Positions 1 through 64,000 of a DNA stretch of 64,000 nucleotides are shown here, in pieces (within the stretch, counting starts at the first letter, position 1; every line of letters starts with the position of its first letter). The stretch is from Herminiimonas sp. KBW02 (lineage in GTDB: Bacteria; Pseudomonadota; Gammaproteobacteria; Burkholderiales; Burkholderiaceae_D): the NCBI RefSeq assembly GCF_003852535.1, contig NZ_QAJP01000003.1:372001-436000 (forward strand), read 5' to 3'. The translations under genes and the position numbers were made by a program. The notes under the pieces are model-generated. The model searched no databases, was not told the DNA's origin, and saw nothing but the letters and a program-made list of their open reading frames with translations.

Positions 1-359
1 CCGCTGCCACCGGTGCGGGCATTCGCTTCTTCGCTATAGCAAAAATAGATAGTGCGGTTATCGGCAAATTTGCTATCGGTGATGACGTCCAGCAAGCCGC
101 CCTGCCCGCCGACTTCTATCTTCGGTAAGCCAGTCAGCGGCGCGGAGAGCGGCGCACCAGGCTGGAGGATACGCATATCGCCGGAACGTTCGGTCAGCAG
201 TATACGCCCGTCACCGATGAAAGCGAGCGCCCACGGATGGTCCAGCCCTTCTGCCAGTAATTCGGTACGCAGCTTGTCTGCATTTTGTGCAAATGCGTAG
301 CCGGATGTGAGTACGAGTGCGGTAGCGAGGAGATGAGTGCTGATGAGTTGAGTGTGCAT
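1..359 (-). CDS. PQQ-dependent sugar dehydrogenase, N-terminal part (cut by window edge)
   Basis: The gene starts at the ATG at 357-359 and runs off the left end, so only about 119 residues are visible. A signal peptide ending near TSGYAFAQ is followed by the segment LAEGLDHPWALAFIGDGRIL and then LLTERSGDMRIL, typical of the first blade of soluble aldose sugar dehydrogenases of the YliI/GDH-B type. These are periplasmic six-bladed propellers that oxidise sugars with the cofactor PQQ. The region GGLLDVITDSKFADNRTIYF fits the usual GGLLDVxxxPxFxxN stretch. The PQQ ligands and catalytic His lie outside the window, so activity cannot be judged. No neighbour points to a particular substrate. Confidence 0.83.
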   Translation of the reverse strand, partial: MHTQLISTHLLATALVLTSGYAFAQNADKLRTELLAEGLDHPWALAFIGDGRILLTERSGDMRILQPGAPLSAPLTGLPKIEVGGQGGLLDVITDSKFADNRTIYFCYSEEANARTGGS

Positions 360-389
360 ACAGGCCTCTGCGCAAGTCGGATTTGAAAA

Positions 390-411
390 CCGCCCGGTAC
401 ATGCCGGGCGG
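390..411. other. Inverted repeat upstream of the sugar dehydrogenase
   Basis: A perfect 8-bp inverted repeat (CCGCCCGG, 6-base loop, CCGGGCGG) lies 31-52 bases upstream of the dehydrogenase start. No T-run follows it on either strand, so it is not an obvious terminator. It could be a leader hairpin or an operator. Confidence 0.3.
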
Positions 412-530
412 GGGAAGGTTGAATCAGCTCATTTGCAAATTGTTGATCAGCGTAGGAAGTGATATTCCGTTGCAGGGGCTGATCAATAGCCAGGTCGCGT
501 CGCCGTCCTGGTTTCAATAATCTTTTATTT

Positions 531-779
531 TTAGCGCGGTGGTTCGTTCGCGAGGTTTTTCACACTGGTGATGGCATACCCTTTGGCATTGATTTGTTCG
601 AATGGATCATCAATCGCAAAATCCGCCAGGTGTTTGGCATCGTCTTCCAGGTCGACGCTACGGTCAGTGGGTTCCCAATCGGTGTTGACGACTTCTTCCG
701 GTAAAAACTTACCTTCCGGTACGGCGAGGTAAGAAAAATGGCCTGCATTTTCAGCTCTTCGATATATATCTATGCGCAT
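531..779 (-). CDS. Small conserved protein, DUF6139-like
   Basis: An 82-residue acidic protein without signal peptide or membrane segment. It starts MRIDIYRRAEN and ends in ITSVKNLANEPPR. The AAGGAT sequence just before the ATG is a fair ribosome binding site. The pattern of a beta-strand-rich start (IDIYRR, FSYLAVPEGK) with a DWEPTDRSV segment resembles the DUF6139 family of Burkholderiales; this is recall, not a search. No function is known and the neighbours give no clue. Confidence 0.6.
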   Translation of the reverse strand: MRIDIYRRAENAGHFSYLAVPEGKFLPEEVVNTDWEPTDRSVDLEDDAKHLADFAIDDPFEQINAKGYAITSVKNLANEPPR

Positions 780-1119
780 GACAAATCCTTGGAAAAATGA
801 GGGTAAGGTCTTTTGTGACCAGGCTTCACTACAAAGGTTGCGTCCTCAGCATAGCCGATCTTGGCGCACGGTGATGGCTTGATACTTGCTATGGGTTTCC
901 CCCAGTTAAGCTTTTCTTAAGACTTTTTGCAGTGCCGGGCGGTAAATCGGGGTTTTAGACGCAGTTAGTGGCTTTTTTGCACAAAATAGGATCATTCTTG
1001 TTGCTCTATGTTACGTTTTGGAAACCTATTTTGTTTGTCCGTGCTAATCTGCTAATTCGTTGCGCCCCTTTATAGCGCAATGCGGACTGCCCCATTTGTG
1101 CAGTGTAGAGGAGGTGCTC
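780..1119. other. Intergenic region, no gene seen
   Basis: This AT-rich stretch separates the divergent small genes at 531-779 and 1120-1329, so it should hold both promoters. I see no convincing -35/-10 pair. A short TTAAG/CTTAA inverted repeat lies near 906-920 and T-rich runs follow around 920-1020. Confidence 0.4.
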
Positions 1120-1329
1120 ATGTTGAAATATGATTTTTCTGTGAAGACGCGCGAAGGCCAGAAGCTGGAAAGCATCGTTATCGGCGGTATGGATCGTAGT
1201 GATGCGGAGCGCAAGCTACGACAGATGTATCGGCATTGCGAAGTACTGCGTTGTGATATCAAAGGTGCGGTGCAGCGTCCCGGCATTGCACACTCAGTTG
1301 ACGATATCCTCTCGCTCATCTCGCGTTAA
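1120..1329 (+). CDS. Small hypothetical protein (69 aa)
   Basis: The start at 1120 is chosen because a strong GAGGAGGT ribosome binding site lies six bases upstream; a longer reading from 1060 lacks one. The product begins MLKYDFSVKTREGQKLESIV and looks like a small alpha/beta protein: a beta hairpin, then a charged helix (DRSDAERKLRQMYRH) and a C-terminal helix (VDDILSLISR). It has no Cys-rich or membrane segment. Its last 36 bases overlap the 3' end of the convergent parA-like gene. I do not recognise the family. Confidence 0.6.
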   Translation: MLKYDFSVKTREGQKLESIVIGGMDRSDAERKLRQMYRHCEVLRCDIKGAVQRPGIAHSVDDILSLISR

Positions 1330-2106
1330 TGCCGGTTGCTGGATAAAGCCGTCAGCCAGTAATTCATCGAGCAAGGTTTCATAGTCCTGAGCGCCGCGAC
1401 TGTTGGGCGCATGTTCGAAAATCGTTTTATTGTGAGCAGGACTTTCCGCAAGACTGACGTTCTCTGCGATGCGTGTGCGACATACATCAGCACCGAATTT
1501 TTCTTCCAGCACTTTCAATACTTCCCACGCCATGCCGCGTCGCCCGTCGAAGCGCGTCAGCAGGTAGCGACGGTTCACGCGTCGTTTCAGTACCGGCTCC
1601 AGCGCACGCAGGGTTTTTTCGATTTGCATCGCGCCCTTGGCGGACAAATGATCGGCCGATACCGGCACGATGATGCAGTCGCACGCAAAAATCGCATTCA
1701 GTGACAGTACGCCTATCAGTGGGCAGCAATCTATCAGCACCGGCGTGTTTTCCGTGTTGAACTTCTCGGCGCGTAAATTTGCATTGAGACGATTGACGAC
1801 GTCATAGCCTTTGCCGAACAAGGTATCCACCTTGGACAATTCCATATGCGACGGGATCAGCCCCAGGCTGCTGGTCGGCGAGCGCTGTACCAGTTCCTGT
1901 AACGGACGGTCGCGCTGGAACATGCTGAGTATGGTGTCGTCGCCCGACTGGGCGGTAATGCCAGCGATGGCGCTTAAGTGTGCTTGCGGGTCGAGATCTA
2001 TACCGTAGGGTTGGCAACCGCGCCGTGCCAATGCAGCGGCGAGATTCAGCGCAGTAGTAGTCTTACCCACTCCGCCTTTCTGGTTGAATACGGTAACTAT
2101 CGTCAT
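1294..2106 (-). CDS. ParA/MinD-family P-loop ATPase
   Basis: 270 residues starting MTIVTVFNQKGGVGKTT, with the deviant Walker A motif (KGGVGKTT) of ParA/Soj ATPases at residues 10-17. The Walker B-like segment PVLIDCCPLIGVLSLNAI and the VPVSADHLSAKGAMQ region follow in the usual order. Such proteins use ATP-driven dimerisation on DNA or membrane to position cargo. No parB and no parS-like cluster is visible beside it, so this is an orphan that probably positions something other than the replication origin. A GGGAGGG ribosome binding site precedes the ATG. Confidence 0.88.
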   Translation of the reverse strand: MTIVTVFNQKGGVGKTTTALNLAAALARRGCQPYGIDLDPQAHLSAIAGITAQSGDDTILSMFQRDRPLQELVQRSPTSSLGLIPSHMELSKVDTLFGKGYDVVNRLNANLRAEKFNTENTPVLIDCCPLIGVLSLNAIFACDCIIVPVSADHLSAKGAMQIEKTLRALEPVLKRRVNRRYLLTRFDGRRGMAWEVLKVLEEKFGADVCRTRIAENVSLAESPAHNKTIFEHAPNSRGAQDYETLLDELLADGFIQQPALTRDEREDIVN

Positions 2107-2291
2107 AACCCTCCCGGATTCGATGCTGGCGCATCGCCGGTATCAATCTGGTGATACCGGTTTGTCGTGACCTGGTTCTTATACTACCGTGCTTTCATTT
2201 GTTGACAAGAGGCGACGGCGTACAAGAGCTGATGGAATAGTAACATCATGATGTGGCGGAATTGATCTATCTGCGCCAGCGTCCTGATATG

Positions 2292-3821
2292 TCAATGTGT
2301 GCGATGGTGCTGACTATGCTGGCCGAACCAGGTGCGCAAGCGACGCCAGCCGATGACGATGCCGGTCAGGCTGAGGGCCAGACCACCGAGACTGAGCAAA
2401 ATCAGAATCGCATCGCGCCACGCCCCGGCCTGCAACATGGGCGGCAAATCCCAGCTATGCAGGAAGCTGAACAGCCAGCGCCCGGTGCGCTGCGCCTGAT
2501 CCGAACTGCTTTCCACATCACCGGTAAACGGATCCAGGTGTACCCAGGTCTGATGCGTTTCGTCAAAGCGTACGCGCAAGGCAGGCAGGCGTCGCTCGGC
2601 GGCACCCATCATCGCTTCCTGCTGACGACCGTAATAATAAGTATCGTACTGCGTCAGTACCTGATGATCGCGTATCGGTGCATGCAGCAATTGCGTTGCG
2701 GCTTGGAACAGCTCCGCATCACTCCATCGTTCCCGTACCTGATAGCGCCCGCCTTCCTCAACGATCAGGCGTGTCGCATTGGCGCCGTTGCGTGCCAGCA
2801 GATATGGGCGGCCATGCAGTACACGCCATTCGATTTCATTTGCACGGAACCCTGCATCATTCAATAAATTGACAGCCTGTGCTGTGTCCAGTGACAAGTG
2901 TGTGGTGCCGGGAGTCGCACCACGATAGGCCGCACTATTTGGTTTCTCGCCGCGCGCATCAAAGATGCCGAGCGGATTCATGGACATCAGGCCGCTGAAG
3001 ATCCAGGTAAAGATAATCGCTGCAAAGCTCAGGCCTATGATGTGATGCCAGTGTAAATACACTTCGCGATAAGGTGTGCGTGCACCGGATTTATAACGTC
3101 CGCGAAAACGCCAGCGCCAGATACCCGCCAGCGTGCCGCTGATGGCAGTCAAGGTGCCGAACGCAGACAGCGCGATCACTATCCAGCTCCAGACCGGATC
3201 GACTGGTCGGTCACGAAACATATACAACCAATGCAGCCACGCGCCGACGTAGTTCCACAGCCGTTGCGCGCGCGGCGCATCCATCACGACCTGTCCGGTG
3301 CTATCCGACAGATACAGCAGGGTATGCTCTGCATCATCCATTTGCACCCGATGCAGCGGGCGGTGTGGATCGAGTGAGCGTGCATGCGTCCACCTGTCTT
3401 CGTGCACGATGCCGAGATAATGCGCGTCTGCATTTGGAACGAAGGCGCGTGCGCCGGCCAGCGCCAGTTGCTTATCCATCGTTGGCGCCAGTGCACCGCT
3501 GCGTGCATCGACCAGCAGATAATTTCCTTTACCTTCGCGCAAGCGGTAATACGGTTGATTACGGATAGAGGTGAGTACAATCTCCTGCACCTTATCCGGT
3601 GCGCGACTGTGTGCCAGTGCCTGCTGCAGCGATACACAGCAATGCTGTACCTGCAATGCGGGCACAGTCTGCAATCGTTCCCACGGCGTCAGCTTCGGAT
3701 AACCGATGAACAGCATCACGATGCCGCTGACAAACCACAAGGCCATCAGTACGCACGCGGCCACGCCTGTCCAGCGATGGATCAGGTAAGTCAGGCGTTT
3801 GACGCGTGCGGACAGGGTCAT
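2292..3821 (-). CDS. PepSY-associated transmembrane protein (putative reductase of the metal-uptake operon)
   Basis: 509 residues with an N-terminal membrane segment (HRWTGVAACVLMALWFVSG), PepSY-like periplasmic segments, two or three central helices (about residues 205-290), and a final helix (ILILLSLGGLALSLTGIVIGW). The helix-borne His residues (HRW, HWHHIIG, HSWD) fit the family of PepSY inner-membrane proteins found beside TonB siderophore receptors, some of which reduce ferric siderophores in the periplasm. It is the last gene of the operon, beginning only 8 bases after the TonB receptor stop. Iron versus copper as the substrate is not settled by the sequence. Confidence 0.85.
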   Translation of the reverse strand: MTLSARVKRLTYLIHRWTGVAACVLMALWFVSGIVMLFIGYPKLTPWERLQTVPALQVQHCCVSLQQALAHSRAPDKVQEIVLTSIRNQPYYRLREGKGNYLLVDARSGALAPTMDKQLALAGARAFVPNADAHYLGIVHEDRWTHARSLDPHRPLHRVQMDDAEHTLLYLSDSTGQVVMDAPRAQRLWNYVGAWLHWLYMFRDRPVDPVWSWIVIALSAFGTLTAISGTLAGIWRWRFRGRYKSGARTPYREVYLHWHHIIGLSFAAIIFTWIFSGLMSMNPLGIFDARGEKPNSAAYRGATPGTTHLSLDTAQAVNLLNDAGFRANEIEWRVLHGRPYLLARNGANATRLIVEEGGRYQVRERWSDAELFQAATQLLHAPIRDHQVLTQYDTYYYGRQQEAMMGAAERRLPALRVRFDETHQTWVHLDPFTGDVESSSDQAQRTGRWLFSFLHSWDLPPMLQAGAWRDAILILLSLGGLALSLTGIVIGWRRLRTWFGQHSQHHRTH

Positions 3822-3829
3822 GTGGTGAC

Positions 3830-5986
3830 TCAGAAGCGATAGTTGGCGGTCAGCTCGATACGACGTCCGGGGCCGTTAAACCATTGCGTGCCGGAGTAGT
3901 AAGCAGTCGTGAAGTACTGCTTGTCGAACACATTAAAGCCGCGCAATGTCACCGTGGTATCGCGTGATGCCTTCCATTGCAGCGCCAGATCGGTGGTGGT
4001 GTACGCAGGCATGACCAAAGTATTGGCATTATCTGCATAGCGCTTGCCGACGTAACGCAGACCACCGCTGGCAGTCCAGGCAGGTATGAAGTTCCAGCTC
4101 AGCCAGACGTTGGCCAGGCGTTCGGCGACATTCGGCGGGACATTGCCGGAACGGGAGACAGCGACGCCACCGACAGAATCGTTGAAGTCATCAAACTTCG
4201 CACGCAGGATTGCAGCATTCGCATCGAGTTGCCAGCCAGGTGCAAATGCGAGTGCCAAGGTTCCTTCGAGTCCGGTCGATGATTGCTCACCAACCTGTAT
4301 ACGTACTGCAGGATTGGTGGTGTCGCGGCTGAGCAAATTGTTTTTCCTGATGTTGTAAGCGGCCAGCGTCCATTCACCCTTCTTGTTCCAGAACGCCTGT
4401 TTCACACCGACTTCGATTTGCTTCCCGGTGGACAGATCGAACTTGCTGTTTGCTGCCGTAATCATCAGCAAGCCACCGACCGGATCGGCTGCTTCCGAAT
4501 ACTGCGCGTAGAGTGCAGTATCAGGAGTGATGTTGTAGACGGTGCCCAGACGCCAGCCTACATTCGAATATTTTTGGTCGAAAGACTGGGTATTCGTCGT
4601 CAGGTCGGCGCGTGATACATCGGCGTGGTCGTAACGCAAACCACCGAGTACCGACCATTTGTCTGTCAGCTCCAGACGATTTTCGGCAAAGACCGAATAT
4701 TGCTGCGCTTTGTTGCGGTAACGCGGGATGGTAGGTATCGCGCTGAAGAAAGTACCCGGCACCGGGTTATAAGGATCAACGGATGGCGAGGCACCGAAAT
4801 AAGTATTGTTGGTGTGCTGGAACGAACTGTTGCTCACATCAAAACCTACCGATACCTGATTTTTAAGGCCGAACAGACGACCACGGAAAGTCGCGTCGGT
4901 GGTGTTCCCGATCTGGGTTTGATCATGCATGATTTCAGTCGCCCCGCTGGATGCCGGTCTGTCGATCAGGCCGGTAGCAGGGTTGTAGACATAGGATTCC
5001 GCGTTGCGCCAGTGACGTTTGCTGTCTATGTAGTACAACTTGCTGCGCACCGTCGTATCCGCATTCGGGGTCCACTCTGCGGATAACTCGGTCCAGCGAT
5101 CGTCATACTGGATTTTGCTGTCACTGACGTTGTAGTTCTTGGTGCGCAGCGCTTCCAGTTGGCGGCCGTTGACCAGCGGTGTGCCGAAGTAGCGCATCGG
5201 TTCCTGCCGGCCTTGTGCATAGCTCAGTTTCAAACGGAAGTCGGCAGAGACGTCGAGTTGCAATGCGCCGGAAAAGCTCAGGTTGCGCGAATTGCCCATA
5301 TCAACCCAGCCGTCGGACCGATCGCCACTGAGATCGACGCGATACGACAGCTTTTCGTTGATTGCGCCGCCACTGCCGAAGCCCAGACGCTGCGTGTTGT
5401 CGGTACCGATGGTGGCTTGTACTTCATTCTGTATTGCACCACGCGTAGGTTTCTTCGGGATGACGTTCACTACTGCGCCGATTGCGCCGTCACCGTAAAT
5501 CACAGAAGCGGGCCCGCGCAATACTTCGACGCGATCAATAGACCATGTGTCGAACGGGAAGGACACGCCTACGCCGCCATATTGACGGGTGCCGTCATAC
5601 AGGCGCATGACGGAAGTCGTGTCGGTAAAGCCGCGCGCGGAGAGCGATGAGCCGCTATTGCCCGGATGTCCCATGCCGCTGATGCCTGCACTACGGGTAA
5701 TGGCGTCGACCAGGTTGGCGTCGCCACGCTGTTCAAGTTGTTCACGGGTGATGACGCTGACGCTGGCTGGTGTCTGGAATGGTGTGAGGTCCAGATTGGA
5801 GCCGGTAGACGCAGGCGATTTCAATGTGCCGGCTGGCTCCGGGCTGACCGAGATGCCAGGCAAGGTGGTGGTCTCTGCCGCGGATGCGGAGTGCATGGCC
5901 AGCAAGCATCCCAGTGTGCAATGCGTGTACAAAACAGCGTGTGCGAGTCGGCGTGGCAGTGTGCGGTTTTCAAATACGAGTTTCAT
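3830..5986 (-). CDS. TonB-dependent outer-membrane receptor, siderophore type
   Basis: 718 residues. A signal peptide precedes a TonB-box-like region. The plug domain carries QTPASVSVITREQLEQRG, SARGFTDT and VEVLRGPASVIYGDGAIGAV. A 22-stranded barrel follows and ends in the terminal aromatic signature ELTANYRF. These are hallmarks of receptors that import ferric siderophores or other metal chelates across the outer membrane with TonB energy. It lies between a PCu(A)C copper chaperone and a PepSY protein, so a copper-related ligand is also possible. The length is normal for the family and no frameshift is visible. Confidence 0.93.
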   Translation of the reverse strand: MKLVFENRTLPRRLAHAVLYTHCTLGCLLAMHSASAAETTTLPGISVSPEPAGTLKSPASTGSNLDLTPFQTPASVSVITREQLEQRGDANLVDAITRSAGISGMGHPGNSGSSLSARGFTDTTSVMRLYDGTRQYGGVGVSFPFDTWSIDRVEVLRGPASVIYGDGAIGAVVNVIPKKPTRGAIQNEVQATIGTDNTQRLGFGSGGAINEKLSYRVDLSGDRSDGWVDMGNSRNLSFSGALQLDVSADFRLKLSYAQGRQEPMRYFGTPLVNGRQLEALRTKNYNVSDSKIQYDDRWTELSAEWTPNADTTVRSKLYYIDSKRHWRNAESYVYNPATGLIDRPASSGATEIMHDQTQIGNTTDATFRGRLFGLKNQVSVGFDVSNSSFQHTNNTYFGASPSVDPYNPVPGTFFSAIPTIPRYRNKAQQYSVFAENRLELTDKWSVLGGLRYDHADVSRADLTTNTQSFDQKYSNVGWRLGTVYNITPDTALYAQYSEAADPVGGLLMITAANSKFDLSTGKQIEVGVKQAFWNKKGEWTLAAYNIRKNNLLSRDTTNPAVRIQVGEQSSTGLEGTLALAFAPGWQLDANAAILRAKFDDFNDSVGGVAVSRSGNVPPNVAERLANVWLSWNFIPAWTASGGLRYVGKRYADNANTLVMPAYTTTDLALQWKASRDTTVTLRGFNVFDKQYFTTAYYSGTQWFNGPGRRIELTANYRF

Positions 5987-6016
5987 TGTTGATCCAAAAA
6001 TAGTCTGAAGGAGCGC

Positions 6017-6454
6017 TTAGTGTTTGGCTGCGCTATTGAGTGCGCGGGCCGGAACTTGCAGTTCCAGCGTTTCGCGCTGCTTGTCCTTGTCTTCAAATAT
6101 CAGCGTGAGCGGAATCACATCGCCCTCTTTAACCGGCTGCTTCAGATCGAAAAACATAATGTGATAACCGCCCGGCTTGAGCATCACGTTCTGGCCAGCG
6201 GGTAAATCCAGGCCGTTGATCTGGCGCATACGCATGACGTGGTCCTGCACTGCCATTTCATGGATCTCTGTGCGCGCGACGGGTGAGCGCGCATCGATCA
6301 GGCGCGTGCCTTTGGCGCTGCTTAGTTGCATGAAAGCGCCGGTGGCTTTTTGTTGTGACACGGTAGCGCGTACCCAGGCGTCGCTGACTAAAACTTGAGC
6401 GAAGGATGAAGTACAGGCGAGACTCAGCAATGAAGCGAGTAAAAACTTGTTCAT
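6017..6454 (-). CDS. Periplasmic copper chaperone PCu(A)C
   Basis: The start is placed at 6454 (MNKFLLASLLSLACTSSFAQ), which gives a clean signal peptide and has AGAGGA upstream; the longer reading from 6553 lacks both. The mature part has the PCu(A)C copper site: His and Met in TEIHEMAVQDHVMRMR and the later pair in PGGYHIMFFDL. Members bind Cu(I) in the periplasm and deliver it to cytochrome oxidase CuA or import systems. About 145 residues is normal. It sits within a minus-strand operon directly upstream of the TonB receptor. Confidence 0.9.
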   Translation of the reverse strand: MNKFLLASLLSLACTSSFAQVLVSDAWVRATVSQQKATGAFMQLSSAKGTRLIDARSPVARTEIHEMAVQDHVMRMRQINGLDLPAGQNVMLKPGGYHIMFFDLKQPVKEGDVIPLTLIFEDKDKQRETLELQVPARALNSAAKH

Positions 6455-6486
6455 ATGGATGTCCTCTGATGGAAGATGGTGATGGA

Positions 6487-6720
6487 TTACTGTGCGATTT
6501 GCGTAGCTAAGCCAAGCGCAGCGCGACTCGTGACGATGCAGGATGTGCTGCAATCGCTGCCCGTGGCTAATACCGGGAGTGCGACCAGTTGCATTTCGAC
6601 GGCCGCGTCAGTAGCGGGCGATGCGGCGACAGTTGCATGACGCTGGATGCTGATCAGCAGCGCAGCAATCACGAGCGCAATCAGATTGAGGGTGATGACG
6701 AATTTACGGCGAGTTGACAT
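6487..6720 (-). CDS. Small membrane-anchored protein with CSTSC motif
   Basis: The start is taken at 6720 (MSTRRKFVITLNLIALVI) because the upstream extension has no ribosome binding site. The 77-residue product has one N-terminal hydrophobic segment and a short periplasmic part with a Cys pair (CSTSC). It lies 32 bases upstream of the PCu(A)C gene on the same strand and is probably translated from the same mRNA. I do not recognise the family. The Cys pair could bind metal or form a disulfide, which is only inference from its operon. Confidence 0.5.
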   Translation of the reverse strand: MSTRRKFVITLNLIALVIAALLISIQRHATVAASPATDAAVEMQLVALPVLATGSDCSTSCIVTSRAALGLATQIAQ

Positions 6721-6804
6721 GGCAAACCCCTGTTTCGAGATGAAGACACACCGCCAGACAAACGCACGCCTGAAGGCGTACGTGCTGGCGGTACTCAGCA
6801 ACGA

Positions 6805-7203
6805 TCAGGAAAAAGCCGGGGGAGCGCGCGGTTGTGCAACGGCCCATGCGAACAGCGGGCGCGATGCCTGGTAATACAGGGAAGGAAGAATGTGATCGCC
6901 GCTGACGACGGGCATCACGAAATCGGCCGGAGGCGGCAAGCCTACCGAGCCTGCGTGCGTCATACAAAACGCACAGTGTTCAAAGTGGATGGTTCTTTCA
7001 GCCGGTTTTGGGGTTTGAGTATTCTGGTCCTGGTCGACCATCATCATCTTGCTGCCGTCCACCGTACAAATTTCGACCCAGGCATTGGGTGCACCGTTGG
7101 CCGCAGCAACCGCATGCGAGATCGACGGCGCAAGCGATGCCAGCAGGATCGCAAAACATGCGATCCATGTGGTCCATCTATGCTTGGCTTTCGTCATTCG
7201 CAT
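6805..7203 (-). CDS. DUF2946 family protein
   Basis: The product starts MRMTKAKHRWTTW, has a signal peptide ending near SHAVAAA, and carries the family hallmark HFEHCAFCMTHAG with its Cys-x2-Cys flanked by His. DUF2946 proteins are small periplasmic or membrane proteins often found beside copper and TonB genes, and a metal-binding role is commonly supposed. This is the first gene of the operon that runs to 2292. The start is uncertain: ATGs at 7203 and 7197 and a TTG at 7239 are all possible and none has a good ribosome binding site. Confidence 0.75.
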   Translation of the reverse strand: MRMTKAKHRWTTWIACFAILLASLAPSISHAVAAANGAPNAWVEICTVDGSKMMMVDQDQNTQTPKPAERTIHFEHCAFCMTHAGSVGLPPPADFVMPVVSGDHILPSLYYQASRPLFAWAVAQPRAPPAFS

Positions 7204-7274
7204 GGCGCGGGCATCAAGGAAAAGGGGGAATTCAGACAACCAACTTGTTGACGGCTGGCGACTTATCGCGGCTG

Positions 7275-7314
7275 ATTATAGCCGTGCCTTTGGTAAAAGC
7301 GATAGTGGCTATCG
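7275..7314 (-). promoter_or_regulatory. Candidate promoter and operator of the metal-uptake operon
   Basis: On the minus strand a perfect -10 box TATAAT lies at 7275-7280. A perfect inverted repeat (CGATAG, 3-base centre, CTATCG) at 7300-7314 covers the expected -35 position, where no good TTGACA is present. That arrangement fits a promoter controlled by a bound regulator. The rest of the intergenic region 7204-7524 shows no gene. Confidence 0.45.
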
Positions 7315-7524
7315 TATAAATCCTGTGTGCTCGCCATCCTTATGCACGCCGGAAGGGCGTGTTATATGCATCTTCACTTATGAAAAGAATAATTTTCGCT
7401 GGCGATGGAAATGCAATTTGCTCGTGCTCAAGATCAGGCGGGAAAATGTGTTGCATCGCGTCACGCATGCGCTGACCAGGTAAAAAAGGTATGGTTGATG
7501 CTGGCTCATTAACCATACCCTTAC

Positions 7525-8175
7525 ATGCCTGCACTGCATCCATCTCCGCAGTTAGCTCCGCCATCGCCGCGCTACTTGCTTGCCGCAGGTGCACTGATCG
7601 TGCTGGCGCTGGTCGTTTCCTTCATCAATCCGCATGACCGCCTGACCTGGCTGATGGAAGTCATGCCGGTATTGTTCGCTCTGCCTTTGCTCGGCTTCAC
7701 TTATCAGCGCTTTCCACTGACACCATTGTTGTATTTCCTGGTTTTCCTGCACGCCTTGATTCTGATCGTCGGCGGTACTTACACCTATGCGCATGTACCT
7801 GTCGGCTTCTGGGTGCAGGATTTGTTTTCGCTGGCGCGTAATCCCTACGACAAGCTGGGTCACCTGTGGCAAGGGCTGGTGCCGGCATTGGTGGCGAAAG
7901 AGATCTTGGTGCGCAGGCAGTTTGTTACGGGCAAGAAAATGGTCGCCTTCCTGGCGATATGCGTGGCGATGGCGATTAGTGCCTGGTATGAACTGATCGA
8001 ATGGTGGGCGGCCGTCCTCATGGGGCAAGGCGCGGATGAGTTCCTTGGTACGCAAGGTGATCAGTGGGATACACAGTCGGATATGTGCATGGCGTTCATC
8101 GGTGCGACGATAGCCGTCATCCTGCTTGCCAGATGGCATGACAGGCAAATCGCACGCATGATCAGACATCCCTGA
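7525..8175 (+). CDS. DUF2238 (YjdF-like) inner membrane protein
   Basis: 216 residues with six or seven hydrophobic segments spread over the whole length (YLLAAGALIVLALVVSF near residue 17 to IGATIAVILLARWHD near the C-terminus). The conserved family features are visible: NPYDKLGHLWQGLVPAL, ISAWYELIEWWAA, and the acidic GTQGDQWDTQSDMCMA loop. E. coli YjdF is the best-known relative and its function is unknown. No strong ribosome binding site precedes the ATG. It appears to be transcribed on its own, divergent from the metal operon. Confidence 0.85.
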   Translation: MPALHPSPQLAPPSPRYLLAAGALIVLALVVSFINPHDRLTWLMEVMPVLFALPLLGFTYQRFPLTPLLYFLVFLHALILIVGGTYTYAHVPVGFWVQDLFSLARNPYDKLGHLWQGLVPALVAKEILVRRQFVTGKKMVAFLAICVAMAISAWYELIEWWAAVLMGQGADEFLGTQGDQWDTQSDMCMAFIGATIAVILLARWHDRQIARMIRHP

Positions 8176-8232
8176 GCAACTGTGGCAAGCTAATGCTGTC
8201 ATCCGTTCTCATCTTTAGCTGAGGAGGTCATC

Positions 8233-8661
8233 ATGAGCAAATCTGCAGTCGCAACGAAATCCACCATTATTCCCTGCCTGCGTTATCGCGATGCGCTGGC
8301 GGCGATAGACTGGTTGTGCGAAGTCTTTGGTTTTGAGAAGCAGGCGGTGTATACCAATCCCGATGGCAGCGTGGCCCATGCGCAGCTCATTCTGGGTGGC
8401 GGCATGCTCATGATCGGATCGGTGGTCACCGATAGCGAGTGGGGCAAGCTGATACGCCAGCCGGATGATATAGGCGGGGATGAAACACAAAGTCCGTATC
8501 TGGTCGTAGCGGATGCCGATCTGGTTTACGAGCGGGCACTGAAGCGCGACGCGGAGATTGTTATCGATATCAAATTTGAAGATTACGGCGGGCGCGGTTT
8601 CAGTTGCCGTGATCTGGAAGGTCGTCTGTGGAGTATCGGCACTTACGATCCGTGGCAATGA
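8233..8661 (+). CDS. VOC family protein (glyoxalase/bleomycin-resistance fold)
   Basis: 142 residues with the paired beta-alpha-beta-beta-beta modules of the vicinal oxygen chelate fold. The first module opens with STIIPCLRYRDALAAIDWLC and the second ends with GRGFSCRDLEGRLWSIGTYD, the usual end of PhnB/glyoxalase-like proteins. A strong GAGGAGGT site precedes the ATG. The substrate cannot be told from sequence. No resistance or catabolic genes adjoin it. Confidence 0.85.
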   Translation: MSKSAVATKSTIIPCLRYRDALAAIDWLCEVFGFEKQAVYTNPDGSVAHAQLILGGGMLMIGSVVTDSEWGKLIRQPDDIGGDETQSPYLVVADADLVYERALKRDAEIVIDIKFEDYGGRGFSCRDLEGRLWSIGTYDPWQ

Positions 8662-8715
8662 TGTGCCGCACAGGCGCTCTTCCGATTATCGCGTTATGAC
8701 TATAAGGGGTTGAAT

Positions 8716-9168
8716 GTGGATCAGGGTATCTTGCGGCAATATTTATACGATCACATTCCCTTGTCACAGGCGATGCAGGTGGAAGTACTCAGCGCGCAGC
8801 CGGACGGCGTGCTGCTCACCGCGCCCCTGCCGCCCAACATCAATCATCAGGAAACCATCTTCGGCGGTAGTGCCTCTGCGGTGGCGATACTGGCTGCATG
8901 GTCGTTGCTGCATGTACGCCTGCAGCATGAAGGCATCAGTAGTCGCCTGCTTATCCAGAGCAACACCATGCAATATGAACTGCCTATCGCCGGTAGTTTT
9001 ACCGCGCGCTCCTGTCTGGCGCCGGATGCGGACTGGCCCCGCTTCGTGCGTACGCTGGCGCGCAAGGGCCGCGCGCGGATTGCGGTGAGTTCGGTGCTGG
9101 AATTTCAGGGGCAGCAAGCCGGTAAATTGCATGGGGAATTCGTCGCGCTGGCACCGGAAATACCCTGA
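8716..9168 (+). CDS. Thioesterase-domain protein (YiiD C-terminal type hotdog)
   Basis: About 150 residues matching the hotdog thioesterase domain that forms the C-terminal half of E. coli YiiD: IPLSQAMQVEVLSAQPDG, then NHQETIFGGSASAVAILAAW, then a beta-rich half. Such domains hydrolyse acyl-CoA or acyl-ACP thioesters. I place the start at GTG 8716 because AAGGGG lies six bases upstream; the TTG at 8710 touches that site. Unlike YiiD there is no acetyltransferase half here. The acyl substrate is unknown. Confidence 0.8.
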   Translation: MDQGILRQYLYDHIPLSQAMQVEVLSAQPDGVLLTAPLPPNINHQETIFGGSASAVAILAAWSLLHVRLQHEGISSRLLIQSNTMQYELPIAGSFTARSCLAPDADWPRFVRTLARKGRARIAVSSVLEFQGQQAGKLHGEFVALAPEIP

Positions 9169-9339
9169 TAGCAGGTACGCCCGCCCGTATGCGGCTGTAA
9201 GCGTCGGTCCATTTTTAGGCTATAGTGCTGCACACGCAAGTAAGCGGCTTGGCCCGGGCAGCGGTTTTCGCCCTTTAAAAATGCCGTTTTTCCTGCTTAT
9301 GAATACGCAATATTTACAATCAGATATCACTTTTAAATC

Positions 9340-9678
9340 ATGAGCGACGACAATTTCAATGCACGGGACGTCAGCCGTCCCAGCACCAAAGCACCGGATC
9401 CTAATGCCAAATTCTGGGATATCGCCGATACCTTCATTCACCTTGCGAATGAAAATTGCAAGGGTGCAGAGCGCGGCCAGGTTTGCGCAGCAATGATGTA
9501 CGCGGCGGCACGTTTCAATGCGTTTACTGCTTCAGTGGATGCACCGAACGGCGCGATCTATAAATCCGAACAGGAGCCGGCAGTTGCTTACTTCCGCACC
9601 GAGTTTGAAAAAATGTTGCGTGAAAATTTCCGTGATTATGCTGAGAACTTCAAAAGCTATCACCCGGAAAAAAGCTGA
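9340..9678 (+). CDS. DUF3144 family protein
   Basis: 112 residues beginning MSDDNFNARDVSRPS, with a core KFWDIADTFIHLANENC and a C-terminal segment FRTEFEKMLRENFRDYAENF that are typical of DUF3144. It is a soluble, mostly helical protein of unknown function. It stands alone, followed directly by a bidirectional terminator. The ribosome binding site is weak. Confidence 0.8.
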   Translation: MSDDNFNARDVSRPSTKAPDPNAKFWDIADTFIHLANENCKGAERGQVCAAMMYAAARFNAFTASVDAPNGAIYKSEQEPAVAYFRTEFEKMLRENFRDYAENFKSYHPEKS

Positions 9679-9704
9679 GCTTAAGCTGCCCGGCAGTGTA
9701 CTAA

Positions 9705-9745
9705 TAAAAAAGCCTCGCCCTGTTAAACAGTGGCGAGGCTTTTTT
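9705..9745. terminator. Bidirectional Rho-independent terminator
   Basis: A stem AAAAGCCTCGCC / GGCGAGGCTTTT with a 12-base loop is flanked by A and T runs, so it works in both directions. It serves the convergent DUF3144 and monooxygenase genes. Confidence 0.9.
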
Positions 9746-9764
9746 GTATCTGCTCAGGAATGGC

Positions 9765-10067
9765 TTAGGCCGATTTCGACAGGATGTTGAAGTGTTCAAC
9801 GACTGGTGGCGATGCAAAGAATGGGCCGACGATGCTGCGCCATTCGAGGAAGGCCGGCGAGCCACGGAACTCAACGGTATGATTTTCCAGTGTCGCCCAG
9901 TAGATTTGTATGACATAGCGTTCCGGCGTTTCTATGCATTTGTTGATGACGTGCGATTGATAGCCCGTCGCCTTGCCTATCACTTGTTCCAGGCCGCGCT
10001 GTACGGCAGCGTCAAATTCGGATTGTTGGCCAGGCTGGATGCGGATATCGACGAGTTCGAGAATCAT
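9765..10067 (-). CDS. Antibiotic biosynthesis monooxygenase (ABM) domain protein
   Basis: 100 residues with the ferredoxin-like ABM pattern: MILELVDIRIQPGQQSEF at the start, a middle segment CIETPERYVIQIYWATLENH, and FRGSPAFLEWRSIVGPFF near the end. AGGAAG precedes the ATG. Members are small dimers that include quinol or haem monooxygenases, but many are uncharacterised. No haem-uptake or polyketide gene is near, so no reaction is assigned. Confidence 0.82.
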   Translation of the reverse strand: MILELVDIRIQPGQQSEFDAAVQRGLEQVIGKATGYQSHVINKCIETPERYVIQIYWATLENHTVEFRGSPAFLEWRSIVGPFFASPPVVEHFNILSKSA

Positions 10068-10231
10068 GTTTGCTTCCTGTAATAGTGTGGTGAATGCGGA
10101 ATTATTACATTTTGCCCGGTGGACTGCATCCCTTCGCTGTTTTCTATACTGGCGGGCGGCTACTGTTCAGTCAGCGGTGATGTGCGTAAGCTGTCAGTAT
10201 GCTTGATAAGAAATACACGAGAGGAATAAGT

Positions 10232-10711
10232 ATGCGTAGAGTTTTGGTCAGTATTATTTTGGCAGGCAGTACGATAGCGGCGCTGCCGCTGCATGCGCAG
10301 CAAATAGGCGAAGTCAGTACTGCCTTCCGCTTCCTTGGCAAGAATGACCGTATCGTGATCGAAGCTTATGACGATCCCAAAGTGACAGGTGTTTCCTGTT
10401 TTGTGTCCCGCGCACGCACTGGTGGTGTCAGCGGCACGGTCGGTCTGGCAGAGGATACGGCGGATGCGTCGATTGCCTGTCGCCAGGTTGGTGATGCGTT
10501 GACCTTCAAAGGCAAACTGCCGCAGCAGGAAGAGGTTTTTTCGGAACGCCAGTCGATCCTGTTCAAACGCCTTCACATCGTGCGCATCGTTGATCCGGTG
10601 CGTAACACCCTGGTCTATCTGACCTACTCCGATAAATTGATCGACGGTAGTCCGAAGAATGGCGTGACCGCCGTGCCGGTACCGCGCAGCAATCCTATCC
10701 CGATCAAGTAA
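10232..10711 (+). CDS. creA: CreA family periplasmic protein
   Basis: The start at 10232 gives a clean signal peptide (MRRVLVSIILAGSTIAALPL, cleavage near HAQQ) and follows a GAGAGGA ribosome binding site. The mature protein reads IGEVSTAFRFLGKNDRIVIE, EAYDDPKVTGVSCFVSRA and ends with a VYLTYSDKLIDGSPKN segment, all hallmarks of CreA. The family is periplasmic and widespread in Proteobacteria, and its role is unknown. It is not beside creBCD here. It lies 21 bases ahead of the AI-2E family gene and may be cotranscribed. Confidence 0.88.
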   Translation: MRRVLVSIILAGSTIAALPLHAQQIGEVSTAFRFLGKNDRIVIEAYDDPKVTGVSCFVSRARTGGVSGTVGLAEDTADASIACRQVGDALTFKGKLPQQEEVFSERQSILFKRLHIVRIVDPVRNTLVYLTYSDKLIDGSPKNGVTAVPVPRSNPIPIK

Positions 10712-10732
10712 GCCATAGACACACGGAGTCCC

Positions 10733-11746
10733 ATGTCTGCCCCGATCAAGAATTCCCATGTAGTCACTGCTTCCTATTCCCTGGCAGCATTTTCCCTGCT
10801 GCTGGTGATGCATCAGGGTTTGCTGGCAGCGTTGTTCTCCGGCTTGCTGGTGTATTCACTGGTGCAGATGCTGGCGCCGAGACTGGGCGGCAAGCTGGTC
10901 GGGCAGAAAGGCAAGGTTGCTGCCGTCGCTTTACTCAGCGGCCTGATCGTCATTATTCTGTTCGCGCTGGTCTGGGGCTCGGTTGCTTTCTTTCGCAGCG
11001 ATGTCGGCAGGTTGTCGGTGCTGTTGCAAAAGATGGCCGATATTCTGGAAGCGACGCGCAGCCAGATTCCGGCCTGGATCGCCGCGTATATCCCGGTGGA
11101 TGCGGAAGCGCTGCGTACCATGATCACCGGCTGGTTACACTCGCATGCGCTGGAGGCACGTACCATGGGTAGCGAAGCCGGCCGCATCCTCGCGCACATC
11201 CTGATCGGCATGATCATCGGCGCGATGGCTGGTTTGTACGACACCACCACGACACGGGTGTATCAACCGCTGGCAGCGGCGTTGCATGAACGCATGATTG
11301 CGCTGCACGCTTCATTCCGCAATGTGGTCTTTGCGCAGGTGCGTATCGCTGCCATCAATGCGGCGCTGACAGGTATTTACCTGATCGTGATTTTGCCGCT
11401 GGCCGGAGTTGATCTGCCTTTGCGTAAAACCATGGTGGTGGTGACCTTCATCGTCGGCCTGCTGCCTGTCATCGGCAACCTGATTTCAAATACGATACTG
11501 GTCGTCATCGCGCTGTCGCACTCAGTGCATGTTGCATTGAGTTCGCTGGTGTTCATGATGGTGATACACAAGCTGGAGTACTTCCTGAATGCGAAGATCA
11601 TCGGTTCGCACATCAATGCCCGTACCTGGGAATTGCTGACGGCGATGCTGGTGATGGAATCGATATTCGGCATACCCGGCGTGATTGCCGCGCCGGTGTT
11701 CTATGCCTATGTCAAAAAAGAATTGATGGATAGGGGCCTGGTGTAA
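10733..11746 (+). CDS. AI-2E family (PerM/YdiK-like) membrane transporter
   Basis: 337 residues with seven or eight membrane helices, a large hydrophilic segment (about residues 95-150) after the third helix, and the family signature region LPLRKTMVVVTFIVGLLPVIG followed by LISNTILVVIALS. The C-terminal block NAKIIGSHINARTWELLTAM is also conserved. The family includes exporters of autoinducer-2 and Na+/H+ antiporters, so the substrate is open. CGGAG precedes the ATG. Confidence 0.87.
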   Translation: MSAPIKNSHVVTASYSLAAFSLLLVMHQGLLAALFSGLLVYSLVQMLAPRLGGKLVGQKGKVAAVALLSGLIVIILFALVWGSVAFFRSDVGRLSVLLQKMADILEATRSQIPAWIAAYIPVDAEALRTMITGWLHSHALEARTMGSEAGRILAHILIGMIIGAMAGLYDTTTTRVYQPLAAALHERMIALHASFRNVVFAQVRIAAINAALTGIYLIVILPLAGVDLPLRKTMVVVTFIVGLLPVIGNLISNTILVVIALSHSVHVALSSLVFMMVIHKLEYFLNAKIIGSHINARTWELLTAMLVMESIFGIPGVIAAPVFYAYVKKELMDRGLV

Positions 11747-11750
11747 GTGC

Positions 11751-12992
11751 TCAGGCTTGTGCGCGTAGCCAGGCCAGCACGCCCAGGCCTGCAGTGCGAC
11801 CGCTGGCGAAACAGGCGGTCAGCAGATAACCGCCGGTCGGCGCTTCCCAGTCCAGCATTTCACCCGCGCAAAAAACGCCCGGCTTGCTGCGTGCCATCAA
11901 TTGCGCATCCAGCGTTTCAAACAATACGCCACCGGCGCTGCTGATGGCTTCATCGATTGGGCGCGCTGCCTGCAGGCGCAGCGGCAAGGCCTTGATCGCT
12001 GCCGCCAGTTTGTCCGGCTGTGTGTATTCTTCCTTAGTCAGATATTCATGCAGCAATCCAGCCTTTACACCAGCGATGCCGACCTTGCTTTGCAAATGGC
12101 TGGCCATCGAACGTGAACCACGCGGATGCGATACTTCTTCGAGTACGCGTTCCGCTGACTTGCCGGGTGCGAGGTCGAGTGTGAGCGTGGCGCTGCCGCT
12201 GGCGTTGATTTGTTCGCGCAGCGCCGACGACAAGGCATAGATCAAACTGCCCTCCACGCCGGTATCGCTGATGACGAACTCGCCCTGTCTTTGTTGCTGC
12301 TGGCCTTGCTGGTCGGTATAAGCGGCGATCACGGGTTTGACAGGCTCACCCGCATAGCGCTCGCGGAAGTGGGCACTCCACGTAACTTCGAAGCCGCAAT
12401 TTGCTGCCTGCAGCGGTGCGCTGTGTATGCCCTGCTGTTCCAGCATCGCTAACCATTTGCCATCAGAGCCGAGACGGGCCCAGCTGCCGCCGCCCAGTGC
12501 CAGCACTATCGCATCAGGCTGGACGTGTAATTCCTGCTCCGGTGTCCTGAAGCGCAATTGTCCAGCTTCATCCCAGCCCAGCCAGCGGTGCCGCATATGG
12601 AAACGTACGCCTGCATCACGCAGGCGTTTGAGCCAGGCACGCAATAAAGGCGCAGCTTTCATATCGGTCGGGAACACGCGTCCGGAACTGCCGACGAAGG
12701 TGGGGATGCCCAGCTCATGTACCCATGCGCGTAAAGCATCCGGGTTGAAGTCTTGCAGCATGGGTGCGAGTTGCGTGGCGCGGGCGCCGTAGCGCGCGAC
12801 GAAGGCAGGTTCGGCTTCGGTGTGCGTCAGGTTCATCCCGCCTTTGCCTGCCAGCAGGAACTTGCGTCCTACCGAGGGCATCGCATCGTACAGATCAACC
12901 TGTACGCCCTGCGCGATCAGCACTTCTGCCGCCATCAGTCCGGCCGGGCCGCCGCCTATGACAGCGACCGTATATTTCTGCAGCTCATGCAT
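11751..12992 (-). CDS. HI0933/BaiN-type flavoprotein (TIGR03862-like)
   Basis: About 413 residues. The N-terminus carries the FAD-binding motif GGGPAGLMAAEVL and the C-terminus carries SKPGVFCAGEMLDWEAPTGG, as in the HI0933 family of FAD proteins. The start at 12992 is preferred over GTG 12998 because AAAGGAAG lies five bases upstream of the ATG. Relatives act as flavin-dependent reductases (BaiN) or are uncharacterised. The gene is convergent with the AI-2E family gene; four bases separate their ends. Confidence 0.87.
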   Translation of the reverse strand: MHELQKYTVAVIGGGPAGLMAAEVLIAQGVQVDLYDAMPSVGRKFLLAGKGGMNLTHTEAEPAFVARYGARATQLAPMLQDFNPDALRAWVHELGIPTFVGSSGRVFPTDMKAAPLLRAWLKRLRDAGVRFHMRHRWLGWDEAGQLRFRTPEQELHVQPDAIVLALGGGSWARLGSDGKWLAMLEQQGIHSAPLQAANCGFEVTWSAHFRERYAGEPVKPVIAAYTDQQGQQQQRQGEFVISDTGVEGSLIYALSSALREQINASGSATLTLDLAPGKSAERVLEEVSHPRGSRSMASHLQSKVGIAGVKAGLLHEYLTKEEYTQPDKLAAAIKALPLRLQAARPIDEAISSAGGVLFETLDAQLMARSKPGVFCAGEMLDWEAPTGGYLLTACFASGRTAGLGVLAWLRAQA

Positions 12993-13226
12993 CTGCACTT
13001 CCTTTAAGCAAGGAAATGGTGTGGCAGATCAAAGGGTAAGCGGCTGTGTCCATGGGGTCAGGTGTCGGATGAAGCACGGCTTTTGCAATTGCTTGCAGCG
13101 GCGAAGGCGCCATTCTTGATCATGGATGGAATTTTCTCAAGTGTATGTGCCGATTTAATCAATTAGACGCTATCAGCGATAATGCGCGTCTGACATCAAG
13201 TTCATCACAAGCTATAGGACGCAATC

Positions 13227-13796
13227 ATGACACGTACACGTTGCAGCTGGGTCAATCTCGATAGTCCGCTTTATGTGGCTTATCACGACGAAGAGTGGGG
13301 CGTGCCCTGCCATGACGAAACGCGCTTGTTTGAGATGCTGAATCTCGAAGGTGCGCAAGCTGGTCTGAGCTGGCTGACCGTGCTGAACAAGCGTGAAAGT
13401 TATCGCGCCGCCTTTGACCAGTGGGATGCAGAGAAAATCGCGCGCTATGGTGACAAGAAAGTTGCGGAATTGCTGGCCAATCCCGGCATCATCCGCAACA
13501 AGCTCAAGGTCGCTGCCACCATAGGTAATGCCAGAGCTTATCTGCGTCTGCGCGATGAGGTCGGCGGCCTGGATCCCTATCTGTGGGCATACGTGGGTGG
13601 CAAGCCGATCAAAAACCGTTGGGCAACCATCAAGGATGCGCCGGTAAAGACGGAGTTATCGGATCAATTGTCCAAAGACCTGGCCAAACGCGGCTTCAAA
13701 TTTGTCGGGTCGACAATTATGTATGCATATATGCAGGCCATAGGCATGGTCAACGATCATACGGTCGACTGCTTTTGCTACAAGGGGAAGAAATAA
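13227..13796 (+). CDS. tag: DNA-3-methyladenine glycosylase I
   Basis: 189 residues with the full Tag pattern: RCSWVN at the start, YHDEEWGVPCHDE, LEGAQAGLSWLTVLNKRE with the catalytic Glu, and a C-terminal NDHTVDCFCY. The zinc ligands known from E. coli Tag (an N-terminal Cys and His and a C-terminal His-x3-Cys) are present. The enzyme excises 3-methyladenine from alkylated DNA in base excision repair. AGGA precedes the ATG. The 3' end lies 40 bases from the terminator of the first candidate sRNA, which is transcribed toward it. Confidence 0.96.
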   Translation: MTRTRCSWVNLDSPLYVAYHDEEWGVPCHDETRLFEMLNLEGAQAGLSWLTVLNKRESYRAAFDQWDAEKIARYGDKKVAELLANPGIIRNKLKVAATIGNARAYLRLRDEVGGLDPYLWAYVGGKPIKNRWATIKDAPVKTELSDQLSKDLAKRGFKFVGSTIMYAYMQAIGMVNDHTVDCFCYKGKK

Positions 13797-13836
13797 GGTG
13801 TAAGCCAGGCCTGGCGCGGCTGTGCGAGCGACAGGC

Positions 13837-13903
13837 AAAAAAAAGCCCGCTCAAAGAAGGCGGGCTGAATCTATATCAAAGGAGGAGACATAGAGGAGAC
13901 AAC
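13837..13903 (-). ncRNA. Candidate trans-acting sRNA, copy 1 (dual anti-SD motif)
   Basis: Read on the minus strand, a TATACT -10 box is followed after about seven bases by a transcript of about 65 nt. Its 5' half holds two CU-rich blocks (GUCUCCUC and GUCUCCUCC, three bases apart) that complement Shine-Dalgarno sequences, then a short AU-rich link. Its 3' half is a Rho-independent terminator: stem AGCCCGC/GCGGGCU at 13844-13866 and a run of eight U. This design resembles known anti-SD sRNAs (CcsR/cuckoo, AbcR, Neisseria sibling sRNAs). The family here is not one I can name, and expression is not shown by sequence alone. Confidence 0.65.
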
Positions 13904-13953
13904 TGAAGTATATGGATGGGCGCGCTTGCAGGCCACTTTCCTTTTCTGATATC
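13904..13953 (-). promoter_or_regulatory. Promoter region of candidate sRNA copy 1
   Basis: On the minus strand a TATACT -10 box (13907-13912) lies about 4-7 bases before the expected start. No TTGACA occurs 16-18 bases upstream. The upstream 40 bases (GATATC, GGAAAGTGG and a GC-rich stretch) are nearly identical in copy 2, which suggests an activator site or a non-housekeeping sigma factor. Confidence 0.45.
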
Positions 13954-14054
13954 CGATATTCACAATGCGAATATCTATGAAAATGGCTGTTTTGATATGT
14001 CAGTAAAGTGCTGCAAGAAGTGGCGAGAAGTTGGCAGATCGCTTATTCTTGGGC

Positions 14055-14119
14055 AAAAAAAAGCCCGCGCAGGTGGCGGGCTAAATCTATATCAAAGGAG
14101 GAGACATAGAGGAGACAAC
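14055..14119 (-). ncRNA. Candidate trans-acting sRNA, copy 2 (dual anti-SD motif)
   Basis: This has the same architecture as the unit at 13837. The -10 box TATACT is at 14123-14128 and the same two CU-rich anti-SD blocks follow. The AU-rich link and the terminator stem AGCCCGC/GCGGGCU at 14062-14082 end in eight U. The loop differs from copy 1 while the stem is kept, the pattern expected of a terminator under selection. The copies lie in tandem, each with its own promoter, so they would make two separate sibling RNAs. Confidence 0.65.
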
Positions 14120-14169
14120 TGAAGTATAGGGATGGGCGCGCCTGCAGGCCACTTTCCTTTTCTGATATC
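14120..14169 (-). promoter_or_regulatory. Promoter region of candidate sRNA copy 2
   Basis: It has the same TATACT box and upstream block as copy 1, with two substitutions (A to C just before the -10 box and A to G in the GC-rich stretch). Retention of bases beyond the -10 box implies a functional upstream element. Confidence 0.45.
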
Positions 14170-14464
14170 AGTTATAGAATTTTCATATATGGCAACTTTT
14201 TGCCGTAAAAGTCCCTTACAGCCTGTCTCTAAATCACAGTAACTGCTCACATACTGTCTTTATCTTTGTCACCTTCCGCGTACAAAAAGCCTCATAGATA
14301 TGTCAGCCCGACATCATTTCACCAGCTGAAACGCATTTTTCGCCTTCGGTGCACTTGCAAAATCTTTGCTAATATCCGCAGGCTGATGCAAAGCGATGCA
14401 GCGTTATGCATTGTTGTCGGTATCGCCACATCGCACTATGTGCCGGGCCGTGAAGTACAAGGAA

Positions 14465-14508
14465 GTGGGGACGACCCCACCGCTCCACCATCAATTGAGG
14501 ACGGCCTC
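14465..14508 (+). promoter_or_regulatory. Guanidine-II (mini-ykkC) riboswitch
   Basis: Two short hairpins show the class signature: GTGGGG-ACGA-CCCCAC at 14465-14480 and GAGG-ACGG-CCTC at 14497-14508. Each has the ACGR tetraloop that binds guanidinium. The second hairpin lies just ahead of the AGGAAG ribosome binding site of sugE, so ligand-dependent loop pairing would control access to it. Class, motif and downstream gene all agree. Confidence 0.93.
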
Positions 14509-14529
14509 GACACTATAGGAAGCAGCACT

Positions 14530-14844
14530 ATGTCTTGGACTATTCTGATTATTGCGGGTTTGTTTGAAATCGGCTGGGCGATCGGCCTGAAATACACCGA
14601 GGGTTTTACCCGGCTCTGGCCTACTGTCGGTACGGTACTGGCGATGGTGATCAGTGTCGCCTTGCTCGGCGTGGCGATGAAAACGCTGCCAGTAGGAACT
14701 GCGTATGCGGTCTGGACCGGTATCGGTACCGTCGGCACCGTCATTCTCGGCATGATTCTGCTGGGTGATGCAGTCACCGTGGTGCGCATACTCTGCATCA
14801 TGCTGATTGTTTCCGGTATCGCCGGTCTGAAGTACTTCAGCTAA
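14530..14844 (+). CDS. sugE: SMR family guanidinium exporter (Gdx/SugE)
   Basis: 104 residues with four membrane helices. The start at 14530 follows AGGAAG; the open frame extends upstream to 14266 but that part is the riboswitch leader. The essential Glu13 of small multidrug resistance proteins is present ([19 protein letters not shown]), and [11 protein letters not shown] and [12 protein letters not shown] are of the SugE/Gdx rather than the EmrE type. Gdx proteins export guanidinium in exchange for protons. The guanidine-II riboswitch directly upstream supports that substrate. Confidence 0.95.
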
Positions 14845-14861
14845 TACGCGAAGGCAGGAAT

Positions 14862-14891
14862 AAAAAACGGAGCTCAGCGCTCCGTTTTTTA
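14862..14891. terminator. Bidirectional terminator between sugE and the SET gene
   Basis: A stem AAAACGGAGC/GCTCCGTTTT with a short loop is flanked by A and T runs. It ends sugE on the plus strand and overlaps the stop of the convergent SET-domain gene. Confidence 0.88.
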
Positions 14892-15419
14892 TTTGTCTTT
14901 CTTTTTGCTCTTCTTTTTCTTCTTCGATGCTTTTTTCTCTTTCGGTGCCAGCATCGTGCCGCGGCAGCTTTCAGCGCCACAACGACATTCATAAGCTTTT
15001 TTCAATGCCTTGGTCTGACGATCTTCCACGATCAGGCCGTAGTCGTAATTGAATTCTTCACCGCGTTTGATATCGCGCAGCGTGTAGATATAGACGCGTC
15101 CTTTTTCTTCGCGTGCTTCGCAGTTTGGCTCGCAAGCATGATTGATCCAGCGCGCGTCGCTGCCGTCTGCACCACCATCGATCATTTTTCCGCTTTCGAG
15201 GCTGAAGAAAAAGGTGTGGTACGGATTTTCCGGATCGGTGCTGTGACGCTTGAGGGCTTCCTTGTCGCTGATGCGCTCGCCTTCGTACTCCAGCAGCATC
15301 GAATCAGCCTTGATATTGCGTGTCGCGAAAACGCCGCGGCCGTGTACCGGTGAATTTCTGACGAGGAATGCAGGTTTTTCTGATGATGCCGCAGTTGGGG
15401 TCTTGCTCAATTTGGTCAT
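14889..15419 (-). CDS. SET domain-containing protein
   Basis: 176 residues. The SET domain runs from about residue 17 (FLVRNSPVHGRGVFATRNI) to residue 130, with the cofactor-binding RWINHACEPNCEA and the catalytic-side GEEFNYDYGL. A post-SET Cys cluster follows (ECRCGAESCRGTML). The last 20 residues are almost all Lys and Ser with a few acidic ones. SET proteins transfer methyl groups from SAM to lysine; bacterial targets are mostly unknown. The basic tail could bind DNA, RNA or an acidic partner, or be a substrate itself. It is a single-gene unit. Confidence 0.92.
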   Translation of the reverse strand: MTKLSKTPTAASSEKPAFLVRNSPVHGRGVFATRNIKADSMLLEYEGERISDKEALKRHSTDPENPYHTFFFSLESGKMIDGGADGSDARWINHACEPNCEAREEKGRVYIYTLRDIKRGEEFNYDYGLIVEDRQTKALKKAYECRCGAESCRGTMLAPKEKKASKKKKKSKKKDK

Positions 15420-15650
15420 GTTGAATCTAAAGGGATGAGTTTTTCAGGCTTGCTTGAGTCCGACAACAATCTGCAAGAAGCGTTCCACTTGCTACGCGCG
15501 CTATTGTCTATCAATACGCGTGCAAGAACAATTGAGTGGATAGCTTTATCGGAAGATTAGTGCAGATACGCGACAGAGTGCATGCACATCCACATCGGTG
15601 TCAGTGTAAAAACACTTTGATGACAGGGGTATGACAGGACGTGCGAAAAG

Positions 15651-15681
15651 AAAAAAGGCAGCGCCTCCGGCACGCGCCACC
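15651..15681 (-). terminator. Terminator of the chemoreceptor gene
   Basis: On the minus strand, just after the chemoreceptor stop, a GC-rich stem (GGUGGCGC with GCGCUGCC, two wobble pairs) is followed by six U. The remaining 230 bases up to the SET gene hold no gene. Confidence 0.6.
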
Positions 15682-15698
15682 TTGTTGTCATGTGTGGA

Positions 15699-17411
15699 CT
15701 AGAATTCTTCCCAGTCGCCGCTACCGCGATCAGTAGCGATTGCCTTCTGTGGTCTGGCGCCGCTGCTGTCGGCGCTATTTACAGGCAGCGCCTTGCGGAC
15801 GGGTTTGCCGGCGATGTGTGCTGGTGGCTCAGCAGTGTAATGACGAGCATCGTCAGGCTGGCTATAGCCGCCACTTAACTTGAACGTGCCGACCACTTGC
15901 GACAATCCGCCTGCCTGTTGTTGCAAGGAAGCGGCAGCAGCAGCGGCCTGCTCAACCAGCGCGGCGTTCTGCTGCGTCATCTCATCCATTTGCGCAATGG
16001 CCTGGTTGATCTGCTCGATGCCGGAAGTCTGTTCCTGGCTGGCGGCGGTGATCTCGGCCATGATGTCGGTCACGCGCCTGACGCTGCTGACGATCTCATC
16101 CATTGTTGCGCCGGCCTCGCTCACCTGCTTGCTGCCTGCTTTGACTTTATCAACTGAATCGCCGATCAGGGTTTTGATTTCCTTCGCGGCAGCGGCGGAA
16201 CGTTGCGCCAGATTGCGTACTTCGGCTGCAACGACCGCGAAGCCGCGGCCCTGTTCACCGGCGCGGGCTGCTTCGACCGCAGCATTGAGCGCCAGGATGT
16301 TGGTCTGGAAGGCAATGCCGTCGATGACACCTATGATGTCGACGATTTTGCGCGAGCTATCCTGGATGGAACCCATGGTATGTACGACTTCGGATACCAC
16401 GACGCCGCCTTTGAGTGCGACTTCGGAGGCAGATGCAGCCAGCTGATTCGCCTGGCGTGCATTGTCGGCATTCTGGCGTACGGTTGAAGTCAGTTCTTCC
16501 ATCGAACTTGCGGTTTCTTCCAGCGAGCCGGCCTGTGCTTCGGTGCGGCTGGAGAGGTCGGCATTGCCGGATGCGATTTCGCCGGATGCCAGCGCTATGG
16601 TTTCCGTGCCGTGCCGTACCGCGCCGACGGTTTGCGCCAGGCTGTCGTTCATATCCTTGATGGCTTGCAGCAATTGTCCGGTTTCATTGCCGGAGCGTAC
16701 CTGGATTTGCTGTGTCAGGTCGCCAGCGGCCACGCTGCGTGCGACGCTGACGGCTTCACGCAATGGCCGCACGATCAGGCGCAGCAGCCAGAACGCCATG
16801 AAGGCGGCCAGTACAACGCCGACGATAATCGCGGCGATGGAAATACTGCGGACAAACGTAAAGCGCGTCTGCGAAGCTTCGAACTCATGTCTGGCTTCCT
16901 GCAACTGGATATCGATCAGCGCGGAGACGTCATTGCGCACTGGCGTGATCAGGCCTTCCATCGTTTCATTCACGATCTCGGTGACACGCAGAACGTTGCC
17001 GCCGCGCGATGCAGCGATAGCCGGCGTCAGTGCCTTATCGACAAACGTTTTGTAATCAGCGCGGAATTTTTCCGTAAGTGCTTTTTCATCCGCAGTGGCC
17101 TCGGTTTGTGCGTAGGCGGCGAAGGTGCTTTCTATTTTCTTGGCGCGTTTCTCGATGGCATCCATCTTGGGCAGCACCAGATTCGGATCGCCATAAATGG
17201 ATGTCGCGAGATCGAGCTGATTGATGGTCAGCAAGGTGATGACGGTGTTCAATTCACCCAGCGCTGTGGTGCGGTCTTCGTACACGCTTTTCAGCGCATT
17301 GTTGGTGGCGGACAGGGAACTCAGGCCAAGCAGGCCGGTACCGACCAGCAGAGCGGCAAGAATGCCCATGACGGACAGCAGCAGGGATTTGATGGTTAGA
17401 TTCTTCAACAT
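15699..17411 (-). CDS. Methyl-accepting chemotaxis protein
   Basis: The start is placed at ATG 17411 ([20 protein letters not shown]). A first membrane helix, a four-helix-bundle periplasmic sensor region (about residues 35-180) and a second helix ([20 protein letters not shown]) are followed by a HAMP domain. The signalling hairpin tip has the invariant stretch [20 protein letters not shown]. The C-terminus ends GDWEEF, which matches the xWxxF peptide that tethers CheR and CheB, so adaptation enzymes probably dock here. The ligand is unknown. It lies downstream of cheW on the same strand. Confidence 0.95.
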
Positions 17412-17464
17412 GACGCTCTCAGACAAGTGATATGTGACAGGAGTGGAAGAAAAGTTGCCGATAA

Positions 17465-17484
17465 GGCGTGCACGGGCGCACGCC
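17465..17484. other. Inverted repeat between cheW and the chemoreceptor
   Basis: A perfect 7-bp inverted repeat (GGCGTGC/GCACGCC, 6-base loop) lies in the 111-base gap. There is no T-run, so it may be an mRNA stabilising or processing hairpin rather than a terminator. Confidence 0.35.
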
Positions 17485-17522
17485 CATCCTCACGGACGGA
17501 CAAGGAGTAAAGGCAGGCTGGC

Positions 17523-18017
17523 TTAGGCCGCGTGTTGCTGGATCAGGCCCATTTCATTGCTGGACATCAGGCGGTCGATATCAACCAGGATCAGCATGCG
17601 CTCATCGACGGTGCCGAGGCCGACCAGATAATTGGTGTCGACTGCGCCGCCCATTTCCGGTGCCGGTTTGATTTGCTCCGTTGTCAGCGTGATGACGTCG
17701 GACACGCTATCGACCACCATGCCAACGACACGATTGTTGATATTGAGAATGACGACAACCGTGAACTGGTCGTAGGTCGGGGTGCCGAGATTGAACTTGA
17801 TGCGCATATCGATGATGGGCACGATGATGCCGCGCAGATTGACGACTCCCTTGATGAACTCGGGAGCATTGGCAATCTGCGTGACGGCGTCGTAGCCGCG
17901 CAGTTCCTGCACCTTTTGTATGGAAACGCCGTACTCTTCCTTGCCTAGCGTGAAAGCCAGGTATTCGAGTGATTCGCCATGACTGGGAATGGCGGATTGC
18001 GTGCTGAGTGTGGCCAT
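17523..18017 (-). CDS. cheW: Chemotaxis coupling protein CheW
   Basis: About 164 residues. The ATG at 18017 is chosen because AAGGAGG lies exactly six bases before it; the ATG at 18023 directly abuts that site and is too close. The CheW pattern is clear: LEYLAFTLGKEEYGVSIQKV at the start, VNLRGIIVPIIDMRIKF in the middle, and VGMVVDSVSDVITL near the end. CheW links chemoreceptors to CheA. No cheA is nearby, so this pair probably feeds into a pathway encoded elsewhere. Confidence 0.95.
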   Translation of the reverse strand: MATLSTQSAIPSHGESLEYLAFTLGKEEYGVSIQKVQELRGYDAVTQIANAPEFIKGVVNLRGIIVPIIDMRIKFNLGTPTYDQFTVVVILNINNRVVGMVVDSVSDVITLTTEQIKPAPEMGGAVDTNYLVGLGTVDERMLILVDIDRLMSSNEMGLIQQHAA

Positions 18018-18487
18018 GTGCATCCTCCTTGCGGTCTCTGTTAAGCGTTCTGTGAACGTCTAGTTTTTAACGTCGATTCTTAATGGATGTAGAGCGATTG
18101 CCACAAGACCATGCTAGCCGCTGCAGCCTTGCACACCCACCATAAACAATTAGTTTCCATGCGTCAACAATGCCGGAGGCCATATCTGACGCGGGAATCG
18201 GGGCAGAGCCGGGTTTATTTGTGGCTGGCGGCAGGTCGTGTCATAGGAGAATGTGCGCGTGTCAGGCACGAATATCGGCCGTCTGCTGGCATCGGGCAGG
18301 AAGGCAAAAGATTGTTAAATAAGGCTGGATCATCCCGGAATTGCTTATCCGGCATCGCATGTGTGCGGCGCAATACCGCCGATATGCAGCATGGTCGCAT
18401 GGCCTAGCTGGAGTAAAATAGCGCGCTGCCGACCGACACGACCCTGGCGGCAGCACAGTTTTTTACAGGGCCTGGCTGGAAACAAGC
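18018..18487. other. Intergenic region between cheW and the FAD protein gene
   Basis: 470 bases between divergent genes with no convincing reading frame. A -10-like TAAAAT at 18414-18419 lies ahead of the hairpin described separately. No flagellar sigma-28 promoter facing cheW could be found. Confidence 0.4.
18425..18464 (+). terminator. Attenuator-like hairpin in the leader of the FAD protein gene
   Basis: GCTGCCG (18425-18431) pairs with CGGCAGC (18448-18454), extended by two more pairs past a bulge, and six T follow at 18459-18464. It begins where transcription from the TAAAAT box should start and ends 24 bases before the start codon. It could attenuate transcription; the gap between stem and T-run weakens the case. 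Confidence 0.35.
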
Positions 18488-20113
18488 ATGTTGCGATTGA
18501 CCGACGTTCAACTCCCACTCGACCATCAAGAAGAAGATCTTAAGGCCGCGATCCTCGCGCGCCTGGGTATTGCTGCAGATGATTTGATTGCCTACACGAT
18601 ATTTCGTCGTGGCTATGACGCGCGTAAAAAGAGCGCGATCACACTCGTCTATACGCTGGATGTGGAAGTAAAGAATGCAGCCAAGGTACAAAAGCGCCTG
18701 GCTGGCAATCGCCATGTAGGACTCACTCCGGATACCAGTTACCACTTCGTGGCGCAGGCGCCGGCTGGTCTTAAAACGCGTCCGGTCGTCATCGGCACCG
18801 GTCCCTGCGGTATCTTTGCCGGACTGATCCTGGCGCAGATGGGCTTTAACCCCATCATCCTGGAGCGCGGTAAAGCTGTACGCGAACGAACCAAAGATAC
18901 CTTCGGCCTGTGGCGCAAGCGCGAACTGCATCCGGAATCGAATGTGCAGTTTGGCGAAGGCGGTGCCGGGACTTTCTCGGACGGCAAGCTGTGGAGCCAG
19001 GTCAAGGATCCCAAACACTATGGTCGCAAGGTGTTGACCGAGTTTGTCAAAGCCGATGCACCGGAAGAGATCATGTACGTCAGCAAGCCGCACATCGGCA
19101 CCTTCCGTCTGGTGAAGATGGTGGAACTGATGCGTGCGTCTATTGAAGAGTTGGGCGGCGAATTCCGTTTCGAGAGCAAGGTAGATGATATCGAAGTCGA
19201 AAACGGCCAGGTGCGCGGCCTGAAACTGGCGGATGGTACGCACATCGCAACAGACCATATCGTGCTGGCCATCGGCCATAGCGCACGCGATACTTTCCAG
19301 ATGCTGCATGCACGTGGCATCTATATCGAACCGAAACCCTTCTCGATGGGCTTCCGCATCGAGCATCCGCAATCATTGATTGATCGCTGCCGCTTCGGCC
19401 CGAATGCCGGCAATGAACTCCTCGGCGCCGCCGATTACAAACTGGTGCATCACGCCAGCAATGGTCGCTCGGTGTACAGCTTCTGCATGTGTCCGGGCGG
19501 TACTGTGGTGGCGGCGACATCCGAGCCGGGTCGGGTCGTGACCAATGGCATGAGCCAGTACTCGCGCAACGAACGCAATGCGAACGCCGGTATCGTGGTC
19601 GGCATCACGCCAGCCGATTATCCGGGTCATGCGTTGGCTGGTATGGAGTTTCAGCGGCAGTGGGAATCACGTGCTTATGAACTCGGCGGCAGCAACTACG
19701 ATGCGCCGGGCCAGCTGGTCGGCGACTTCATTGCGAATCGTCCATCGACGGCCTTCGGTTCGGTATTGCCTTCCTATAAGCCGGGCGTCAAACTCGGCGA
19801 CCTGAATCCGTCGCTGCCCGACTATGCGATTGCGGCGATACGTGAAGCCCTGCCTGCTTTTGACAAGCAGATCAAAGGTTTCTCGATGGCGGATGCAGTA
19901 TTGACCGGTATCGAAACGCGCACCTCATCGCCTATCCGCATCAAGCGCAATGACGATGACCTGCAAAGCCTGAACACGCGTGGTCTGTTCCCGGCAGGTG
20001 AAGGCGCCGGTTATGCAGGTGGCATTATGTCAGCCGCAATAGATGGCATACGCGTGGCCGAAGCCGTCGCACTCAGCATGCTGGACGGCGTCAGCCGCGG
20101 TACCACGTTTTAA
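18488..20113 (+). CDS. FAD-dependent dehydrogenase, COG2509 type
   Basis: 541 residues. An N-terminal domain of about 95 residues with an RRGYDARKK segment precedes the FAD fold: VVIGTGPCGIFAGLILAQMG, then ERGKAVRERTKDTFGLWRK, then NVQFGEGGAGTFSDGKL. The C-terminus has the second FAD contact RGLFPAGEGAGYAGGIMSAA. These are hallmarks of a widespread family of uncharacterised FAD-dependent proteins. No redox partner gene is adjacent. The gene is convergent with corA. Confidence 0.88.
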   Translation: MLRLTDVQLPLDHQEEDLKAAILARLGIAADDLIAYTIFRRGYDARKKSAITLVYTLDVEVKNAAKVQKRLAGNRHVGLTPDTSYHFVAQAPAGLKTRPVVIGTGPCGIFAGLILAQMGFNPIILERGKAVRERTKDTFGLWRKRELHPESNVQFGEGGAGTFSDGKLWSQVKDPKHYGRKVLTEFVKADAPEEIMYVSKPHIGTFRLVKMVELMRASIEELGGEFRFESKVDDIEVENGQVRGLKLADGTHIATDHIVLAIGHSARDTFQMLHARGIYIEPKPFSMGFRIEHPQSLIDRCRFGPNAGNELLGAADYKLVHHASNGRSVYSFCMCPGGTVVAATSEPGRVVTNGMSQYSRNERNANAGIVVGITPADYPGHALAGMEFQRQWESRAYELGGSNYDAPGQLVGDFIANRPSTAFGSVLPSYKPGVKLGDLNPSLPDYAIAAIREALPAFDKQIKGFSMADAVLTGIETRTSSPIRIKRNDDDLQSLNTRGLFPAGEGAGYAGGIMSAAIDGIRVAEAVALSMLDGVSRGTTF

Positions 20114-20119
20114 ATATTG

Positions 20120-20151
20120 ATCCGGCGGGTGATACTTATAACCAGCCGGAT
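20120..20151. terminator. Possible shared terminator hairpin
   Basis: ATCCGGC and GCCGGAT form a perfect 7-bp stem with an 18-base loop where the convergent FAD gene and corA end. The T-run is poor, so this is a weak candidate. Confidence 0.35.
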
Positions 20152-21101
20152 TTCTTGAAGCGGTAATACAGATAGCCGCAGACGCCGACCACCAGTAAGA
20201 CCGAGGCCGGGTAGCCGTACTTCCAGTCCAGTTCCGGCATGAACTTGAAGTTCATGCCCCATAAGCCGAAGAAGGCTGTGGCTACCGCAAAGATAGCGGC
20301 CCATGCTGCGAGCCGCTTGTTCACTTCGCTCTCTTCAATCGTCACCATCGACAGGTTAACCTGAATCGCGGTGGCGACCGTATCGCGGATCGCATCGGTC
20401 AGCGCATTGATGCGGTACAGATGATCGCCGACGTCACGGAAGTAATCACGTGTGCTTTCGCACAGTGCCGGTACGCGTCCGCCGGAGAGTTTGCCGACCG
20501 CTTCCATCAGCGGTGCGACTACGTGCTTGAGCATCACGACCTGGCGTTTCAGGTCGTATAAACGTTCGATGTTCAGGCGCGCCAGTCCTTTTTCGAAAAT
20601 CTTGCCTTCGATGGTTTCCAGTTCCGCTTCCAGGCTTTCCACTACCGGGAAGTAGCGGTCAACGACCGCATCCATCAACGCATACAGGACGAAGGCCGAG
20701 CCTTTACGCAATTGCTCCGGTTCCTGCTCGCAGCGTGCACGCACGCCGAGGAAACCCTGATTGCTGCGATTGCGTACCGACAGCACATAGTTCTTGCCGG
20801 TAAAGATATCGATCTCGCCTATATGCAATTCGCCATCCACCATTTCTGCAGTCTTCACAACTGTAAACAGCGAGTCGGCATACTCTTCTATTTTCGGACG
20901 CTGATGGCCGTTGCGTGCATCTTCGACGGCGAGTTCGTGCAGGTTGAATTCCTCTTGCATCTTCTCCAGCTCGGCCGGATCTGCATCTTTCAGTGCGACC
21001 CAGACGAAGCAATCCGGGCGTTTCAGGTAATCGCTGATTTCTTCTATCGGGATGTCGGATAGTTTATTGCCGTCCTGATAGACGACGCAGTTGATCAGCA
21101 T
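20136..21101 (-). CDS. corA: Magnesium/cobalt transporter CorA
   Basis: 321 residues from ATG 21101 (MLINCVVYQDGNKLSD), which has GGAGAC upstream; the 24-residue extension to 21173 has no support. A long cytoplasmic alpha/beta domain is followed by the stalk helix and two C-terminal membrane helices. The CorA signature is present as WGMNF, with Trp in place of the usual Tyr before GMN. The C-terminus is basic (YYRFKKSGWL), as in the family. CorA forms a pentameric channel for Mg2+ and Co2+. Confidence 0.93.
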   Translation of the reverse strand: MLINCVVYQDGNKLSDIPIEEISDYLKRPDCFVWVALKDADPAELEKMQEEFNLHELAVEDARNGHQRPKIEEYADSLFTVVKTAEMVDGELHIGEIDIFTGKNYVLSVRNRSNQGFLGVRARCEQEPEQLRKGSAFVLYALMDAVVDRYFPVVESLEAELETIEGKIFEKGLARLNIERLYDLKRQVVMLKHVVAPLMEAVGKLSGGRVPALCESTRDYFRDVGDHLYRINALTDAIRDTVATAIQVNLSMVTIEESEVNKRLAAWAAIFAVATAFFGLWGMNFKFMPELDWKYGYPASVLLVVGVCGYLYYRFKKSGWL

Positions 21102-21213
21102 GTATAAAGTCTCCGAAATTGGGGCTGTTTGGTTTTTATTTTTGCTTGCGCTTAACGGAGAGTACACACTCACTGTGTCGCTCAGTCAAGCTTTCCATGC
21201 AGACTGTGTTTGA

Positions 21214-22041
21214 TTATTGACCGTTGCGTTCGACCGAAGTTGCACAGCTGGCCTGCACGCTTGCGCGGTTCTGTTCTTTACCGCCCAGTACACACTGGCG
21301 ATAGCGTTCGACATAAGCATGGAACACGCTGCGCGCTTCAGGCACTGGCAAGCTGATCATGCGCAAGGCCAGTGCGCGGTTGACCTGGAAGTGCTGGTAG
21401 TCGATGGGCGCATCCCAGTTGCCGCCCCAACCCAGGAAGCCGTGTTCGGCAAAGACATCCACCACTTCTTCCGCCATGCCCGGCCGCGCAGCCTTGCCGG
21501 GGCGCACGGCAAGACGGTTTGCATACTTGCTGCCACCGGGTGGGCTGTACAGCGCTTTGCCGTCGGCTTCAAACTGGATGTAGGGATTCTGCAGCGGATT
21601 GATATCGATGGCGACGCCATAGGCATGCAGCGATGGTGTCTTGCCATTGGTGATGCGTCTGTCGTTGAAGGCCGAGGTATTGTTGTCGCGCATGGACGCG
21701 ACATCGTCACCGCGATAGTGATCCATCAGACGCGCGCGGGCGATGGCGAATTTGCGTTGCAGCAGCGTATCGAATATCGCCTGCACATGTTCGGCCACCG
21801 CAGCCAGCACCATGATCTCGCCGTCGTTGCGCAGCTTGCCGTCGAAGTCGAGGTAAGAGAAATGCACGATGCGCAATTGCGCGCAGCTAAGCGGCGCATC
21901 TTTTTGCATCACGCCTTGCTGGCGCATGGTGTTGCAGGCGGTGTCGCTGACTTCGGAGATGCTTGATCCGGCCTGGGCTGTTGCTGCGACGCATAACAAA
22001 GCAATAGCGAGGTAGCGGTGTATGAGCGGGAATGGTGTCAT
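21214..22041 (-). CDS. M15 family metallopeptidase (exported)
   Basis: 275 residues with a signal peptide (LAIALLCVAATAQA). The peptidase core shows the zinc site of the M15 D-Ala-D-Ala carboxypeptidase/endolysin group: SLHAYGVAIDINPLQNPY gives His and Asp, and IDYQHFQVNR gives the second His. The segment DNNTSAFNDRRITNG is also conserved in M15C members. Such enzymes cut peptidoglycan peptides in the periplasm. The gene is divergent from the radical SAM gene and stands alone. Confidence 0.88.
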   Translation of the reverse strand: MTPFPLIHRYLAIALLCVAATAQAGSSISEVSDTACNTMRQQGVMQKDAPLSCAQLRIVHFSYLDFDGKLRNDGEIMVLAAVAEHVQAIFDTLLQRKFAIARARLMDHYRGDDVASMRDNNTSAFNDRRITNGKTPSLHAYGVAIDINPLQNPYIQFEADGKALYSPPGGSKYANRLAVRPGKAARPGMAEEVVDVFAEHGFLGWGGNWDAPIDYQHFQVNRALALRMISLPVPEARSVFHAYVERYRQCVLGGKEQNRASVQASCATSVERNGQ

Positions 22042-22169
22042 GAATCAGTGAAGGTGCTTTTGTGAGGATATGGCTCATTATATGAGTCCCATGTTGCCAG
22101 TTATACCAAATCCGCGTTGGTTTCCACTATAGCGGCGTAAAATGGCCGTTTCGTCGTTGTTCTCGCCTC

Positions 22170-23708
22170 ATGACCATACTGCTTTCCACGCTGAACGCCC
22201 GTTACACGCATGCATCCCTCGGTTTGCGCTATCTGCTGGCGAACATGGGCGACTTGCAGGACGTCACGCACATCCAGGAATTCGTGATCGGCGCGCGTAC
22301 CACCGATATGGCGGAGAAGCTGCTGCAAAGCAAGCCGCGTATCATCGGCTTTGGCGTCTATATCTGGAATGTGGAAGAAACCACCAAACTGGTTGCCCTG
22401 CTCAAACGTGTGGCACCGGAAGTGGTGATCGTGCTGGGTGGGCCGGAAGTATCGTACGAGTCGTCCGAGCAAACCATCGTGCAACTGGCCGATTATCTGA
22501 TTACCGGCTGGGGCGACGTCACCTTCCCGCAAGTATGCAAACAGATACTGCACGGTCCGAAGCCGCTGATGAAGACACACGCAGGCGTGCAGCCGCCGCT
22601 GGCCGAGCTGACCATGCCTTACAGCCTGTATTCAGATGAAGACATCAAGAACCGCACGTTGTATGTGGAAGCGTCGCGCGGCTGCCCGTTCAAATGCGAG
22701 TTTTGTCTGTCGGCACTGGACAAGACCGCCTGGCCTTACGATCTCGATTTATTCCTCGGTGAACTGGAAACGCTGCATGCACGTGGTGCACGCCTGTTCA
22801 AATTCGTCGATCGCACCTTCAACCTGAATATCAAATCCAGCCTGAAGATCATGCAGTTCTTCCTCGACAAGCTGGAAGCGCATCCGGAAGATCCGGTCTA
22901 TGCACACTTTGAAGTGGTGCCCGATCATTTGCCCGACGCCTTAAAAGAAGGCATCAAAAAATTCCCGGCCGGTACCTTGCAGTTTGAAATCGGCATCCAG
23001 AGTTTCAATCCTGAAGTGCAGACTTTAGTCAGCCGTAAACAGAATAATGAAAAAGCCGCCGAGAATATCCGCTGGCTCTGCGAGAACTCACACGCGCATT
23101 TGCACGTTGATCTGATCGCGGGTTTGCCGGGTGAAGATGTGGCCAGTTTTGCGCGTGGCTTTGATCGCTTGCTGGAACTGGGTCCGCATGAAATTCAGTT
23201 CGGTATCCTGAAGCGTTTGCGCGGTACGCCTATCATCCGTCATACGCAGGAATACGGCCTGGTATTCGATCCGTACCCGCCTTACACCATTCTCGCGACG
23301 GACCGCATAGATTTTAATGAAATGCAGCAGCTGGTGCGCTTCGCGCGCTACTGGGATCTGATCGCCAACTCCGGCCGCTTCGCGCATACCTTGCCGCTCA
23401 TCCTGCGAGAGACCCCGTTCGCGAACTTCATGCGTCTATCGAACTGGCTCTACTCGACTACCGATGCGACCAACCGGATTGCGTTGGAGCGCCTGGCGGT
23501 ACTGGTGCGGCAATGGCTGGTGCTGGAAGGCATGGACGAAGAAGCGGCGGCGGAAGTCGTGCGCAGCGACTACGCCGGTCAGGCCAATACCAAGCTCAAG
23601 ACGCAGGCCGTGCACAAGCAGGCCGTCAAGGAAGAAAAGCAAGCCGTGTTGCAGGGGGAAGCCTTATCGAGTCTTCCGCGTCGGCAGGCACGGCATATGG
23701 CGTCGTAA
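22170..23708 (+). CDS. Cobalamin-binding domain radical SAM enzyme (DUF4080 type)
   Basis: 512 residues. The N-terminal 140 residues form a B12-binding-like domain (LLSTLNARYTHASLGLRYLL, GFGVYIWN, VIVLGGPEVSYE). The radical SAM core has its CxxxCxxC cluster at residues 172-179 (CPFKCEFC) and the region LHVDLIAGLPGEDVASF. A DUF4080-like C-terminal domain follows. The DxHxxG cobalamin motif is not evident, so cobalamin may bind weakly or not at all. The reaction is unknown. A TAAAAT box at 22137-22142 would give a very short leader. Confidence 0.87.
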   Translation: MTILLSTLNARYTHASLGLRYLLANMGDLQDVTHIQEFVIGARTTDMAEKLLQSKPRIIGFGVYIWNVEETTKLVALLKRVAPEVVIVLGGPEVSYESSEQTIVQLADYLITGWGDVTFPQVCKQILHGPKPLMKTHAGVQPPLAELTMPYSLYSDEDIKNRTLYVEASRGCPFKCEFCLSALDKTAWPYDLDLFLGELETLHARGARLFKFVDRTFNLNIKSSLKIMQFFLDKLEAHPEDPVYAHFEVVPDHLPDALKEGIKKFPAGTLQFEIGIQSFNPEVQTLVSRKQNNEKAAENIRWLCENSHAHLHVDLIAGLPGEDVASFARGFDRLLELGPHEIQFGILKRLRGTPIIRHTQEYGLVFDPYPPYTILATDRIDFNEMQQLVRFARYWDLIANSGRFAHTLPLILRETPFANFMRLSNWLYSTTDATNRIALERLAVLVRQWLVLEGMDEEAAAEVVRSDYAGQANTKLKTQAVHKQAVKEEKQAVLQGEALSSLPRRQARHMAS

Positions 23709-23709
23709 T

Positions 23710-23928
23710 TCAAGTCGTCAGTTGTTGCTGCCAGGCCTCGACTAACTGGCGCGCCGCCGGGTCTATGGTATCCATCGCGATGCTCTTTTGCTGATGGAAG
23801 ATCATCAGTGCATAGAGCTTGGCGAGGATGTTGACCTCAGGCGACAAGGCGCGCTCTTCCCCGGTGGAGGGACGTCGGTGGCGCCAGTGATTAATGGCTT
23901 GTTCGAGGTCGGCTAGGGTGATGTCCAT
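23710..23928 (-). CDS. DUF3717 family small protein
   Basis: The start at 23928 (MDITLADLEQAINHWRHRRP) yields the usual 72-residue length; the reading from 24069 adds 47 unrelated residues. The pattern of an N-terminal helix with NHWR, then ERALSPEVNILAKLYALMIF, is typical of DUF3717 in Burkholderiales. No function is known. It ends one base from the radical SAM gene and is convergent with it. Confidence 0.8.
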   Translation of the reverse strand: MDITLADLEQAINHWRHRRPSTGEERALSPEVNILAKLYALMIFHQQKSIAMDTIDPAARQLVEAWQQQLTT

Positions 23929-24059
23929 CGCCTCATTGTACGCTCGCACCGCTGTGGCGGTAAGCAGGCGTAAAAAGTTGCTGCACAGCTTTGCACTGGG
24001 GCAAATGCAATGCGAGTAAACTATGCCTTTCTGTATCCCCAGCCTGGCCTTTCGATTCC

Positions 24060-25742
24060 ATGAGTGCATTCGATATCAAGCGGTTTTTCCCTTTCCTGAA
24101 CTGGCCACGGCCGACTGTTGCTTCGCTGAAAAGCGATGCCTGGGCGGGTATCAGTGTCGGTCTGGTGTTGATTCCGCAGGCGGTGGCGTATGCGACACTG
24201 GCCGGGATGCCTGCCGCGACGGGTTTGTATGCAGCTCTGTTGCCTAGCGTCATCGGGATTTTGTGGGGTTCGTCCGCCTTGCTGGCGGTGGGGCCGGCGG
24301 CGCTCACCAGCTTGCTGGTGTTTGGCTCGCTGTCGCCGATGGCGGCTCCGGCCAGCATGCAGTGGGTGACGCTGGCGATCTGGCTCTCTATATATACCGG
24401 TGTGATCCAGTTCATGCTGGGCGCGTTCCGCCTCGGGCGCTTGTCCAATCTGGTGTCGCAGCCAGTGATCATCGGTTTTATCAATGCGGCCGCCATCATC
24501 ATCATGATGTCGCAACTGCCTGCGCTGATAGGCGTACCGGATTTATTCGTGGCTGATATCGGCAAGGTGGTACAGCGTGTCATCGACGCACCATCCATCA
24601 TGCTGATGACGAGTGCCTTCGGTTTCGGCACGCTGATCTTGCTGGTTGTTATCAAGCGTTTATTCCCGCGTTTCCCCGGAATTTTGCTGGTGACCATACT
24701 CGGTACTTTCCTGAGCTGGCTGGTCGGCTATGCCGCGACCGGTGCGGCTATCGTCGGGGATATCGACAAGGGTTTGCCGCCACTGGCCCTGCCTGCCGCG
24801 ATCCCGTTCGAGCATCATCGTGAGTTGTGGTCGGCGGCACTGGTACTGGCGTTGATCAGTTTTACCGAAGCGATGTCGAGCTGCCGCGTGCTGGCGCGCA
24901 AACGTCGTGAACGCTGGGATGAAAACCAGGAATTGATAGGCCAGGGTTTGGCCAAGGCGGCCAGCGGCCTGAGTGGTGCCTTCCCCGTCAGCGGTTCTTT
25001 TTCACGTTCGGCACTGAATCTGTATGCAGGTGCAACCAGTGCCTGGTCTACTTTGTTCAGCGCCCTGTGCGTGCTATTCAGCCTGCTGTTCCTGGCGGAT
25101 CTGTTGTACTACCTGCCGCGCTCAGTATTGGCGGCGCTGATTATCATCCCGGTATTTGGCTTGTTTGATTTCTCTGCGTTCAAGCGTCTGTTCATGATTT
25201 CGCGGGATGATGCGGCGATTGCCATCGTCACTTTCGTTGTCACGATTATTTCGATGCCGCGCCTGCACTGGGGCGTGGTCGCCGGGATTACGCTGACCAT
25301 GGTGTCGTATCTGTATCGCCATATGCAGCCGCGCATTATTGAAGTCAGCGAGCATGGCGACGGTACTTTGCGCGATAGCCAGCGCTTCGATTTGCCACGA
25401 CTGGCACCGGGCGTACTGGCGGTGCGCATAGATGCTGCACTTAACTTCCTGACAGGTTCTTCTCTGGAGCGTTTTGTCGTGACGCAATGCGGTAACGATC
25501 ACGATATCCGCCGGGTGCTGCTATGTGTGGGTGCGGTCAATGATATAGACGCGACCGGCGTTGAAACCCTGGAGTCCCTGCAGATTACCTTGCAGGGACT
25601 GGGTATAGAACTGTATGCATCGAATATCAAGAAGCAGGTGTGGGATGTGCTGGATCATGCGGGCTGGATCAAGGCGCTGGGTGATGATCACATTTTCATG
25701 ACCGATCACGAAGCCATCCTCGCGATGCGCAAGCTGGCCTGA
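24060..25742 (+). CDS. SulP family anion permease with STAS domain
   Basis: About 560 residues from ATG 24060 (MSAFDIKRFFPFLNWPRP). The SulP signature appears at once: DAWAGISVGLVLIPQAVAYA, then GLYAALLPSVIG, with 10 to 12 membrane helices up to about residue 430. The C-terminal STAS domain (LAPGVLAVRIDAALNFLTGS onward) has the conserved DIDATGVETLE. The family carries sulfate, bicarbonate or dicarboxylates; carbonic anhydrase or sulfate-assimilation genes are not beside it, so the anion is open. Confidence 0.92.
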   Translation: MSAFDIKRFFPFLNWPRPTVASLKSDAWAGISVGLVLIPQAVAYATLAGMPAATGLYAALLPSVIGILWGSSALLAVGPAALTSLLVFGSLSPMAAPASMQWVTLAIWLSIYTGVIQFMLGAFRLGRLSNLVSQPVIIGFINAAAIIIMMSQLPALIGVPDLFVADIGKVVQRVIDAPSIMLMTSAFGFGTLILLVVIKRLFPRFPGILLVTILGTFLSWLVGYAATGAAIVGDIDKGLPPLALPAAIPFEHHRELWSAALVLALISFTEAMSSCRVLARKRRERWDENQELIGQGLAKAASGLSGAFPVSGSFSRSALNLYAGATSAWSTLFSALCVLFSLLFLADLLYYLPRSVLAALIIIPVFGLFDFSAFKRLFMISRDDAAIAIVTFVVTIISMPRLHWGVVAGITLTMVSYLYRHMQPRIIEVSEHGDGTLRDSQRFDLPRLAPGVLAVRIDAALNFLTGSSLERFVVTQCGNDHDIRRVLLCVGAVNDIDATGVETLESLQITLQGLGIELYASNIKKQVWDVLDHAGWIKALGDDHIFMTDHEAILAMRKLA

Positions 25743-25749
25743 GCCAGTG

Positions 25750-25784
25750 ATGGTGTGACCACAGTTGAGCTGCAGTCACACCAT
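25750..25784. terminator. Hairpin between convergent sulP and terC genes
   Basis: A perfect 10-bp stem (ATGGTGTGAC/GTCACACCAT) with a 15-base loop fills the 50-base gap. T-rich sequence follows on the plus strand only (ATTCTTCCTTACTT). Confidence 0.6.
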
Positions 25785-25792
25785 ATTCTTCC

Positions 25793-26560
25793 TTACTTAT
25801 TGTCAGGCGTAGTTTCGTCGTTCGCATACTGCGCATGCAGATGCACCGGTTTGGCGGTGCGTGAACGCATGCGGATATTGATCATCTCTACCACCAGGGC
25901 GAAGCCCATCGCGCTATAGATATAGGCTTTCGGGATGTGGTGGTCGAAACCTTCGGCTATCAGCACCACGCCAATCGCAACCAGGAAAGCCAGCGCCAGT
26001 ATCTTGATCGATGGGTGACGCGAGACGAAGCGGCCGATCGGTCCGGCAAACAGCATCATCAGCGCGACCGAGACGATCACCGCTGCCACCATCACTTCGA
26101 TCTGATCCACCATGCCGACTGCGGTGATGATGGAGTCCAGCGAAAACACCATATCCACCACCATGATTTGCAGGATGACGGCAGTGAAGGTTGCCTTCAC
26201 CGCGCTGGATGCATGCCCTTCCTCACCTTCCAGCGATTGATGGATCTCGCCGGTACTCTTCCATATCAGGAATAGCCCGCCGCCTATCAGTATCAGGTCT
26301 CGTCCTGATATTTCCTGTCCCAGCACGGTAAACAACGGTGCGGTCAGGCCGACTATCCAGGCCAGCACCATCAGCAAGCCTATGCGCATGAACATGGCGA
26401 TGAAGAGCCCCAGTTTGCGGGCAAATTCGCGGCGCTCGACCGGCAACTTGTCGACCAGGATGGAAATAAAAATGATGTTGTCTATACCCAGCACCAATTC
26501 CAGTGCGGTGAGGGTGATGAAGGCCAACCAGATTTGTGGGTCTGAAATGAGTTCAAGCAT
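25793..26560 (-). CDS. TerC family integral membrane protein
   Basis: 255 residues from ATG 26560 (MLELISDPQIWLAFITLTAL) with GGAGACTT upstream; the longer reading to 26662 is unsupported. The two TerC acidic motifs are present, LELVLGIDNIIFIS and VDMVFSLDSIITAVGM, among about seven helices. TerC/Alx-type proteins are linked to tellurite resistance and to manganese export. No other ter genes are present, so a metal-handling or membrane-protein support role is more likely than tellurite resistance as such. Confidence 0.92.
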   Translation of the reverse strand: MLELISDPQIWLAFITLTALELVLGIDNIIFISILVDKLPVERREFARKLGLFIAMFMRIGLLMVLAWIVGLTAPLFTVLGQEISGRDLILIGGGLFLIWKSTGEIHQSLEGEEGHASSAVKATFTAVILQIMVVDMVFSLDSIITAVGMVDQIEVMVAAVIVSVALMMLFAGPIGRFVSRHPSIKILALAFLVAIGVVLIAEGFDHHIPKAYIYSAMGFALVVEMINIRMRSRTAKPVHLHAQYANDETTPDNK

Positions 26561-26791
26561 GGCAAGTCTCCAATGGCTTTTGGTGTAAGAAGCTGACCTG
26601 GTTTCTGTATGGAATCTGTTGTTTTTTTGGCGTAGCCAGACCTTATCCCCTGCCAGCCCCATTCAGGCCATTAGCTGCGGAAAAGCGCACCAGCACTGCC
26701 TGTCTCTTATGTTTCTTGTTTGCATATTGACCATGCAATTGCACATTAGCAGGTAAAAGCCGCCGCGCCAACAGAATCCCAAAAGCGCGCT

Positions 26792-26820
26792 TGACAGCGC
26801 TTTCGGATACTACTAATATG
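26792..26820 (+). promoter_or_regulatory. Near-consensus sigma-70 promoter of the hydroxylase gene
   Basis: A perfect -35 TTGACA (26792-26797), 17-base spacer and -10 TAATAT (26815-26820) lie 48 bases before the start codon. This is the best housekeeping promoter in the window. The rest of the divergent intergenic region 26561-26867 shows nothing else. Confidence 0.85.
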
Positions 26821-26867
26821 TCAGTCATACACAATAAGAATAATTCATCTACTTCAGGAGATTTATC

Positions 26868-27686
26868 ATGATGAGTGAACGCCAGCGGAAATTCCGCGAA
26901 GAATACAAGGCGGACATCAGCCCGCTGTACAACGGCTTGCTGCACATAGGTGTGATGTATGCGACCGGGATTGCGGCTATCTGGTACTGCGTATCGCAGT
27001 TACAGAATTCAGGCTGGGAATGGCTGATCGTCATCCCGGTGTTTTTGGCAGGGAATTTTGTCGAATGGGCGATGCATCGCTTCGTCATGCATCGCAAGAT
27101 AGACGTCTTTGCATTGCGCGCGATCTATGATCGTCACACCCGTCAGCATCATCAGTACTTCACCGACAATGAAGCGACCATCGATACCACGCGTGAATTC
27201 CGTATCGTGTTCTTCCCGTGGCGCGTATTGATTACGCTGGGTGTGGGCGGTCTGACTCTGGGTTATCTGGCGTCGGTGCTGATTAATACGAATGCCGGTT
27301 ACATCCTGTTCATCACGATGGTGGCGCAATATCTGATTTATGAAACTTTCCACTATTGCTGCCACGTGCACGAAAACTGGTTCGTTCGCAATATGCCCTT
27401 CATCAACACGATACGCCGCCACCATACTGCGCATCACAATCAGGGCATCATGATGAAGTACAACATGAACCTGACCTTCCCGATTGCCGACTGGGTAATG
27501 GGCAGCACTGATCTGGACCGCGGTCTGATCGGCCACCTGTTCAATGGCTACAGCGAAGAGCACATCAAGGAAGAGCTCAAGCCCATCATCAAACGCTTCC
27601 GTTACGACGATTCCCGCGTGACGCTGGACGGCCCGCAGCTGACCAAGGAAGAAGAAGCGAGCATAGATCGCGGTCTCGTACTCTGA
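26868..27686 (+). CDS. Sterol desaturase / fatty acid hydroxylase superfamily membrane enzyme
   Basis: 272 residues with four membrane helices and the di-iron His clusters of the superfamily: HRFVMHRK, HTRQHHQYF, HYCCHVHEN and RRHHTAHH. These enzymes use O2 and a di-iron centre to hydroxylate or desaturate lipids. The substrate cannot be told; no carotenoid or sterol genes are near. CAGGAG precedes the ATG and a near-perfect promoter lies upstream, which predicts strong constitutive expression. Confidence 0.9.
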   Translation: MMSERQRKFREEYKADISPLYNGLLHIGVMYATGIAAIWYCVSQLQNSGWEWLIVIPVFLAGNFVEWAMHRFVMHRKIDVFALRAIYDRHTRQHHQYFTDNEATIDTTREFRIVFFPWRVLITLGVGGLTLGYLASVLINTNAGYILFITMVAQYLIYETFHYCCHVHENWFVRNMPFINTIRRHHTAHHNQGIMMKYNMNLTFPIADWVMGSTDLDRGLIGHLFNGYSEEHIKEELKPIIKRFRYDDSRVTLDGPQLTKEEEASIDRGLVL

Positions 27687-27690
27687 ACAT

Positions 27691-27723
27691 AAAAAACGCC
27701 GGGTCTATGCCCGGCGCTTTTTG
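27691..27723. terminator. Rho-independent terminator
   Basis: A stem CGCCGGG/CCCGGCG with A-run before and T-run after lies directly behind the hydroxylase gene. It can also serve the convergent GntR gene. Confidence 0.88.
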
Positions 27724-27781
27724 CACTGTTTTCCGCATCGTCGCACTTGCATCAGCGGCGTTGCGGGAAAAGGTCTAGTCA

Positions 27782-28528
27782 TTACATGTCAGACATCAGC
27801 GTGGCTTTGGTAAAGGTTTCGATGTTATCCAGCAGCAGGTCCAGGGTTTCACCAGCTGCATTCACATCACCTTTGGCGATGGCACCAGCGACCGCGGCAT
27901 GCAGACGTGCCATTTCAGGTACATCGGCAGCCTGCTTATAGTGGAAATACCAGAAGCGACGTGACAGACCATGCATCAGACGCATCGCACCCTCGGCAAA
28001 TTCATTGCGTGCTGCAACCAGCGACAGTTCGTTGAACTCGCGGTCGGAGCGCAGGAAGGCAACGTCGTCGTCGGTCGCGGCGGCATGAACGAATTCATCG
28101 TGCAGGCGGGCAAAGCGTTCACGTTCTTCCGGCAGCGCACGACGGGCAGCACTCTTGCAGATCAGGCGCTCCACTTCGCGGCGGGTTTCCAGCAGTTTGA
28201 GTTGCTTCCTGAGATCAATCTCGGGAACCAGCAAACCACGTTGCGGCAAGACCAGCAGCAAATGTTCACGGGCCAGGCGCTGGATGGCTTCCCGGATCGG
28301 CGTGCGACCGATGTTGAGCATTTCGCTCAAGGTCAGTTCGGAGATCACGGAGCCCGGCGGTATGCGCAGGGTGATGATGGCTTCTTCGATTTGCTCGTAA
28401 GCGATATCGGTCAGCTTTACCTTGGGTTCGGCCATGTCTTGTATCGCAGATTGAGGAGAGGGCATTTTTGCCTGCTTCGCAGTTTTTGTTGCACCTGATT
28501 TGCGTGGCGCTTTTTTAGTAGCTGTCAT
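27782..28528 (-). CDS. GntR family regulator, FCD subfamily (paralogue of 45236-46012)
   Basis: 248 residues. A basic Lys/Ala-rich N-terminus precedes the winged helix (YEQIEEAIITLRIPPGSVIS, then IGRTPIREAIQRLAREHLL). A C-terminal FCD effector domain of about 150 residues has helix pairs with DREFNELSLVAARNEFAEG. It is clearly related to the regulator at the far end of the catabolic region; both contain GLSRRFW followed by a Tyr- or Phe-rich HY segment. It is divergent from the hydrolase-ADH pair, which it probably controls in response to a pathway acid. Confidence 0.92.
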   Translation of the reverse strand: MTATKKAPRKSGATKTAKQAKMPSPQSAIQDMAEPKVKLTDIAYEQIEEAIITLRIPPGSVISELTLSEMLNIGRTPIREAIQRLAREHLLLVLPQRGLLVPEIDLRKQLKLLETRREVERLICKSAARRALPEERERFARLHDEFVHAAATDDDVAFLRSDREFNELSLVAARNEFAEGAMRLMHGLSRRFWYFHYKQAADVPEMARLHAAVAGAIAKGDVNAAGETLDLLLDNIETFTKATLMSDM

Positions 28529-28736
28529 GGGGCGATCAAATGGTTGTGGTCAGTCTGGATGAAAGATGCAGCGCTTTGTACATGTCTGCAATTATGGTTT
28601 TAAAAAGTCGTTTTGCCTACTGTAATTCATCTTATATATGGCTAGTATGAACAATTTCAATAAGCTTGCAGTGGAACAAGTAAATGCACAGGGAAATGTG
28701 CCGCGAAAGCAGGCAAAAACTGCGCAAGGAGAGGTG

Positions 28737-29474
28737 ATGGACGTGGTTTGCCGCGGTGGCGGCGGCATAACAATAGTCGCGGTGCATGGCATCCAGGGCA
28801 CGCGCGCCAGTTGGCAGGCATTGACCGAGGCGCTGGGCGAACAGGTGCGCTGGGTTCTGCCAAATCTGCGCGGCCGGGCCCAGGCTTTTCGCGGCCATGG
28901 CAGCGACGATTACAGCCTTGAAGCATTTGCCGCCGAAATCGCGAAAGTAATCACTTGCTACGTGACGACGCCGCGCTACGTGCTGGCGGGCTGGAGCATG
29001 GGCGTTTCGGTCACGCTGGCGACCATGGATTTGTTGCGCAAACAGGGCGTGCCCTTGCCGCAGGCGCTGATCCTGATGTCGGGCAGCCCGGTGCTGCAAC
29101 AGACCAGCTGGTTCCATGCAACGGAGCACGGCGCCCTGCTGGAAGAAATTACCGCACGCGAGCAGCGCCTTGGTTTGCGCGACGCGGCGGATCGTGATGC
29201 GGTAGCCTGGACCTGGCAAAGCATCAGCCGCAGCGATCAGCGGTCGCTGCTGCCGGAGATGGACTTGCCGGTGCTGATTGTGCACGGCAGCGATGATGAA
29301 GATTCACCCTATGCGCATGCGCAATTGCTGGAACAGGGTTTGCCGCAAGCCCGTCTGTGCACGATAGAACATGCGATGCACAGCATATTGACGCAAAACA
29401 CGGCGCGCGTTGCCGACGAAATGCGTGCTTTTTTATCTGATATTCCAACCCTGCGGAGTTCCCATGAGAAGTAA
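28737..29474 (+). CDS. Alpha/beta hydrolase
   Basis: The start at 28737 is chosen because AAGGAG lies five bases upstream; the reading from 28638 lacks a ribosome binding site. The 245-residue product shows the oxyanion region VAVHGIQGTRASW, nucleophile elbow GWSMG, acid-side VLIVHGSDDEDSPYA and late His (IEHAMHS). Such enzymes cleave esters, lactones or C-C bonds. Its 3' end overlaps the iron alcohol dehydrogenase start by 11 bases, so the two are translationally coupled and likely act in sequence. The substrate is unknown. Confidence 0.87.
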   Translation: MDVVCRGGGGITIVAVHGIQGTRASWQALTEALGEQVRWVLPNLRGRAQAFRGHGSDDYSLEAFAAEIAKVITCYVTTPRYVLAGWSMGVSVTLATMDLLRKQGVPLPQALILMSGSPVLQQTSWFHATEHGALLEEITAREQRLGLRDAADRDAVAWTWQSISRSDQRSLLPEMDLPVLIVHGSDDEDSPYAHAQLLEQGLPQARLCTIEHAMHSILTQNTARVADEMRAFLSDIPTLRSSHEK

Positions 29475-30702
29475 TGATGTTATCCATTTTTGTCCGCCTG
29501 CACGGGTCGTACTCGGTTGCGGCAGTCGTGCGCAATTACCTGCCTTGCTGGAACGTCTCGGCTATCAATCCGGTGTGCTGGTAACGGATACCTTTTTCAG
29601 CAAGCAAACACCGTGGGTGCGGGAATACATCGCCGCCGCTGAAGCGCTGGGCATCAGCACCATCGTGTTTGACGGCGGCGCAGCCGATCCGACTACGACA
29701 TTGTGTGACGATGCGACCAAACTGATACGCGCGCAAATCGGTGCGCAGCAACCGGATCACATCATCGCACTCGGTGGCGGCAGCAATATCGATCTGGCCA
29801 AAGCCCTGTGCGTCACCATACCGGATGGCTTGCCGGTGAAGAATTTCATTGGCGCCCTGCCTGCCGCGCCGAAAGCCTTGCCGCTGATCGCTCTGCCAAC
29901 CACCGCAGGTACCGGCTCGGAAGCGACGCCGGGTGCGATCCTGATCGATCCGTCAAATGCGACCAAAGTCGCGGTGATGGATAACGTCCTGCGTCCGGTG
30001 ATCGCGCTGATTGATCCTGAATTTACCTACACTTGTCCGCCGCGTGTGACGGCTGATTCCGGCATCGATGCACTGACCCATGCGGTCGAGTCTTACCTGA
30101 CGCTCGACTCGGCCGAGTTTGATCGTGGTGGCCAGGTAGATCCCGGCTACAGCGGGCGCTCGTCGCTGACCATGTTGTTTGCACGTGAAGCGATAGACCT
30201 GTGCGCACGCTTCCTGATGCGTACGTATAAAGATGGCGCAGATACCGAAGCGCGCATAGGCATGGCTTACGCCAGTCACTATGCCGCGCTGTCATACGGC
30301 GGTGCGGGTTTGAATGCGGTGCACGGTATCGCCTATGCTGTAGCCGGCCTCACGCATGCCACGCATGGCAGTACCAATGCCGTAATGCTGCCGTATGTGC
30401 TGGATGCCTTGCGCACAGAGCGTGCGACTGAGTTGCTCGAAGTGGCGCGTTTGTTCGGCATAGACACCAAAGATCCGGTCGCGGCAGTGCGTCAGGTGCC
30501 GGTGGTGATACGTGATCTGATCGGCGAACTCGGTATCCCGACCACGCTGCAGGCTTTTGGTGTCGGTCGTGAACATCTGGGTGATCTGACACGCGATGCA
30601 CTGGCGGTGACGCGCCTGGCGAAAGCATTCCCGGTGCAGGATGTTCCTGCTGCCTATGCGTGCATCATCGATGCCGCGTGGCACGGCACCCTGGGCGACT
30701 AA
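29464..30702 (+). CDS. Iron-containing alcohol dehydrogenase
   Basis: 412 residues from ATG 29464 (MRSNDVIHFCPPARVVLGCG) with GGAG upstream. The NAD-binding region has DHIIALGGGSNIDLAKA and the segment ALPTTAGTGSEATP. The metal-binding His residues lie in SGIDALTHAVESYL and GLTHATHGSTNAV, as in family III iron-dependent dehydrogenases. They interconvert alcohols and aldehydes or maleylacetate-type ketones. The gene overlaps the hydrolase upstream and ends at a strong terminator, so the two form a bicistronic unit. Confidence 0.92.
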   Translation: MRSNDVIHFCPPARVVLGCGSRAQLPALLERLGYQSGVLVTDTFFSKQTPWVREYIAAAEALGISTIVFDGGAADPTTTLCDDATKLIRAQIGAQQPDHIIALGGGSNIDLAKALCVTIPDGLPVKNFIGALPAAPKALPLIALPTTAGTGSEATPGAILIDPSNATKVAVMDNVLRPVIALIDPEFTYTCPPRVTADSGIDALTHAVESYLTLDSAEFDRGGQVDPGYSGRSSLTMLFAREAIDLCARFLMRTYKDGADTEARIGMAYASHYAALSYGGAGLNAVHGIAYAVAGLTHATHGSTNAVMLPYVLDALRTERATELLEVARLFGIDTKDPVAAVRQVPVVIRDLIGELGIPTTLQAFGVGREHLGDLTRDALAVTRLAKAFPVQDVPAAYACIIDAAWHGTLGD

Positions 30703-30720
30703 GAACGGAATCACTCAAAC

Positions 30721-30749
30721 AAAAGGGCTGCAGATGCAGCCCTTTTTTC
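30721..30749. terminator. Rho-independent terminator
   Basis: A stem AAGGGCTGC/GCAGCCCTT with a 4-base loop and a T-run follows the dehydrogenase. The A-run on the other side suits the convergent Liv operon as well. Confidence 0.9.
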
Positions 30750-30817
30750 ATCATCCCCTTTGCTGCAATAGCGACAGGCATTGTGTACCTGTCGCCATAC
30801 AGTGCATGGATACAGCC

Positions 30818-31525
30818 TCAGGTTCCCTTGATGATCTTCATGGTCGCGGTATCGGCTTCTGCCTGCGCCAGCGTTCCTTCAAATACGATCTCGCCGCGTT
30901 CTATTACGTACAAGCGATCAGCAAACGGTGGCAAGTGATAGAAGTTGGACTCGGCCAGCAACACGCCGCGTCCCTGCTTCAGGATGCTTTGCAAACCTTC
31001 GCTGATGGTCGGGATGATGGCGGGTGACAAACCTTCAAACGCCTCATCCAGTAACAGCAGCTCCGGGTCCAGCGCCAGTGCGCGGGCGATGGAAACCATC
31101 TTGCGTTCGCCGCCGGACAGTTGCTGCCCGCCTCTATGCAAATACTGCTTGAGCTTGGGGAAAACCGCATACGCTTCATCTATGCGTTCCTGTGCACTGC
31201 GCGTTGATTTGCGGGTCCAGGTCGGCAACGCAATATTGTCTTCCACCGTGAGATCGCCGAATACATCGCTGCCTTCCGGCGTATAGCCGAGACCGAGTTC
31301 CACGATCTTGTGCGTTTGCATGCCGTTGATCGCTTTTTCTTTCCATTTGATCGCGCCGGACTTCAGGCCCTGGAAACCCATGATGGAACGGAAGGTAGTG
31401 GATTTGCCGGCGCCATTGCGACCGACCAGACAAACCAGCTCACCCGGATTGATGCGCATGGAGATATCGCGCAAGACCGGATTGCCGGCCAGGATGACGT
31501 TAACCTTATCGAGTGCGAGAGACAT
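30818..31525 (-). CDS. livF: LivF-type ABC transporter ATPase
   Basis: 235 residues, the usual LivF length. Walker A is GRNGAGKST, the signature is LSGGERKMVSIARALA, and Walker B is LLLLDEAFEGLSP. The ATG shares one base with the livG stop (TGATG), so translation is coupled. It is the last gene of a livK-livH-livM-livG-livF operon read on the minus strand. It powers import of a branched-chain amino acid, amide or similar organic compound across the inner membrane. Confidence 0.95.
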   Translation of the reverse strand: MSLALDKVNVILAGNPVLRDISMRINPGELVCLVGRNGAGKSTTFRSIMGFQGLKSGAIKWKEKAINGMQTHKIVELGLGYTPEGSDVFGDLTVEDNIALPTWTRKSTRSAQERIDEAYAVFPKLKQYLHRGGQQLSGGERKMVSIARALALDPELLLLDEAFEGLSPAIIPTISEGLQSILKQGRGVLLAESNFYHLPPFADRLYVIERGEIVFEGTLAQAEADTATMKIIKGT

Positions 31526-32292
31526 CAGTGCGCTCCTTTGCCGACTACGATGGATACCACTTCTTCATTGGCAAAAAATTCATCGCGCGGCAAGTCGGCA
31601 ATCTTCTTGCCGCCCTGCATGGCAACGATGCGTGTCGAATAGCGCGATACCAGGTCCATATCGTGTTCTACCAGCATGATTGCTTCTATCCCCATATGTT
31701 TGGCGGCACGTAACAGGGTTTCCATGACGCCGTGTTTGTCGGCGGTGGACACGCCGGCAGTCGGTTCATCCAGCAGCATGACTTTCGGATGCAGCGCGAA
31801 CGCACTGGCCACGTCCAGCAGCTTGCGCCGGCCATGCGGCAGTGAACCGCCCTTGGTATCCAGCCACGGCGACAGGCCGAAGGCATCGGCAGTGCGCACT
31901 ACGATGTCGTTGATCTTGCGACTGCCGAACAAATGACCAAAGCCGTTCCAGCGCTGATTCAGGTAAGAGCAGGCTGACACAGCGATGGTCTCGCGCACGG
32001 TCAGCTCGGGGAAAATACTGGTGAGCTGGAAGGCGCGTGCGAGGCCGCGTGTTGCCAGATCGACCGCACCGACTCCGGCGATATTGTCGCCATTGAAATT
32101 GACATGGCCAGTGGTTGGCTGATGCAAACCGGTCAGCACATTGACCAGTGTCGTCTTGCCTGCACCATTCGGCCCGACCACGGAAACAAACTCGCCGCGG
32201 GAAACGGACAGATCCACATTATGCAGCGCGATGAAATCACCGTAGTGACGTGAAATCTGTTCTGCGCGGAGCAATACATCGCTGGTACTCAT
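31525..32292 (-). CDS. livG: LivG-type ABC transporter ATPase
   Basis: 255 residues. Walker A is GPNGAGKTT and Walker B is VMLLDEPTAGVS. The signature segment reads LPHGRRKLLDVASAFA, with the SGG core replaced, which is common among LivG-type subunits of the aromatic and urea importers. The last 25 residues contain the LivG-type terminal stretch DEFFANEEVVSIVVG. It overlaps livM by four bases and livF by one. Confidence 0.94.
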   Translation of the reverse strand: MSTSDVLLRAEQISRHYGDFIALHNVDLSVSRGEFVSVVGPNGAGKTTLVNVLTGLHQPTTGHVNFNGDNIAGVGAVDLATRGLARAFQLTSIFPELTVRETIAVSACSYLNQRWNGFGHLFGSRKINDIVVRTADAFGLSPWLDTKGGSLPHGRRKLLDVASAFALHPKVMLLDEPTAGVSTADKHGVMETLLRAAKHMGIEAIMLVEHDMDLVSRYSTRIVAMQGGKKIADLPRDEFFANEEVVSIVVGKGAH

Positions 32293-33320
32293 GCTTGCTC
32301 TCCTTTGGACTTGAATTTACGGATGGCACCCATGATGCCGCCCGGCAGGGCGACGACGAGGATGGCGAGGATGGCACCGAGGAAGAAGCGCCAGTACTGC
32401 GTCAGTGAGGACAGCTCATCCTGCAGCAGGATAAAGACGAACGCACCAAGTACAGGGCCAAGGAATTCCTGATAGCCGCCAAGCACCGCCATGAACACCA
32501 GATGACCCGAATGCGTCCAGTACGCCAGTTCCGGATCGGCCAGGCCGGTGTTGACGCCGAGGATCACGCCACCGATGGACGCATACACGGCAGACACCAC
32601 GAAGGCGATGGCACGGACGCTGCGTACCTTGACGCCGAGATACAGCGCCTTGACTGCATTGTCACGCGAAGCCATCAGGTGGATGCCGTAAGGCGAACGC
32701 ACGATGCGCCACATGACCCAGGTCAGCAGCAACACCATCACCAGACAGTAGTAATAGAAAGGGCCGCCGAGGAAGGCTGTCTTGTCGAACTGATCCAGTT
32801 CCATACCGAACAGGCTGGGGCGTGGTACACGCATGCCGCTGTCACCGCCTGTGATGTAGTAAAACTTGTTCAGGAAAGAGTGGAACAGCATGCCGAACGA
32901 CAAAGTCAGCATCCCGAAGAAGATGCCGGTAAAGCGGCTTGCGAGCCAGGCAATCGGGATAGATATCACGAAGGAGGCGACGACAGCTGTCAGCAACATC
33001 ATCTCGAACGAGACCATGCCGGTCTTCGATACCATGGCCGCTGCGGCGTAAGCACCAATCGCAACGAACAGTGCGTGACCGAAAGACAGCAGGCCGCCGT
33101 AACCGAACAGCAGGTTAAAGCCGAGCAGGATGACCGCATAGGCAAAGAATGGAATCAGCAGCGTCATGTAGTACTGGCTGATGACCAATGGCGCGACTGC
33201 CAGTACGGCCAGCACCAGGCCTCCGGTAATCAGTTTGGCGCGGGAAATCGGAGGTGGTGCGACAAATTCCAGTTCCTCCGGCGCGGTAACAGGCGCGCTG
33301 TGTACGGTATCGGTTCTCAT
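32289..33320 (-). CDS. livM: LivM-type ABC transporter permease
   Basis: 343 residues with about ten hydrophobic helices. It shows the family stretches LLFGYGGLLSFGHALFVAIG and RAIAFVVSAVYASIGGVILG. The N-terminal 28 residues are hydrophilic and probably cytoplasmic. Start and stop overlap the flanking liv genes by four bases each (ATGA). Together with LivH it forms the membrane channel. Confidence 0.94.
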   Translation of the reverse strand: MRTDTVHSAPVTAPEELEFVAPPPISRAKLITGGLVLAVLAVAPLVISQYYMTLLIPFFAYAVILLGFNLLFGYGGLLSFGHALFVAIGAYAAAAMVSKTGMVSFEMMLLTAVVASFVISIPIAWLASRFTGIFFGMLTLSFGMLFHSFLNKFYYITGGDSGMRVPRPSLFGMELDQFDKTAFLGGPFYYYCLVMVLLLTWVMWRIVRSPYGIHLMASRDNAVKALYLGVKVRSVRAIAFVVSAVYASIGGVILGVNTGLADPELAYWTHSGHLVFMAVLGGYQEFLGPVLGAFVFILLQDELSSLTQYWRFFLGAILAILVVALPGGIMGAIRKFKSKGEQA

Positions 33321-34198
33321 GCTTCAGCCTTTCCGTAGAGACCTGCCGGCTTCCAGATCAGGACCGCCAACACAATTGCATAGATAGCCAGGATTTCAGC
33401 TTCGGGGTAGTACATGGCGCTGAGGGCGCGGATCAGGCCGACGATGAGGGCGCCGACTGCTGCGCCTTTCATGCTGCCGAGACCACCGATCACCACCACC
33501 GCAAATGCCTCAACCACCAGTTCGACGCCCATCTCCAGCGAAGCCGCAGCATTCGGAATTACCAGTGCACCGCCTATGGTGCCGAGCATGGTGCCAAGTG
33601 TGAACACCATCACGTAGACGCGGGTCACGTTAATGCCCATCGCCGCGCTGGTTTCCCGATTCTCTGCGGTTGCGCGCAGGATTTTGCCGGTTTTGGTTTT
33701 GCCGAGGAAGTACGCCATGCCGATCGCGAGGGTGACCGCAACTGCAATCACCATCACGTTATAGGTAGGCATGCTGACGCCGAAGGCAGACATGGTGCCG
33801 AAAGTCATCGAGACGTTAGGCAATTGCTGCGGGTCGGCGCCCCAGAAGAAACGCAGTACGTCCTGGAACATCAGCATGACTGCGAAGGTCAGCAGTAACT
33901 GGAATGATTCCGGGCGGTTATAGATAGTGCGTATCAATCGTTCCAGCGGCAGGCCGATCAGACCGATAACGATACCGGCGCCGAGCAGTACCAGCGGGAA
34001 CAGATGAACGGGCAAGCCCTGGTTCAGCGCCCACGACGTGACGAAGATGCCGAAGTACGCGCCGAGCGCATAAATCGAGCCGCACGCCAGGTTGATGATG
34101 CGCTGTACGCCAAAGATAAGTTGCAAGCCGGACGCCACCAGGAACAGTACTGCCGCCTGGAACACACCAGCCAAAAGGATATTGAAAAACGGAGCCAT
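33317..34198 (-). CDS. livH: LivH-type ABC transporter permease
   Basis: 293 residues with eight helices. Family segments include LQLIFGVQRIINLACGSIYA, GLPLERLIRTIYNR, and FAVVVIGGLGSMKGAAVGAL near the C-terminus. A GGAGGGG ribosome binding site precedes the ATG. It lies 72 bases downstream of the binding-protein gene, which usually needs to be made in excess. Confidence 0.94.
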   Translation of the reverse strand: MAPFFNILLAGVFQAAVLFLVASGLQLIFGVQRIINLACGSIYALGAYFGIFVTSWALNQGLPVHLFPLVLLGAGIVIGLIGLPLERLIRTIYNRPESFQLLLTFAVMLMFQDVLRFFWGADPQQLPNVSMTFGTMSAFGVSMPTYNVMVIAVAVTLAIGMAYFLGKTKTGKILRATAENRETSAAMGINVTRVYVMVFTLGTMLGTIGGALVIPNAAASLEMGVELVVEAFAVVVIGGLGSMKGAAVGALIVGLIRALSAMYYPEAEILAIYAIVLAVLIWKPAGLYGKAEA

Positions 34199-34270
34199 AG
34201 ATACACCCCTCCCTGATCAGTTCTTATTACTAAGTACGGATCAGGGAAGTTCCCTCCTCTTTGTCAGGTG

Positions 34271-35581
34271 TTAGATCTTGAAGTTTGCGGTATTCAGCCA
34301 TTCCCAGAAATCCGCGCCTGTCGGTTTCTGCAATTGGTCGGAATACATAGTCTCGACTGATGCCAGCGTAGGGAAGTCGTAGCTATTCTTATTGGTCGAC
34401 AAGCCCTGATGGAAAGTCTGGTTGGCGATATGGTCGGCACGCATTGCCCCTTTACCGCCGAGCGACTCGATCTGCACGCCCGGTATCGCCAGACAAATCT
34501 CTTCCGCTGTTGGCCATGATTTCTTCGCCGCCAGCGCTTTCTCTACGCCAGCTTTGTAGACCATCATCGAGAAATAAGCGCGGTCAGCTTCCCAGTGCGG
34601 GTAATCCTTGTACTTGTCGGCATACCATTTGACGAATTCCTTCTGTGTCGCTGACGCTTTCGGATCATCGAAGTACATCGTGTTGTGACCCCAGACGATG
34701 CCTTCAGGTGTGAACTCCTTCTTCATCGCGGTGTGCTGCCAACCAGCTGCTGGCAGGATGAAGCGGGTACCTTCGGTCAGACCGGCGTTGTGCGCCTGCT
34801 TCATGAAGACCGGCAAATCGGCAAACAGCAGGGACGAAAAAATCAGGTCAGGTTTGGCTGCTTTCAATGCGGCGACGTTGGCGGTCAGATCGAGGTTGCC
34901 GATCTTCGACCATTGTTCGGATACGACTTCGTGTTCGATGCCGTATTTTTTCAGCAGTGCCTGGAACGCGGTCCAGGTATTGCGGCCATATGAGTAGTCA
35001 GGGTTGACGCAGGCGATGCGTTTGAACTTGCCTTTGAAATGTTTGATCGCCAGCAGTGACGCCATCACGGCTTCGCATTCGTTATCGGTGCTGCGGAACA
35101 CATACTTCGGTTTCGGCATGGTTTCTTTCACGCCGTCCTGTGTGGTGCCATCCCAGAAAATGGTCGGCATGCGCGAATCTTCGGCGGCCGGTGCCAGTGC
35201 CAGGCTGACGCCGGAGGACACGATACCTTGTACGCAATCCACTTTTTCCTGCAGTACCAGTTTGCGGAAGCGATCGATGGTGTCTTTAGGCGAGGTCTCT
35301 TCCTGGATCACCAGTTCGACTTTGCGACCGCCGATACCACCGGCGGCATTGATGCGGGCAGTGGTCCATTCGACGCCGCGCAAACCGCATTCGCCGATCG
35401 TGCCGGCGACGCCGCCGCGTGGTGCGATGACGCCGACACGCAAAGGTTTGTTTTGCGCAAACGCCGGCATACCAAGCAATCCGGTAGCGATACCGGCACC
35501 GGCAGCTTTGAGTACGGTACGACGTTGGATGGATGGAACCTTCACTGATGAAACTTCAACTGATGAAACGGGCTTTTTCAT
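34271..35581 (-). CDS. Branched-chain-type ABC substrate-binding protein, Tat-exported
   Basis: 436 residues. The signal has a twin-arginine motif (QRRTVLKAAGAGIATGLLG), so the protein is probably exported folded. The mature part starts KPLRVGVIAPRGGVAGT and has the periplasmic type I fold (IGGRKVELVIQEETSPKDTI, then VDCVQGIVSSGVSLALAPAA). It belongs to the large LivK/amide/urea group; the ligand cannot be told. The ribosome binding region GGAGGAGAC is an exact 9-base match to the target of the candidate sRNAs at 13.8-14.1 kb. Near this gene the hydrolase and alcohol dehydrogenase suggest uptake of a catabolic substrate. Confidence 0.92.
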   Translation of the reverse strand: MKKPVSSVEVSSVKVPSIQRRTVLKAAGAGIATGLLGMPAFAQNKPLRVGVIAPRGGVAGTIGECGLRGVEWTTARINAAGGIGGRKVELVIQEETSPKDTIDRFRKLVLQEKVDCVQGIVSSGVSLALAPAAEDSRMPTIFWDGTTQDGVKETMPKPKYVFRSTDNECEAVMASLLAIKHFKGKFKRIACVNPDYSYGRNTWTAFQALLKKYGIEHEVVSEQWSKIGNLDLTANVAALKAAKPDLIFSSLLFADLPVFMKQAHNAGLTEGTRFILPAAGWQHTAMKKEFTPEGIVWGHNTMYFDDPKASATQKEFVKWYADKYKDYPHWEADRAYFSMMVYKAGVEKALAAKKSWPTAEEICLAIPGVQIESLGGKGAMRADHIANQTFHQGLSTNKNSYDFPTLASVETMYSDQLQKPTGADFWEWLNTANFKI

Positions 35582-36115
35582 AGTCTCCTCCGGGGATGGG
35601 AATGGGTCTCAGAACGTTTTATATATTAATTATGTTCATCTAAGATATCACAAATATTTCTTTGCGCGATTTATTTGATGATTGCGTTAAATTGTTGCTC
35701 TGTGGAAGCTATCTTTCAGCCCGTAATTTAGCGGTTTTCCACGGAGTGTGAGCGCCCTCATAACCCTGATTGTCACTGCAAATGCCGTCCCTGCTACCTG
35801 CGCACTTCTTGCTGCGGCGTTCTCGCAACACCCGTCAACTTTATGCGACATCCGCCAGATGCCCAGTCCTGGTGCGGTTTTGGCGTTGTTGACACTTGTT
35901 TTGAAGTGCAAATCCATACTCCAGATACTTGTCGTATTTTGCCCGCGCGTCAATAAATTAAAATTTTCTGCAAAATTGATTGACACAACTAATATATGAG
36001 AAGAATATATCAATCAGGTGCAAAAAAGCGCCACCAACCAGACCGTGCATCACGAGTTTGCGCGGCTAAAAAACGAAGTTAAGAAAACGTCGTTAATAAA
36101 AATTAGGAGACAAAA
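35582..36115. other. Divergent AT-rich control region between the Liv and tct-mdc operons
   Basis: 534 bases with no convincing gene. AT-rich sequence lies at both ends, next to each start. A motif TAATATATRARAAnG-like is found on the plus strand at 35990-36003 and on the minus strand at 35616-35628, one ahead of each operon. It could be the binding site of the two related GntR regulators. Confidence 0.5.
35980..36010 (+). promoter_or_regulatory. Candidate promoter of the tct-mdc operon
   Basis: A perfect -35 TTGACA (35980-35985) is followed after 18-19 bases by ATATAT/TATATC. The -10 region overlaps the AT-rich motif at 35990-36003, so a bound regulator would block it. The predicted leader is about 100 bases long. 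Confidence 0.55.
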
Positions 36116-37120
36116 ATGTTGAATCGCCTTAACGTCGCACGCGCGTCGCTATCTGTCGTCGCCGCCGCCATGCTCTGTGCCCCGGCCTACGCATGGGAGC
36201 CAGGCAAAGCTGTAGAAATGGTGTTGCCATCCGGTAGTGGCAGCGGTACTGATCAAATGGCGCGCCTGATGTCCAGCATCGTGGTCAAGCACAGTCTGGC
36301 AAAAAAGCCGTACATCGTTACCCCTAAGGGTGGCGCAGGTGGTGCTGAAGGTTTCATCGATTTGAAAACCTCACCAGGTAATCCGCACAAAATCCTGATC
36401 TCTGCATCGCACATGTATATGTTGCCGCTGACTGCAGACGTTCCGTTCTCATGGAAAGACATGACGCCGGTCGCCAACCTGGTGATGGATGAATTCGTGC
36501 TGTGGGTGAATGCAGCTTCGCCATACAAAACGGCAGCTGAATTGCTCGCAGCGGCAAAAGCGCAGCCGGGTCAGATTCGCGCCGGTGGTGCAGGCTCCAA
36601 ACGTGAAGACAATTTGCTGTTTGCAGCTGTTGAACAAGCCGCAGGGGTGAAATTCAACTACATCCCATACAAAGGCGGCGGTGACGTGGCAACCCAGCTG
36701 GTCGGCAATCACATCGACGTTTCGGTCAATAATCCGGTCGAAGCAGTATCGCAATGGCGTGCCGGTCAGCTGCGCCCATTGTGCGTATTCGACGACAAGC
36801 CGATGGCACAAACCGAGAAAGTCACTACGACTGAATCCTGGTCCAGCATTCCTACCTGCAAATCGCAAGGCCTCAACGTTACTTATCTGATGCAACGCAG
36901 CGTGTTCCTGCCAACAGGAGTCAAGCCTGAGCAGGTTGCTTACTACGTTGATCAAATGAAGAAAATCGTTGCCACACCGGAGTGGGAAGAATTCTCCAAT
37001 CGCAATGCATTCAAGGATGCCTTCCTCACTGGTCCTGCCCTGCAGAAATTCCTGCAAACCGATGCCGACTTGCATTACGACTTGCTGAAAAAAGCTGGCT
37101 TCCTGGCCGCTGGCAAATAA
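36116..37120 (+). CDS. tctC: TctC-type substrate-binding protein (probably malonate)
   Basis: 334 residues. A signal peptide ends near APAYAWEPG. The mature protein shows the TctC/BugD pattern: EMVLPSGSGSGTDQMARLM, TPKGGAGGAEGF, and FNYIPYKGGGDVATQLVGNH with HIDVSVNNPVEA. These are periplasmic carboxylate-binding proteins of tripartite tricarboxylate transporters. The operon continues without a break into the malonate decarboxylase genes, so malonate is the likely ligand. The ribosome binding region AGGAGACAA (36105-36113) matches the candidate sRNA target. Confidence 0.92.
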   Translation: MLNRLNVARASLSVVAAAMLCAPAYAWEPGKAVEMVLPSGSGSGTDQMARLMSSIVVKHSLAKKPYIVTPKGGAGGAEGFIDLKTSPGNPHKILISASHMYMLPLTADVPFSWKDMTPVANLVMDEFVLWVNAASPYKTAAELLAAAKAQPGQIRAGGAGSKREDNLLFAAVEQAAGVKFNYIPYKGGGDVATQLVGNHIDVSVNNPVEAVSQWRAGQLRPLCVFDDKPMAQTEKVTTTESWSSIPTCKSQGLNVTYLMQRSVFLPTGVKPEQVAYYVDQMKKIVATPEWEEFSNRNAFKDAFLTGPALQKFLQTDADLHYDLLKKAGFLAAGK

Positions 37121-37133
37121 ACGGAGCAGCAAC

Positions 37134-37640
37134 ATGGATAGCAATCAAAAAGAAGACCGTGTTCTCATCAAGCACGGTGTGGCGGAGTTCGCCTGCGCCC
37201 TGGCATTCATGATTGCCGGTGGTTTGCTGATCTGGGACAGCTACCACCGGGGCGCAGGCTGGGGAAGTGCCGGACCGAAGTCCGGTTACTTCCCGTTCCG
37301 CATCGGCATCATCATGTGCATCGCTGCTGCGGTCGTGATGTTCAACGCGACCCGCAGCAAAGCCATCAACAGTTCATCGTTTGTCACACGTGGTGAACTC
37401 AAGCCAGTGCTGCAGGTACTGGCACCGATACTCGGCTTTGTCGCGATAGCACAATTCCTCGGCATGTACATCGCAGCACTGGCACTCATCGCAGGCTTCA
37501 TGCGCGTACTCGGCAAATACAGCTGGCTGAAGTCATTGACGGTAGGTTTGTCGGTAGTGGCAGTCGTGTTCTGGCTGTTTGAAATTCAATTCATGGTTCC
37601 GTTGATCAAGGGCCCGCTTGAAGCGGCATTCGGCTACTGA
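37134..37640 (+). CDS. tctB: TctB-type small membrane subunit
   Basis: 168 residues with four membrane helices (ACALAFMIAGGLLIWD, FRIGIIMCIAAAVVMF, QVLAPILGFVAIAQFLGM, and a C-terminal pair). The DUF1468/TctB pattern GPKSGYFPFRIG is present. It starts 13 bases after tctC. TctB is the small subunit that completes the channel with TctA in tripartite tricarboxylate transporters. Confidence 0.9.
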   Translation: MDSNQKEDRVLIKHGVAEFACALAFMIAGGLLIWDSYHRGAGWGSAGPKSGYFPFRIGIIMCIAAAVVMFNATRSKAINSSSFVTRGELKPVLQVLAPILGFVAIAQFLGMYIAALALIAGFMRVLGKYSWLKSLTVGLSVVAVVFWLFEIQFMVPLIKGPLEAAFGY

Positions 37641-37677
37641 ATCTCGCTAAAAAAGATATCCATAGAAGGAGACATTC

Positions 37678-39186
37678 ATGGAAGAGCTGGGCTATTTGAT
37701 GCATGGGTTTTCTGTCGCCCTTACGGGACAGCATATTTTAATGATGTTCATAGGCGTCACGCTGGGCATCCTGATCGGCGTATTGCCGGGGCTGGGTGGG
37801 CCGAACGGCGTGGCGATCCTGTTGCCGCTGACGTTTTCGATGGAGCCGACCGCCGGCATCATCCTCTTGTCCTGCCTGTACTGGGGCGCCTTGTTCGGCG
37901 GTGCGATCACCTCCATCCTGTTCAACATTCCGGGTGAACCGTGGTCGGTCGCGACGACGTTTGACGGTTATCCGATGGCGCAGAAAGGCAAGGCCGGGGA
38001 AGCGTTAACGGCCGCTTTCAGCGGTTCGTTCATCGGCGCATTCTTTTCAGTCGTACTGATTACCTTCCTGGCACCGCTGGTTGCTTCGTTCGCTTTGAAA
38101 TTCGGTCCGCCGGAATTCTTCGCGGTGTACTTGCTGACCTTCTGCAGTTTCGTCGGCATGGGTGGTGGCTCGCCATTCAAGACCATACTTGTGATGATGC
38201 TGGGCTTTGGCCTCGCCACCATCGGTATGGATACCATCACCGGCGGCTTGCGTATGACTTTCGGCTTCGATGAGTTGCTGCGCGGCGTAGACTTCCTGAT
38301 CGTCGTGATCGGTTTGTTCGGTATCGGTGAAATCCTGTTGACGATGGAAGAAGGTCTGGCCTTCCGCGGCAAGCAGGCAGGTATCAACCTGAAAGTGGTA
38401 TTGCAAACCTGGCGTCAGTTGCCGCGCTACTGGGCATCGCTGGTGCGTAGCTGGGTGGTAGGTGCGTGGATGGGCGTGACGCCTGGCGGCGCTACGGCTG
38501 CTTCCTTTATGGGCTACGGTATCGCACGTCGCTTCTCGAAAGAGAAAGACCAGTTCGGTAAAGGCAGCCTGGAAGGTGTGATCGCACCGGAAACAGCGGC
38601 GCACGCATCCGGCACGACCGCCTTGCTGCCTATGCTGGCGCTCGGCATTCCGGGTTCGGCTACTGCTGCGGTTTTGCTCGGTGGTCTGATGGTGTGGGGT
38701 TTGCAACCGGGCCCTATGCTTTTCGTTGAGCAAAAGGATTTCGTCTGGGGCCTGATCGCCAGTATGTATCTCGGTAACATCGTCGGCCTGATTGTGGTGC
38801 TGAGTACTGTGCCATTCTTCGCTGCCATCCTGCGTGTACCGTTCACCATTGTTGCGCCTGTCATCATCCTGCTGTGTGCAATCGGTGCTTATACCGTGCA
38901 CGGCGCGATGTTCGATGTCTGGCTGATGGTGGTATTCGGTATTATCGGTTATGTACTGAAGAAACTCGACTACCCGCTGGCACCGCTGGTACTGGCGATG
39001 GTGCTGGGTGACAAGGCAGAAGATGCGTTCCGTCAAACCATGCTCCTGTCGCATGGCGGCATGGAAATTTTCTGGTCCAACTACCTGGTCGGTTCCATCA
39101 CGACGCTGGCGCTGATCACATTGATGTGGCCAGTCATCTCCGGCCTCTTCAGCAAGCGGTCTAAAGTGGTGGAGGTGGCAGCATGA
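37678..39186 (+). CDS. tctA: TctA-type large membrane subunit
   Basis: 502 residues with about 11 or 12 helices. The TctA signatures are clear: GVLPGLGGPNGVAILLPLTF near residue 38, YWGALFGGAITSILFNIPGE, and the second repeat GAWMGVTPGGATAASFMGYG followed by GIPGSATAAVLLGGLMVWG. The stop overlaps the mdcA start by four bases (ATGA), which couples transporter and enzyme translation. The AGGAGACAT at 37667-37675 is a second match to the candidate sRNA target. Confidence 0.94.
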   Translation: MEELGYLMHGFSVALTGQHILMMFIGVTLGILIGVLPGLGGPNGVAILLPLTFSMEPTAGIILLSCLYWGALFGGAITSILFNIPGEPWSVATTFDGYPMAQKGKAGEALTAAFSGSFIGAFFSVVLITFLAPLVASFALKFGPPEFFAVYLLTFCSFVGMGGGSPFKTILVMMLGFGLATIGMDTITGGLRMTFGFDELLRGVDFLIVVIGLFGIGEILLTMEEGLAFRGKQAGINLKVVLQTWRQLPRYWASLVRSWVVGAWMGVTPGGATAASFMGYGIARRFSKEKDQFGKGSLEGVIAPETAAHASGTTALLPMLALGIPGSATAAVLLGGLMVWGLQPGPMLFVEQKDFVWGLIASMYLGNIVGLIVVLSTVPFFAAILRVPFTIVAPVIILLCAIGAYTVHGAMFDVWLMVVFGIIGYVLKKLDYPLAPLVLAMVLGDKAEDAFRQTMLLSHGGMEIFWSNYLVGSITTLALITLMWPVISGLFSKRSKVVEVAA

Positions 39187-40841
39187 AAATGTCCCCGGAC
39201 TTCCACTGGGATACGCTGGCCCGCAACACTGCGACGCGCCTCAGGCGCGGTGCGTCGCACGCCAGCGGCAAGGTCGTCGCCGCCGAAAACATCGCCGCCC
39301 TGCTGCATGCGGTGATCGAATCCGGTGATCGTGTGTGCGTCGAAGGCAATAACCAGAAGCATGCGGACTTCCTCGCTACGGCCTTGTCTAAAATGGATGC
39401 GAATCTGGTGCATGACCTGCACATCATTCAATCCAATCTGGCACTGGCTGCGCATCTGGATGTATTCGAACGCGGCGTCGCTTCGCGGCTGGATTTTTGC
39501 TATTCCGGCGATCAGGGTGTGCGCCTCGCACGTCTGATCAAGGCGGGCAAGATCAATGTCGGTGCGATCCATACTTACCTTGAGTTGTATGGTCGCTACT
39601 TCATGGACCTGACGCCACGTGTCTCGCTGATCGCGGCGCAAAGTGCAGATGCCAACGGCAATCTCTATACAGGTCCGAATACAGAAGACACGCCAGCAGT
39701 GGCGGAAGGTACCGCCTTCAAGAACGGCATCATCATCGCGCAGGTTAACGAAATCGTTGATACTGTGCCGCGCGTTGACGTGCCGGGTGACTGGGTATCG
39801 TATGTGGTGCAGGCGCCGAAGCCGCATTACATCGAACCTATCTTCACGCGCGATCCGGCCCAGATTACCGAAACGCAAATCCTGATGGCGATGATGGTCA
39901 TCAAGGGTTTGTATGCACCGTATGGCGTCACCCGTCTGAATCATGGCATCGGCTTCGATACTGCAGCGATAGAACTGATCCTGCCGACATACGCAGAGTC
40001 ACTCGGTCTGCGCGGCAAGATCTGTAATTACATGACGGTCAATCCATGCCCGACGCTGATCCCGGCCATCGAATCCGGTTTCGTCAAAGGCATACATTGC
40101 GCCGGTTCCGAGCTCGGCATGGAAGAGTATGTGCGGGCACGCCCTGACGTCTTCTTCAACGGACCGGATGGCAGCATGCGTTCGAATCGCGTGTTTTGCC
40201 AGATTGCAGGTCATTATTCGGATCTGTTCATAGGCTCGACCCTGCAAGTCGATACGCAGGGCAATAGCTCGACCGCTACCCTCAACCGCATCACCGGTTT
40301 TGGTGGCGCGCCCAACTTCGGTTCCGAGTCACGTGCACGCCGTCATGTCAGCTATCCATGGCTGAAGGCAGGCGAAGAGGCGGCGCAAGCTACCGGTGCC
40401 ACCATGCCGCGCGGCCGCAAACTGGTGGTGCAGATGGTCGAATCCTTTCGCGAAAAAATGAGCCCGACTTTCACCGAGAAACTGGATGCCTGGCAGCTGA
40501 TGGAAGACCTTTCACTCGAGCTGCCGCCGGTCATGGTCTATGGCGATGACGTCACCCAAATCGTGACCGAAGAAGGGATCGCGCATCTGCATAAATGCAG
40601 CAACCCGCAGGAGCGTGAGCAAGCGGTGCGCGGCGTTGCAGGATTTACCGCAGTCGGCCTCAAGCGCGACCAGCGCGTGGTCGACAACCTGCGCGACCGC
40701 GGCGTGATCCAGCGGCCGGAAGACATAGGCGTCGATGTATCGCTGGCGACACGCGATTTGCTGGCCGCCAAGTCCATGAAGGATTTGGTCAGATGGTCGG
40801 GCAATCTCTATCAACCACCAAACAGATTCAGAAACTGGTAG
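39183..40841 (+). CDS. mdcA: Malonate decarboxylase alpha subunit (acetyl-ACP:malonate ACP transferase)
   Basis: 552 residues, the usual MdcA length. It swaps malonate for acetate on the acyl carrier subunit to form malonyl-ACP in the cytoplasm. Characteristic stretches include VCVEGNNQKHADFLATALSK, VSLIAAQSADANGNLYTGPN, NHGIGFDTAAIELILPTYAE and the C-terminal KSMKDLVRWSGNLYQPP. It overlaps tctA by four bases and is followed after six bases by mdcC. Complete and in frame. Confidence 0.96.
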   Translation: MKMSPDFHWDTLARNTATRLRRGASHASGKVVAAENIAALLHAVIESGDRVCVEGNNQKHADFLATALSKMDANLVHDLHIIQSNLALAAHLDVFERGVASRLDFCYSGDQGVRLARLIKAGKINVGAIHTYLELYGRYFMDLTPRVSLIAAQSADANGNLYTGPNTEDTPAVAEGTAFKNGIIIAQVNEIVDTVPRVDVPGDWVSYVVQAPKPHYIEPIFTRDPAQITETQILMAMMVIKGLYAPYGVTRLNHGIGFDTAAIELILPTYAESLGLRGKICNYMTVNPCPTLIPAIESGFVKGIHCAGSELGMEEYVRARPDVFFNGPDGSMRSNRVFCQIAGHYSDLFIGSTLQVDTQGNSSTATLNRITGFGGAPNFGSESRARRHVSYPWLKAGEEAAQATGATMPRGRKLVVQMVESFREKMSPTFTEKLDAWQLMEDLSLELPPVMVYGDDVTQIVTEEGIAHLHKCSNPQEREQAVRGVAGFTAVGLKRDQRVVDNLRDRGVIQRPEDIGVDVSLATRDLLAAKSMKDLVRWSGNLYQPPNRFRNW

Positions 40842-40847
40842 GCATCC

Positions 40848-41162
40848 ATGCAAACACTTGAATTTGAAGTTGGTCCTTGTGACCACCCTGATCGCAATAT
40901 AGGCAGCGGCCTGGTCGGTGTCGTCGGTTCCGGCAACCTTGAAGTGCTGTTTGAACCGGCAGAGCTGAACGATAAAGTGAAGTTCATCATCGCAACCTCG
41001 GTACATGGTTTCGATGAAACCTGGCGTGCAGTCACGCGTACCTGCGCCGAACGCTATCGCCTGGCTAATCTGGTCATCACCATCAATGATGCGGGTGCAA
41101 CTCCGGCCGTCGTCAGTCTGCGCCTGATGCAGGCAGTCGAAGAATTCAGGGGGAACGCATGA
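40848..41162 (+). CDS. mdcC: Malonate decarboxylase acyl carrier protein (delta subunit)
   Basis: 104 residues. The motif VGVVGSGNLEVLFEP carries Ser28, which corresponds to the serine that binds the 2'-(5''-triphosphoribosyl)-3'-dephospho-CoA arm in known MdcC proteins. That arm shuttles acetyl and malonyl groups between subunits. The gene overlaps mdcD by four bases. The helpers that make and attach the cofactor (mdcB, mdcG) and load it (mdcH) follow downstream. Confidence 0.96.
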   Translation: MQTLEFEVGPCDHPDRNIGSGLVGVVGSGNLEVLFEPAELNDKVKFIIATSVHGFDETWRAVTRTCAERYRLANLVITINDAGATPAVVSLRLMQAVEEFRGNA

Positions 41163-42058
41163 GCGGCGCACATAAGAGCTTCCTCGAACGGACTGCACGC
41201 CAGCGCATCGCCGACTTGCTGGATGCAAACAGCTTCGCAGAAATCCTGCCGCCGGCAGAACGTCATTTCAGCCCGCATTTGCCGGTACTCGGTCAGCCCG
41301 TCGCATTTGATGACGGCATCGTGATTGGCTCCGGTTTGCTGAGTGGTGCCAAGGTTCTGATCGCAGCGCAAGAGCCGGCATTTATGGGTGGCTCGGTGGG
41401 CGAGATCCACGGTGCGAAGCTGACAGGCTTGCTGGAACGCGCAGTAGAACAGCGTCCGGCTGCTGTATTGCTGTTGCTCGATACCGGTGGCGTACGTTTG
41501 CATGAAGCGAATGCGGGCTTGATCGCTATCTCTGAAATTCAGCGCGCCGTATTTGAAGTCAGGCACGCCGGTATCCCGGTCATCGTGATGATAGGCGGCT
41601 CCAATGGTTGCTATGGCGGCATAGGCATCGTCGCCAAATGCTGTGATCACATGATCATCTCGGAAGAAGGTCGCCTGTCCGTCTCCGGCCCTGAAGTCAT
41701 AGAAGCGGCGAAAGGTGTGGAAGAATTCGACGCCCGTGATCGCGCGCTGGTGTGGCGCACCATGGGTGGCAAGCATCGTTACCTGATGGGTGATGCCGAC
41801 CTGATCGTGCCGGATGATGTTGCTGCGTTCCGTGATGCAGCGATCAGCCTGCTCGGCGCATCGCGCCCGCTCACGCTGGAAAGCGTCACGCAGGAACACG
41901 CAGCCTTGCAGAATCGTATGCAGCGTTTCTCTGATTGCGCCGATGCGACGCAAATCTGGCAGGCGCTGGGCGTGGCGGATGCGAAGAATGTGCCGCTGGC
42001 CGAGATACCCGAGTTCCTGGAAATGAGCGCACACGTGCGGAGGGAAGAACATGCTTGA
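41159..42058 (+). CDS. mdcD: Malonate decarboxylase beta subunit
   Basis: 299 residues of the carboxyltransferase (crotonase-like) fold: SFLERTARQRIADLLDANSF at the start, the glycine-rich IPVIVMIGGSNGCYGGIGIV, and SVSGPEVIEAAKGVEEFDA. With MdcE it decarboxylates malonyl-ACP to acetyl-ACP, without biotin or sodium in the soluble system. No gene for a biotin carrier (madF-like) is in the operon, so this is the biotin-independent type. It overlaps mdcE by eight bases. Confidence 0.96.
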   Translation: MSGAHKSFLERTARQRIADLLDANSFAEILPPAERHFSPHLPVLGQPVAFDDGIVIGSGLLSGAKVLIAAQEPAFMGGSVGEIHGAKLTGLLERAVEQRPAAVLLLLDTGGVRLHEANAGLIAISEIQRAVFEVRHAGIPVIVMIGGSNGCYGGIGIVAKCCDHMIISEEGRLSVSGPEVIEAAKGVEEFDARDRALVWRTMGGKHRYLMGDADLIVPDDVAAFRDAAISLLGASRPLTLESVTQEHAALQNRMQRFSDCADATQIWQALGVADAKNVPLAEIPEFLEMSAHVRREEHA

Positions 42059-42752
42059 GTGGAAAGAATTATGTGACCAGCTGTTCCCGCAAGGGCATAC
42101 GGTCGAGGCCAGTGGTCAGGTACTGACCGGACAGGGACGCGCAGGCGATGCAACGGTCGCGGTAGTCGGCACGCTGGATCATGCTGCTATCGGCGTCGAC
42201 ATCGCGTTGCAATTGTCCGAGGCCGTGATCGCCATCATGAACGATCAGCCGCGCATGCCCATCCTGATGCTGGTCGATACACAGGGACAGCAGCTGTCGC
42301 GCCGTGATGAATTATTAGGCAACAGCCCGTTCCTCGCGCATCTGGCGAAATGTTTTGCCGTAGCGCGCACGCGTGGTCATCAATTACTGAGCGTGGTGTA
42401 CAGCGAAGCAGTCAGTGGTGGCTTCCTCTCGCTCGGCATGATCGCGGATGAAACTTATGCCGTGCCCGGTGCACAGATACGCGTGATGGCGCTGCCTGCA
42501 ATGTCGCGCATCACCAAGCTGCCGCTGGAAGAACTGGAAGCCTTGTGTCGTACTTCGCCTATCCTCGGTCCGGGTGCGCATAACTTCGTCGCTCTTGGTG
42601 CGGTCGAAGAAATCTGGGAAGGCCCGCTGGAGCAATGTTTGCTGACGGCGCTGGCAAAGAAAAACAAACTGGATCTGCGCCGCGAACTGGGTGCCAGTCG
42701 TGGTGGTCGCACTGGCGCTGCACGGGTAGCGCAATTGGTGCGTGCACACTGA
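42051..42752 (+). CDS. mdcE: Malonate decarboxylase gamma subunit
   Basis: 233 residues. It has the partner half of the carboxyltransferase site: PILMLVDTQGQQLSRRDELL, then LLSVVYSEAVSGGFLSLGMI with its Gly-rich oxyanion hole, and ALPAMSRITKLPLEELEAL. The start overlaps the mdcD stop, consistent with one-to-one assembly. The length is typical. Confidence 0.95.
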   Translation: MLEWKELCDQLFPQGHTVEASGQVLTGQGRAGDATVAVVGTLDHAAIGVDIALQLSEAVIAIMNDQPRMPILMLVDTQGQQLSRRDELLGNSPFLAHLAKCFAVARTRGHQLLSVVYSEAVSGGFLSLGMIADETYAVPGAQIRVMALPAMSRITKLPLEELEALCRTSPILGPGAHNFVALGAVEEIWEGPLEQCLLTALAKKNKLDLRRELGASRGGRTGAARVAQLVRAH

Positions 42753-42763
42753 CGGAGCCTCAC

Positions 42764-43450
42764 ATGATCGCGCCGCAATCATCGTCATTCTTCTACAAGC
42801 GCCATGCGCGGGTCTGGCTGAACTGGCCGGAAGCTGCTGAATGTATGCATGTACAGGATGGCGTGCAAGCTGCTGCGATACACCAGCATGCGGCGCGTGG
42901 TTTGCCCTTCGTCGCGCGTAGTCGCCAGCCCGGTGAGCGGCCCGACATGGTGCAGCTCGGCTTGCGCCTGCCGCGCACGACGGATCAGCGTTCACTGGCA
43001 TTTTGCGTGCCGGCCTCGGTGGTGCGTGAAGCAAGTGATGCGCTGAGTTTGTCGGAGGCATTGCTGCAGCAAACGCCGTTGCCGAACGGCTGGTATGACA
43101 CGCTGATGCATCTGCAGACAGATGCGCTGAAGTTGGGACTGAATTTACGCATCTACGGCTCGCTGGCCTGGCAATGTGTGACCGGTACACCTTACCTGGC
43201 AGATAACTCGGATGTCGATTTGCTGCTGGCACCGGCTACGCTGGAACAGGCACATGCCGGTTTACGCTTGCTGGATGCGGTGGAAAAAGAAGGTCGCGTA
43301 CGACTCGATGGTGAAATGATATTTCCGGATGGTCGTGCCGTCGCATGGAAAGAATTACTGGCGCATACCCGACTGGTCATGGTCAAGAGTAACGAAGGCG
43401 TTGCATTGGCAACGCTGGAATCAGTATGGAAGCAATCGGCATGGCATTGA
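42764..43450 (+). CDS. mdcG: Phosphoribosyl-dephospho-CoA transferase (holo-MdcC synthase)
   Basis: 228 residues from ATG 42764, 11 bases after mdcE, with CGGAG upstream. It transfers the cofactor precursor made by MdcB to the serine of MdcC. The nucleotidyltransferase-like core is visible as LRIYGSLAWQCVTG followed by NSDVDLLLAPA, whose Asp pair should bind Mg2+. The N-terminus begins RHARVWL, usual in MdcG. It overlaps mdcB by 25 bases. Confidence 0.93.
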   Translation: MIAPQSSSFFYKRHARVWLNWPEAAECMHVQDGVQAAAIHQHAARGLPFVARSRQPGERPDMVQLGLRLPRTTDQRSLAFCVPASVVREASDALSLSEALLQQTPLPNGWYDTLMHLQTDALKLGLNLRIYGSLAWQCVTGTPYLADNSDVDLLLAPATLEQAHAGLRLLDAVEKEGRVRLDGEMIFPDGRAVAWKELLAHTRLVMVKSNEGVALATLESVWKQSAWH

Positions 43451-44298
43451 TCGCAAGCGCAGCACATCCACTCCGCACGCAACAGGTTGCGCGGGCAGCG
43501 GTGCGCGCGCTGTATGACGAGATGTGCCTGTATCCGAAACCGGGACTGGTCAGCAAAACGGATAACGGCAGTCACGATGATATGCAGGCAGCCACCTTTA
43601 TCAAAAGCCTGTTCAGCCTGCGTCATTACTTCGCGGCGATTTATCAGGCGGGTACCCGTGATGCCGACTTTGCCGAACTCACGCACCTGGGCCGCGCAGC
43701 AGAAGTGGCCATGTTGCGTGCGACTGCAGGTGTGAACACGCATCGCGGTGCGATCTTCAACCTGGGCTTGTTGTGCGCAGCATTGGGCAAAGCGGATGCT
43801 GCCGCGTTGCCTCATGCCGACCTGGCGCAAATCGTGATCGATAGCTGGGGTGCCGACATCAAGCTGGCAGACAGCAAGGACATGAGTTCCAGTCACGGCA
43901 ACCTGGTGTGCCGCAAGTACGCGGTCGGCGGTGCACGCGGTGAAGCAGCGGCTGGCTTCCCGCATGTCTTCAAGATAGGCTTGCCGACGCTGGCGGCTAT
44001 TCATCAGGTCGGCGGTAGTGTGATGGCTGCACGTTGCCAGGCCTTCTTCGCCATCATGGCGGCGCTGGAAGATACCAATCTGTTGCACAGGGCCGGTGCG
44101 GATGGCTTGCACTATGCACGCACGTCAGCGATTTCTTTTTTGGCTGAAGGTGGCGTGTTCGCGATGAACTGGTTGCAACGCGCGCAGTACATCCATCATG
44201 CTTTTGTTGCGCGCCGTTTGAGTCCGGGTGGTTCGGCTGATTTGCTGGCGGCAACCCTGTTCGTCGCAGCGGTGACGGAACGGGCGGTAGTGATATGA
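43426..44298 (+). CDS. mdcB: Triphosphoribosyl-dephospho-CoA synthase
   Basis: 290 residues of the CitG/MdcB family. It joins dephospho-CoA and ATP to give the cofactor precursor. Family features are LYDEMCLYPKPGLVSKTDNG, SHDDMQAATFIKSL, RATAGVNTHRGAIFNLGLL and SSSHGNLVCRKY. An ATG at 43441 is an alternative start that would remove five residues. The position after mdcG differs from Klebsiella, where mdcB follows mdcA. Overlaps mdcH by four bases. Confidence 0.94.
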   Translation: MEAIGMALIASAAHPLRTQQVARAAVRALYDEMCLYPKPGLVSKTDNGSHDDMQAATFIKSLFSLRHYFAAIYQAGTRDADFAELTHLGRAAEVAMLRATAGVNTHRGAIFNLGLLCAALGKADAAALPHADLAQIVIDSWGADIKLADSKDMSSSHGNLVCRKYAVGGARGEAAAGFPHVFKIGLPTLAAIHQVGGSVMAARCQAFFAIMAALEDTNLLHRAGADGLHYARTSAISFLAEGGVFAMNWLQRAQYIHHAFVARRLSPGGSADLLAATLFVAAVTERAVVI

Positions 44299-45209
44299 GC
44301 GGCCTGGCAATAGCTTGTCCGGGGCAGGGTGCGCAGCATCCGAAGATGTTTGACCTCGCGCTGCAATCGGAGGCAGCACGTGAATGGCTGGCGACATATT
44401 CTGCGACGACTGGAGTGGATGTAGTTGCGCTGGCCGCCAGCGGTGAGAATTTATTCAGCAACCGCAATGCGCAATTGCTGATCTGCGGTGCGGAGATCGC
44501 AACCTGGACCGCATTGCAGGAACGCCTGCCGCAACCGGAAGTATTTATCGGTTACAGCGTGGGTGAACTGGCCGCATATGGCTGTGCCGGTGCGTGGAAC
44601 GTCAGGGAGCTGGGCTTGCTGGTGCCGCAGCGTGCATTGCTGATGGATCAGGTTGCACCGGCGCATGCAGGCATGCTGGCAGTGAAAGGACTGTCGGCCA
44701 CCGCACGGGATGACATCTGCAAACGCTATAGTCTGGAGCTGGCCATCATCAATGCAGATGATCACTTTGTGCTGGGTGGTGTGCGGCAGAATATAGACCT
44801 GGCGGCAGCGGAAATCACGGCTGCAGGTCATTGGTGCAAGGCGCTGGATGTGGCTATTCCTTCGCATACATCGGTGATGCGGGCTGCAGTACCGCCCTTC
44901 CGGCATTTATTGAAAAGTACGCCTGCCCGCATGCTGAAAGCACCGGTGCTGGCGGGCATCAATGGCCTGGCTGGAGCCGAAGCGACAATAGCCGATACCT
45001 TGTCGGCGCAGATCGCCGAGCCGGTACGCTGGCAGGATTGCATGGAGACGACGCTGGAACGCGGTGTCACTGTCGTACTGGAACTCGGGCCCGGCCGTGC
45101 GCTGAGTCGTATGTTTGATGAACTGGGCGCGACGGTGGAGGCGCGCTCGGCAGAAGATTTTCGTACCCTGGACGGTATCGTCAAATGGGTAGAGACCAGG
45201 CTAGCCTGA
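44295..45209 (+). CDS. mdcH: Malonyl-CoA:ACP transacylase of malonate decarboxylase
   Basis: 304 residues of the FabD-like acyltransferase fold. GQGAQ lies near residue 10, the nucleophile Ser88 is in GYSVGELAAYG, and the catalytic His is in AIPSHTSVM. It primes the holo carrier protein with a malonyl group so the cycle can start. It is the last enzyme gene; the GntR regulator begins 26 bases downstream. Confidence 0.94.
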   Translation: MSGLAIACPGQGAQHPKMFDLALQSEAAREWLATYSATTGVDVVALAASGENLFSNRNAQLLICGAEIATWTALQERLPQPEVFIGYSVGELAAYGCAGAWNVRELGLLVPQRALLMDQVAPAHAGMLAVKGLSATARDDICKRYSLELAIINADDHFVLGGVRQNIDLAAAEITAAGHWCKALDVAIPSHTSVMRAAVPPFRHLLKSTPARMLKAPVLAGINGLAGAEATIADTLSAQIAEPVRWQDCMETTLERGVTVVLELGPGRALSRMFDELGATVEARSAEDFRTLDGIVKWVETRLA

Positions 45210-45235
45210 ACATAGAAATACAGAGAATAATATTT

Positions 45236-46012
45236 ATGGCGACTAACCGCATTGCAGTCAAACCAGTATCCATCGGGCCTGAGCTTACGCCGACCCGTCT
45301 ACCCTTACCCTCGCCGCGACCATCCGTCGCGAGCTCGTCTGAACGCGCCTACCTGCGCATAGAGGAAGCCATCGTCACGATGGAAATCCCGCCGGGCACC
45401 GATGTGAACGAAGCTTTTCTCAGCGACGTCGCCGGCTTTGGCCGCACGCCGGTACGGGAAGCAGTGCGCAAGCTGTGCTTTGAGCATTTGCTGGTGGTGA
45501 AACCCAAGCGCGGTATCTTTGTGACCGAAGTCGATCCGGTTGCGCAACTGCGTCTGCTGGAAGTGCGTCGTGAAATAGACCGGCTGGTGTTCCAGCATGC
45601 CGCCCGGCGCGCCACGCCCGAGCAGCGTCGCCAGTTCGCGCTGCTGGGTGAAAACTTCCGCCGTGCTTCGCTGACGAATGACAAGATGCTCTTTATCCGC
45701 AACGATAAAGAGTTCAATGAACTGTGCCTCAACTGCGCACGCAATGAATTCCTTACCGACAGCCTGCGTTCCATCCAGGGCTTGTCACGGCGTTTCTGGT
45801 TTTGCCATTACAACAGCTTCGATTACCTGTCGGTCACGGCCTTGCTGCATGCCGGGGTGGCGGAAGCGATTGCCTATGGCAATGTGAACCTGGTGAGCGA
45901 GGCGACCGAACGCCTGGTCGATAGTGCGGAAGCGCTGGCGCGTAAAGTGGCGGCACAGCAAGGCGTGCTGGATGAGCATGACGCCATCGCGGCTGATCCG
46001 TCCGCGCATTAA
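45236..46012 (+). CDS. GntR family regulator, FCD subfamily (malonate operon)
   Basis: 258 residues from ATG 45236 (MATNRIAVKPVSIGPELTP); the ribosome binding site is weak, so an earlier start is not excluded. The winged helix has FGRTPVREAVRKLCFEHLL and the FCD domain has EVRREIDRLVFQHAARRAT and NDKEFNELCLNCARNEFL. It is a paralogue of the regulator at 27782-28528, sharing GLSRRFW and long parallel stretches. It ends the mdc operon and should control it, as GntR-type MdcY does in Acinetobacter; Klebsiella uses a LysR-type MdcR instead. Confidence 0.92.
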   Translation: MATNRIAVKPVSIGPELTPTRLPLPSPRPSVASSSERAYLRIEEAIVTMEIPPGTDVNEAFLSDVAGFGRTPVREAVRKLCFEHLLVVKPKRGIFVTEVDPVAQLRLLEVRREIDRLVFQHAARRATPEQRRQFALLGENFRRASLTNDKMLFIRNDKEFNELCLNCARNEFLTDSLRSIQGLSRRFWFCHYNSFDYLSVTALLHAGVAEAIAYGNVNLVSEATERLVDSAEALARKVAAQQGVLDEHDAIAADPSAH

Positions 46013-46035
46013 GTATTCAGTCATTGCTTAGTCAG

Positions 46036-46071
46036 GCAGGCCATGCGGATTAGTCGCATGACCTGCTTTTT
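46036..46071 (+). terminator. Terminator of the tct-mdc-GntR operon
   Basis: A stem GCAGG-CATGCG/CGCATG-CCTGC with one internal mismatch ends in five T directly after the GntR gene. Confidence 0.75.
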
Positions 46072-46178
46072 CATTTCTCTCCCGCTGTCACACTGCCTTA
46101 GGGCACTTCCCTTAGAATATCTGGTCGAAAGTCGGCGGCATATCCTGCCCGCGTAACTGTTCTGCCCTATTCGCCCCT

Positions 46179-46577
46179 ATGCATATATTTACCTACGGCT
46201 CGCTGATGTTTCCGCAAATCTGGCAGCGCGTCGTGCGCGGCAATTACCTTACGGCAACAGCAACGCTCAGCGGTCACGCCCGCTATGCGCTGGCCGACGA
46301 TACCTATCCCGGCATGGTGGCGCAGGCTGATGCAGTGGTGGAAGGCGTACTTTATTATGATGTTACGCCGCAGGACGTGGCCGCGCTGGATCAGTTTGAG
46401 GGTAGCGAATATCGCCGCCAGAACGTGAATGTTGTAATAAAATCAGGCGAAACCGTGATAGCGTGTACTTACATCTTTTTGGCTGAACAACGTCTTTCCG
46501 GCTTGCCGTGGGAGCCGCAGGCTTTCCGGATGTCGCGTTTCATAGGGACGTATTGCAGCGACAAAATGGGCGGATGA
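46179..46577 (+). CDS. Gamma-glutamylcyclotransferase family (AIG2-like) protein
   Basis: 132 residues starting MHIFTYGSLMFPQIWQRVV, the glycine-loop start of the family. The likely catalytic acid lies in AALDQFEGSEYRRQNV. Members cyclise gamma-glutamyl amines or peptides to 5-oxoproline; many bacterial ones are uncharacterised. It is a short gene on its own in front of argS. Confidence 0.85.
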   Translation: MHIFTYGSLMFPQIWQRVVRGNYLTATATLSGHARYALADDTYPGMVAQADAVVEGVLYYDVTPQDVAALDQFEGSEYRRQNVNVVIKSGETVIACTYIFLAEQRLSGLPWEPQAFRMSRFIGTYCSDKMGG

Positions 46578-46654
46578 GGGCTGGCTAGCCAGTATAATTC
46601 CGTCTACGTTTATTCCAATTCAATATTCGGTCTTGTACCGTCAGAAACAACTCC

Positions 46655-48388
46655 ATGCTCGCAGCACAAAAACAACGCCTCACCGAACTCTTCCAAGCCG
46701 CCGTCGCACCGTTGGTGGCCGGTACCGATTTGCAGCCGAACATCACGCTGGAACGCCCGCGCGATCCCAGCCACGGCGACGTCGCCTGCAACCTGGCGAT
46801 GCAAATTGCCAAGCCGCTCAAGAAAAATCCACGCGAAGTAGCGCAGGCGCTGGTCGCCGCCCTGCTTGATAACCCTGCAAATCGTGACCTGATTGAATCG
46901 GCTGACATCGCCGGTCCGGGCTTCATCAACCTGCGCCTGACCGCAGCGTCGCGCCAGGCTGTGGTGAAAACCGTCTTGCAGCAAGGTGCCGGGTTCGGCA
47001 AAAGCAATCTGGGCAATGACAAAAAAGTCATCATCGAATTCGTCTCCGCCAACCCGACTGGTCCGCTGCACGTCGGCCATGGTCGCCAGGGTGCATTGGG
47101 CGATGCGATGTCTTCGCTGTTCCAGGCGCAAGGCTATGACGTCACCCGTGAGTTCTATTACAACGACGCTGGTGTACAGATCGCTACCCTGGCCACTTCG
47201 GTGCAGGCACGCGGCAAGGGTTTGAAACCGGGCGTCGAAGGCTGGCCGGAATCGGCCTACAACGGCGACTATATCCAGGACATCGCGAACGACTTCCTGG
47301 CGAAGAAAACAGTCTCGGCCAGCAATGGCGAGCCAGTTACCGCCAGCGGCGACATCAACGACATCGAATCGATACGTCAATTCTCCGTGACCTATCTGCG
47401 TCGCGAGCAGGATCTGGACTTGCAGGCCTTCGGCGTCAAGTTCGACAACTACTACCTCGAGTCTTCGCTCTATGCTGACGGCAAAGTAGAAAAAACCGTG
47501 GAAGCGCTGATCAAGGCCGACAAGACCTACGAACAGGATGGCGCGCTGTGGTTGCGCACCACTGACTACCGCGATGACAAAGATCGCGTGATGAAAAAAT
47601 CCGACGGTACCTACACCTACTTCGTACCGGACGTCGCTTATCACACCGTCAAATGGCAGCGTGGCTTTACGCAAGCGATCAACGTCCAGGGCAGTGATCA
47701 CCACGGCACCATCGCACGTGTGCGCGCTGGCCTGCAGGCACTCGACATCGGCATCCCGCAAGGCTATCCCGACTACGTGCTGCACAAAATGGTCACCGTC
47801 ATGCGTAACGGCGAGGAAGTAAAAATTTCCAAGCGCGCCGGTTCCTATGTCACCTTGCGCGACCTGATCGAATGGTCGAATGGCGAAACCGCTGAAGGCG
47901 AAACACGCGACCTGACCCGTGGCCGCGATGCGGTGCGTTTCTTCCTCATCTCGCGCAAGGCCGATACCGAATTCGTATTCGACGTCGATATCGCATTGAC
48001 CCAGGGCGACGAAAACCCGGTCTACTACGTGCAGTACGCGCATGCACGTATCTGCTCGGTACTCGCACAATGGATCGATGGTGATGAAGCCAGTCTGACG
48101 AATGTAGACCTGTCGCCGCTGACCGCACCGCGCGAAGCAGCGCTGCTGGCCAAGCTCGCCGAATATCCGGAAACCCTGCAAAAAGCACTGGAAGAACTCG
48201 GCCCGCATCAGGTCGCTTTCTACCTGCGTGACTTAGCAGGCGAATTACATAGCTACTACAATGCAGAACGTGTATTGGTAGATGATGAAGCACTGAAGAT
48301 GGCGCGTATCGCCCTCATGAGTGCAACACGACAAGTATTGCGTAACGGCCTGGCCCTGATCGGTGTGTCTGCGCCGGCACGCATGTAA
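46655..48388 (+). CDS. argS: Arginyl-tRNA synthetase
   Basis: 577 residues, class I. The Add-1 domain occupies about the first 110 residues. The HIGH-like motif is HVGHG at 139-143 ([20 protein letters not shown]) and the KMSKS-like loop is [10 protein letters not shown]. The C-terminal domain ends in a terminal Met (GVSAPARM), typical of bacterial ArgRS. It charges tRNA-Arg. The SPOR gene starts 10 bases later. Confidence 0.97.
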
Positions 48389-48398
48389 CAGGATATTT

Positions 48399-48980
48399 AT
48401 GACTAAAGATTTAAAAAAACAGGCTGGCGGTACCTTGCTCGGCCTCATCCTCGGCCTGATTATCGGTTTGGGTATAGCGGTCGGTGTGGCGCTGATGATT
48501 TCCAAAACGCCGCTGCCGTTCACCAACAAAACCGGGGCGCAACCGGAACGTTCGACGCAGCTGCCGCCAGCGACCAACGACCTGTCCGATCCGAACAAGC
48601 CTTTGTACGGCAAGAAGCAGCCTAAGCCAGCAGAAACCACTGAGCCGGCAACACCTGTTGCGCCAGTCGTAGACAAATCGACACTGGCCAAGGAAAAAGC
48701 CCAGGCCAAGGTGGAAGCTGCAGCCAAGGCTGAAAGCGATGAGAAATGGATTTACTATCTGCAGGCTGGCGCGTTCCGTGAACGTGCCGATGCAGAAAAC
48801 ATGAAGGCAAAACTGGCATTATTAGGTTTCGAAGCAAGCGTCTCTGCCTATCAGGCCGATACCGGTGCATTGCACCGTGTGCGTATCGGTCCGTTCGGCC
48901 AATTGGAAACAATGAACCGAGTGCGTGGCAAGCTGTCTGATAACGGCGTCGATGTTGCAGTGGTGCGCATCGGCAAATAA
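48399..48980 (+). CDS. SPOR domain cell-envelope protein
   Basis: 193 residues from ATG 48399. A basic start and one membrane helix (LLGLILGLIIGLGIAVGVAL) are followed by a Pro/Ala/Lys-rich linker and a C-terminal SPOR domain (YYLQAGAFRERADAENMKAK to VAVVRIGK). SPOR domains bind glycan strands lacking stem peptides at the division septum, so this is an FtsN-like septal protein. The order argS-SPOR-dsbA is common in Burkholderiales. Confidence 0.93.
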   Translation: MTKDLKKQAGGTLLGLILGLIIGLGIAVGVALMISKTPLPFTNKTGAQPERSTQLPPATNDLSDPNKPLYGKKQPKPAETTEPATPVAPVVDKSTLAKEKAQAKVEAAAKAESDEKWIYYLQAGAFRERADAENMKAKLALLGFEASVSAYQADTGALHRVRIGPFGQLETMNRVRGKLSDNGVDVAVVRIGK

Positions 48981-48994
48981 CTGAAAGGGATCAC

Positions 48995-49654
48995 ATGCGT
49001 TTTATTCAACACCTGTTGGCTGTCGCAAGTCTGAGTTTGTTTGCCGCGACCGCCGGCGCTTCGCCGACCGCTCCGGTCAATGGCACCGATTACCGTACAC
49101 TGGAAAAAGCCCAGCAAGTCGACAGCGGCAAGAAAGTCGAAGTCACCGAATTCTTCTGGTACTCCTGCCCACATTGCAGCGCGCTGGAACCATCGCTCGA
49201 AGCATGGGTGAAAAAGCAAGGCGATAAAATCAACTTCAAGCGTGTACCAGTTGCCTTCCGCGACTCCTTCATCCCGCAACAAAAGCTCTACTACACGCTG
49301 GAAGCACTGGGCTGGGTTAACTCCCTGCACGGCAAAGTATTCCGTGCCATCCACGTAGAGCGTCAACCGCTGGATACCGACAAGCAAATCGCTGACTTCA
49401 TCGCCAAGCAAGGCGTAGACACGAAGAAATTCGCCGAAACCTACAACTCTTTCGGCATTCAGTCCAAAGTACAGCGCGCAACCCAACTGCAAGGCGCGTA
49501 CAAGGTTGACGGCGTACCGATGATCGCAATCGATGGCCGTTACATCACCTCGCCATCCATCGTCGGCGCATCGCTGGGCAACCGACCGGAAGCCATCTTG
49601 CACGAAGCTACCCTGCAAGTCATGGACTGGCTGGTTACCAAATCGGCAAAGTAA
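48995..49654 (+). CDS. dsbA: Thiol:disulfide interchange protein DsbA
   Basis: 219 residues with a signal peptide (FIQHLLAVASLSLFAATAGA). The thioredoxin fold carries the active site Cys58-Pro-His-Cys61 (FFWYSCPHCSALEPSLEAW) and the cis-Pro segment VDGVPMIAIDGRY. DsbA forms disulfides in exported proteins. AAAGGGA precedes the ATG. It lies 14 bases after the SPOR gene. Confidence 0.95.
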   Translation: MRFIQHLLAVASLSLFAATAGASPTAPVNGTDYRTLEKAQQVDSGKKVEVTEFFWYSCPHCSALEPSLEAWVKKQGDKINFKRVPVAFRDSFIPQQKLYYTLEALGWVNSLHGKVFRAIHVERQPLDTDKQIADFIAKQGVDTKKFAETYNSFGIQSKVQRATQLQGAYKVDGVPMIAIDGRYITSPSIVGASLGNRPEAILHEATLQVMDWLVTKSAK

Positions 49655-49661
49655 ATTTATA

Positions 49662-49679
49662 GTGCTGAGTACTCAGCAC
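49662..49679. other. Perfect 18-bp palindrome after dsbA
   Basis: GTGCTGAGT is followed at once by its reverse complement ACTCAGCAC, eight bases after the dsbA stop. With no loop it is more like a protein-binding site than an RNA hairpin. Confidence 0.6.
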
Positions 49680-49692
49680 ATCGCAGCATGAG

Positions 49693-49729
49693 TAAAATCC
49701 GCAACTCGCAAGATTGCGGATTTTTTATT
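49693..49729 (+). terminator. Rho-independent terminator of the argS-SPOR-dsbA unit
   Basis: A stem AATCCGCAA/TTGCGGATT with an 8- to 10-base loop and six T. It ends 12 bases before the SDR gene, so that gene needs its own promoter or read-through. Confidence 0.85.
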
Positions 49730-49740
49730 GGGGAACGTCC

Positions 49741-50535
49741 ATGACAACAAACCGGCAACGCGTATTCATCACAGGTGCATCCAGCGGACTGGGTGCAGCG
49801 CTGGCGCGTAAATACGCAGAGCAAGGTGCAGTGCTGGGGCTGGTGGCGCGGCGTCGCGAAATGCTGCAGCAACTGGTAGCGGCTTTGCCGCACGCAGCTG
49901 ATCATCAGATCTATGCGTTGGATGTCAACGATCATGCTGCGCTGACAGAAGCTGCGACTGCCTTCATCGCGCACGCGCAAGGCATAGACATCGTCATTGC
50001 GAACGCAGGCATCTCGCGCGGGACGCTGACCGAGTATGCGGAAGATCTGCAAGTTTTTGAGCAAGTGTTTGCGACCAACGTCACAGCGACGGTGGCGACC
50101 TTCTCACCCTTCATTGCGACCATGCAGGCACAGGCTGCGGCCGGACATACTGCTTGCCGTCTGGTCGGTATAGGCAGCGTGGCAGGCATACGTGGCTTGC
50201 CGGGTGCGGGTGCTTACAGTGCGTCGAAGTCGGCTGTCATCAGCTACTGCGAATCGCTGCGGGTGGAGTTGAAGAAGTCAGGGATCAAGGTGGTGACGAT
50301 AGCACCTGGTTACATCGATACACCTATGACGCAAGTGAATGATTACGCGATGCCCTTCTTGATGCCGGTGGAGAAGTTTGCTGAAGTCGCTACTGCCACT
50401 ATAGCTGCGGGCTGCAGCTATCGGGTGATTCCTTGGCAGATGGGAGTGGTGGCTAAGGTGCTTAGGTTGTTGCCTAACTGGGCTTATGATTTTTTGTTTG
50501 CTAATGCGCCTAGGAAGGCGCGTAAAACTTCTTAG
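49741..50535 (+). CDS. SDR family oxidoreductase
   Basis: 264 residues from ATG 49741. The Rossmann start is VFITGASSGLGAALARKYAE, followed by the structural IDIVIANAGIS and the catalytic YSASK with the upstream Ser (IGSVAGIRG). The C-terminal segment includes VVTIAPGYIDTPMTQ. It is a classical short-chain dehydrogenase with an unknown alcohol or ketone substrate, using NAD(P)H. The last 100 bases become AT-richer as the next gene approaches. Confidence 0.9.
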   Translation: MTTNRQRVFITGASSGLGAALARKYAEQGAVLGLVARRREMLQQLVAALPHAADHQIYALDVNDHAALTEAATAFIAHAQGIDIVIANAGISRGTLTEYAEDLQVFEQVFATNVTATVATFSPFIATMQAQAAAGHTACRLVGIGSVAGIRGLPGAGAYSASKSAVISYCESLRVELKKSGIKVVTIAPGYIDTPMTQVNDYAMPFLMPVEKFAEVATATIAAGCSYRVIPWQMGVVAKVLRLLPNWAYDFLFANAPRKARKTS

Positions 50536-50540
50536 GTAAA

Positions 50541-51131
50541 CTAATACGATGTGGGAATTGACTTAAAGAAGATGGTATCTAAATCTATGAACTCGTCAGC
50601 TGCAAACCTAAGATTTTTATTCAAACCTTTCGAGAATGCTGCGAGTAGGATTTGTTTGCCATGTTTTCCAGCTTCTTCAACTAAAGGTAGGAAGTCGCCA
50701 TCGCCACTGAATAGTATTAATACATCCGTTTTTCTATCTGCAGTCGCATGACGCATCATATCAACAGTCAGATTGATATCGACGCTTTTCGATTTTGCAC
50801 CTTTGTGTTCCTTTTTAAAGACGCGTGGACACAGATATCCAGCACTGAGTACCTCTAGTGTTGGGTGCGTTATATCTGAATTGTATTCGTAGCAAATATC
50901 ACAAATACTTCTTTTTAAGTTGTCCACTTTGGGCTCATCACCAACTACGGTCTGGTAATAAGATATGCGAATATAGTCAAATATATGTCGGGTGGTCATC
51001 TCGGGGTGCCAAACAATTTGGCCCGGAAAATGAATAACATCGTCGCGAGGAACTGCGCCATTCTTTACCATGTCTTCATAGCGATAAACTAGGTTCTCAC
51101 CGTCTGCGAAACCCATTACTTTGAGTGCCAT
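50541..51131 (-). CDS. NYN domain (LabA/DUF88-like) protein
   Basis: 196 residues. The acidic active-site residues of the NYN/PIN-like nuclease fold are visible: GFADGENL at the start, KSKSVDINLTVDMM in the middle, and LILFSGDGDFLPLVEEAGKHG. Proteins of this fold cut or bind RNA, or act in defence or regulation. The insertion of about 50 residues with two Cys (ICDICYEYN) before VDINL is unusual. Base and codon use are visibly AT-richer than all neighbours, so the gene was probably acquired. It is a single gene; no partner antitoxin is seen. Confidence 0.85.
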   Translation of the reverse strand: MALKVMGFADGENLVYRYEDMVKNGAVPRDDVIHFPGQIVWHPEMTTRHIFDYIRISYYQTVVGDEPKVDNLKRSICDICYEYNSDITHPTLEVLSAGYLCPRVFKKEHKGAKSKSVDINLTVDMMRHATADRKTDVLILFSGDGDFLPLVEEAGKHGKQILLAAFSKGLNKNLRFAADEFIDLDTIFFKSIPTSY

Positions 51132-51238
51132 GTGACCTCTTCTATTTTTTTATTGAGTAAAACAGCGAGCTGATTGGGCTTGCATTCGTAAGCAGTTATA
51201 TTTTGTCTCGTTGTACTTCAATTTTCCTCACTAACGCC

Positions 51239-52303
51239 TTAATAAACCTGAAACCGAATCACCCCATCCTCACCAATAATCCGCTTCAACATCCCATCCT
51301 TCCACAGCTTGTGCAAATGCGCGAGCGCCTCACCTAGGGCGAAACTCAGTTGATGTGAATCCAGCTTGCGTACAAACATAATCGGCACGATGTCCGCTGC
51401 CGATTGTGGTGTGACGCAGGCTTTCAATACTTCTTCCAGTCGCGCTGCATGGTGGTCAAACAATTGCTGGATGCGCGTATGCAAGCCACGGAAAGGTTTG
51501 CCGTGTGATGGCAGTACCAGCGTGTCTTCCGGCAGGTCTTTGTATTTCAGCAGCGAGTCCAGGTATTGCTGTACCGGATTCGATTCTGGTTCTACCGCGA
51601 ATACCGAGACGTTGGTCGAGATACGCGGCAGCACCATGTCGCCGGAGATTAATAAGTTGAGGTCTGCGCAGTACAGTGCCGCATGTTCCGGTGCGTGGCC
51701 GAAGCCGGTGATGACGCGCCAGGCGTGATCGCCTATGCGGAAGCTTTGCTGGTCATGCATGCGTATGTATGAAGTCGGCACGCTAGGTACCAGCGTCGGG
51801 TAGTAGCTGCGGCGGCCTTCCAGCTCGGCCAGCATTTGCGGATCAGCCAGGCCATGACGTTTGAAGAACGGGAACATCGAGGTGCCGTCCGCGCCGGGCA
51901 AGGCGGCGGACATCATGCGGGCGAAGGTGTATTCACCTGTTGTCATCCACAGCGGCACCTTCCAGCGACTGCAGATCCAGTCGGCCAGGCCGACGTGATC
52001 GGGGTGGCAGTGGGTGGCGATGACGCGCACTATCGGCAAGCCTTCAAGTTGCGTGGCGAAGATGGTTTCCCAGGCGGCGCAGGTGGCGTCGTTGGAGATA
52101 CCGCAGTCGATCACGGTCCAGCCGCGTACCTTGCCATTTTCACCTTCGTATTCATCGACCAGCAGCCACAGGTTGATGTGGTTGAGGGCGAAGGGCAGGC
52201 CCATGCGTAGCCACTTGATGCCGGGCATTACCTCGAATGTGCTGCCAACGTCTGGCAACGTGTCGTCAAATGGATAGGCTAGTTGTGCTTCAAGCAAATT
52301 CAT
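51239..52303 (-). CDS. MBL fold metallo-hydrolase
   Basis: 354 residues. The zinc motif HxHxDH reads THCHPDHVGLADW, and the later ligands lie in FGHAPEHAALYCADLNLLISG, with GHAPEH and the metal-bridging Asp as in glyoxalase II-like proteins. A C-terminal helical extension (LEEVLKACVTPQSAADIVPI) is typical of a Burkholderiales group. It probably hydrolyses a thioester or lactone; the substrate is unknown. Divergent from the ychJ-bio unit. Confidence 0.9.
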   Translation of the reverse strand: MNLLEAQLAYPFDDTLPDVGSTFEVMPGIKWLRMGLPFALNHINLWLLVDEYEGENGKVRGWTVIDCGISNDATCAAWETIFATQLEGLPIVRVIATHCHPDHVGLADWICSRWKVPLWMTTGEYTFARMMSAALPGADGTSMFPFFKRHGLADPQMLAELEGRRSYYPTLVPSVPTSYIRMHDQQSFRIGDHAWRVITGFGHAPEHAALYCADLNLLISGDMVLPRISTNVSVFAVEPESNPVQQYLDSLLKYKDLPEDTLVLPSHGKPFRGLHTRIQQLFDHHAARLEEVLKACVTPQSAADIVPIMFVRKLDSHQLSFALGEALAHLHKLWKDGMLKRIIGEDGVIRFQVY

Positions 52304-52329
52304 CGCGGTCCCGTATCAAGCCAATAAGA

Positions 52330-52358
52330 TTCACATTCCCGGTAGGCGCGCCTACAAT
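52330..52358 (+). promoter_or_regulatory. Candidate promoter of the ychJ-bio operon with overlapping palindrome
   Basis: TTCACA (52330-52335), 17-base spacer and TACAAT (52353-52358) form a plausible sigma-70 promoter. A perfect 14-bp palindrome GTAGGCGCGCCTAC at 52342-52355 covers the spacer and part of the -10 box, an ideal repressor position. It does not resemble the BirA operator or the BioR site. Confidence 0.55.
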
Positions 52359-52437
52359 AGCCGACGGAAATGCATGACGTCATTCTACGGTGTTCGTTCG
52401 GATTACGTCATTGCAACTTGAACAAGCAGGACAGAAG

Positions 52438-52824
52438 ATGGCAAAAACAATCACGACCGCTTGCCCCTGCGGCCAAGGCGATTACGCGACGTGCTGCAAG
52501 CCGTATCACGACGGCACGCCCGCGCCGACTGCCGAAGCGCTGATGCGCTCGCGCTACAGCGCGTATGCCCTGGGCCTGATGCACTATGTGCATGCAACCT
52601 GGCACGCATCGACACGGCCGCCACTGACCGATTTTGTGCATGATGCCGCCACCAAATGGCTGGGGCTGGAAGTGCGCCAGTTTGTACCCGGGCAGGATGA
52701 GGCAACGGTTGAGTTTGTCGCGCGTTCGAAGAGCGGTGGCCGTGCGCAGCGCTTGCACGAGATCAGCCGCTTCGTACGCGAAGACGGACGCTGGTTTTAT
52801 ATAGACGGCGTCTTCCCCGAATAA
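52438..52824 (+). CDS. YchJ family protein with SEC-C motif
   Basis: 128 residues from ATG 52438, after AGGACAG. The N-terminus carries the SEC-C zinc motif (CPCGQGDYATCCKPYHDG), then AEALMRSRYSAYALGLMHYV and a NTF2-like beta sheet ending RFVREDGRWFYIDGVFPE. The family (UPF0225) has no proven function; E. coli YchJ has a second SEC-C motif at the C-terminus that is missing here. It lies 25 bases ahead of bioA and is probably cotranscribed. Confidence 0.88.
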   Translation: MAKTITTACPCGQGDYATCCKPYHDGTPAPTAEALMRSRYSAYALGLMHYVHATWHASTRPPLTDFVHDAATKWLGLEVRQFVPGQDEATVEFVARSKSGGRAQRLHEISRFVREDGRWFYIDGVFPE

Positions 52825-52849
52825 ATTATTGCAGAGAGGCAGACACTCA

Positions 52850-54208
52850 ATGGTGGATGCAATTAATAAAGCGCCGCATAAGGATAACGATCTGGTCGCG
52901 CGCAGCCTGCGTAGCGTCTGGCATCCATGTACCCAGATGCAGCATCACGAAACCCTGCCACTGGTGCCGGTCAGCCACGGTCGCGGTGCATGGCTGTACG
53001 ACAGCGATGGTCAGCGTTATCTGGATGCGATCAGTTCCTGGTGGGTCAATATGTTTGGCCACGCCAATCCGCGCATCAATAGCGCGCTGCGTTCCCAGCT
53101 CGATATGCTGGAACATGCCATGCTGGCTGGCTTCACGCATGAGCCTGTGGTGCAGTTATCGGAACAATTGTCGGCGCGTACCGGTCATGCTTTGGGTCAC
53201 TGCTTCTATGCATCGGATGGTGCATCGGCGGTAGAGATCGCGCTGAAGATGAGCTTCCACTCGTGGCGCAACAATGGCTTTGCTGACAAGCGTGAATTCG
53301 TTTGCCTGAAAGGCAGCTATCACGGTGAAACCATAGGCGCGCTGGCAGTAACGGATGTGCCTATTTTCCGTGATGCCTACGACTCCATGCTGCAGCATGC
53401 GCATGTGGTGATGAGCCCGGATGCACGTGCTGCACGCGACGGAGAAACCGCTGCCGATGTGGCACGTCGTGCTGCCGCTGCACTGGAAACGCTGTTGCAG
53501 GAACGTGGCAAACATATTGCTGCCCTCATCGTCGAGCCGCTGGTGCAATGTGCTACCGGTATGGCGATGTATGACCCGGTTTATCTGCAGGAAGTACGCG
53601 TACTGTGCGACAAGTACCAGGTGCATCTGATCGCGGATGAGATCGCGGTGGGCTGTGGTCGTACCGGTACTTTCTTCGCTTGCGAGCAGGCGGCGATCTG
53701 GCCTGATTTCCTGTGTTTGTCCAAAGGTATTAGCGGTGGTTACCTGCCGCTGTCGCTGGTGATGACACGTGATGACATCTATCAGTCCTTCTATCACGGT
53801 GATGTGACGCGCGGCTTCCTGCATTCGCATTCCTATACCGGTAATCCTCTGGCTTGCCGTGCTGCACTGGCGACATTGGCGATCTTTGAAGAAGATGATG
53901 TGATTAATGCCAATCGCATCAAAGCGGCACGCTTGACCGAAGCGCTGGAGCCGCTGGCAGCGCATCCGCAAGTCAGCAATTTCCGCCAACGCGGCATGAT
54001 CTGGGCTTTCGATGCGGTGATAGCTGATGCAGATGCAGCGGCAACTTTCTCGCGCCGCTTCTTCACGACTGCGCTCGAGCATGAATTATTGCTGCGCCCT
54101 ATCGGTAACACCGTGTACCTGATGCCGCCCTACATCCTGAGCAATGAAGAAATTGATGGACTGGCAGCGCGTACGCAAACCGTTTTTGCAAAGGTCATGC
54201 GGGTATGA
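52850..54208 (+). CDS. bioA: Adenosylmethionine-8-amino-7-oxononanoate aminotransferase
   Basis: 452 residues from ATG 52850. It converts KAPA to DAPA using SAM as amino donor and PLP as cofactor. Diagnostic stretches are [17 protein letters not shown] and [20 protein letters not shown], which are specific for BioA. The PLP-binding Lys lies in [16 protein letters not shown]. The TTG at 52829 is a less likely start. The stop overlaps the bioF start (ATGA). Confidence 0.96.
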
Positions 54209-55389
54209 GTAAGCTGATCGCAGGACTGGAACAACAACTCGCGCAAATCGATGCGCAAAGTCTGCGTCGGCGTCGTCGCATTACCGAGTCGCCATGCGCG
54301 CCACGGGTGCAGCTTGATGGTCGTGACATGCTGGCATTCTGCAGCAATGATTATCTCGGCCTGGCGGCGCATCCGCGCATCGTGAATGCCTTGCAGGAAG
54401 GTGCCAGCCTGTATGGTGCCGGTAGCGGTGCTTCGCATCTGATCAGTGGTCACAGCCGAGCGCATGCCGAGCTGGAAGAGCGCCTGGCAGAGTTCGTCGC
54501 GCCGCAGATTGCCGATGCGCGCGCACTGTATTTCTGCACTGGCTATATGGCGAATATCGCCATCCTCAGCGCCTTGTCCGGCAGCGGTGCCGACCTGTTT
54601 TCTGAATCACTGAATCATGCGTCGCTGATAGATGGCGCACGTTTGTCGCGCGCCAATGTGCAGGTTTATCCGCACGGCGACCTCACCCGACTTGCCAGCC
54701 TGCTGGCGGCGAGTACTGCCAGTAACAAGATGGTGGTGACCGATAGCGTGTTCAGCATGGATGGCGATCTCGCTGACTTGCCGCAGTTATTGGCTTTATG
54801 CGAACAGCATGATGCATGGCTGGTAGTCGATGATGCGCATGGTTTTGGCGTGCTCGGTGAGCATGGTCGCGGTGTGCTGGAACACTATGCATTGAGCTCG
54901 CCCAACCTGGTGTATATGGGGACGCTAGGCAAGGCAGCCGGTGTGGCCGGTGCATTCGTCGCCGCCCACAAGAGCGTGATCGAATGGCTGGTGCAACGTG
55001 CGCGGCCATATATCTACACCACCGCGGCGCCACCAGCGATTGCGCATGCCTTGCTGACCAGCCTGGATATCATAGAAGGTGCGGAAGGCAGCGAACGGCG
55101 TGCACACCTGCAAACACTAATCGCGCAATGGCGCGGTGCGTTGCAGCCGCAACGCTGGCAGGCGCTGGCGTCGGATACCGCGATCCAGCCTGTCATCATC
55201 GGTGCCAACGATGAGGCGATGAAGATCGCCGCCGCTTTATATGAACAAGGTTTGTGGGTACCGGCGATCCGGCCGCCTACCGTGCCTGCCAATACGGCGC
55301 GCCTGCGCGTGACCTTGTCGGCGGCGCATACTGCGGCTGAAGTGACGCGATTGGTCGAGGCGCTGCAGCAACTGGAACTCCGAGGATAA
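54205..55389 (+). CDS. bioF: 8-amino-7-oxononanoate synthase
   Basis: 394 residues. It condenses pimeloyl-ACP or pimeloyl-CoA with alanine to KAPA. Signatures are [39 protein letters not shown] and the PLP Lys in [18 protein letters not shown]. Translationally coupled to bioA, with bioD two bases after its stop. Length and motifs are complete. Confidence 0.96.
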
Positions 55390-55391
55390 AA

Positions 55392-56102
55392 ATGGCTGCT
55401 ACTTTTAATTGTTTTGTGACCGGAACCGATACCGAAATCGGTAAAACCATGATTTCCACCGCCTTGTTACATGCCCTGGTGCAACAAGGGGTGCGGGCGG
55501 CGGCGATCAAAAGTGTGGCGGCCGGCGCCACGCCAATTCAGACAAGTGAGGGTCAGGTCTGGCACAATGACGACGCTGACGCGCTGGCGCAGGCTGCAAA
55601 TGTGGTTTTGCCGCGCGAATTGGCGACGCCGTATTTGCTGAATGAAGCCTGCGCGCCGCACGTTTCTGCGGAGTTGCAAGGCGTTGCTATAGATATCGCG
55701 CATATTAAGAGCTGTTATGCGCAGGTGCGTGAGATGGCGGATGCGGTGGTGGTCGAGGGCGTAGGCGGTTTTCGCGTGCCTTTGTCTGATCATGCGGATA
55801 CTGCGGATTTAGCCCAGGAACTGGCTTTGCCCGTCATAATGGTGGTCGGGCTGCGGCTGGGATGCCTGAATCATGCTTTATTGACCGCCGATGCGATTGC
55901 TGCACGCGGCCTGAAGCTGGTCGGCTGGGTGGCAAATACAGTAGATGCCGCCATGCCGTTTGCCGAGGATAATGTCGAAGCATTACGCGCGCGTTTGTCC
56001 GCGCCGCTGCTGGGTTGTGTGCCGCGCTTGTCGGCACCGCTGCCCGCCGCTGCTGCTTCGTATCTGGATTTTTCGTGTTTGCCGAACTGGCCTCAGGCCT
56101 GA
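55392..56102 (+). CDS. bioD: Dethiobiotin synthetase
   Basis: 236 residues. ATP-dependent ring closure of DAPA to dethiobiotin. The P-loop is modified as FVTGTDTEIGKTMISTALLH, and the segment VVEGVGGFRVPLSDHADTAD is the usual BioD switch region, with Arg in place of the common Ala/Trp. GAGGA precedes the ATG. Confidence 0.94.
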   Translation: MAATFNCFVTGTDTEIGKTMISTALLHALVQQGVRAAAIKSVAAGATPIQTSEGQVWHNDDADALAQAANVVLPRELATPYLLNEACAPHVSAELQGVAIDIAHIKSCYAQVREMADAVVVEGVGGFRVPLSDHADTADLAQELALPVIMVVGLRLGCLNHALLTADAIAARGLKLVGWVANTVDAAMPFAEDNVEALRARLSAPLLGCVPRLSAPLPAAAASYLDFSCLPNWPQA

Positions 56103-56144
56103 TCTGGCGAATACCCGATTTAAATTTTAGTCAGGAGTTTTTCG

Positions 56145-57164
56145 ATGTCGTCGCAACCAGTAACATTCCAAGAGCCTGTAAAGCCTATCGTTCCTACTGC
56201 CTGGCCAGTGGACGATGTGCTGGCCTTGTTCAACCTGCCGTTCAATGAATTGATGTTCCGTGCACAAACCGTGCATCGTGAAAACTTCGATCCGACCGAA
56301 GTTGAGTTGGCGACCCTGTTGTCGATCAAAACCGGCGGCTGCCCTGAAGATTGCGGCTACTGCCCGCAAGCTGCGCGCTACGACACCGGCGTGACCGCAC
56401 AAAAAATCCTGCCGCTGGAAGAAGTCCTGACCGCTGCGCGTGAAGCCAAGGCACACGGCGCAACCCGTTTCTGCATGGGTGCAGCATGGCGCGAACCGAA
56501 AGACCGCGATCTGGAAAAAGTCGAAGAGATGGTGCGTGAAGTGAAGGCCATGGGCCTGGAAACGTGCGCTACGCTCGGCATGCTGGGCGAAGGCCAGGCA
56601 GAGAAACTGAAAAACGCCGGTCTCGATTACTACAACCACAATCTGGACACCGCGCCCGAGTTTTACTCGAACGTGATCTCGACCCGTGATTACCAGAATC
56701 GTATCGACACGCTGGGTCGTGTGCGCGGTGCCGGTATCAAAGTCTGCTGCGGCGGTATCGTCGGCATGGGTGAATCGCGTCTGCAACGCGCCGGCCTGAT
56801 CGCGCAATTGTGCAATATGGATCCTTACCCTGAATCAGTACCGGTGAATAACCTGGTGCAGGTTGAAGGTACGCCTTTGCACGGTACTGAAGCGATCGAT
56901 CCGCTGGAGTTCGTGCGTACCGTTGCGGTCGCGCGTATCACCATGCCTAAAGCACGTGTACGTTTGTCCGCAGGTCGTCGCGAAATGGGTGAAGCGATCC
57001 AGGCACTGTGCTTTGTCGCTGGTGCAAACTCGATTTTCTACGGCGACAAATTGCTGACTACCGGTAATCCTGAAGCGATGGCTGATCAGGACTTGCTGGA
57101 AAAACTCGGCATGCATACCCGCAGCACCGCTATCGATGCGCGCTGCGATGTAACGCCGTCGTAA
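56145..57164 (+). CDS. bioB: Biotin synthase
   Basis: 339 residues of radical SAM BioB. It inserts sulfur into dethiobiotin. The [4Fe-4S] cluster ligands are Cys66, Cys70 and Cys73 ([10 protein letters not shown]), and the [2Fe-2S] region has [12 protein letters not shown] and [18 protein letters not shown] precedes the ATG, 42 bases after bioD. It ends the operon at a strong terminator. bioC and bioH are not in this window. Confidence 0.97.
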
Positions 57165-57186
57165 TTAGTAACTTTTGAAATTGATG

Positions 57187-57218
57187 CGGCCGGTTGATAC
57201 TTTCGACCGGCCGTTTTT
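57187..57218 (+). terminator. Terminator of the bio operon
   Basis: A stem CGGCCGGTTGA/TTCGACCGGCCG with one wobble, followed by five T, lies 22 bases after bioB. Confidence 0.85.
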
Positions 57219-57247
57219 CCTTCCACCGCCAAGTTGAGGTTCCTCAA

Positions 57248-58177
57248 TTGAATCTTGCCCAGCCACTGCCAGCATCCGTCAAAATTATCGAGGTCGGGCC
57301 GCGCGACGGTTTGCAGAATGAAGCACAAACCATCAGCGCCGAGACCAAGATAGAACTGGTGAACCGTTTATCGCAAGCAGGCTTTGCGAACGTCGAAGCC
57401 GCATCCTTTGTGTCGCCGAAGTGGGTGCCGCAGATGGCGACTTCATCCGAAGTGATGGCGGGCATTACACGACGCCCGGGTACGCTGTACTCGGCGCTGG
57501 TGCCGAATATGAAGGGCTTCGAAGCGGCGCTGGCGGCAGGCGTCGATGAAGTGGTGATCTTTGCCGCGGCATCGGAAGCTTTTTCGCAAAAGAATATCAA
57601 TTGTTCTATCGCCGAATCAATCGCCCGTTTCCGTGATGTCGCGCAGGCGGCCAAGCAACATAATCTGCGCTTGCGTGGTGCCTTGAGCTGCGCTTTCGGT
57701 TGCCCGTATCAGGGCGAGGTGACAGCTGATAGCGTGGCCGATGTGGTGCGCCAGTTGCGTGAACTGGGCTGTGATGAAATCGATATTGCCGACACCATAG
57801 GCGTGGCCACACCACGGCATGTACAAACAGTGATGCAGCGTGCGATAGAGGAATTCCCTATCGACCGTTTGTCCGGTCACTTCCACGACACCTACGGCCA
57901 GGCGCTGGCGAATATTTATGCGAGCCTGGAAGTCGGCATCACGATTTATCACGCATCAGTGGCAGGCCTCGGCGGTTGTCCTTATGCCCAAGGCGCGACC
58001 GGTAATGTGGCGACGGAAGATGTGCTGTACATGATGCGGGGGCTGGGCATAGAGACCGGTATCGATTTCGATATGGTGGTCGATGCCGGGCAATTCATTT
58101 CCAACAAACTGGGACGCAAGGCTGTCAGTCGCGCCGGTAATGCGATCGCGGCCACGCGCGGAGCAAGTTGCGGCTAG
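57248..58177 (+). CDS. mvaB: Hydroxymethylglutaryl-CoA lyase
   Basis: 309 residues from the TTG at 57248, chosen because the preceding open frame runs into the bio terminator and a GAGG lies about nine bases upstream. It cleaves HMG-CoA to acetyl-CoA and acetoacetate, the last step of leucine breakdown. The family motifs are IIEVGPRDGLQNEAQ, the metal-binding GHFHDTYGQALANIYAS, and the catalytic-loop GLGGCPYAQGATGNVATED with its essential Cys. No other leucine-degradation genes adjoin it. Confidence 0.93.
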   Translation: MNLAQPLPASVKIIEVGPRDGLQNEAQTISAETKIELVNRLSQAGFANVEAASFVSPKWVPQMATSSEVMAGITRRPGTLYSALVPNMKGFEAALAAGVDEVVIFAAASEAFSQKNINCSIAESIARFRDVAQAAKQHNLRLRGALSCAFGCPYQGEVTADSVADVVRQLRELGCDEIDIADTIGVATPRHVQTVMQRAIEEFPIDRLSGHFHDTYGQALANIYASLEVGITIYHASVAGLGGCPYAQGATGNVATEDVLYMMRGLGIETGIDFDMVVDAGQFISNKLGRKAVSRAGNAIAATRGASCG

Positions 58178-58197
58178 GCCTGTTTCAGGCCGGGCAA

Positions 58198-58238
58198 TAA
58201 AAAACGGGATGCAGCCAGGGCTGACATCCCGTTTTTTG
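58198..58238. terminator. Bidirectional terminator
   Basis: A stem AAAACGGGATG/CATCCCGTTTT with a 13-base loop and A/T runs on both sides lies between the convergent HMG-CoA lyase and TRAP permease genes. Confidence 0.9.
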
Positions 58239-58250
58239 TCATGCGCCTGC

Positions 58251-60164
58251 TTAGTTATACAGTATGTTCGGCAGCCACAAACCAATGGCCGGGAACATGT
58301 AAAGCAGGATGAGTGCAACGATCTGTATCGCCATGAAGGGCATCATGCCAAGGAATATCTGATTCAGTGTCACGTGCGCAGGTGCGACGCCTTTCAAGTA
58401 AAAGGCCGACATTGCGACTGGCGGTGACAGGAATGCTGTTTGCAAATTCATCGCCACCAGCAAACCAAAGAACAGCGGATCGATATCAAAGTGCGCCAGC
58501 AGCGGAATAAAGATAGGCATGAAGATCACGATGATCTCCGTCCATTCCAGCGGCCAGCCCAGCAAGAAGATAATGATTTGCGCCAGTATCATGAATTGCA
58601 GTGGCGTCATATCCAGCGACAGTACCCAGTCGTTGATGATCTCTTGCCCACCCAGTAGTGCAAAGGAAGCGGAGAAGATACTGGAACCGACGAAGAGCCA
58701 ACACACCATGGCACTGGTTTTGGTTGCCAGGTAAGCCGACTCTTTCAGCATGCCGAAATTAAAGCGACGGTAGCAGGCTGCCAGCACGATGCCGCCGAAT
58801 GCACCCATGGCCGCCGCTTCAGTTGGGGTTGCCAGGCCGAATACGATGCTGCCCAGCACCGCCAGTATCATGAAGGCGAGCGGAAATAATGAGCCCAGCA
58901 ACATCTTGAAGATCTCCAGCCGGGCAAAGGTGAAGAAGGCGTAGAACACGATCATCGCTGCGAAGCCTATGCCGAATGCGATCCAGTAGCTCTGCGGCGC
59001 AGCCTTAGCTTGTGGCGTGGCTGGTGCAGTCGGTGCCGTTGGCGCACTCGCAGCTGCAGCTTCTGTCGTGCTTGCCGCTGCGTTTTCTACCGGGGGTTCG
59101 CTGAGGCCACCTTCTGCCGGAGGTTCACCGAAGCCATCATTGAGGGAGCCGGATTCAGTAGCGCTCTCTTCTGCTCCTATACCCATCTCCATGATTTCGA
59201 CCGGAGCTGCTTCCGGTGTAGTCACCAGACGATAGGTGGTTCCCATGACGAGTGCGAATGCCAGCGCAGGCAATAGCGCTATGCCCAGTTGCGAGAGCAA
59301 GGTACGGGTGGAGACATCTGCATTGCGACGTCCCTTGAGTGCACCTATTAGGCCGGGCAATACATTGTTGCTGACGGAGGTGGAGATTTTTTCCGCGTAA
59401 GCTGGCAGGTCAACATGACGTTCCGCGGCAGACAATGGCGGGGCCACGCTGGGTTTCAGTTTCGCCAGTACGATCACATAACCTATGTACAGAGCGGCCA
59501 ACATGATGCCGGGGAAGAAAGCGCCGGCATACAGTTTGACTACCGATACACCTGCGGTCGCACCATACACAATCAGCAAGACCGAGGGCGGGATCAAGAT
59601 GCCCAGGCAGCCGCCGGCAGTGATTGCACCTGCTGACAGCTGAGTGCTGTAACCGGCCTTCAGCATGGCCGGCAAGGCGAGCAAGCCCATCAGCGTGACG
59701 ACCGCACCAACGATACCCGTGGCCGTTGCAAATACGGCGCAGGTAACAATGGTAGCGACCGCCAGCGAGCCAGGAACCCGTGCCATGGCGATATGCAGGC
59801 TCTTGAACAGTTTTTCGATCAGGTTGGCACGCTCGACCAGATATCCCATGAAGATAAATAGCGGTATGGAGATCAACACGTCATTAGCCATGACCGAATA
59901 AGCTCGCTGCACCATCAGATCCAGCGTCTGCTGCGTGGCAAGATTGGGGTCCCGACTATAGAAGGCGAACCATGCAAACATGACGCCCATGCCCATCAGC
60001 GTAAACGCGGTAGGGAAACCCAGCATAATGGCAACGACCACCAGTGCCAGCATCAGTAAGCCCAGATGACCGTTGGTCATATGTTCGGGTGATGGCATCA
60101 GGACGAACAAGCCGATAACAATGGCAATCAGGATGGACAGGCCGAACCAGACTTCTTTCCTCAT
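58251..60164 (-). CDS. TRAP transporter large permease (DctM) with central insertion
   Basis: 637 residues, about 200 longer than most DctM proteins. The N-terminal half has the normal helices (LLMLALVVVAIMLGFPTAF, GAITAGGCLGILIPPSVLLI). Residues about 315-391 are an Ala/Pro/Glu/Ser-rich low-complexity segment preceded and followed by extra helices (LLPALAFALVMG and SYWIAFGIGFAAMIVFYAFF). The second half then resumes with IVFGLATPTEAAAMGAFGGI. The large subunit drives Na+-coupled import of a carboxylate. The insertion is in frame and codon use is like the neighbours. Overlaps dctQ by four bases. Confidence 0.93.
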   Translation of the reverse strand: MRKEVWFGLSILIAIVIGLFVLMPSPEHMTNGHLGLLMLALVVVAIMLGFPTAFTLMGMGVMFAWFAFYSRDPNLATQQTLDLMVQRAYSVMANDVLISIPLFIFMGYLVERANLIEKLFKSLHIAMARVPGSLAVATIVTCAVFATATGIVGAVVTLMGLLALPAMLKAGYSTQLSAGAITAGGCLGILIPPSVLLIVYGATAGVSVVKLYAGAFFPGIMLAALYIGYVIVLAKLKPSVAPPLSAAERHVDLPAYAEKISTSVSNNVLPGLIGALKGRRNADVSTRTLLSQLGIALLPALAFALVMGTTYRLVTTPEAAPVEIMEMGIGAEESATESGSLNDGFGEPPAEGGLSEPPVENAAASTTEAAAASAPTAPTAPATPQAKAAPQSYWIAFGIGFAAMIVFYAFFTFARLEIFKMLLGSLFPLAFMILAVLGSIVFGLATPTEAAAMGAFGGIVLAACYRRFNFGMLKESAYLATKTSAMVCWLFVGSSIFSASFALLGGQEIINDWVLSLDMTPLQFMILAQIIIFLLGWPLEWTEIIVIFMPIFIPLLAHFDIDPLFFGLLVAMNLQTAFLSPPVAMSAFYLKGVAPAHVTLNQIFLGMMPFMAIQIVALILLYMFPAIGLWLPNILYN

Positions 60165-60787
60165 GGCTTACCCCCTGTGTTGTTGACGATGAGCCGGTCA
60201 GCGTCGGCGATGTCTTTATCTTTTACATGTACCATCGCCTTGAGTTTATCTACGTCCACTTCTTCCACGTCTTTTTCACGCGAAGGCCATTCGCCTTCTT
60301 TCAGGCAAATGATGCAACGGATGATCTCAACCACACCTTGCATCAGCAGAAGCACACCCGAGACCGGAATCACCATCTTGAACGGATAGAGCGGTGGGCC
60401 GTTCGCTGTAAGTGTCGAATGTTCCTTGATGGCTAGCGATTCCGCGGCATAGGTATAGCCAGCCCATACCAGTGCGATGACACCGGGAATAAAGAAAACA
60501 AAGTACAAGGTCAGGTCCAGCCCGGCTTGTAGTCGCGGTGGGAAAAAGCCGTACAGCACGTCGCCACGGACATGTCCGTTTTTTGCCAGCGTGTATGCAC
60601 CCGCCATCATGAAGGCAGTGCCGTAGGCCATGATCATCAGGTCAAAGGACCAGGGATTAGGACTGTTCAGCGCATAGCGTGCGAACACTTCCCACGAAAT
60701 GAGAAAGGTCAAAATGACGATAAGCCAGGAAAATAATTGACCTACCCAACTGCTGACCTTGTCGATGAAAAATAAAAGATTCTGCAT
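60161..60787 (-). CDS. TRAP transporter small permease (DctQ)
   Basis: 208 residues with four helices (WVGQLFSWLIVILTFLISWE, DLMIMAYGTAFMMAGAYTLA, LTLYFVFFIPGVIALVWAGY, and MVIPVSGVLLLMQGVVEIIR). The conserved KNGHVRGDVLYGFF loop is present. A charged C-terminal tail of about 45 residues extends past the last helix, longer than usual. It overlaps dctM (ATGA) and lies 114 bases after dctP. Confidence 0.9.
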   Translation of the reverse strand: MQNLLFFIDKVSSWVGQLFSWLIVILTFLISWEVFARYALNSPNPWSFDLMIMAYGTAFMMAGAYTLAKNGHVRGDVLYGFFPPRLQAGLDLTLYFVFFIPGVIALVWAGYTYAAESLAIKEHSTLTANGPPLYPFKMVIPVSGVLLLMQGVVEIIRCIICLKEGEWPSREKDVEEVDVDKLKAMVHVKDKDIADADRLIVNNTGGKP

Positions 60788-60851
60788 AAAGGCTCCGATT
60801 CAAAGACAGGGGATGTAGTCGCAAATGCGACCTTTGTCTGCGCTTAATAAA

Positions 60852-60877
60852 ACACCATCCGATGCCTTGGATGGTGT
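60852..60877 (-). terminator. Intercistronic hairpin between dctP and dctQ
   Basis: A perfect 9-bp stem (ACACCATCC/GGATGGTGT, 8-base loop) is followed on the minus strand by TTTATT. It looks like a partial terminator that would let dctP be made in excess over the membrane subunits and protect its 3' end. Confidence 0.55.
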
Positions 60878-60901
60878 CGTAGAAAACGCGATCGATGCCG
60901 C

Positions 60902-62050
60902 TTAGGCTTTCTTCGGAGCGGTGCGGGCGAAGTAATGGTTGTATGCCATGCGCCTGTTATTATTGGTGTCCATGTCCCACTTCATGGCACGTTCGGCGAA
61001 GGTTCTTTGTGACTTCTCGACTTCTTTGAACAATGCATTGTCAGCCCCTTTCTTGGCGACGACATCATCCCAGATGGTGAGTTGTGTTTGCAGTATGGCG
61101 TCTGGCGTTTTGTAGAATTTGACACCATCCTTGGTTTGCATCTCGCGATAATCTTTCGAATAGCGGTCGATGGCTTTCCATGACATATCTGCTGACGAAG
61201 CCTCTACCGCATTCGCGATGATGGCCTTCATCTTCGGCGGCAGTCCTTCGTACTTGGTTTTATTGAAGGTGATTTCGAACTGCTCGGAACTTTGATGGAA
61301 GCTTTGCAGCATGCAGACTTTGGAAACGTCAGGGAAGCCAAGTACACGATCAGAGCTGGCATTGTTGAACTCAGCGCCGTCCAGCAGGCCGCGGTCCATG
61401 GCCGGTACGATCTCGCCGCCTGGCAGTGCATTCACCGCTGCACCCATCGCGGTAAACAAATCAATCGCGAGGCCGTTGGTACGGAACTTCAGGCCTTGCA
61501 GATCTTCCTTCTTGGTGATCGGCTTTTTGAACCAGCCGAGAGGCTGGGTCGGCATCGGACCGGTCAGGAAGGAGGTGACGTTGGCGCCGATGGAGGTATA
61601 GAGTTTCTCCAGCAGTTCTTTACCGCCGCCGTATTTATGCCATGCCAGCACCATGTTCGCATCCATGCCGAAGACCGGACCGGATGTCCATAATGCGATT
61701 GCGCTTTGTTTGCCGTAGTTGTAGCCCATCACACCGTGGCCGCCGTCGAGTGTACCTTTCGATACCGCATCCAGCAGGCCGAAGGCTGGCACTACGGCGC
61801 CTGCAGGTAAAACTTCAATCTTGAGTTCGCCACCGGTCATGTCATTGACCTTCTTGGCGAAGTCCTGTGCATACTCGTGGAAAATATCTTTGCTAGGCCA
61901 GGTGCTCTGGAAGCGCATCTGGGTGACAGTCTGTGCTGTCGAAATCATCGGGAAGCTAAGTGCGGCTGCTGCGCTTGCGGTTGTTGCGGTCCCCAGGAAT
62001 TTACGGCGGGAGGAGGTAGTCGTCTGATTCTGCTTGTGGCTCTTCTTCAT
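60902..62050 (-). CDS. TRAP transporter substrate-binding protein (DctP), Tat-exported
   Basis: 382 residues from ATG 62050, preceded by AAAAGGAG; the 11-residue upstream extension lacks support. The signal has a twin-arginine motif (SSRRKFLGTATTASAAAALS). The mature part shows the DctP fold: FQSTWPSKDIFHEYAQDFAK, GYNYGKQSAIALWTSGPVFG, and the ligand-Arg segment LKFRTNGLAIDLFTAMGAAV. It resembles the group that binds alpha-keto or other organic acids. Probably the most abundant product of the three-gene TRAP operon. Confidence 0.92.
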   Translation of the reverse strand: MKKSHKQNQTTTSSRRKFLGTATTASAAAALSFPMISTAQTVTQMRFQSTWPSKDIFHEYAQDFAKKVNDMTGGELKIEVLPAGAVVPAFGLLDAVSKGTLDGGHGVMGYNYGKQSAIALWTSGPVFGMDANMVLAWHKYGGGKELLEKLYTSIGANVTSFLTGPMPTQPLGWFKKPITKKEDLQGLKFRTNGLAIDLFTAMGAAVNALPGGEIVPAMDRGLLDGAEFNNASSDRVLGFPDVSKVCMLQSFHQSSEQFEITFNKTKYEGLPPKMKAIIANAVEASSADMSWKAIDRYSKDYREMQTKDGVKFYKTPDAILQTQLTIWDDVVAKKGADNALFKEVEKSQRTFAERAMKWDMDTNNNRRMAYNHYFARTAPKKA

Positions 62051-62544
62051 TGTGTATCTCCTTTTATATTTTTTAGAAATCACTTTGATTCATCAACCGA
62101 CAGGTAGCATCCATTGATTTTTAATGGCGGCAGTACTGACGTGAGTAGAATGCGCTTTCGTATGCATATGTCAAGTTGCATCGCAACAAGTAGCCTGTTT
62201 TTTTTCACGCTGTTTTTTGAAATCGCTATTAAAAAATCATATGTGTTAAATGTTGATGGCTGATGCCCGAGATATTTTTTCTTGCACTTTTTGTCGAAAT
62301 TTTCAGATGAAAACAAGAGCGTGTTTCATAGGGAAAACACGATATTTTTCCAACTCTGAAAAGTAGCAAACGAAAGCTTGCACGGAACTTACATGCACCA
62401 AGATGGCGAGCGCTTCGATGTCACAAAGTCGCGTTTGTGGCGTTGCAGTTATTCTGATTAAATAACTCAAATATTTTTCAACGCGTGATCGTCGCTGTGT
62501 TTTTTCTTACGTGACGCTTACAAACAGTGAGCGGAATCCCAGCC
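62051..62544. other. AT-rich intergenic region upstream of the TRAP operon
   Basis: 494 bases between divergent genes, with many A/T runs and no convincing gene. A 78-codon frame at 62080-62316 has no ribosome binding site and is rejected. No adjacent DctS/DctR-type regulator is present. Confidence 0.5.
62145..62174 (-). promoter_or_regulatory. Candidate promoter of the TRAP operon
   Basis: On the minus strand a perfect -35 TTGACA (62169-62174) is followed after 18 bases by a weak -10 TTCTAC. The weak -10 suggests dependence on an activator. Confidence 0.4.
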
Positions 62545-63012
62545 ATGTCTGATATCGATTTGATTCAAATTAATGTGCACGGAAAACCGGTGGGCAAGGT
62601 CGGCGTACTAAGCGACATTGCACGGCAAGTGTGTGCAGCGACTACACGTTTGTATGCGGATGCAGGATTTGCTCCGCCCTGGCTGGGTTACCTCGCGCAG
62701 AGGGAGCGCAAGCTGGTGGGTGCGTGCGCCTTCAAGGCGCCGCCGCAGGATGGCAAGGTAGAGATCGGTTATATCACCTTCCCTGACTACGAAGGACAGG
62801 GTGTGGCCACGGCGATGGTGCAGCAATTACTGCTCATCGCACAAGCCGCGCAACCGCGCCTGACAGTGATTGCGCATACAGCGAATGAAGAAAATGCGTC
62901 GAACGCGATACTGACGAAATTCGGTTTTCAGTTTACCGGTGTGTCCGACGATGCGGAAAATGGTCAGATGTGGATCTGGCAGTTGCTACCGGATGTTGCC
63001 AGCCCGGCTTGA
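62545..63012 (+). CDS. GNAT family N-acetyltransferase
   Basis: 155 residues from ATG 62545, nine bases after GCGGAA. The acetyl-CoA-binding motif A is IGYITFPDYEGQGVATAMVQ, and the closing strands are VIAHTANEENASNAILTKFG and FQFTGVSD, as in the RimJ/RimL-like group. It transfers acetyl to an amine of an unknown small molecule or protein. Single-gene unit, convergent with the HTH gene. Confidence 0.88.
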   Translation: MSDIDLIQINVHGKPVGKVGVLSDIARQVCAATTRLYADAGFAPPWLGYLAQRERKLVGACAFKAPPQDGKVEIGYITFPDYEGQGVATAMVQQLLLIAQAAQPRLTVIAHTANEENASNAILTKFGFQFTGVSDDAENGQMWIWQLLPDVASPA

Positions 63013-63015
63013 GCG

Positions 63016-63297
63016 CTATTGCGTGCTGAATAGCGTAGGGAAGAGTTCTATGCCAGTGTCATTGAGTGCTGCAAAGATACGACCGTCTTCATGATTCGTC
63101 ACTTCAACGATACCGGCATCTTCAAACTCGCTTAGTGTACGGCGCAAGGTACTCATGGGGACGCATGTGCGTTTGCTGAGTTTGGCCAGCGACCATGCTT
63201 TGCCATCGCTCTCTTGCGACGCTTCCCATAAGTGCCGCAGGATGGTGACTTTGATCGGATCCAGATCGTCCTCGTGTTGCGCGCTTGCGTTCACCAT
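63016..63297 (-). CDS. Small winged-helix protein (possible transcriptional regulator)
   Basis: 93 residues from ATG 63297, chosen because AAGGAAG lies upstream. The sequence reads as a single winged helix: IKVTILRHLWEASQ, then WSLAKLSKRTCVPMSTLRRT as the recognition helix region, then FEDAGIVEVTNHEDGRIFAA as the wing. It resembles stand-alone HTH domains related to MarR or IclR. No effector domain. Its target is unknown. Confidence 0.72.
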   Translation of the reverse strand: MVNASAQHEDDLDPIKVTILRHLWEASQESDGKAWSLAKLSKRTCVPMSTLRRTLSEFEDAGIVEVTNHEDGRIFAALNDTGIELFPTLFSTQ

Positions 63298-63410
63298 GAT
63301 GAAAGGCTTCCTTTTAATGCACATGTGCTGATGTCCGGCCCCGCTGGCATGCGAGGAATCCTGCATCGGACATCCCGTCTCCGCTGCGCTCTCTGTGGAG
63401 CGTCATGCGC

Positions 63411-63469
63411 ACGGCAGCATCAGGGCTGCCGTTAGAACGCATCTCACGGGTATTTGTGAAATGAGTTCT
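63411..63469. other. Two adjacent hairpins after the aminotransferase gene
   Basis: The first stem is ACGGCAG/CTGCCGT (63411-63432). The second is a long imperfect stem of 12 paired positions in 14 (AGAAC to GTTCT, 63434-63469) that reaches the aminotransferase stop codon. No T-run follows on the minus strand. They may protect the 3' end of the mRNA or act as a Rho-linked stop. Confidence 0.45.
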
Positions 63470-64000
63470 AGGTATTATAGTTTTCGCGTGCGCGCGCGGC
63501 AACCGCGCGTTCCGCCTGGCGTATGCAGTCACTGGCCAGCTTACCTATGGTCCTGAGCGCATCTTCTATGCTGGCCGACCACGGATAGCTGTAGTTCAGG
63601 CGGATGAAGTTGCTGTAACCGTTGGTGGCAGAGAACATATAGCCGGGACCGATGGTGATGCCGGCCTGCAATGCCAGCTCATACAGTTTCATCGAATTGA
63701 CTTGTGACGGCAGCTCCACCCACAGCACATAACCGCCCTTCGGCTCTGAGGTCTGCGTTCCTTCCGGGAAGAAGCGTGTGACGGCAGCACGCATAATGTT
63801 TGCCTGCTGAGCATAGATTTTCCGGATATGGCGCAGATGATGTTCGTAGCCGTCGTGCTCCAGATATTCGGCGATCGCCAGTTGCGGAATGGTCGGTGTG
63901 GTCAGCGTATTCAGGAATTTCAGCTTCTCCACCTGGTCGCGATAACGTCCCGGCATTGCCCAGCCTATGCGGTAAGCCGAAGTCAGGCTCTTTGAAAAAG
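63468..64000 (-). CDS. PLP-dependent aminotransferase-fold protein, C-terminal part (cut by window edge)
   Basis: The visible 177 residues are the C-terminal part of a fold-type I protein. At the window edge the frame reads FSKSLTSAYRIGWAMPG, where Lys is the PLP-binding residue. Further hallmarks are TPTIPQLAIAEYLEHDGYEHH, LRHIRKIYAQQANIMRAAVT and the C-terminal FIRLNYSYP that binds the substrate carboxylate. This fits 2-aminoadipate-type aminotransferases or MocR regulators, which add an N-terminal GntR helix-turn-helix. The N-terminus is outside the window, so the two cannot be told apart. Confidence 0.88.
   Translation of the reverse strand, partial: FSKSLTSAYRIGWAMPGRYRDQVEKLKFLNTLTTPTIPQLAIAEYLEHDGYEHHLRHIRKIYAQQANIMRAAVTRFFPEGTQTSEPKGGYVLWVELPSQVNSMKLYELALQAGITIGPGYMFSATNGYSNFIRLNYSYPWSASIEDALRTIGKLASDCIRQAERAVAARARENYNT

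Follow-up and report, generated by a model that had tools for sequence, protein, structure and literature searches.

A window of 64,000 nucleotides of the Herminiimonas sp. KBW02 genome (the whole stretch of DNA analyzed here) contains two closely similar units on the minus strand beside a tag-like gene. They had been read in an initial annotation as sibling small RNAs (sRNAs) of a kind not known from this genus, with an anti-ribosome-binding-site design, that would block the initiation of translation of many mRNAs. The locus raises the question of what kind of RNA these units are, which messages they might act upon and what might control them. The features involved are listed in Table 1.

TABLE 1 Twin sRNA locus and predicted target genes in the window
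Feature	Position	Strand	Remarks
tag-like methyladenine glycosylase gene	13227..13796	+	Flank in 13/13 genus genomes; neighbor, outside the system
Rho-independent terminator, copy 2	13837..13866	-	From sequence and fold
sRNA copy 2	13837..13901	-	RF02278, 70.4 bits; fold, -21.9 kcal/mol
-10 box TATACT, copy 2	13907..13912	-
LysR-type operator-like element, copy 2	13933..13975	-	GATATTC-N7-GAATATC inverted repeat plus GATAT
sRNA copy 1, transcribed first (predicted)	14055..14117	-	RF02278, 67.4 bits; fold, -21.0 kcal/mol; 5' tail UGUCUCC, hairpin 1 with UCCUCCUUU loop, terminator hairpin, U8
Rho-independent terminator stem, copy 1	14062..14082	-	From simple terminator scan
-10 box TATACT, copy 1	14123..14128	-	Start of identical block
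LysR-type operator-like element, copy 1	14149..14191	-	T-N11-A box, half site GATAT, AT-rich run to -35
SET-domain gene	14889..15419	-	Other flank in 13/13 genus genomes; neighbor, outside the system
GGAGACA, predicted target site of tctC	36106..36112	+	3 nt before start; full complement of UGUCUCC
tctC (PF03401), predicted target	36116..37120	+
tctB (PF07331)	37134-37640		Between tctC and tctA
GGAGACA, second predicted site in same gene row	37668..37674	+	Before tctA
tctA (PF01970), predicted target	37678..39186	+

The twin units, their family and their locus

Read on the minus strand, each of the two units carries TATACT, the CU-rich blocks GUCUCCUC and GUCUCCUCC, a GC stem and then 8 U, as had been described in the annotation. 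They lie in a direct repeat of 121 nt (13839-13959 and 14055-14175; 88% identity, start-to-start distance of 216), and from GATATC (14169/13953) to the terminator loop they differ at three positions only, a count that was correct from the start, while the longest identical block (14128-14084/13912-13868) measures 45 nt instead of the 46 bases claimed. The 5' tail of both is GUUGUCUCC, followed by a hairpin of 8 pairs exposing UCCUCCUUU in its loop; copy 2 has the design of copy 1, with a different terminator loop. Fold z-scores were -5.65 and -5.15, with none of 200 shuffles folding equally well, and a covariance model that we built and ran with default filters found the two units as its sole matches in the window at an E value of ≤1. 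A simple terminator scan detected the stem of the copy at 14055 and missed that of the copy at 13837. The sigma-70 scan of 13750-14550 gave 0 consensus promoters (shuffle mean, 1.3), because the -35 of the twins is poor.

By sequence and structure, both units are members of a known Rfam family, RF02278 (Betaproteobacteria toxic small RNA; gathering score, 50), which they match over its full length (1-64) with E values of 3.5e-12 and 2e-11 for the whole window. Their predicted folds have the two hairpins and the single-stranded UGUCUCC 5' end of the family. Over the two units no other Rfam family reached its gathering score, and the only other above-threshold match in the window was a Guanidine-II riboswitch. 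Identity with anti-hemB (RF02837; at most 26.7 bits versus a gathering score of 49.5) or suhB/mmgR (RF00519; at most 24.5 versus 41) was rejected, as was an attenuator or leader reading (Trp_leader, 29 of 41 bits). The combination of repeat, fold and family match is not due to chance. The sibling sRNA reading with its anti-ribosome-binding-site design is supported by these results, but not the claim that the kind was unreported, since RF02278 sRNAs are described from Burkholderia and Herbaspirillum in the available parts of three reports (PMC4603805, PMC5688073, PMC7011215). What is novel at this locus is the tandem arrangement and the likely wiring, not the kind of sRNA.

The KBW02 genome has four RF02278 matches, the tandem pair and two elsewhere. 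The third (L003; G000:C11:448492-448555) scored 56.4 bits, and the fourth (L004; G000:C13:69656-69720) is weak, at 34 bits and below the cut-off, with AUCCUCCUC at its 5' end where UGUCUCCUC stands otherwise; it is perhaps a decayed or retargeted copy. Matches were found in 48 of 60 relatives (above the cut-off in 40 of the 60) and, across the order, in 244 of 399 sampled genomes at an E value of ≤0.001 (144/399 above the curated cut-off), while none of 14 control genomes had one. Copy number varies widely within one bacterial family, with up to 19 matches in one genome (G034) and 12 each in two others (G014 and G017). One locus of G017 (L128; G017:C113:125500-142200) has six copies on one strand within 16 kb, next to genes for a STAND NTPase, a LysR-type protein, an MFS protein and a metE-like protein, and looks like the product of repeated local copying. 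Another genome has three near-identical copies spaced by 185 nt (L136; G026:C1:960600-962000), so tandem arrays of the family arose elsewhere too.

In the consensus of 40 diverse members, hairpin 1 has six pairs, four of which have changed on both sides with pairing kept. To compare the two CU-rich blocks we used 135 units from 52 genomes, hand-picked among the matches listed; GUCUCC of the 5' tail was present in 132 of the 135 units (full UGUCUCC in 120/135), a set found with the RF02278 family model, which favors the tail, and CCUCC of the loop region in 94/135. The two blocks noted initially are thus unequally kept, and the difference suggests that RF02278 sRNAs work mainly through the tail.

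The head-to-tail pair is present in all 13 genus genomes (KBW02 and G001 to G012), with the copies 206 to 228 nt apart and the same two flanking genes. A block of 32 nt, TGTCTCCTCTATGTCTCCTCCTTTGATATAGA, is identical in all 26 tandem copies of these 13 genomes, whereas the sequence 70 to 110 bp above the -10 box has an identity of 0.29 to 0.30 between genus orthologues, near random. Invariance of the block next to saturated upstream sequence points to strong purifying selection. The -10 box is also kept (identity of 0.97 to 1.0 between orthologues). The -35/-10 spacer had an identity of 0.453 between the copies of one genome versus 0.388 between first and second copies across genomes; first- and second-copy spacers are alike in KBW02 and G005 but unlike in G001, G002 and others, and the likeness of the two KBW02 promoters is probably due in part to local gene conversion.

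Outside this group, the placement beside tag is rare: only 3 of 80 named tag loci had an RF02278 match (pairs at L039 and L044, one copy at L052), the other 77 having none in the flanks examined. One tag gene, on a contig labeled as an Anaerolineae metagenome-assembled genome (L092), is 66% identical to the betaproteobacterial tag in the window, perhaps because of a binning error. On the other side of the pair, the Guanidine-II riboswitch (window 14463-14509, plus strand, 45.8 bits) lies ahead of a small multidrug resistance gene (14530-14844; PF00893) of the Gdx/SugE type by context. Together they are an ordinary guanidine exporter unit, whose gene was detected at 9 of the 13 genus loci.

Predicted targets of the 5' tail

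The complement of the tail UGUCUCC is GGAGACA, and GGAGACA-N2-11-ATG occurs at 66 places in the KBW02 genome (one of them antisense in the sRNA locus and one site counted twice) compared to 13 for the reversed pattern; in G006 the numbers were 51 and 9. Among 375 background starts, crudely predicted by a longest-ORF rule, only 3 were preceded by GGAGACA and 1 by GGAGGAG. The "many mRNAs" proposed initially is thus too broad, the genome-wide set of sites being rich in uptake genes. Of the 42 open reading frames of ≥90 amino acids that follow GGAGACA, 40 were scanned with Pfam, and 17 of these belonged to the uptake class of porins, permeases, transporter subunits and binding proteins: six TctC, TctA, DctP, DctQ, two porins, two Xan_ur, two MFS, Bmp and SBP_bac_3. 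Others include malate synthase, a citrate synthase, COX1, a CoA transferase and a transketolase-domain protein that by eye resembles AceE. For a GGAGAAG control (72 places; 30 loci plus those in a 400-kb stretch, with 10 of 13 open reading frames scanned), 1 of 10 was a transport protein, a difference from 17/40 that is not significant (Fisher P = 0.07). At least four target orthologues are common to KBW02 and G006, with 78 to 86% protein identity, namely an MFS protein, a TctC, an FAA hydrolase and a DUF1097 protein.

The strongest target test is the comparison of TctC (organic-acid receptor) genes. KBW02 has eight, six of which have GGAGACA 2 to 11 nt before the start and two of which do not. 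The six encoded proteins are only 23 to 58% identical to each other, so the sites are not recent copies. In the 12 other genus genomes GGAGACA was found in 46 of 68 TctC genes, with GGAGAC in 5 more. Of ten RF02278-negative genomes, which belong to other genera and differ in composition, four had TctC (144 matches, 30 read), and GGAGACA preceded 1 of the 30 loci read, that one starting with GTG. One group of strong TctC matches, for which we assumed orthology, has AAGGAT in 9 of 13 genomes and GGAGACA in none, which argues for seed specificity. The TctC enrichment had a P value of about 1e-9, assuming 3,000 to 3,400 genes, with TctC chosen after the target list was seen and with genus orthologues that are not independent. 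Seed duplex energies at the six sites ranged from -12.8 to -17.4 kcal/mol, values matched by 0 to 2.4% of the 375 background starts, and the loop block did not pair unusually strongly with tctC by duplex energy. The data as a whole suggest that the tail acts as a seed for GGAGACA ribosome-binding sites and not as a general brake. In the window, genes for TctC, TctB, TctA and a malonate decarboxylase alpha subunit stand in a row (36116-40841), probably a cluster for the uptake and use of malonate.

Putative control and alternative readings

Above the -35 of each twin lies a conserved 43-bp element, whose best form is GATATTC-N7-GAATATC-N-GATATC followed by AAA runs. In a pattern search of the whole genome, copy 2 was the only match with zero mismatches, and copy 1 had one mismatch. 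In the published description of LysR-type operators, a T-N11-A box lies around -65 and another site around -35 (PMC8407307), and the twin promoters have this layout. A profile of the 26 tandem promoters of the genus gave a background maximum of 4.0 over 800,000 positions; all 26 promoters exceeded it, also when the genome of the promoter being scored was left out of the profile (25.9 to 61.6). The element scored above background at 37 of 78 scored RF02278 copies from other genera of the family and at none of 10 single copies of the genus, so that joint control of all KBW02 copies is not supported.

With one mismatch, the element also occurs in the divergent promoter of a LysR-type gene of KBW02 (L201; score of 30.4). 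The orthologues of this gene in the genus are 90 to 100% identical, and in the 260 bp of divergent promoter scanned the element was present in 12 of 12 genus genomes (6.5 to 36.6). It was also found in 5 of 7 other genomes of the family; in G030 it was weak, and it was absent from the 260 bp scanned at the G013 orthologue and at two further paralogues of G027. The other one-mismatch matches were rejected as a regulon, since the total of 14 compares with 9 for the reversed control and they are mostly noise; orthologues were followed for the LysR promoter only. The nearest NCBIfam model to the LysR protein (P0001) is BsrA, at 212 of 480 bits and far below the cut-off. BysR binds AT-N11-AT boxes (PMC10100970) and BsrA controls an sRNA (PMC8407307), precedents that, as analogies from the available parts of the reports, fit the picture of a LysR-type protein and an sRNA without proving it. 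Divergent from the LysR gene is a gene for a protein of 162 amino acids (P0002; L201:1613-2101, plus strand) with the motif repeat FALNRKANQIAQTQP..AAxLRM and no known family in Pfam and NCBIfam scans; the sequence after the element differs in length and letters among orthologues. Two LysR promoters (L477 in G017 and L479 in G030) have TTGC-N3-GCA ahead of TATAGT, as do many sRNA promoters.

A second type of site, similar to that of PhbF/PhaR, falls on the promoter hexamers of many RF02278 genes or in the interval that separates them. The PhbF site has been given as TG[N]TGC[N]3GCAA (PMC3206438). TGC-N3-GCA was found within -46 to -9 of 24 of 109 nontandem units (shuffle mean, 1.6; maximum, 5), often at -21/-22 or -33/-34, and the third KBW02 copy has it at -21. 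This suggests, as a prediction, that many RF02278 genes answer to the polyhydroxybutyrate store. As a feature of the tandem promoters the site was rejected (strict pattern, 0/26), while a relaxed pattern occurred in 6 of 26 (shuffle mean, 0.4), and some of these promoters may contain a degenerate remnant.

Our main reading, with a probability of about two in three, is that the tail of these RF02278 twins blocks GGAGACA-type ribosome-binding sites of a limited uptake set under LysR control. Each unit would be transcribed into an RNA of about 65 to 68 nt in which a single-stranded 5' tail is followed by a hairpin and the terminator. With its sequence GUUGUCUCC, the tail would pair over GGAGACA start regions, presumably with the help of Hfq, and block the entry of ribosomes. 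The mRNAs repressed would be mainly those of receptors and permeases for carbon sources, organic acids among them, and in addition those of some genes of central carbon metabolism. Since the seed is common to both copies, they would act as a dose on one target set. As the promoters combine a good -10 with a poor -35 and have a LysR-type element directly above them, sRNA output would most likely follow the ligand of the LysR-type protein; a single conserved regulator, for which the L201 gene is the candidate, most likely controls the twins, activation being the more likely direction. More tentatively, and at slightly below even odds, we propose that in Herminiimonas/Oxalicibacterium one LysR-type regulator and a fixed RF02278 pair form a hard-wired brake on carbon uptake through most TctC-type ribosome-binding sites, to which the wider family adds a PhbF/PhaR-like operator (TGC-N3-GCA).

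The same RNAs and targets could be combined with another regulator, or with several LysR-type proteins, at the element, the LysR gene itself being a target. T-N11-A boxes are common to LysR-type proteins in general, many such sites are bound by BsrA and by BysR (PMC8407307, PMC10100970), and 37 of the 78 copies scored from the family's other genera have the element upstream. We nevertheless consider this rather unlikely, because one LysR gene has the element in its divergent promoter, in KBW02 and in 12/12 genus orthologues, and such a promoter is the usual place of a regulator's own site. Less probable still is a general translation brake, in which the RNA mimics the 16S 3' tail through CCUCCUUU, binds any strong Shine-Dalgarno sequence and slows growth overall, in keeping with the label "toxic." The 16S 3' tail contains CCUCCUUU, as does the sRNA loop. 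Overexpression of such sRNAs is reported to slow the growth of Escherichia coli and Burkholderia cenocepacia (PMC4603805, PMC5688073). However, the block that would do the mimicking is the less conserved one (loop CCUCC in 94/135 units versus tail GUCUCC in 132/135), the TctC sites fit the tail whereas their loop energies are unremarkable, and GGAGACA precedes 3/375 starts and GGAGGAG 1/375; on the first of these two counts we rejected the general brake as the main role.

Two further readings deny the units a role as trans-acting sRNAs. As the end of copy 2 faces tag and lies about 40 nt from its stop codon, the units might act only in cis, as paired terminators or insulators at the tag 3' end or as a control region of the guanidine exporter. 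This is very improbable given that the seed, and not the terminator alone, is identical in 26/26 copies, that the exporter gene is in 9/13 genus loci compared to 13 for the pair and that two more family matches lie elsewhere in the genome. The chance that they are a scattered, functionless intergenic repeat seems negligible in spite of the 19 matches in one relative (G034): a scattered element with no conserved promoter or terminator, the finding that the annotation had named as fatal to its own reading, is contradicted by the orthologous locus in 13/13 genomes, the covariation and the identical seed.

Relation to known systems

Sibling CU-rich sRNAs with a like logic are the AbcR RNAs of rhizobia and the CcsR/cuckoo RNAs of Rhodobacter. 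The NmsR/NgncR RNAs of Neisseria are likened to the Herminiimonas pair by description, being tandem twins with two CU-rich blocks and metabolic targets (Sass 2017; PMC13104608); the Herminiimonas pair likewise consists of tandem twins with two CU-rich unpaired blocks. S17 of Bordetella pertussis, again likened by description, has a conserved 5' site for pairing with ribosome-binding sites and transporter targets, and its authors relate it to the RF02278 family (PMC11722255). Direct repression, the step proposed for the twins, was proved for one S17 target by compensatory changes in that site (PMC11722255). Unlike the twins, S17 is a single gene with an abundant short form from RNase E processing. 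In E. coli it was found not similarly toxic (PMC11722255). Hsnc059, Hsnc063, Hsnc086 and Hsnc107 of Herbaspirillum seropedicae are RF02278 members from the same bacterial family as KBW02; the available part of that report mentions no tandem, target or regulator for them, in contrast to those predicted for the twins (PMC7011215).

The double-hairpin sRNAs of RF02278 are known from Burkholderia by differential RNA sequencing (dRNA-seq) and Northern blotting (PMC4603805, PMC5688073). Like the twins, ncS03, ncS05, ncS27 and ncS62 form a sequence and structure family with a CU-rich tail and loop, with predicted pairing to ribosome-binding sites and predicted carbon-transport targets (PMC5688073). 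They are stated to be nontandem, and a common upstream motif is mentioned for three of the four (PMC5688073). The Herminiimonas copies, in contrast, form a tandem pair that is conserved and has a LysR-type element. Within the literature searched, which covered few subscription journals and was available in part, there was no report of the tandem pair, of its LysR element or of a PhbF site at RF02278 genes. The 2017 study called the control of Burkholderia sRNA accumulation unknown (PMC5688073). If the proposal of a hard-wired brake is true, it would explain the control and purpose of these "toxic" sRNAs, and the PhbF/PhaR-like operator would tie the brake on uptake to the state of the polyhydroxybutyrate store. 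What the Herminiimonas locus adds is a candidate for the regulator, a set of candidate targets marked by a readable code (GGAGACA) and, in the tandem, a compact system; through it the "toxicity" of RF02278 sRNAs could be recast as an overdose of a repressor of nutrient uptake.
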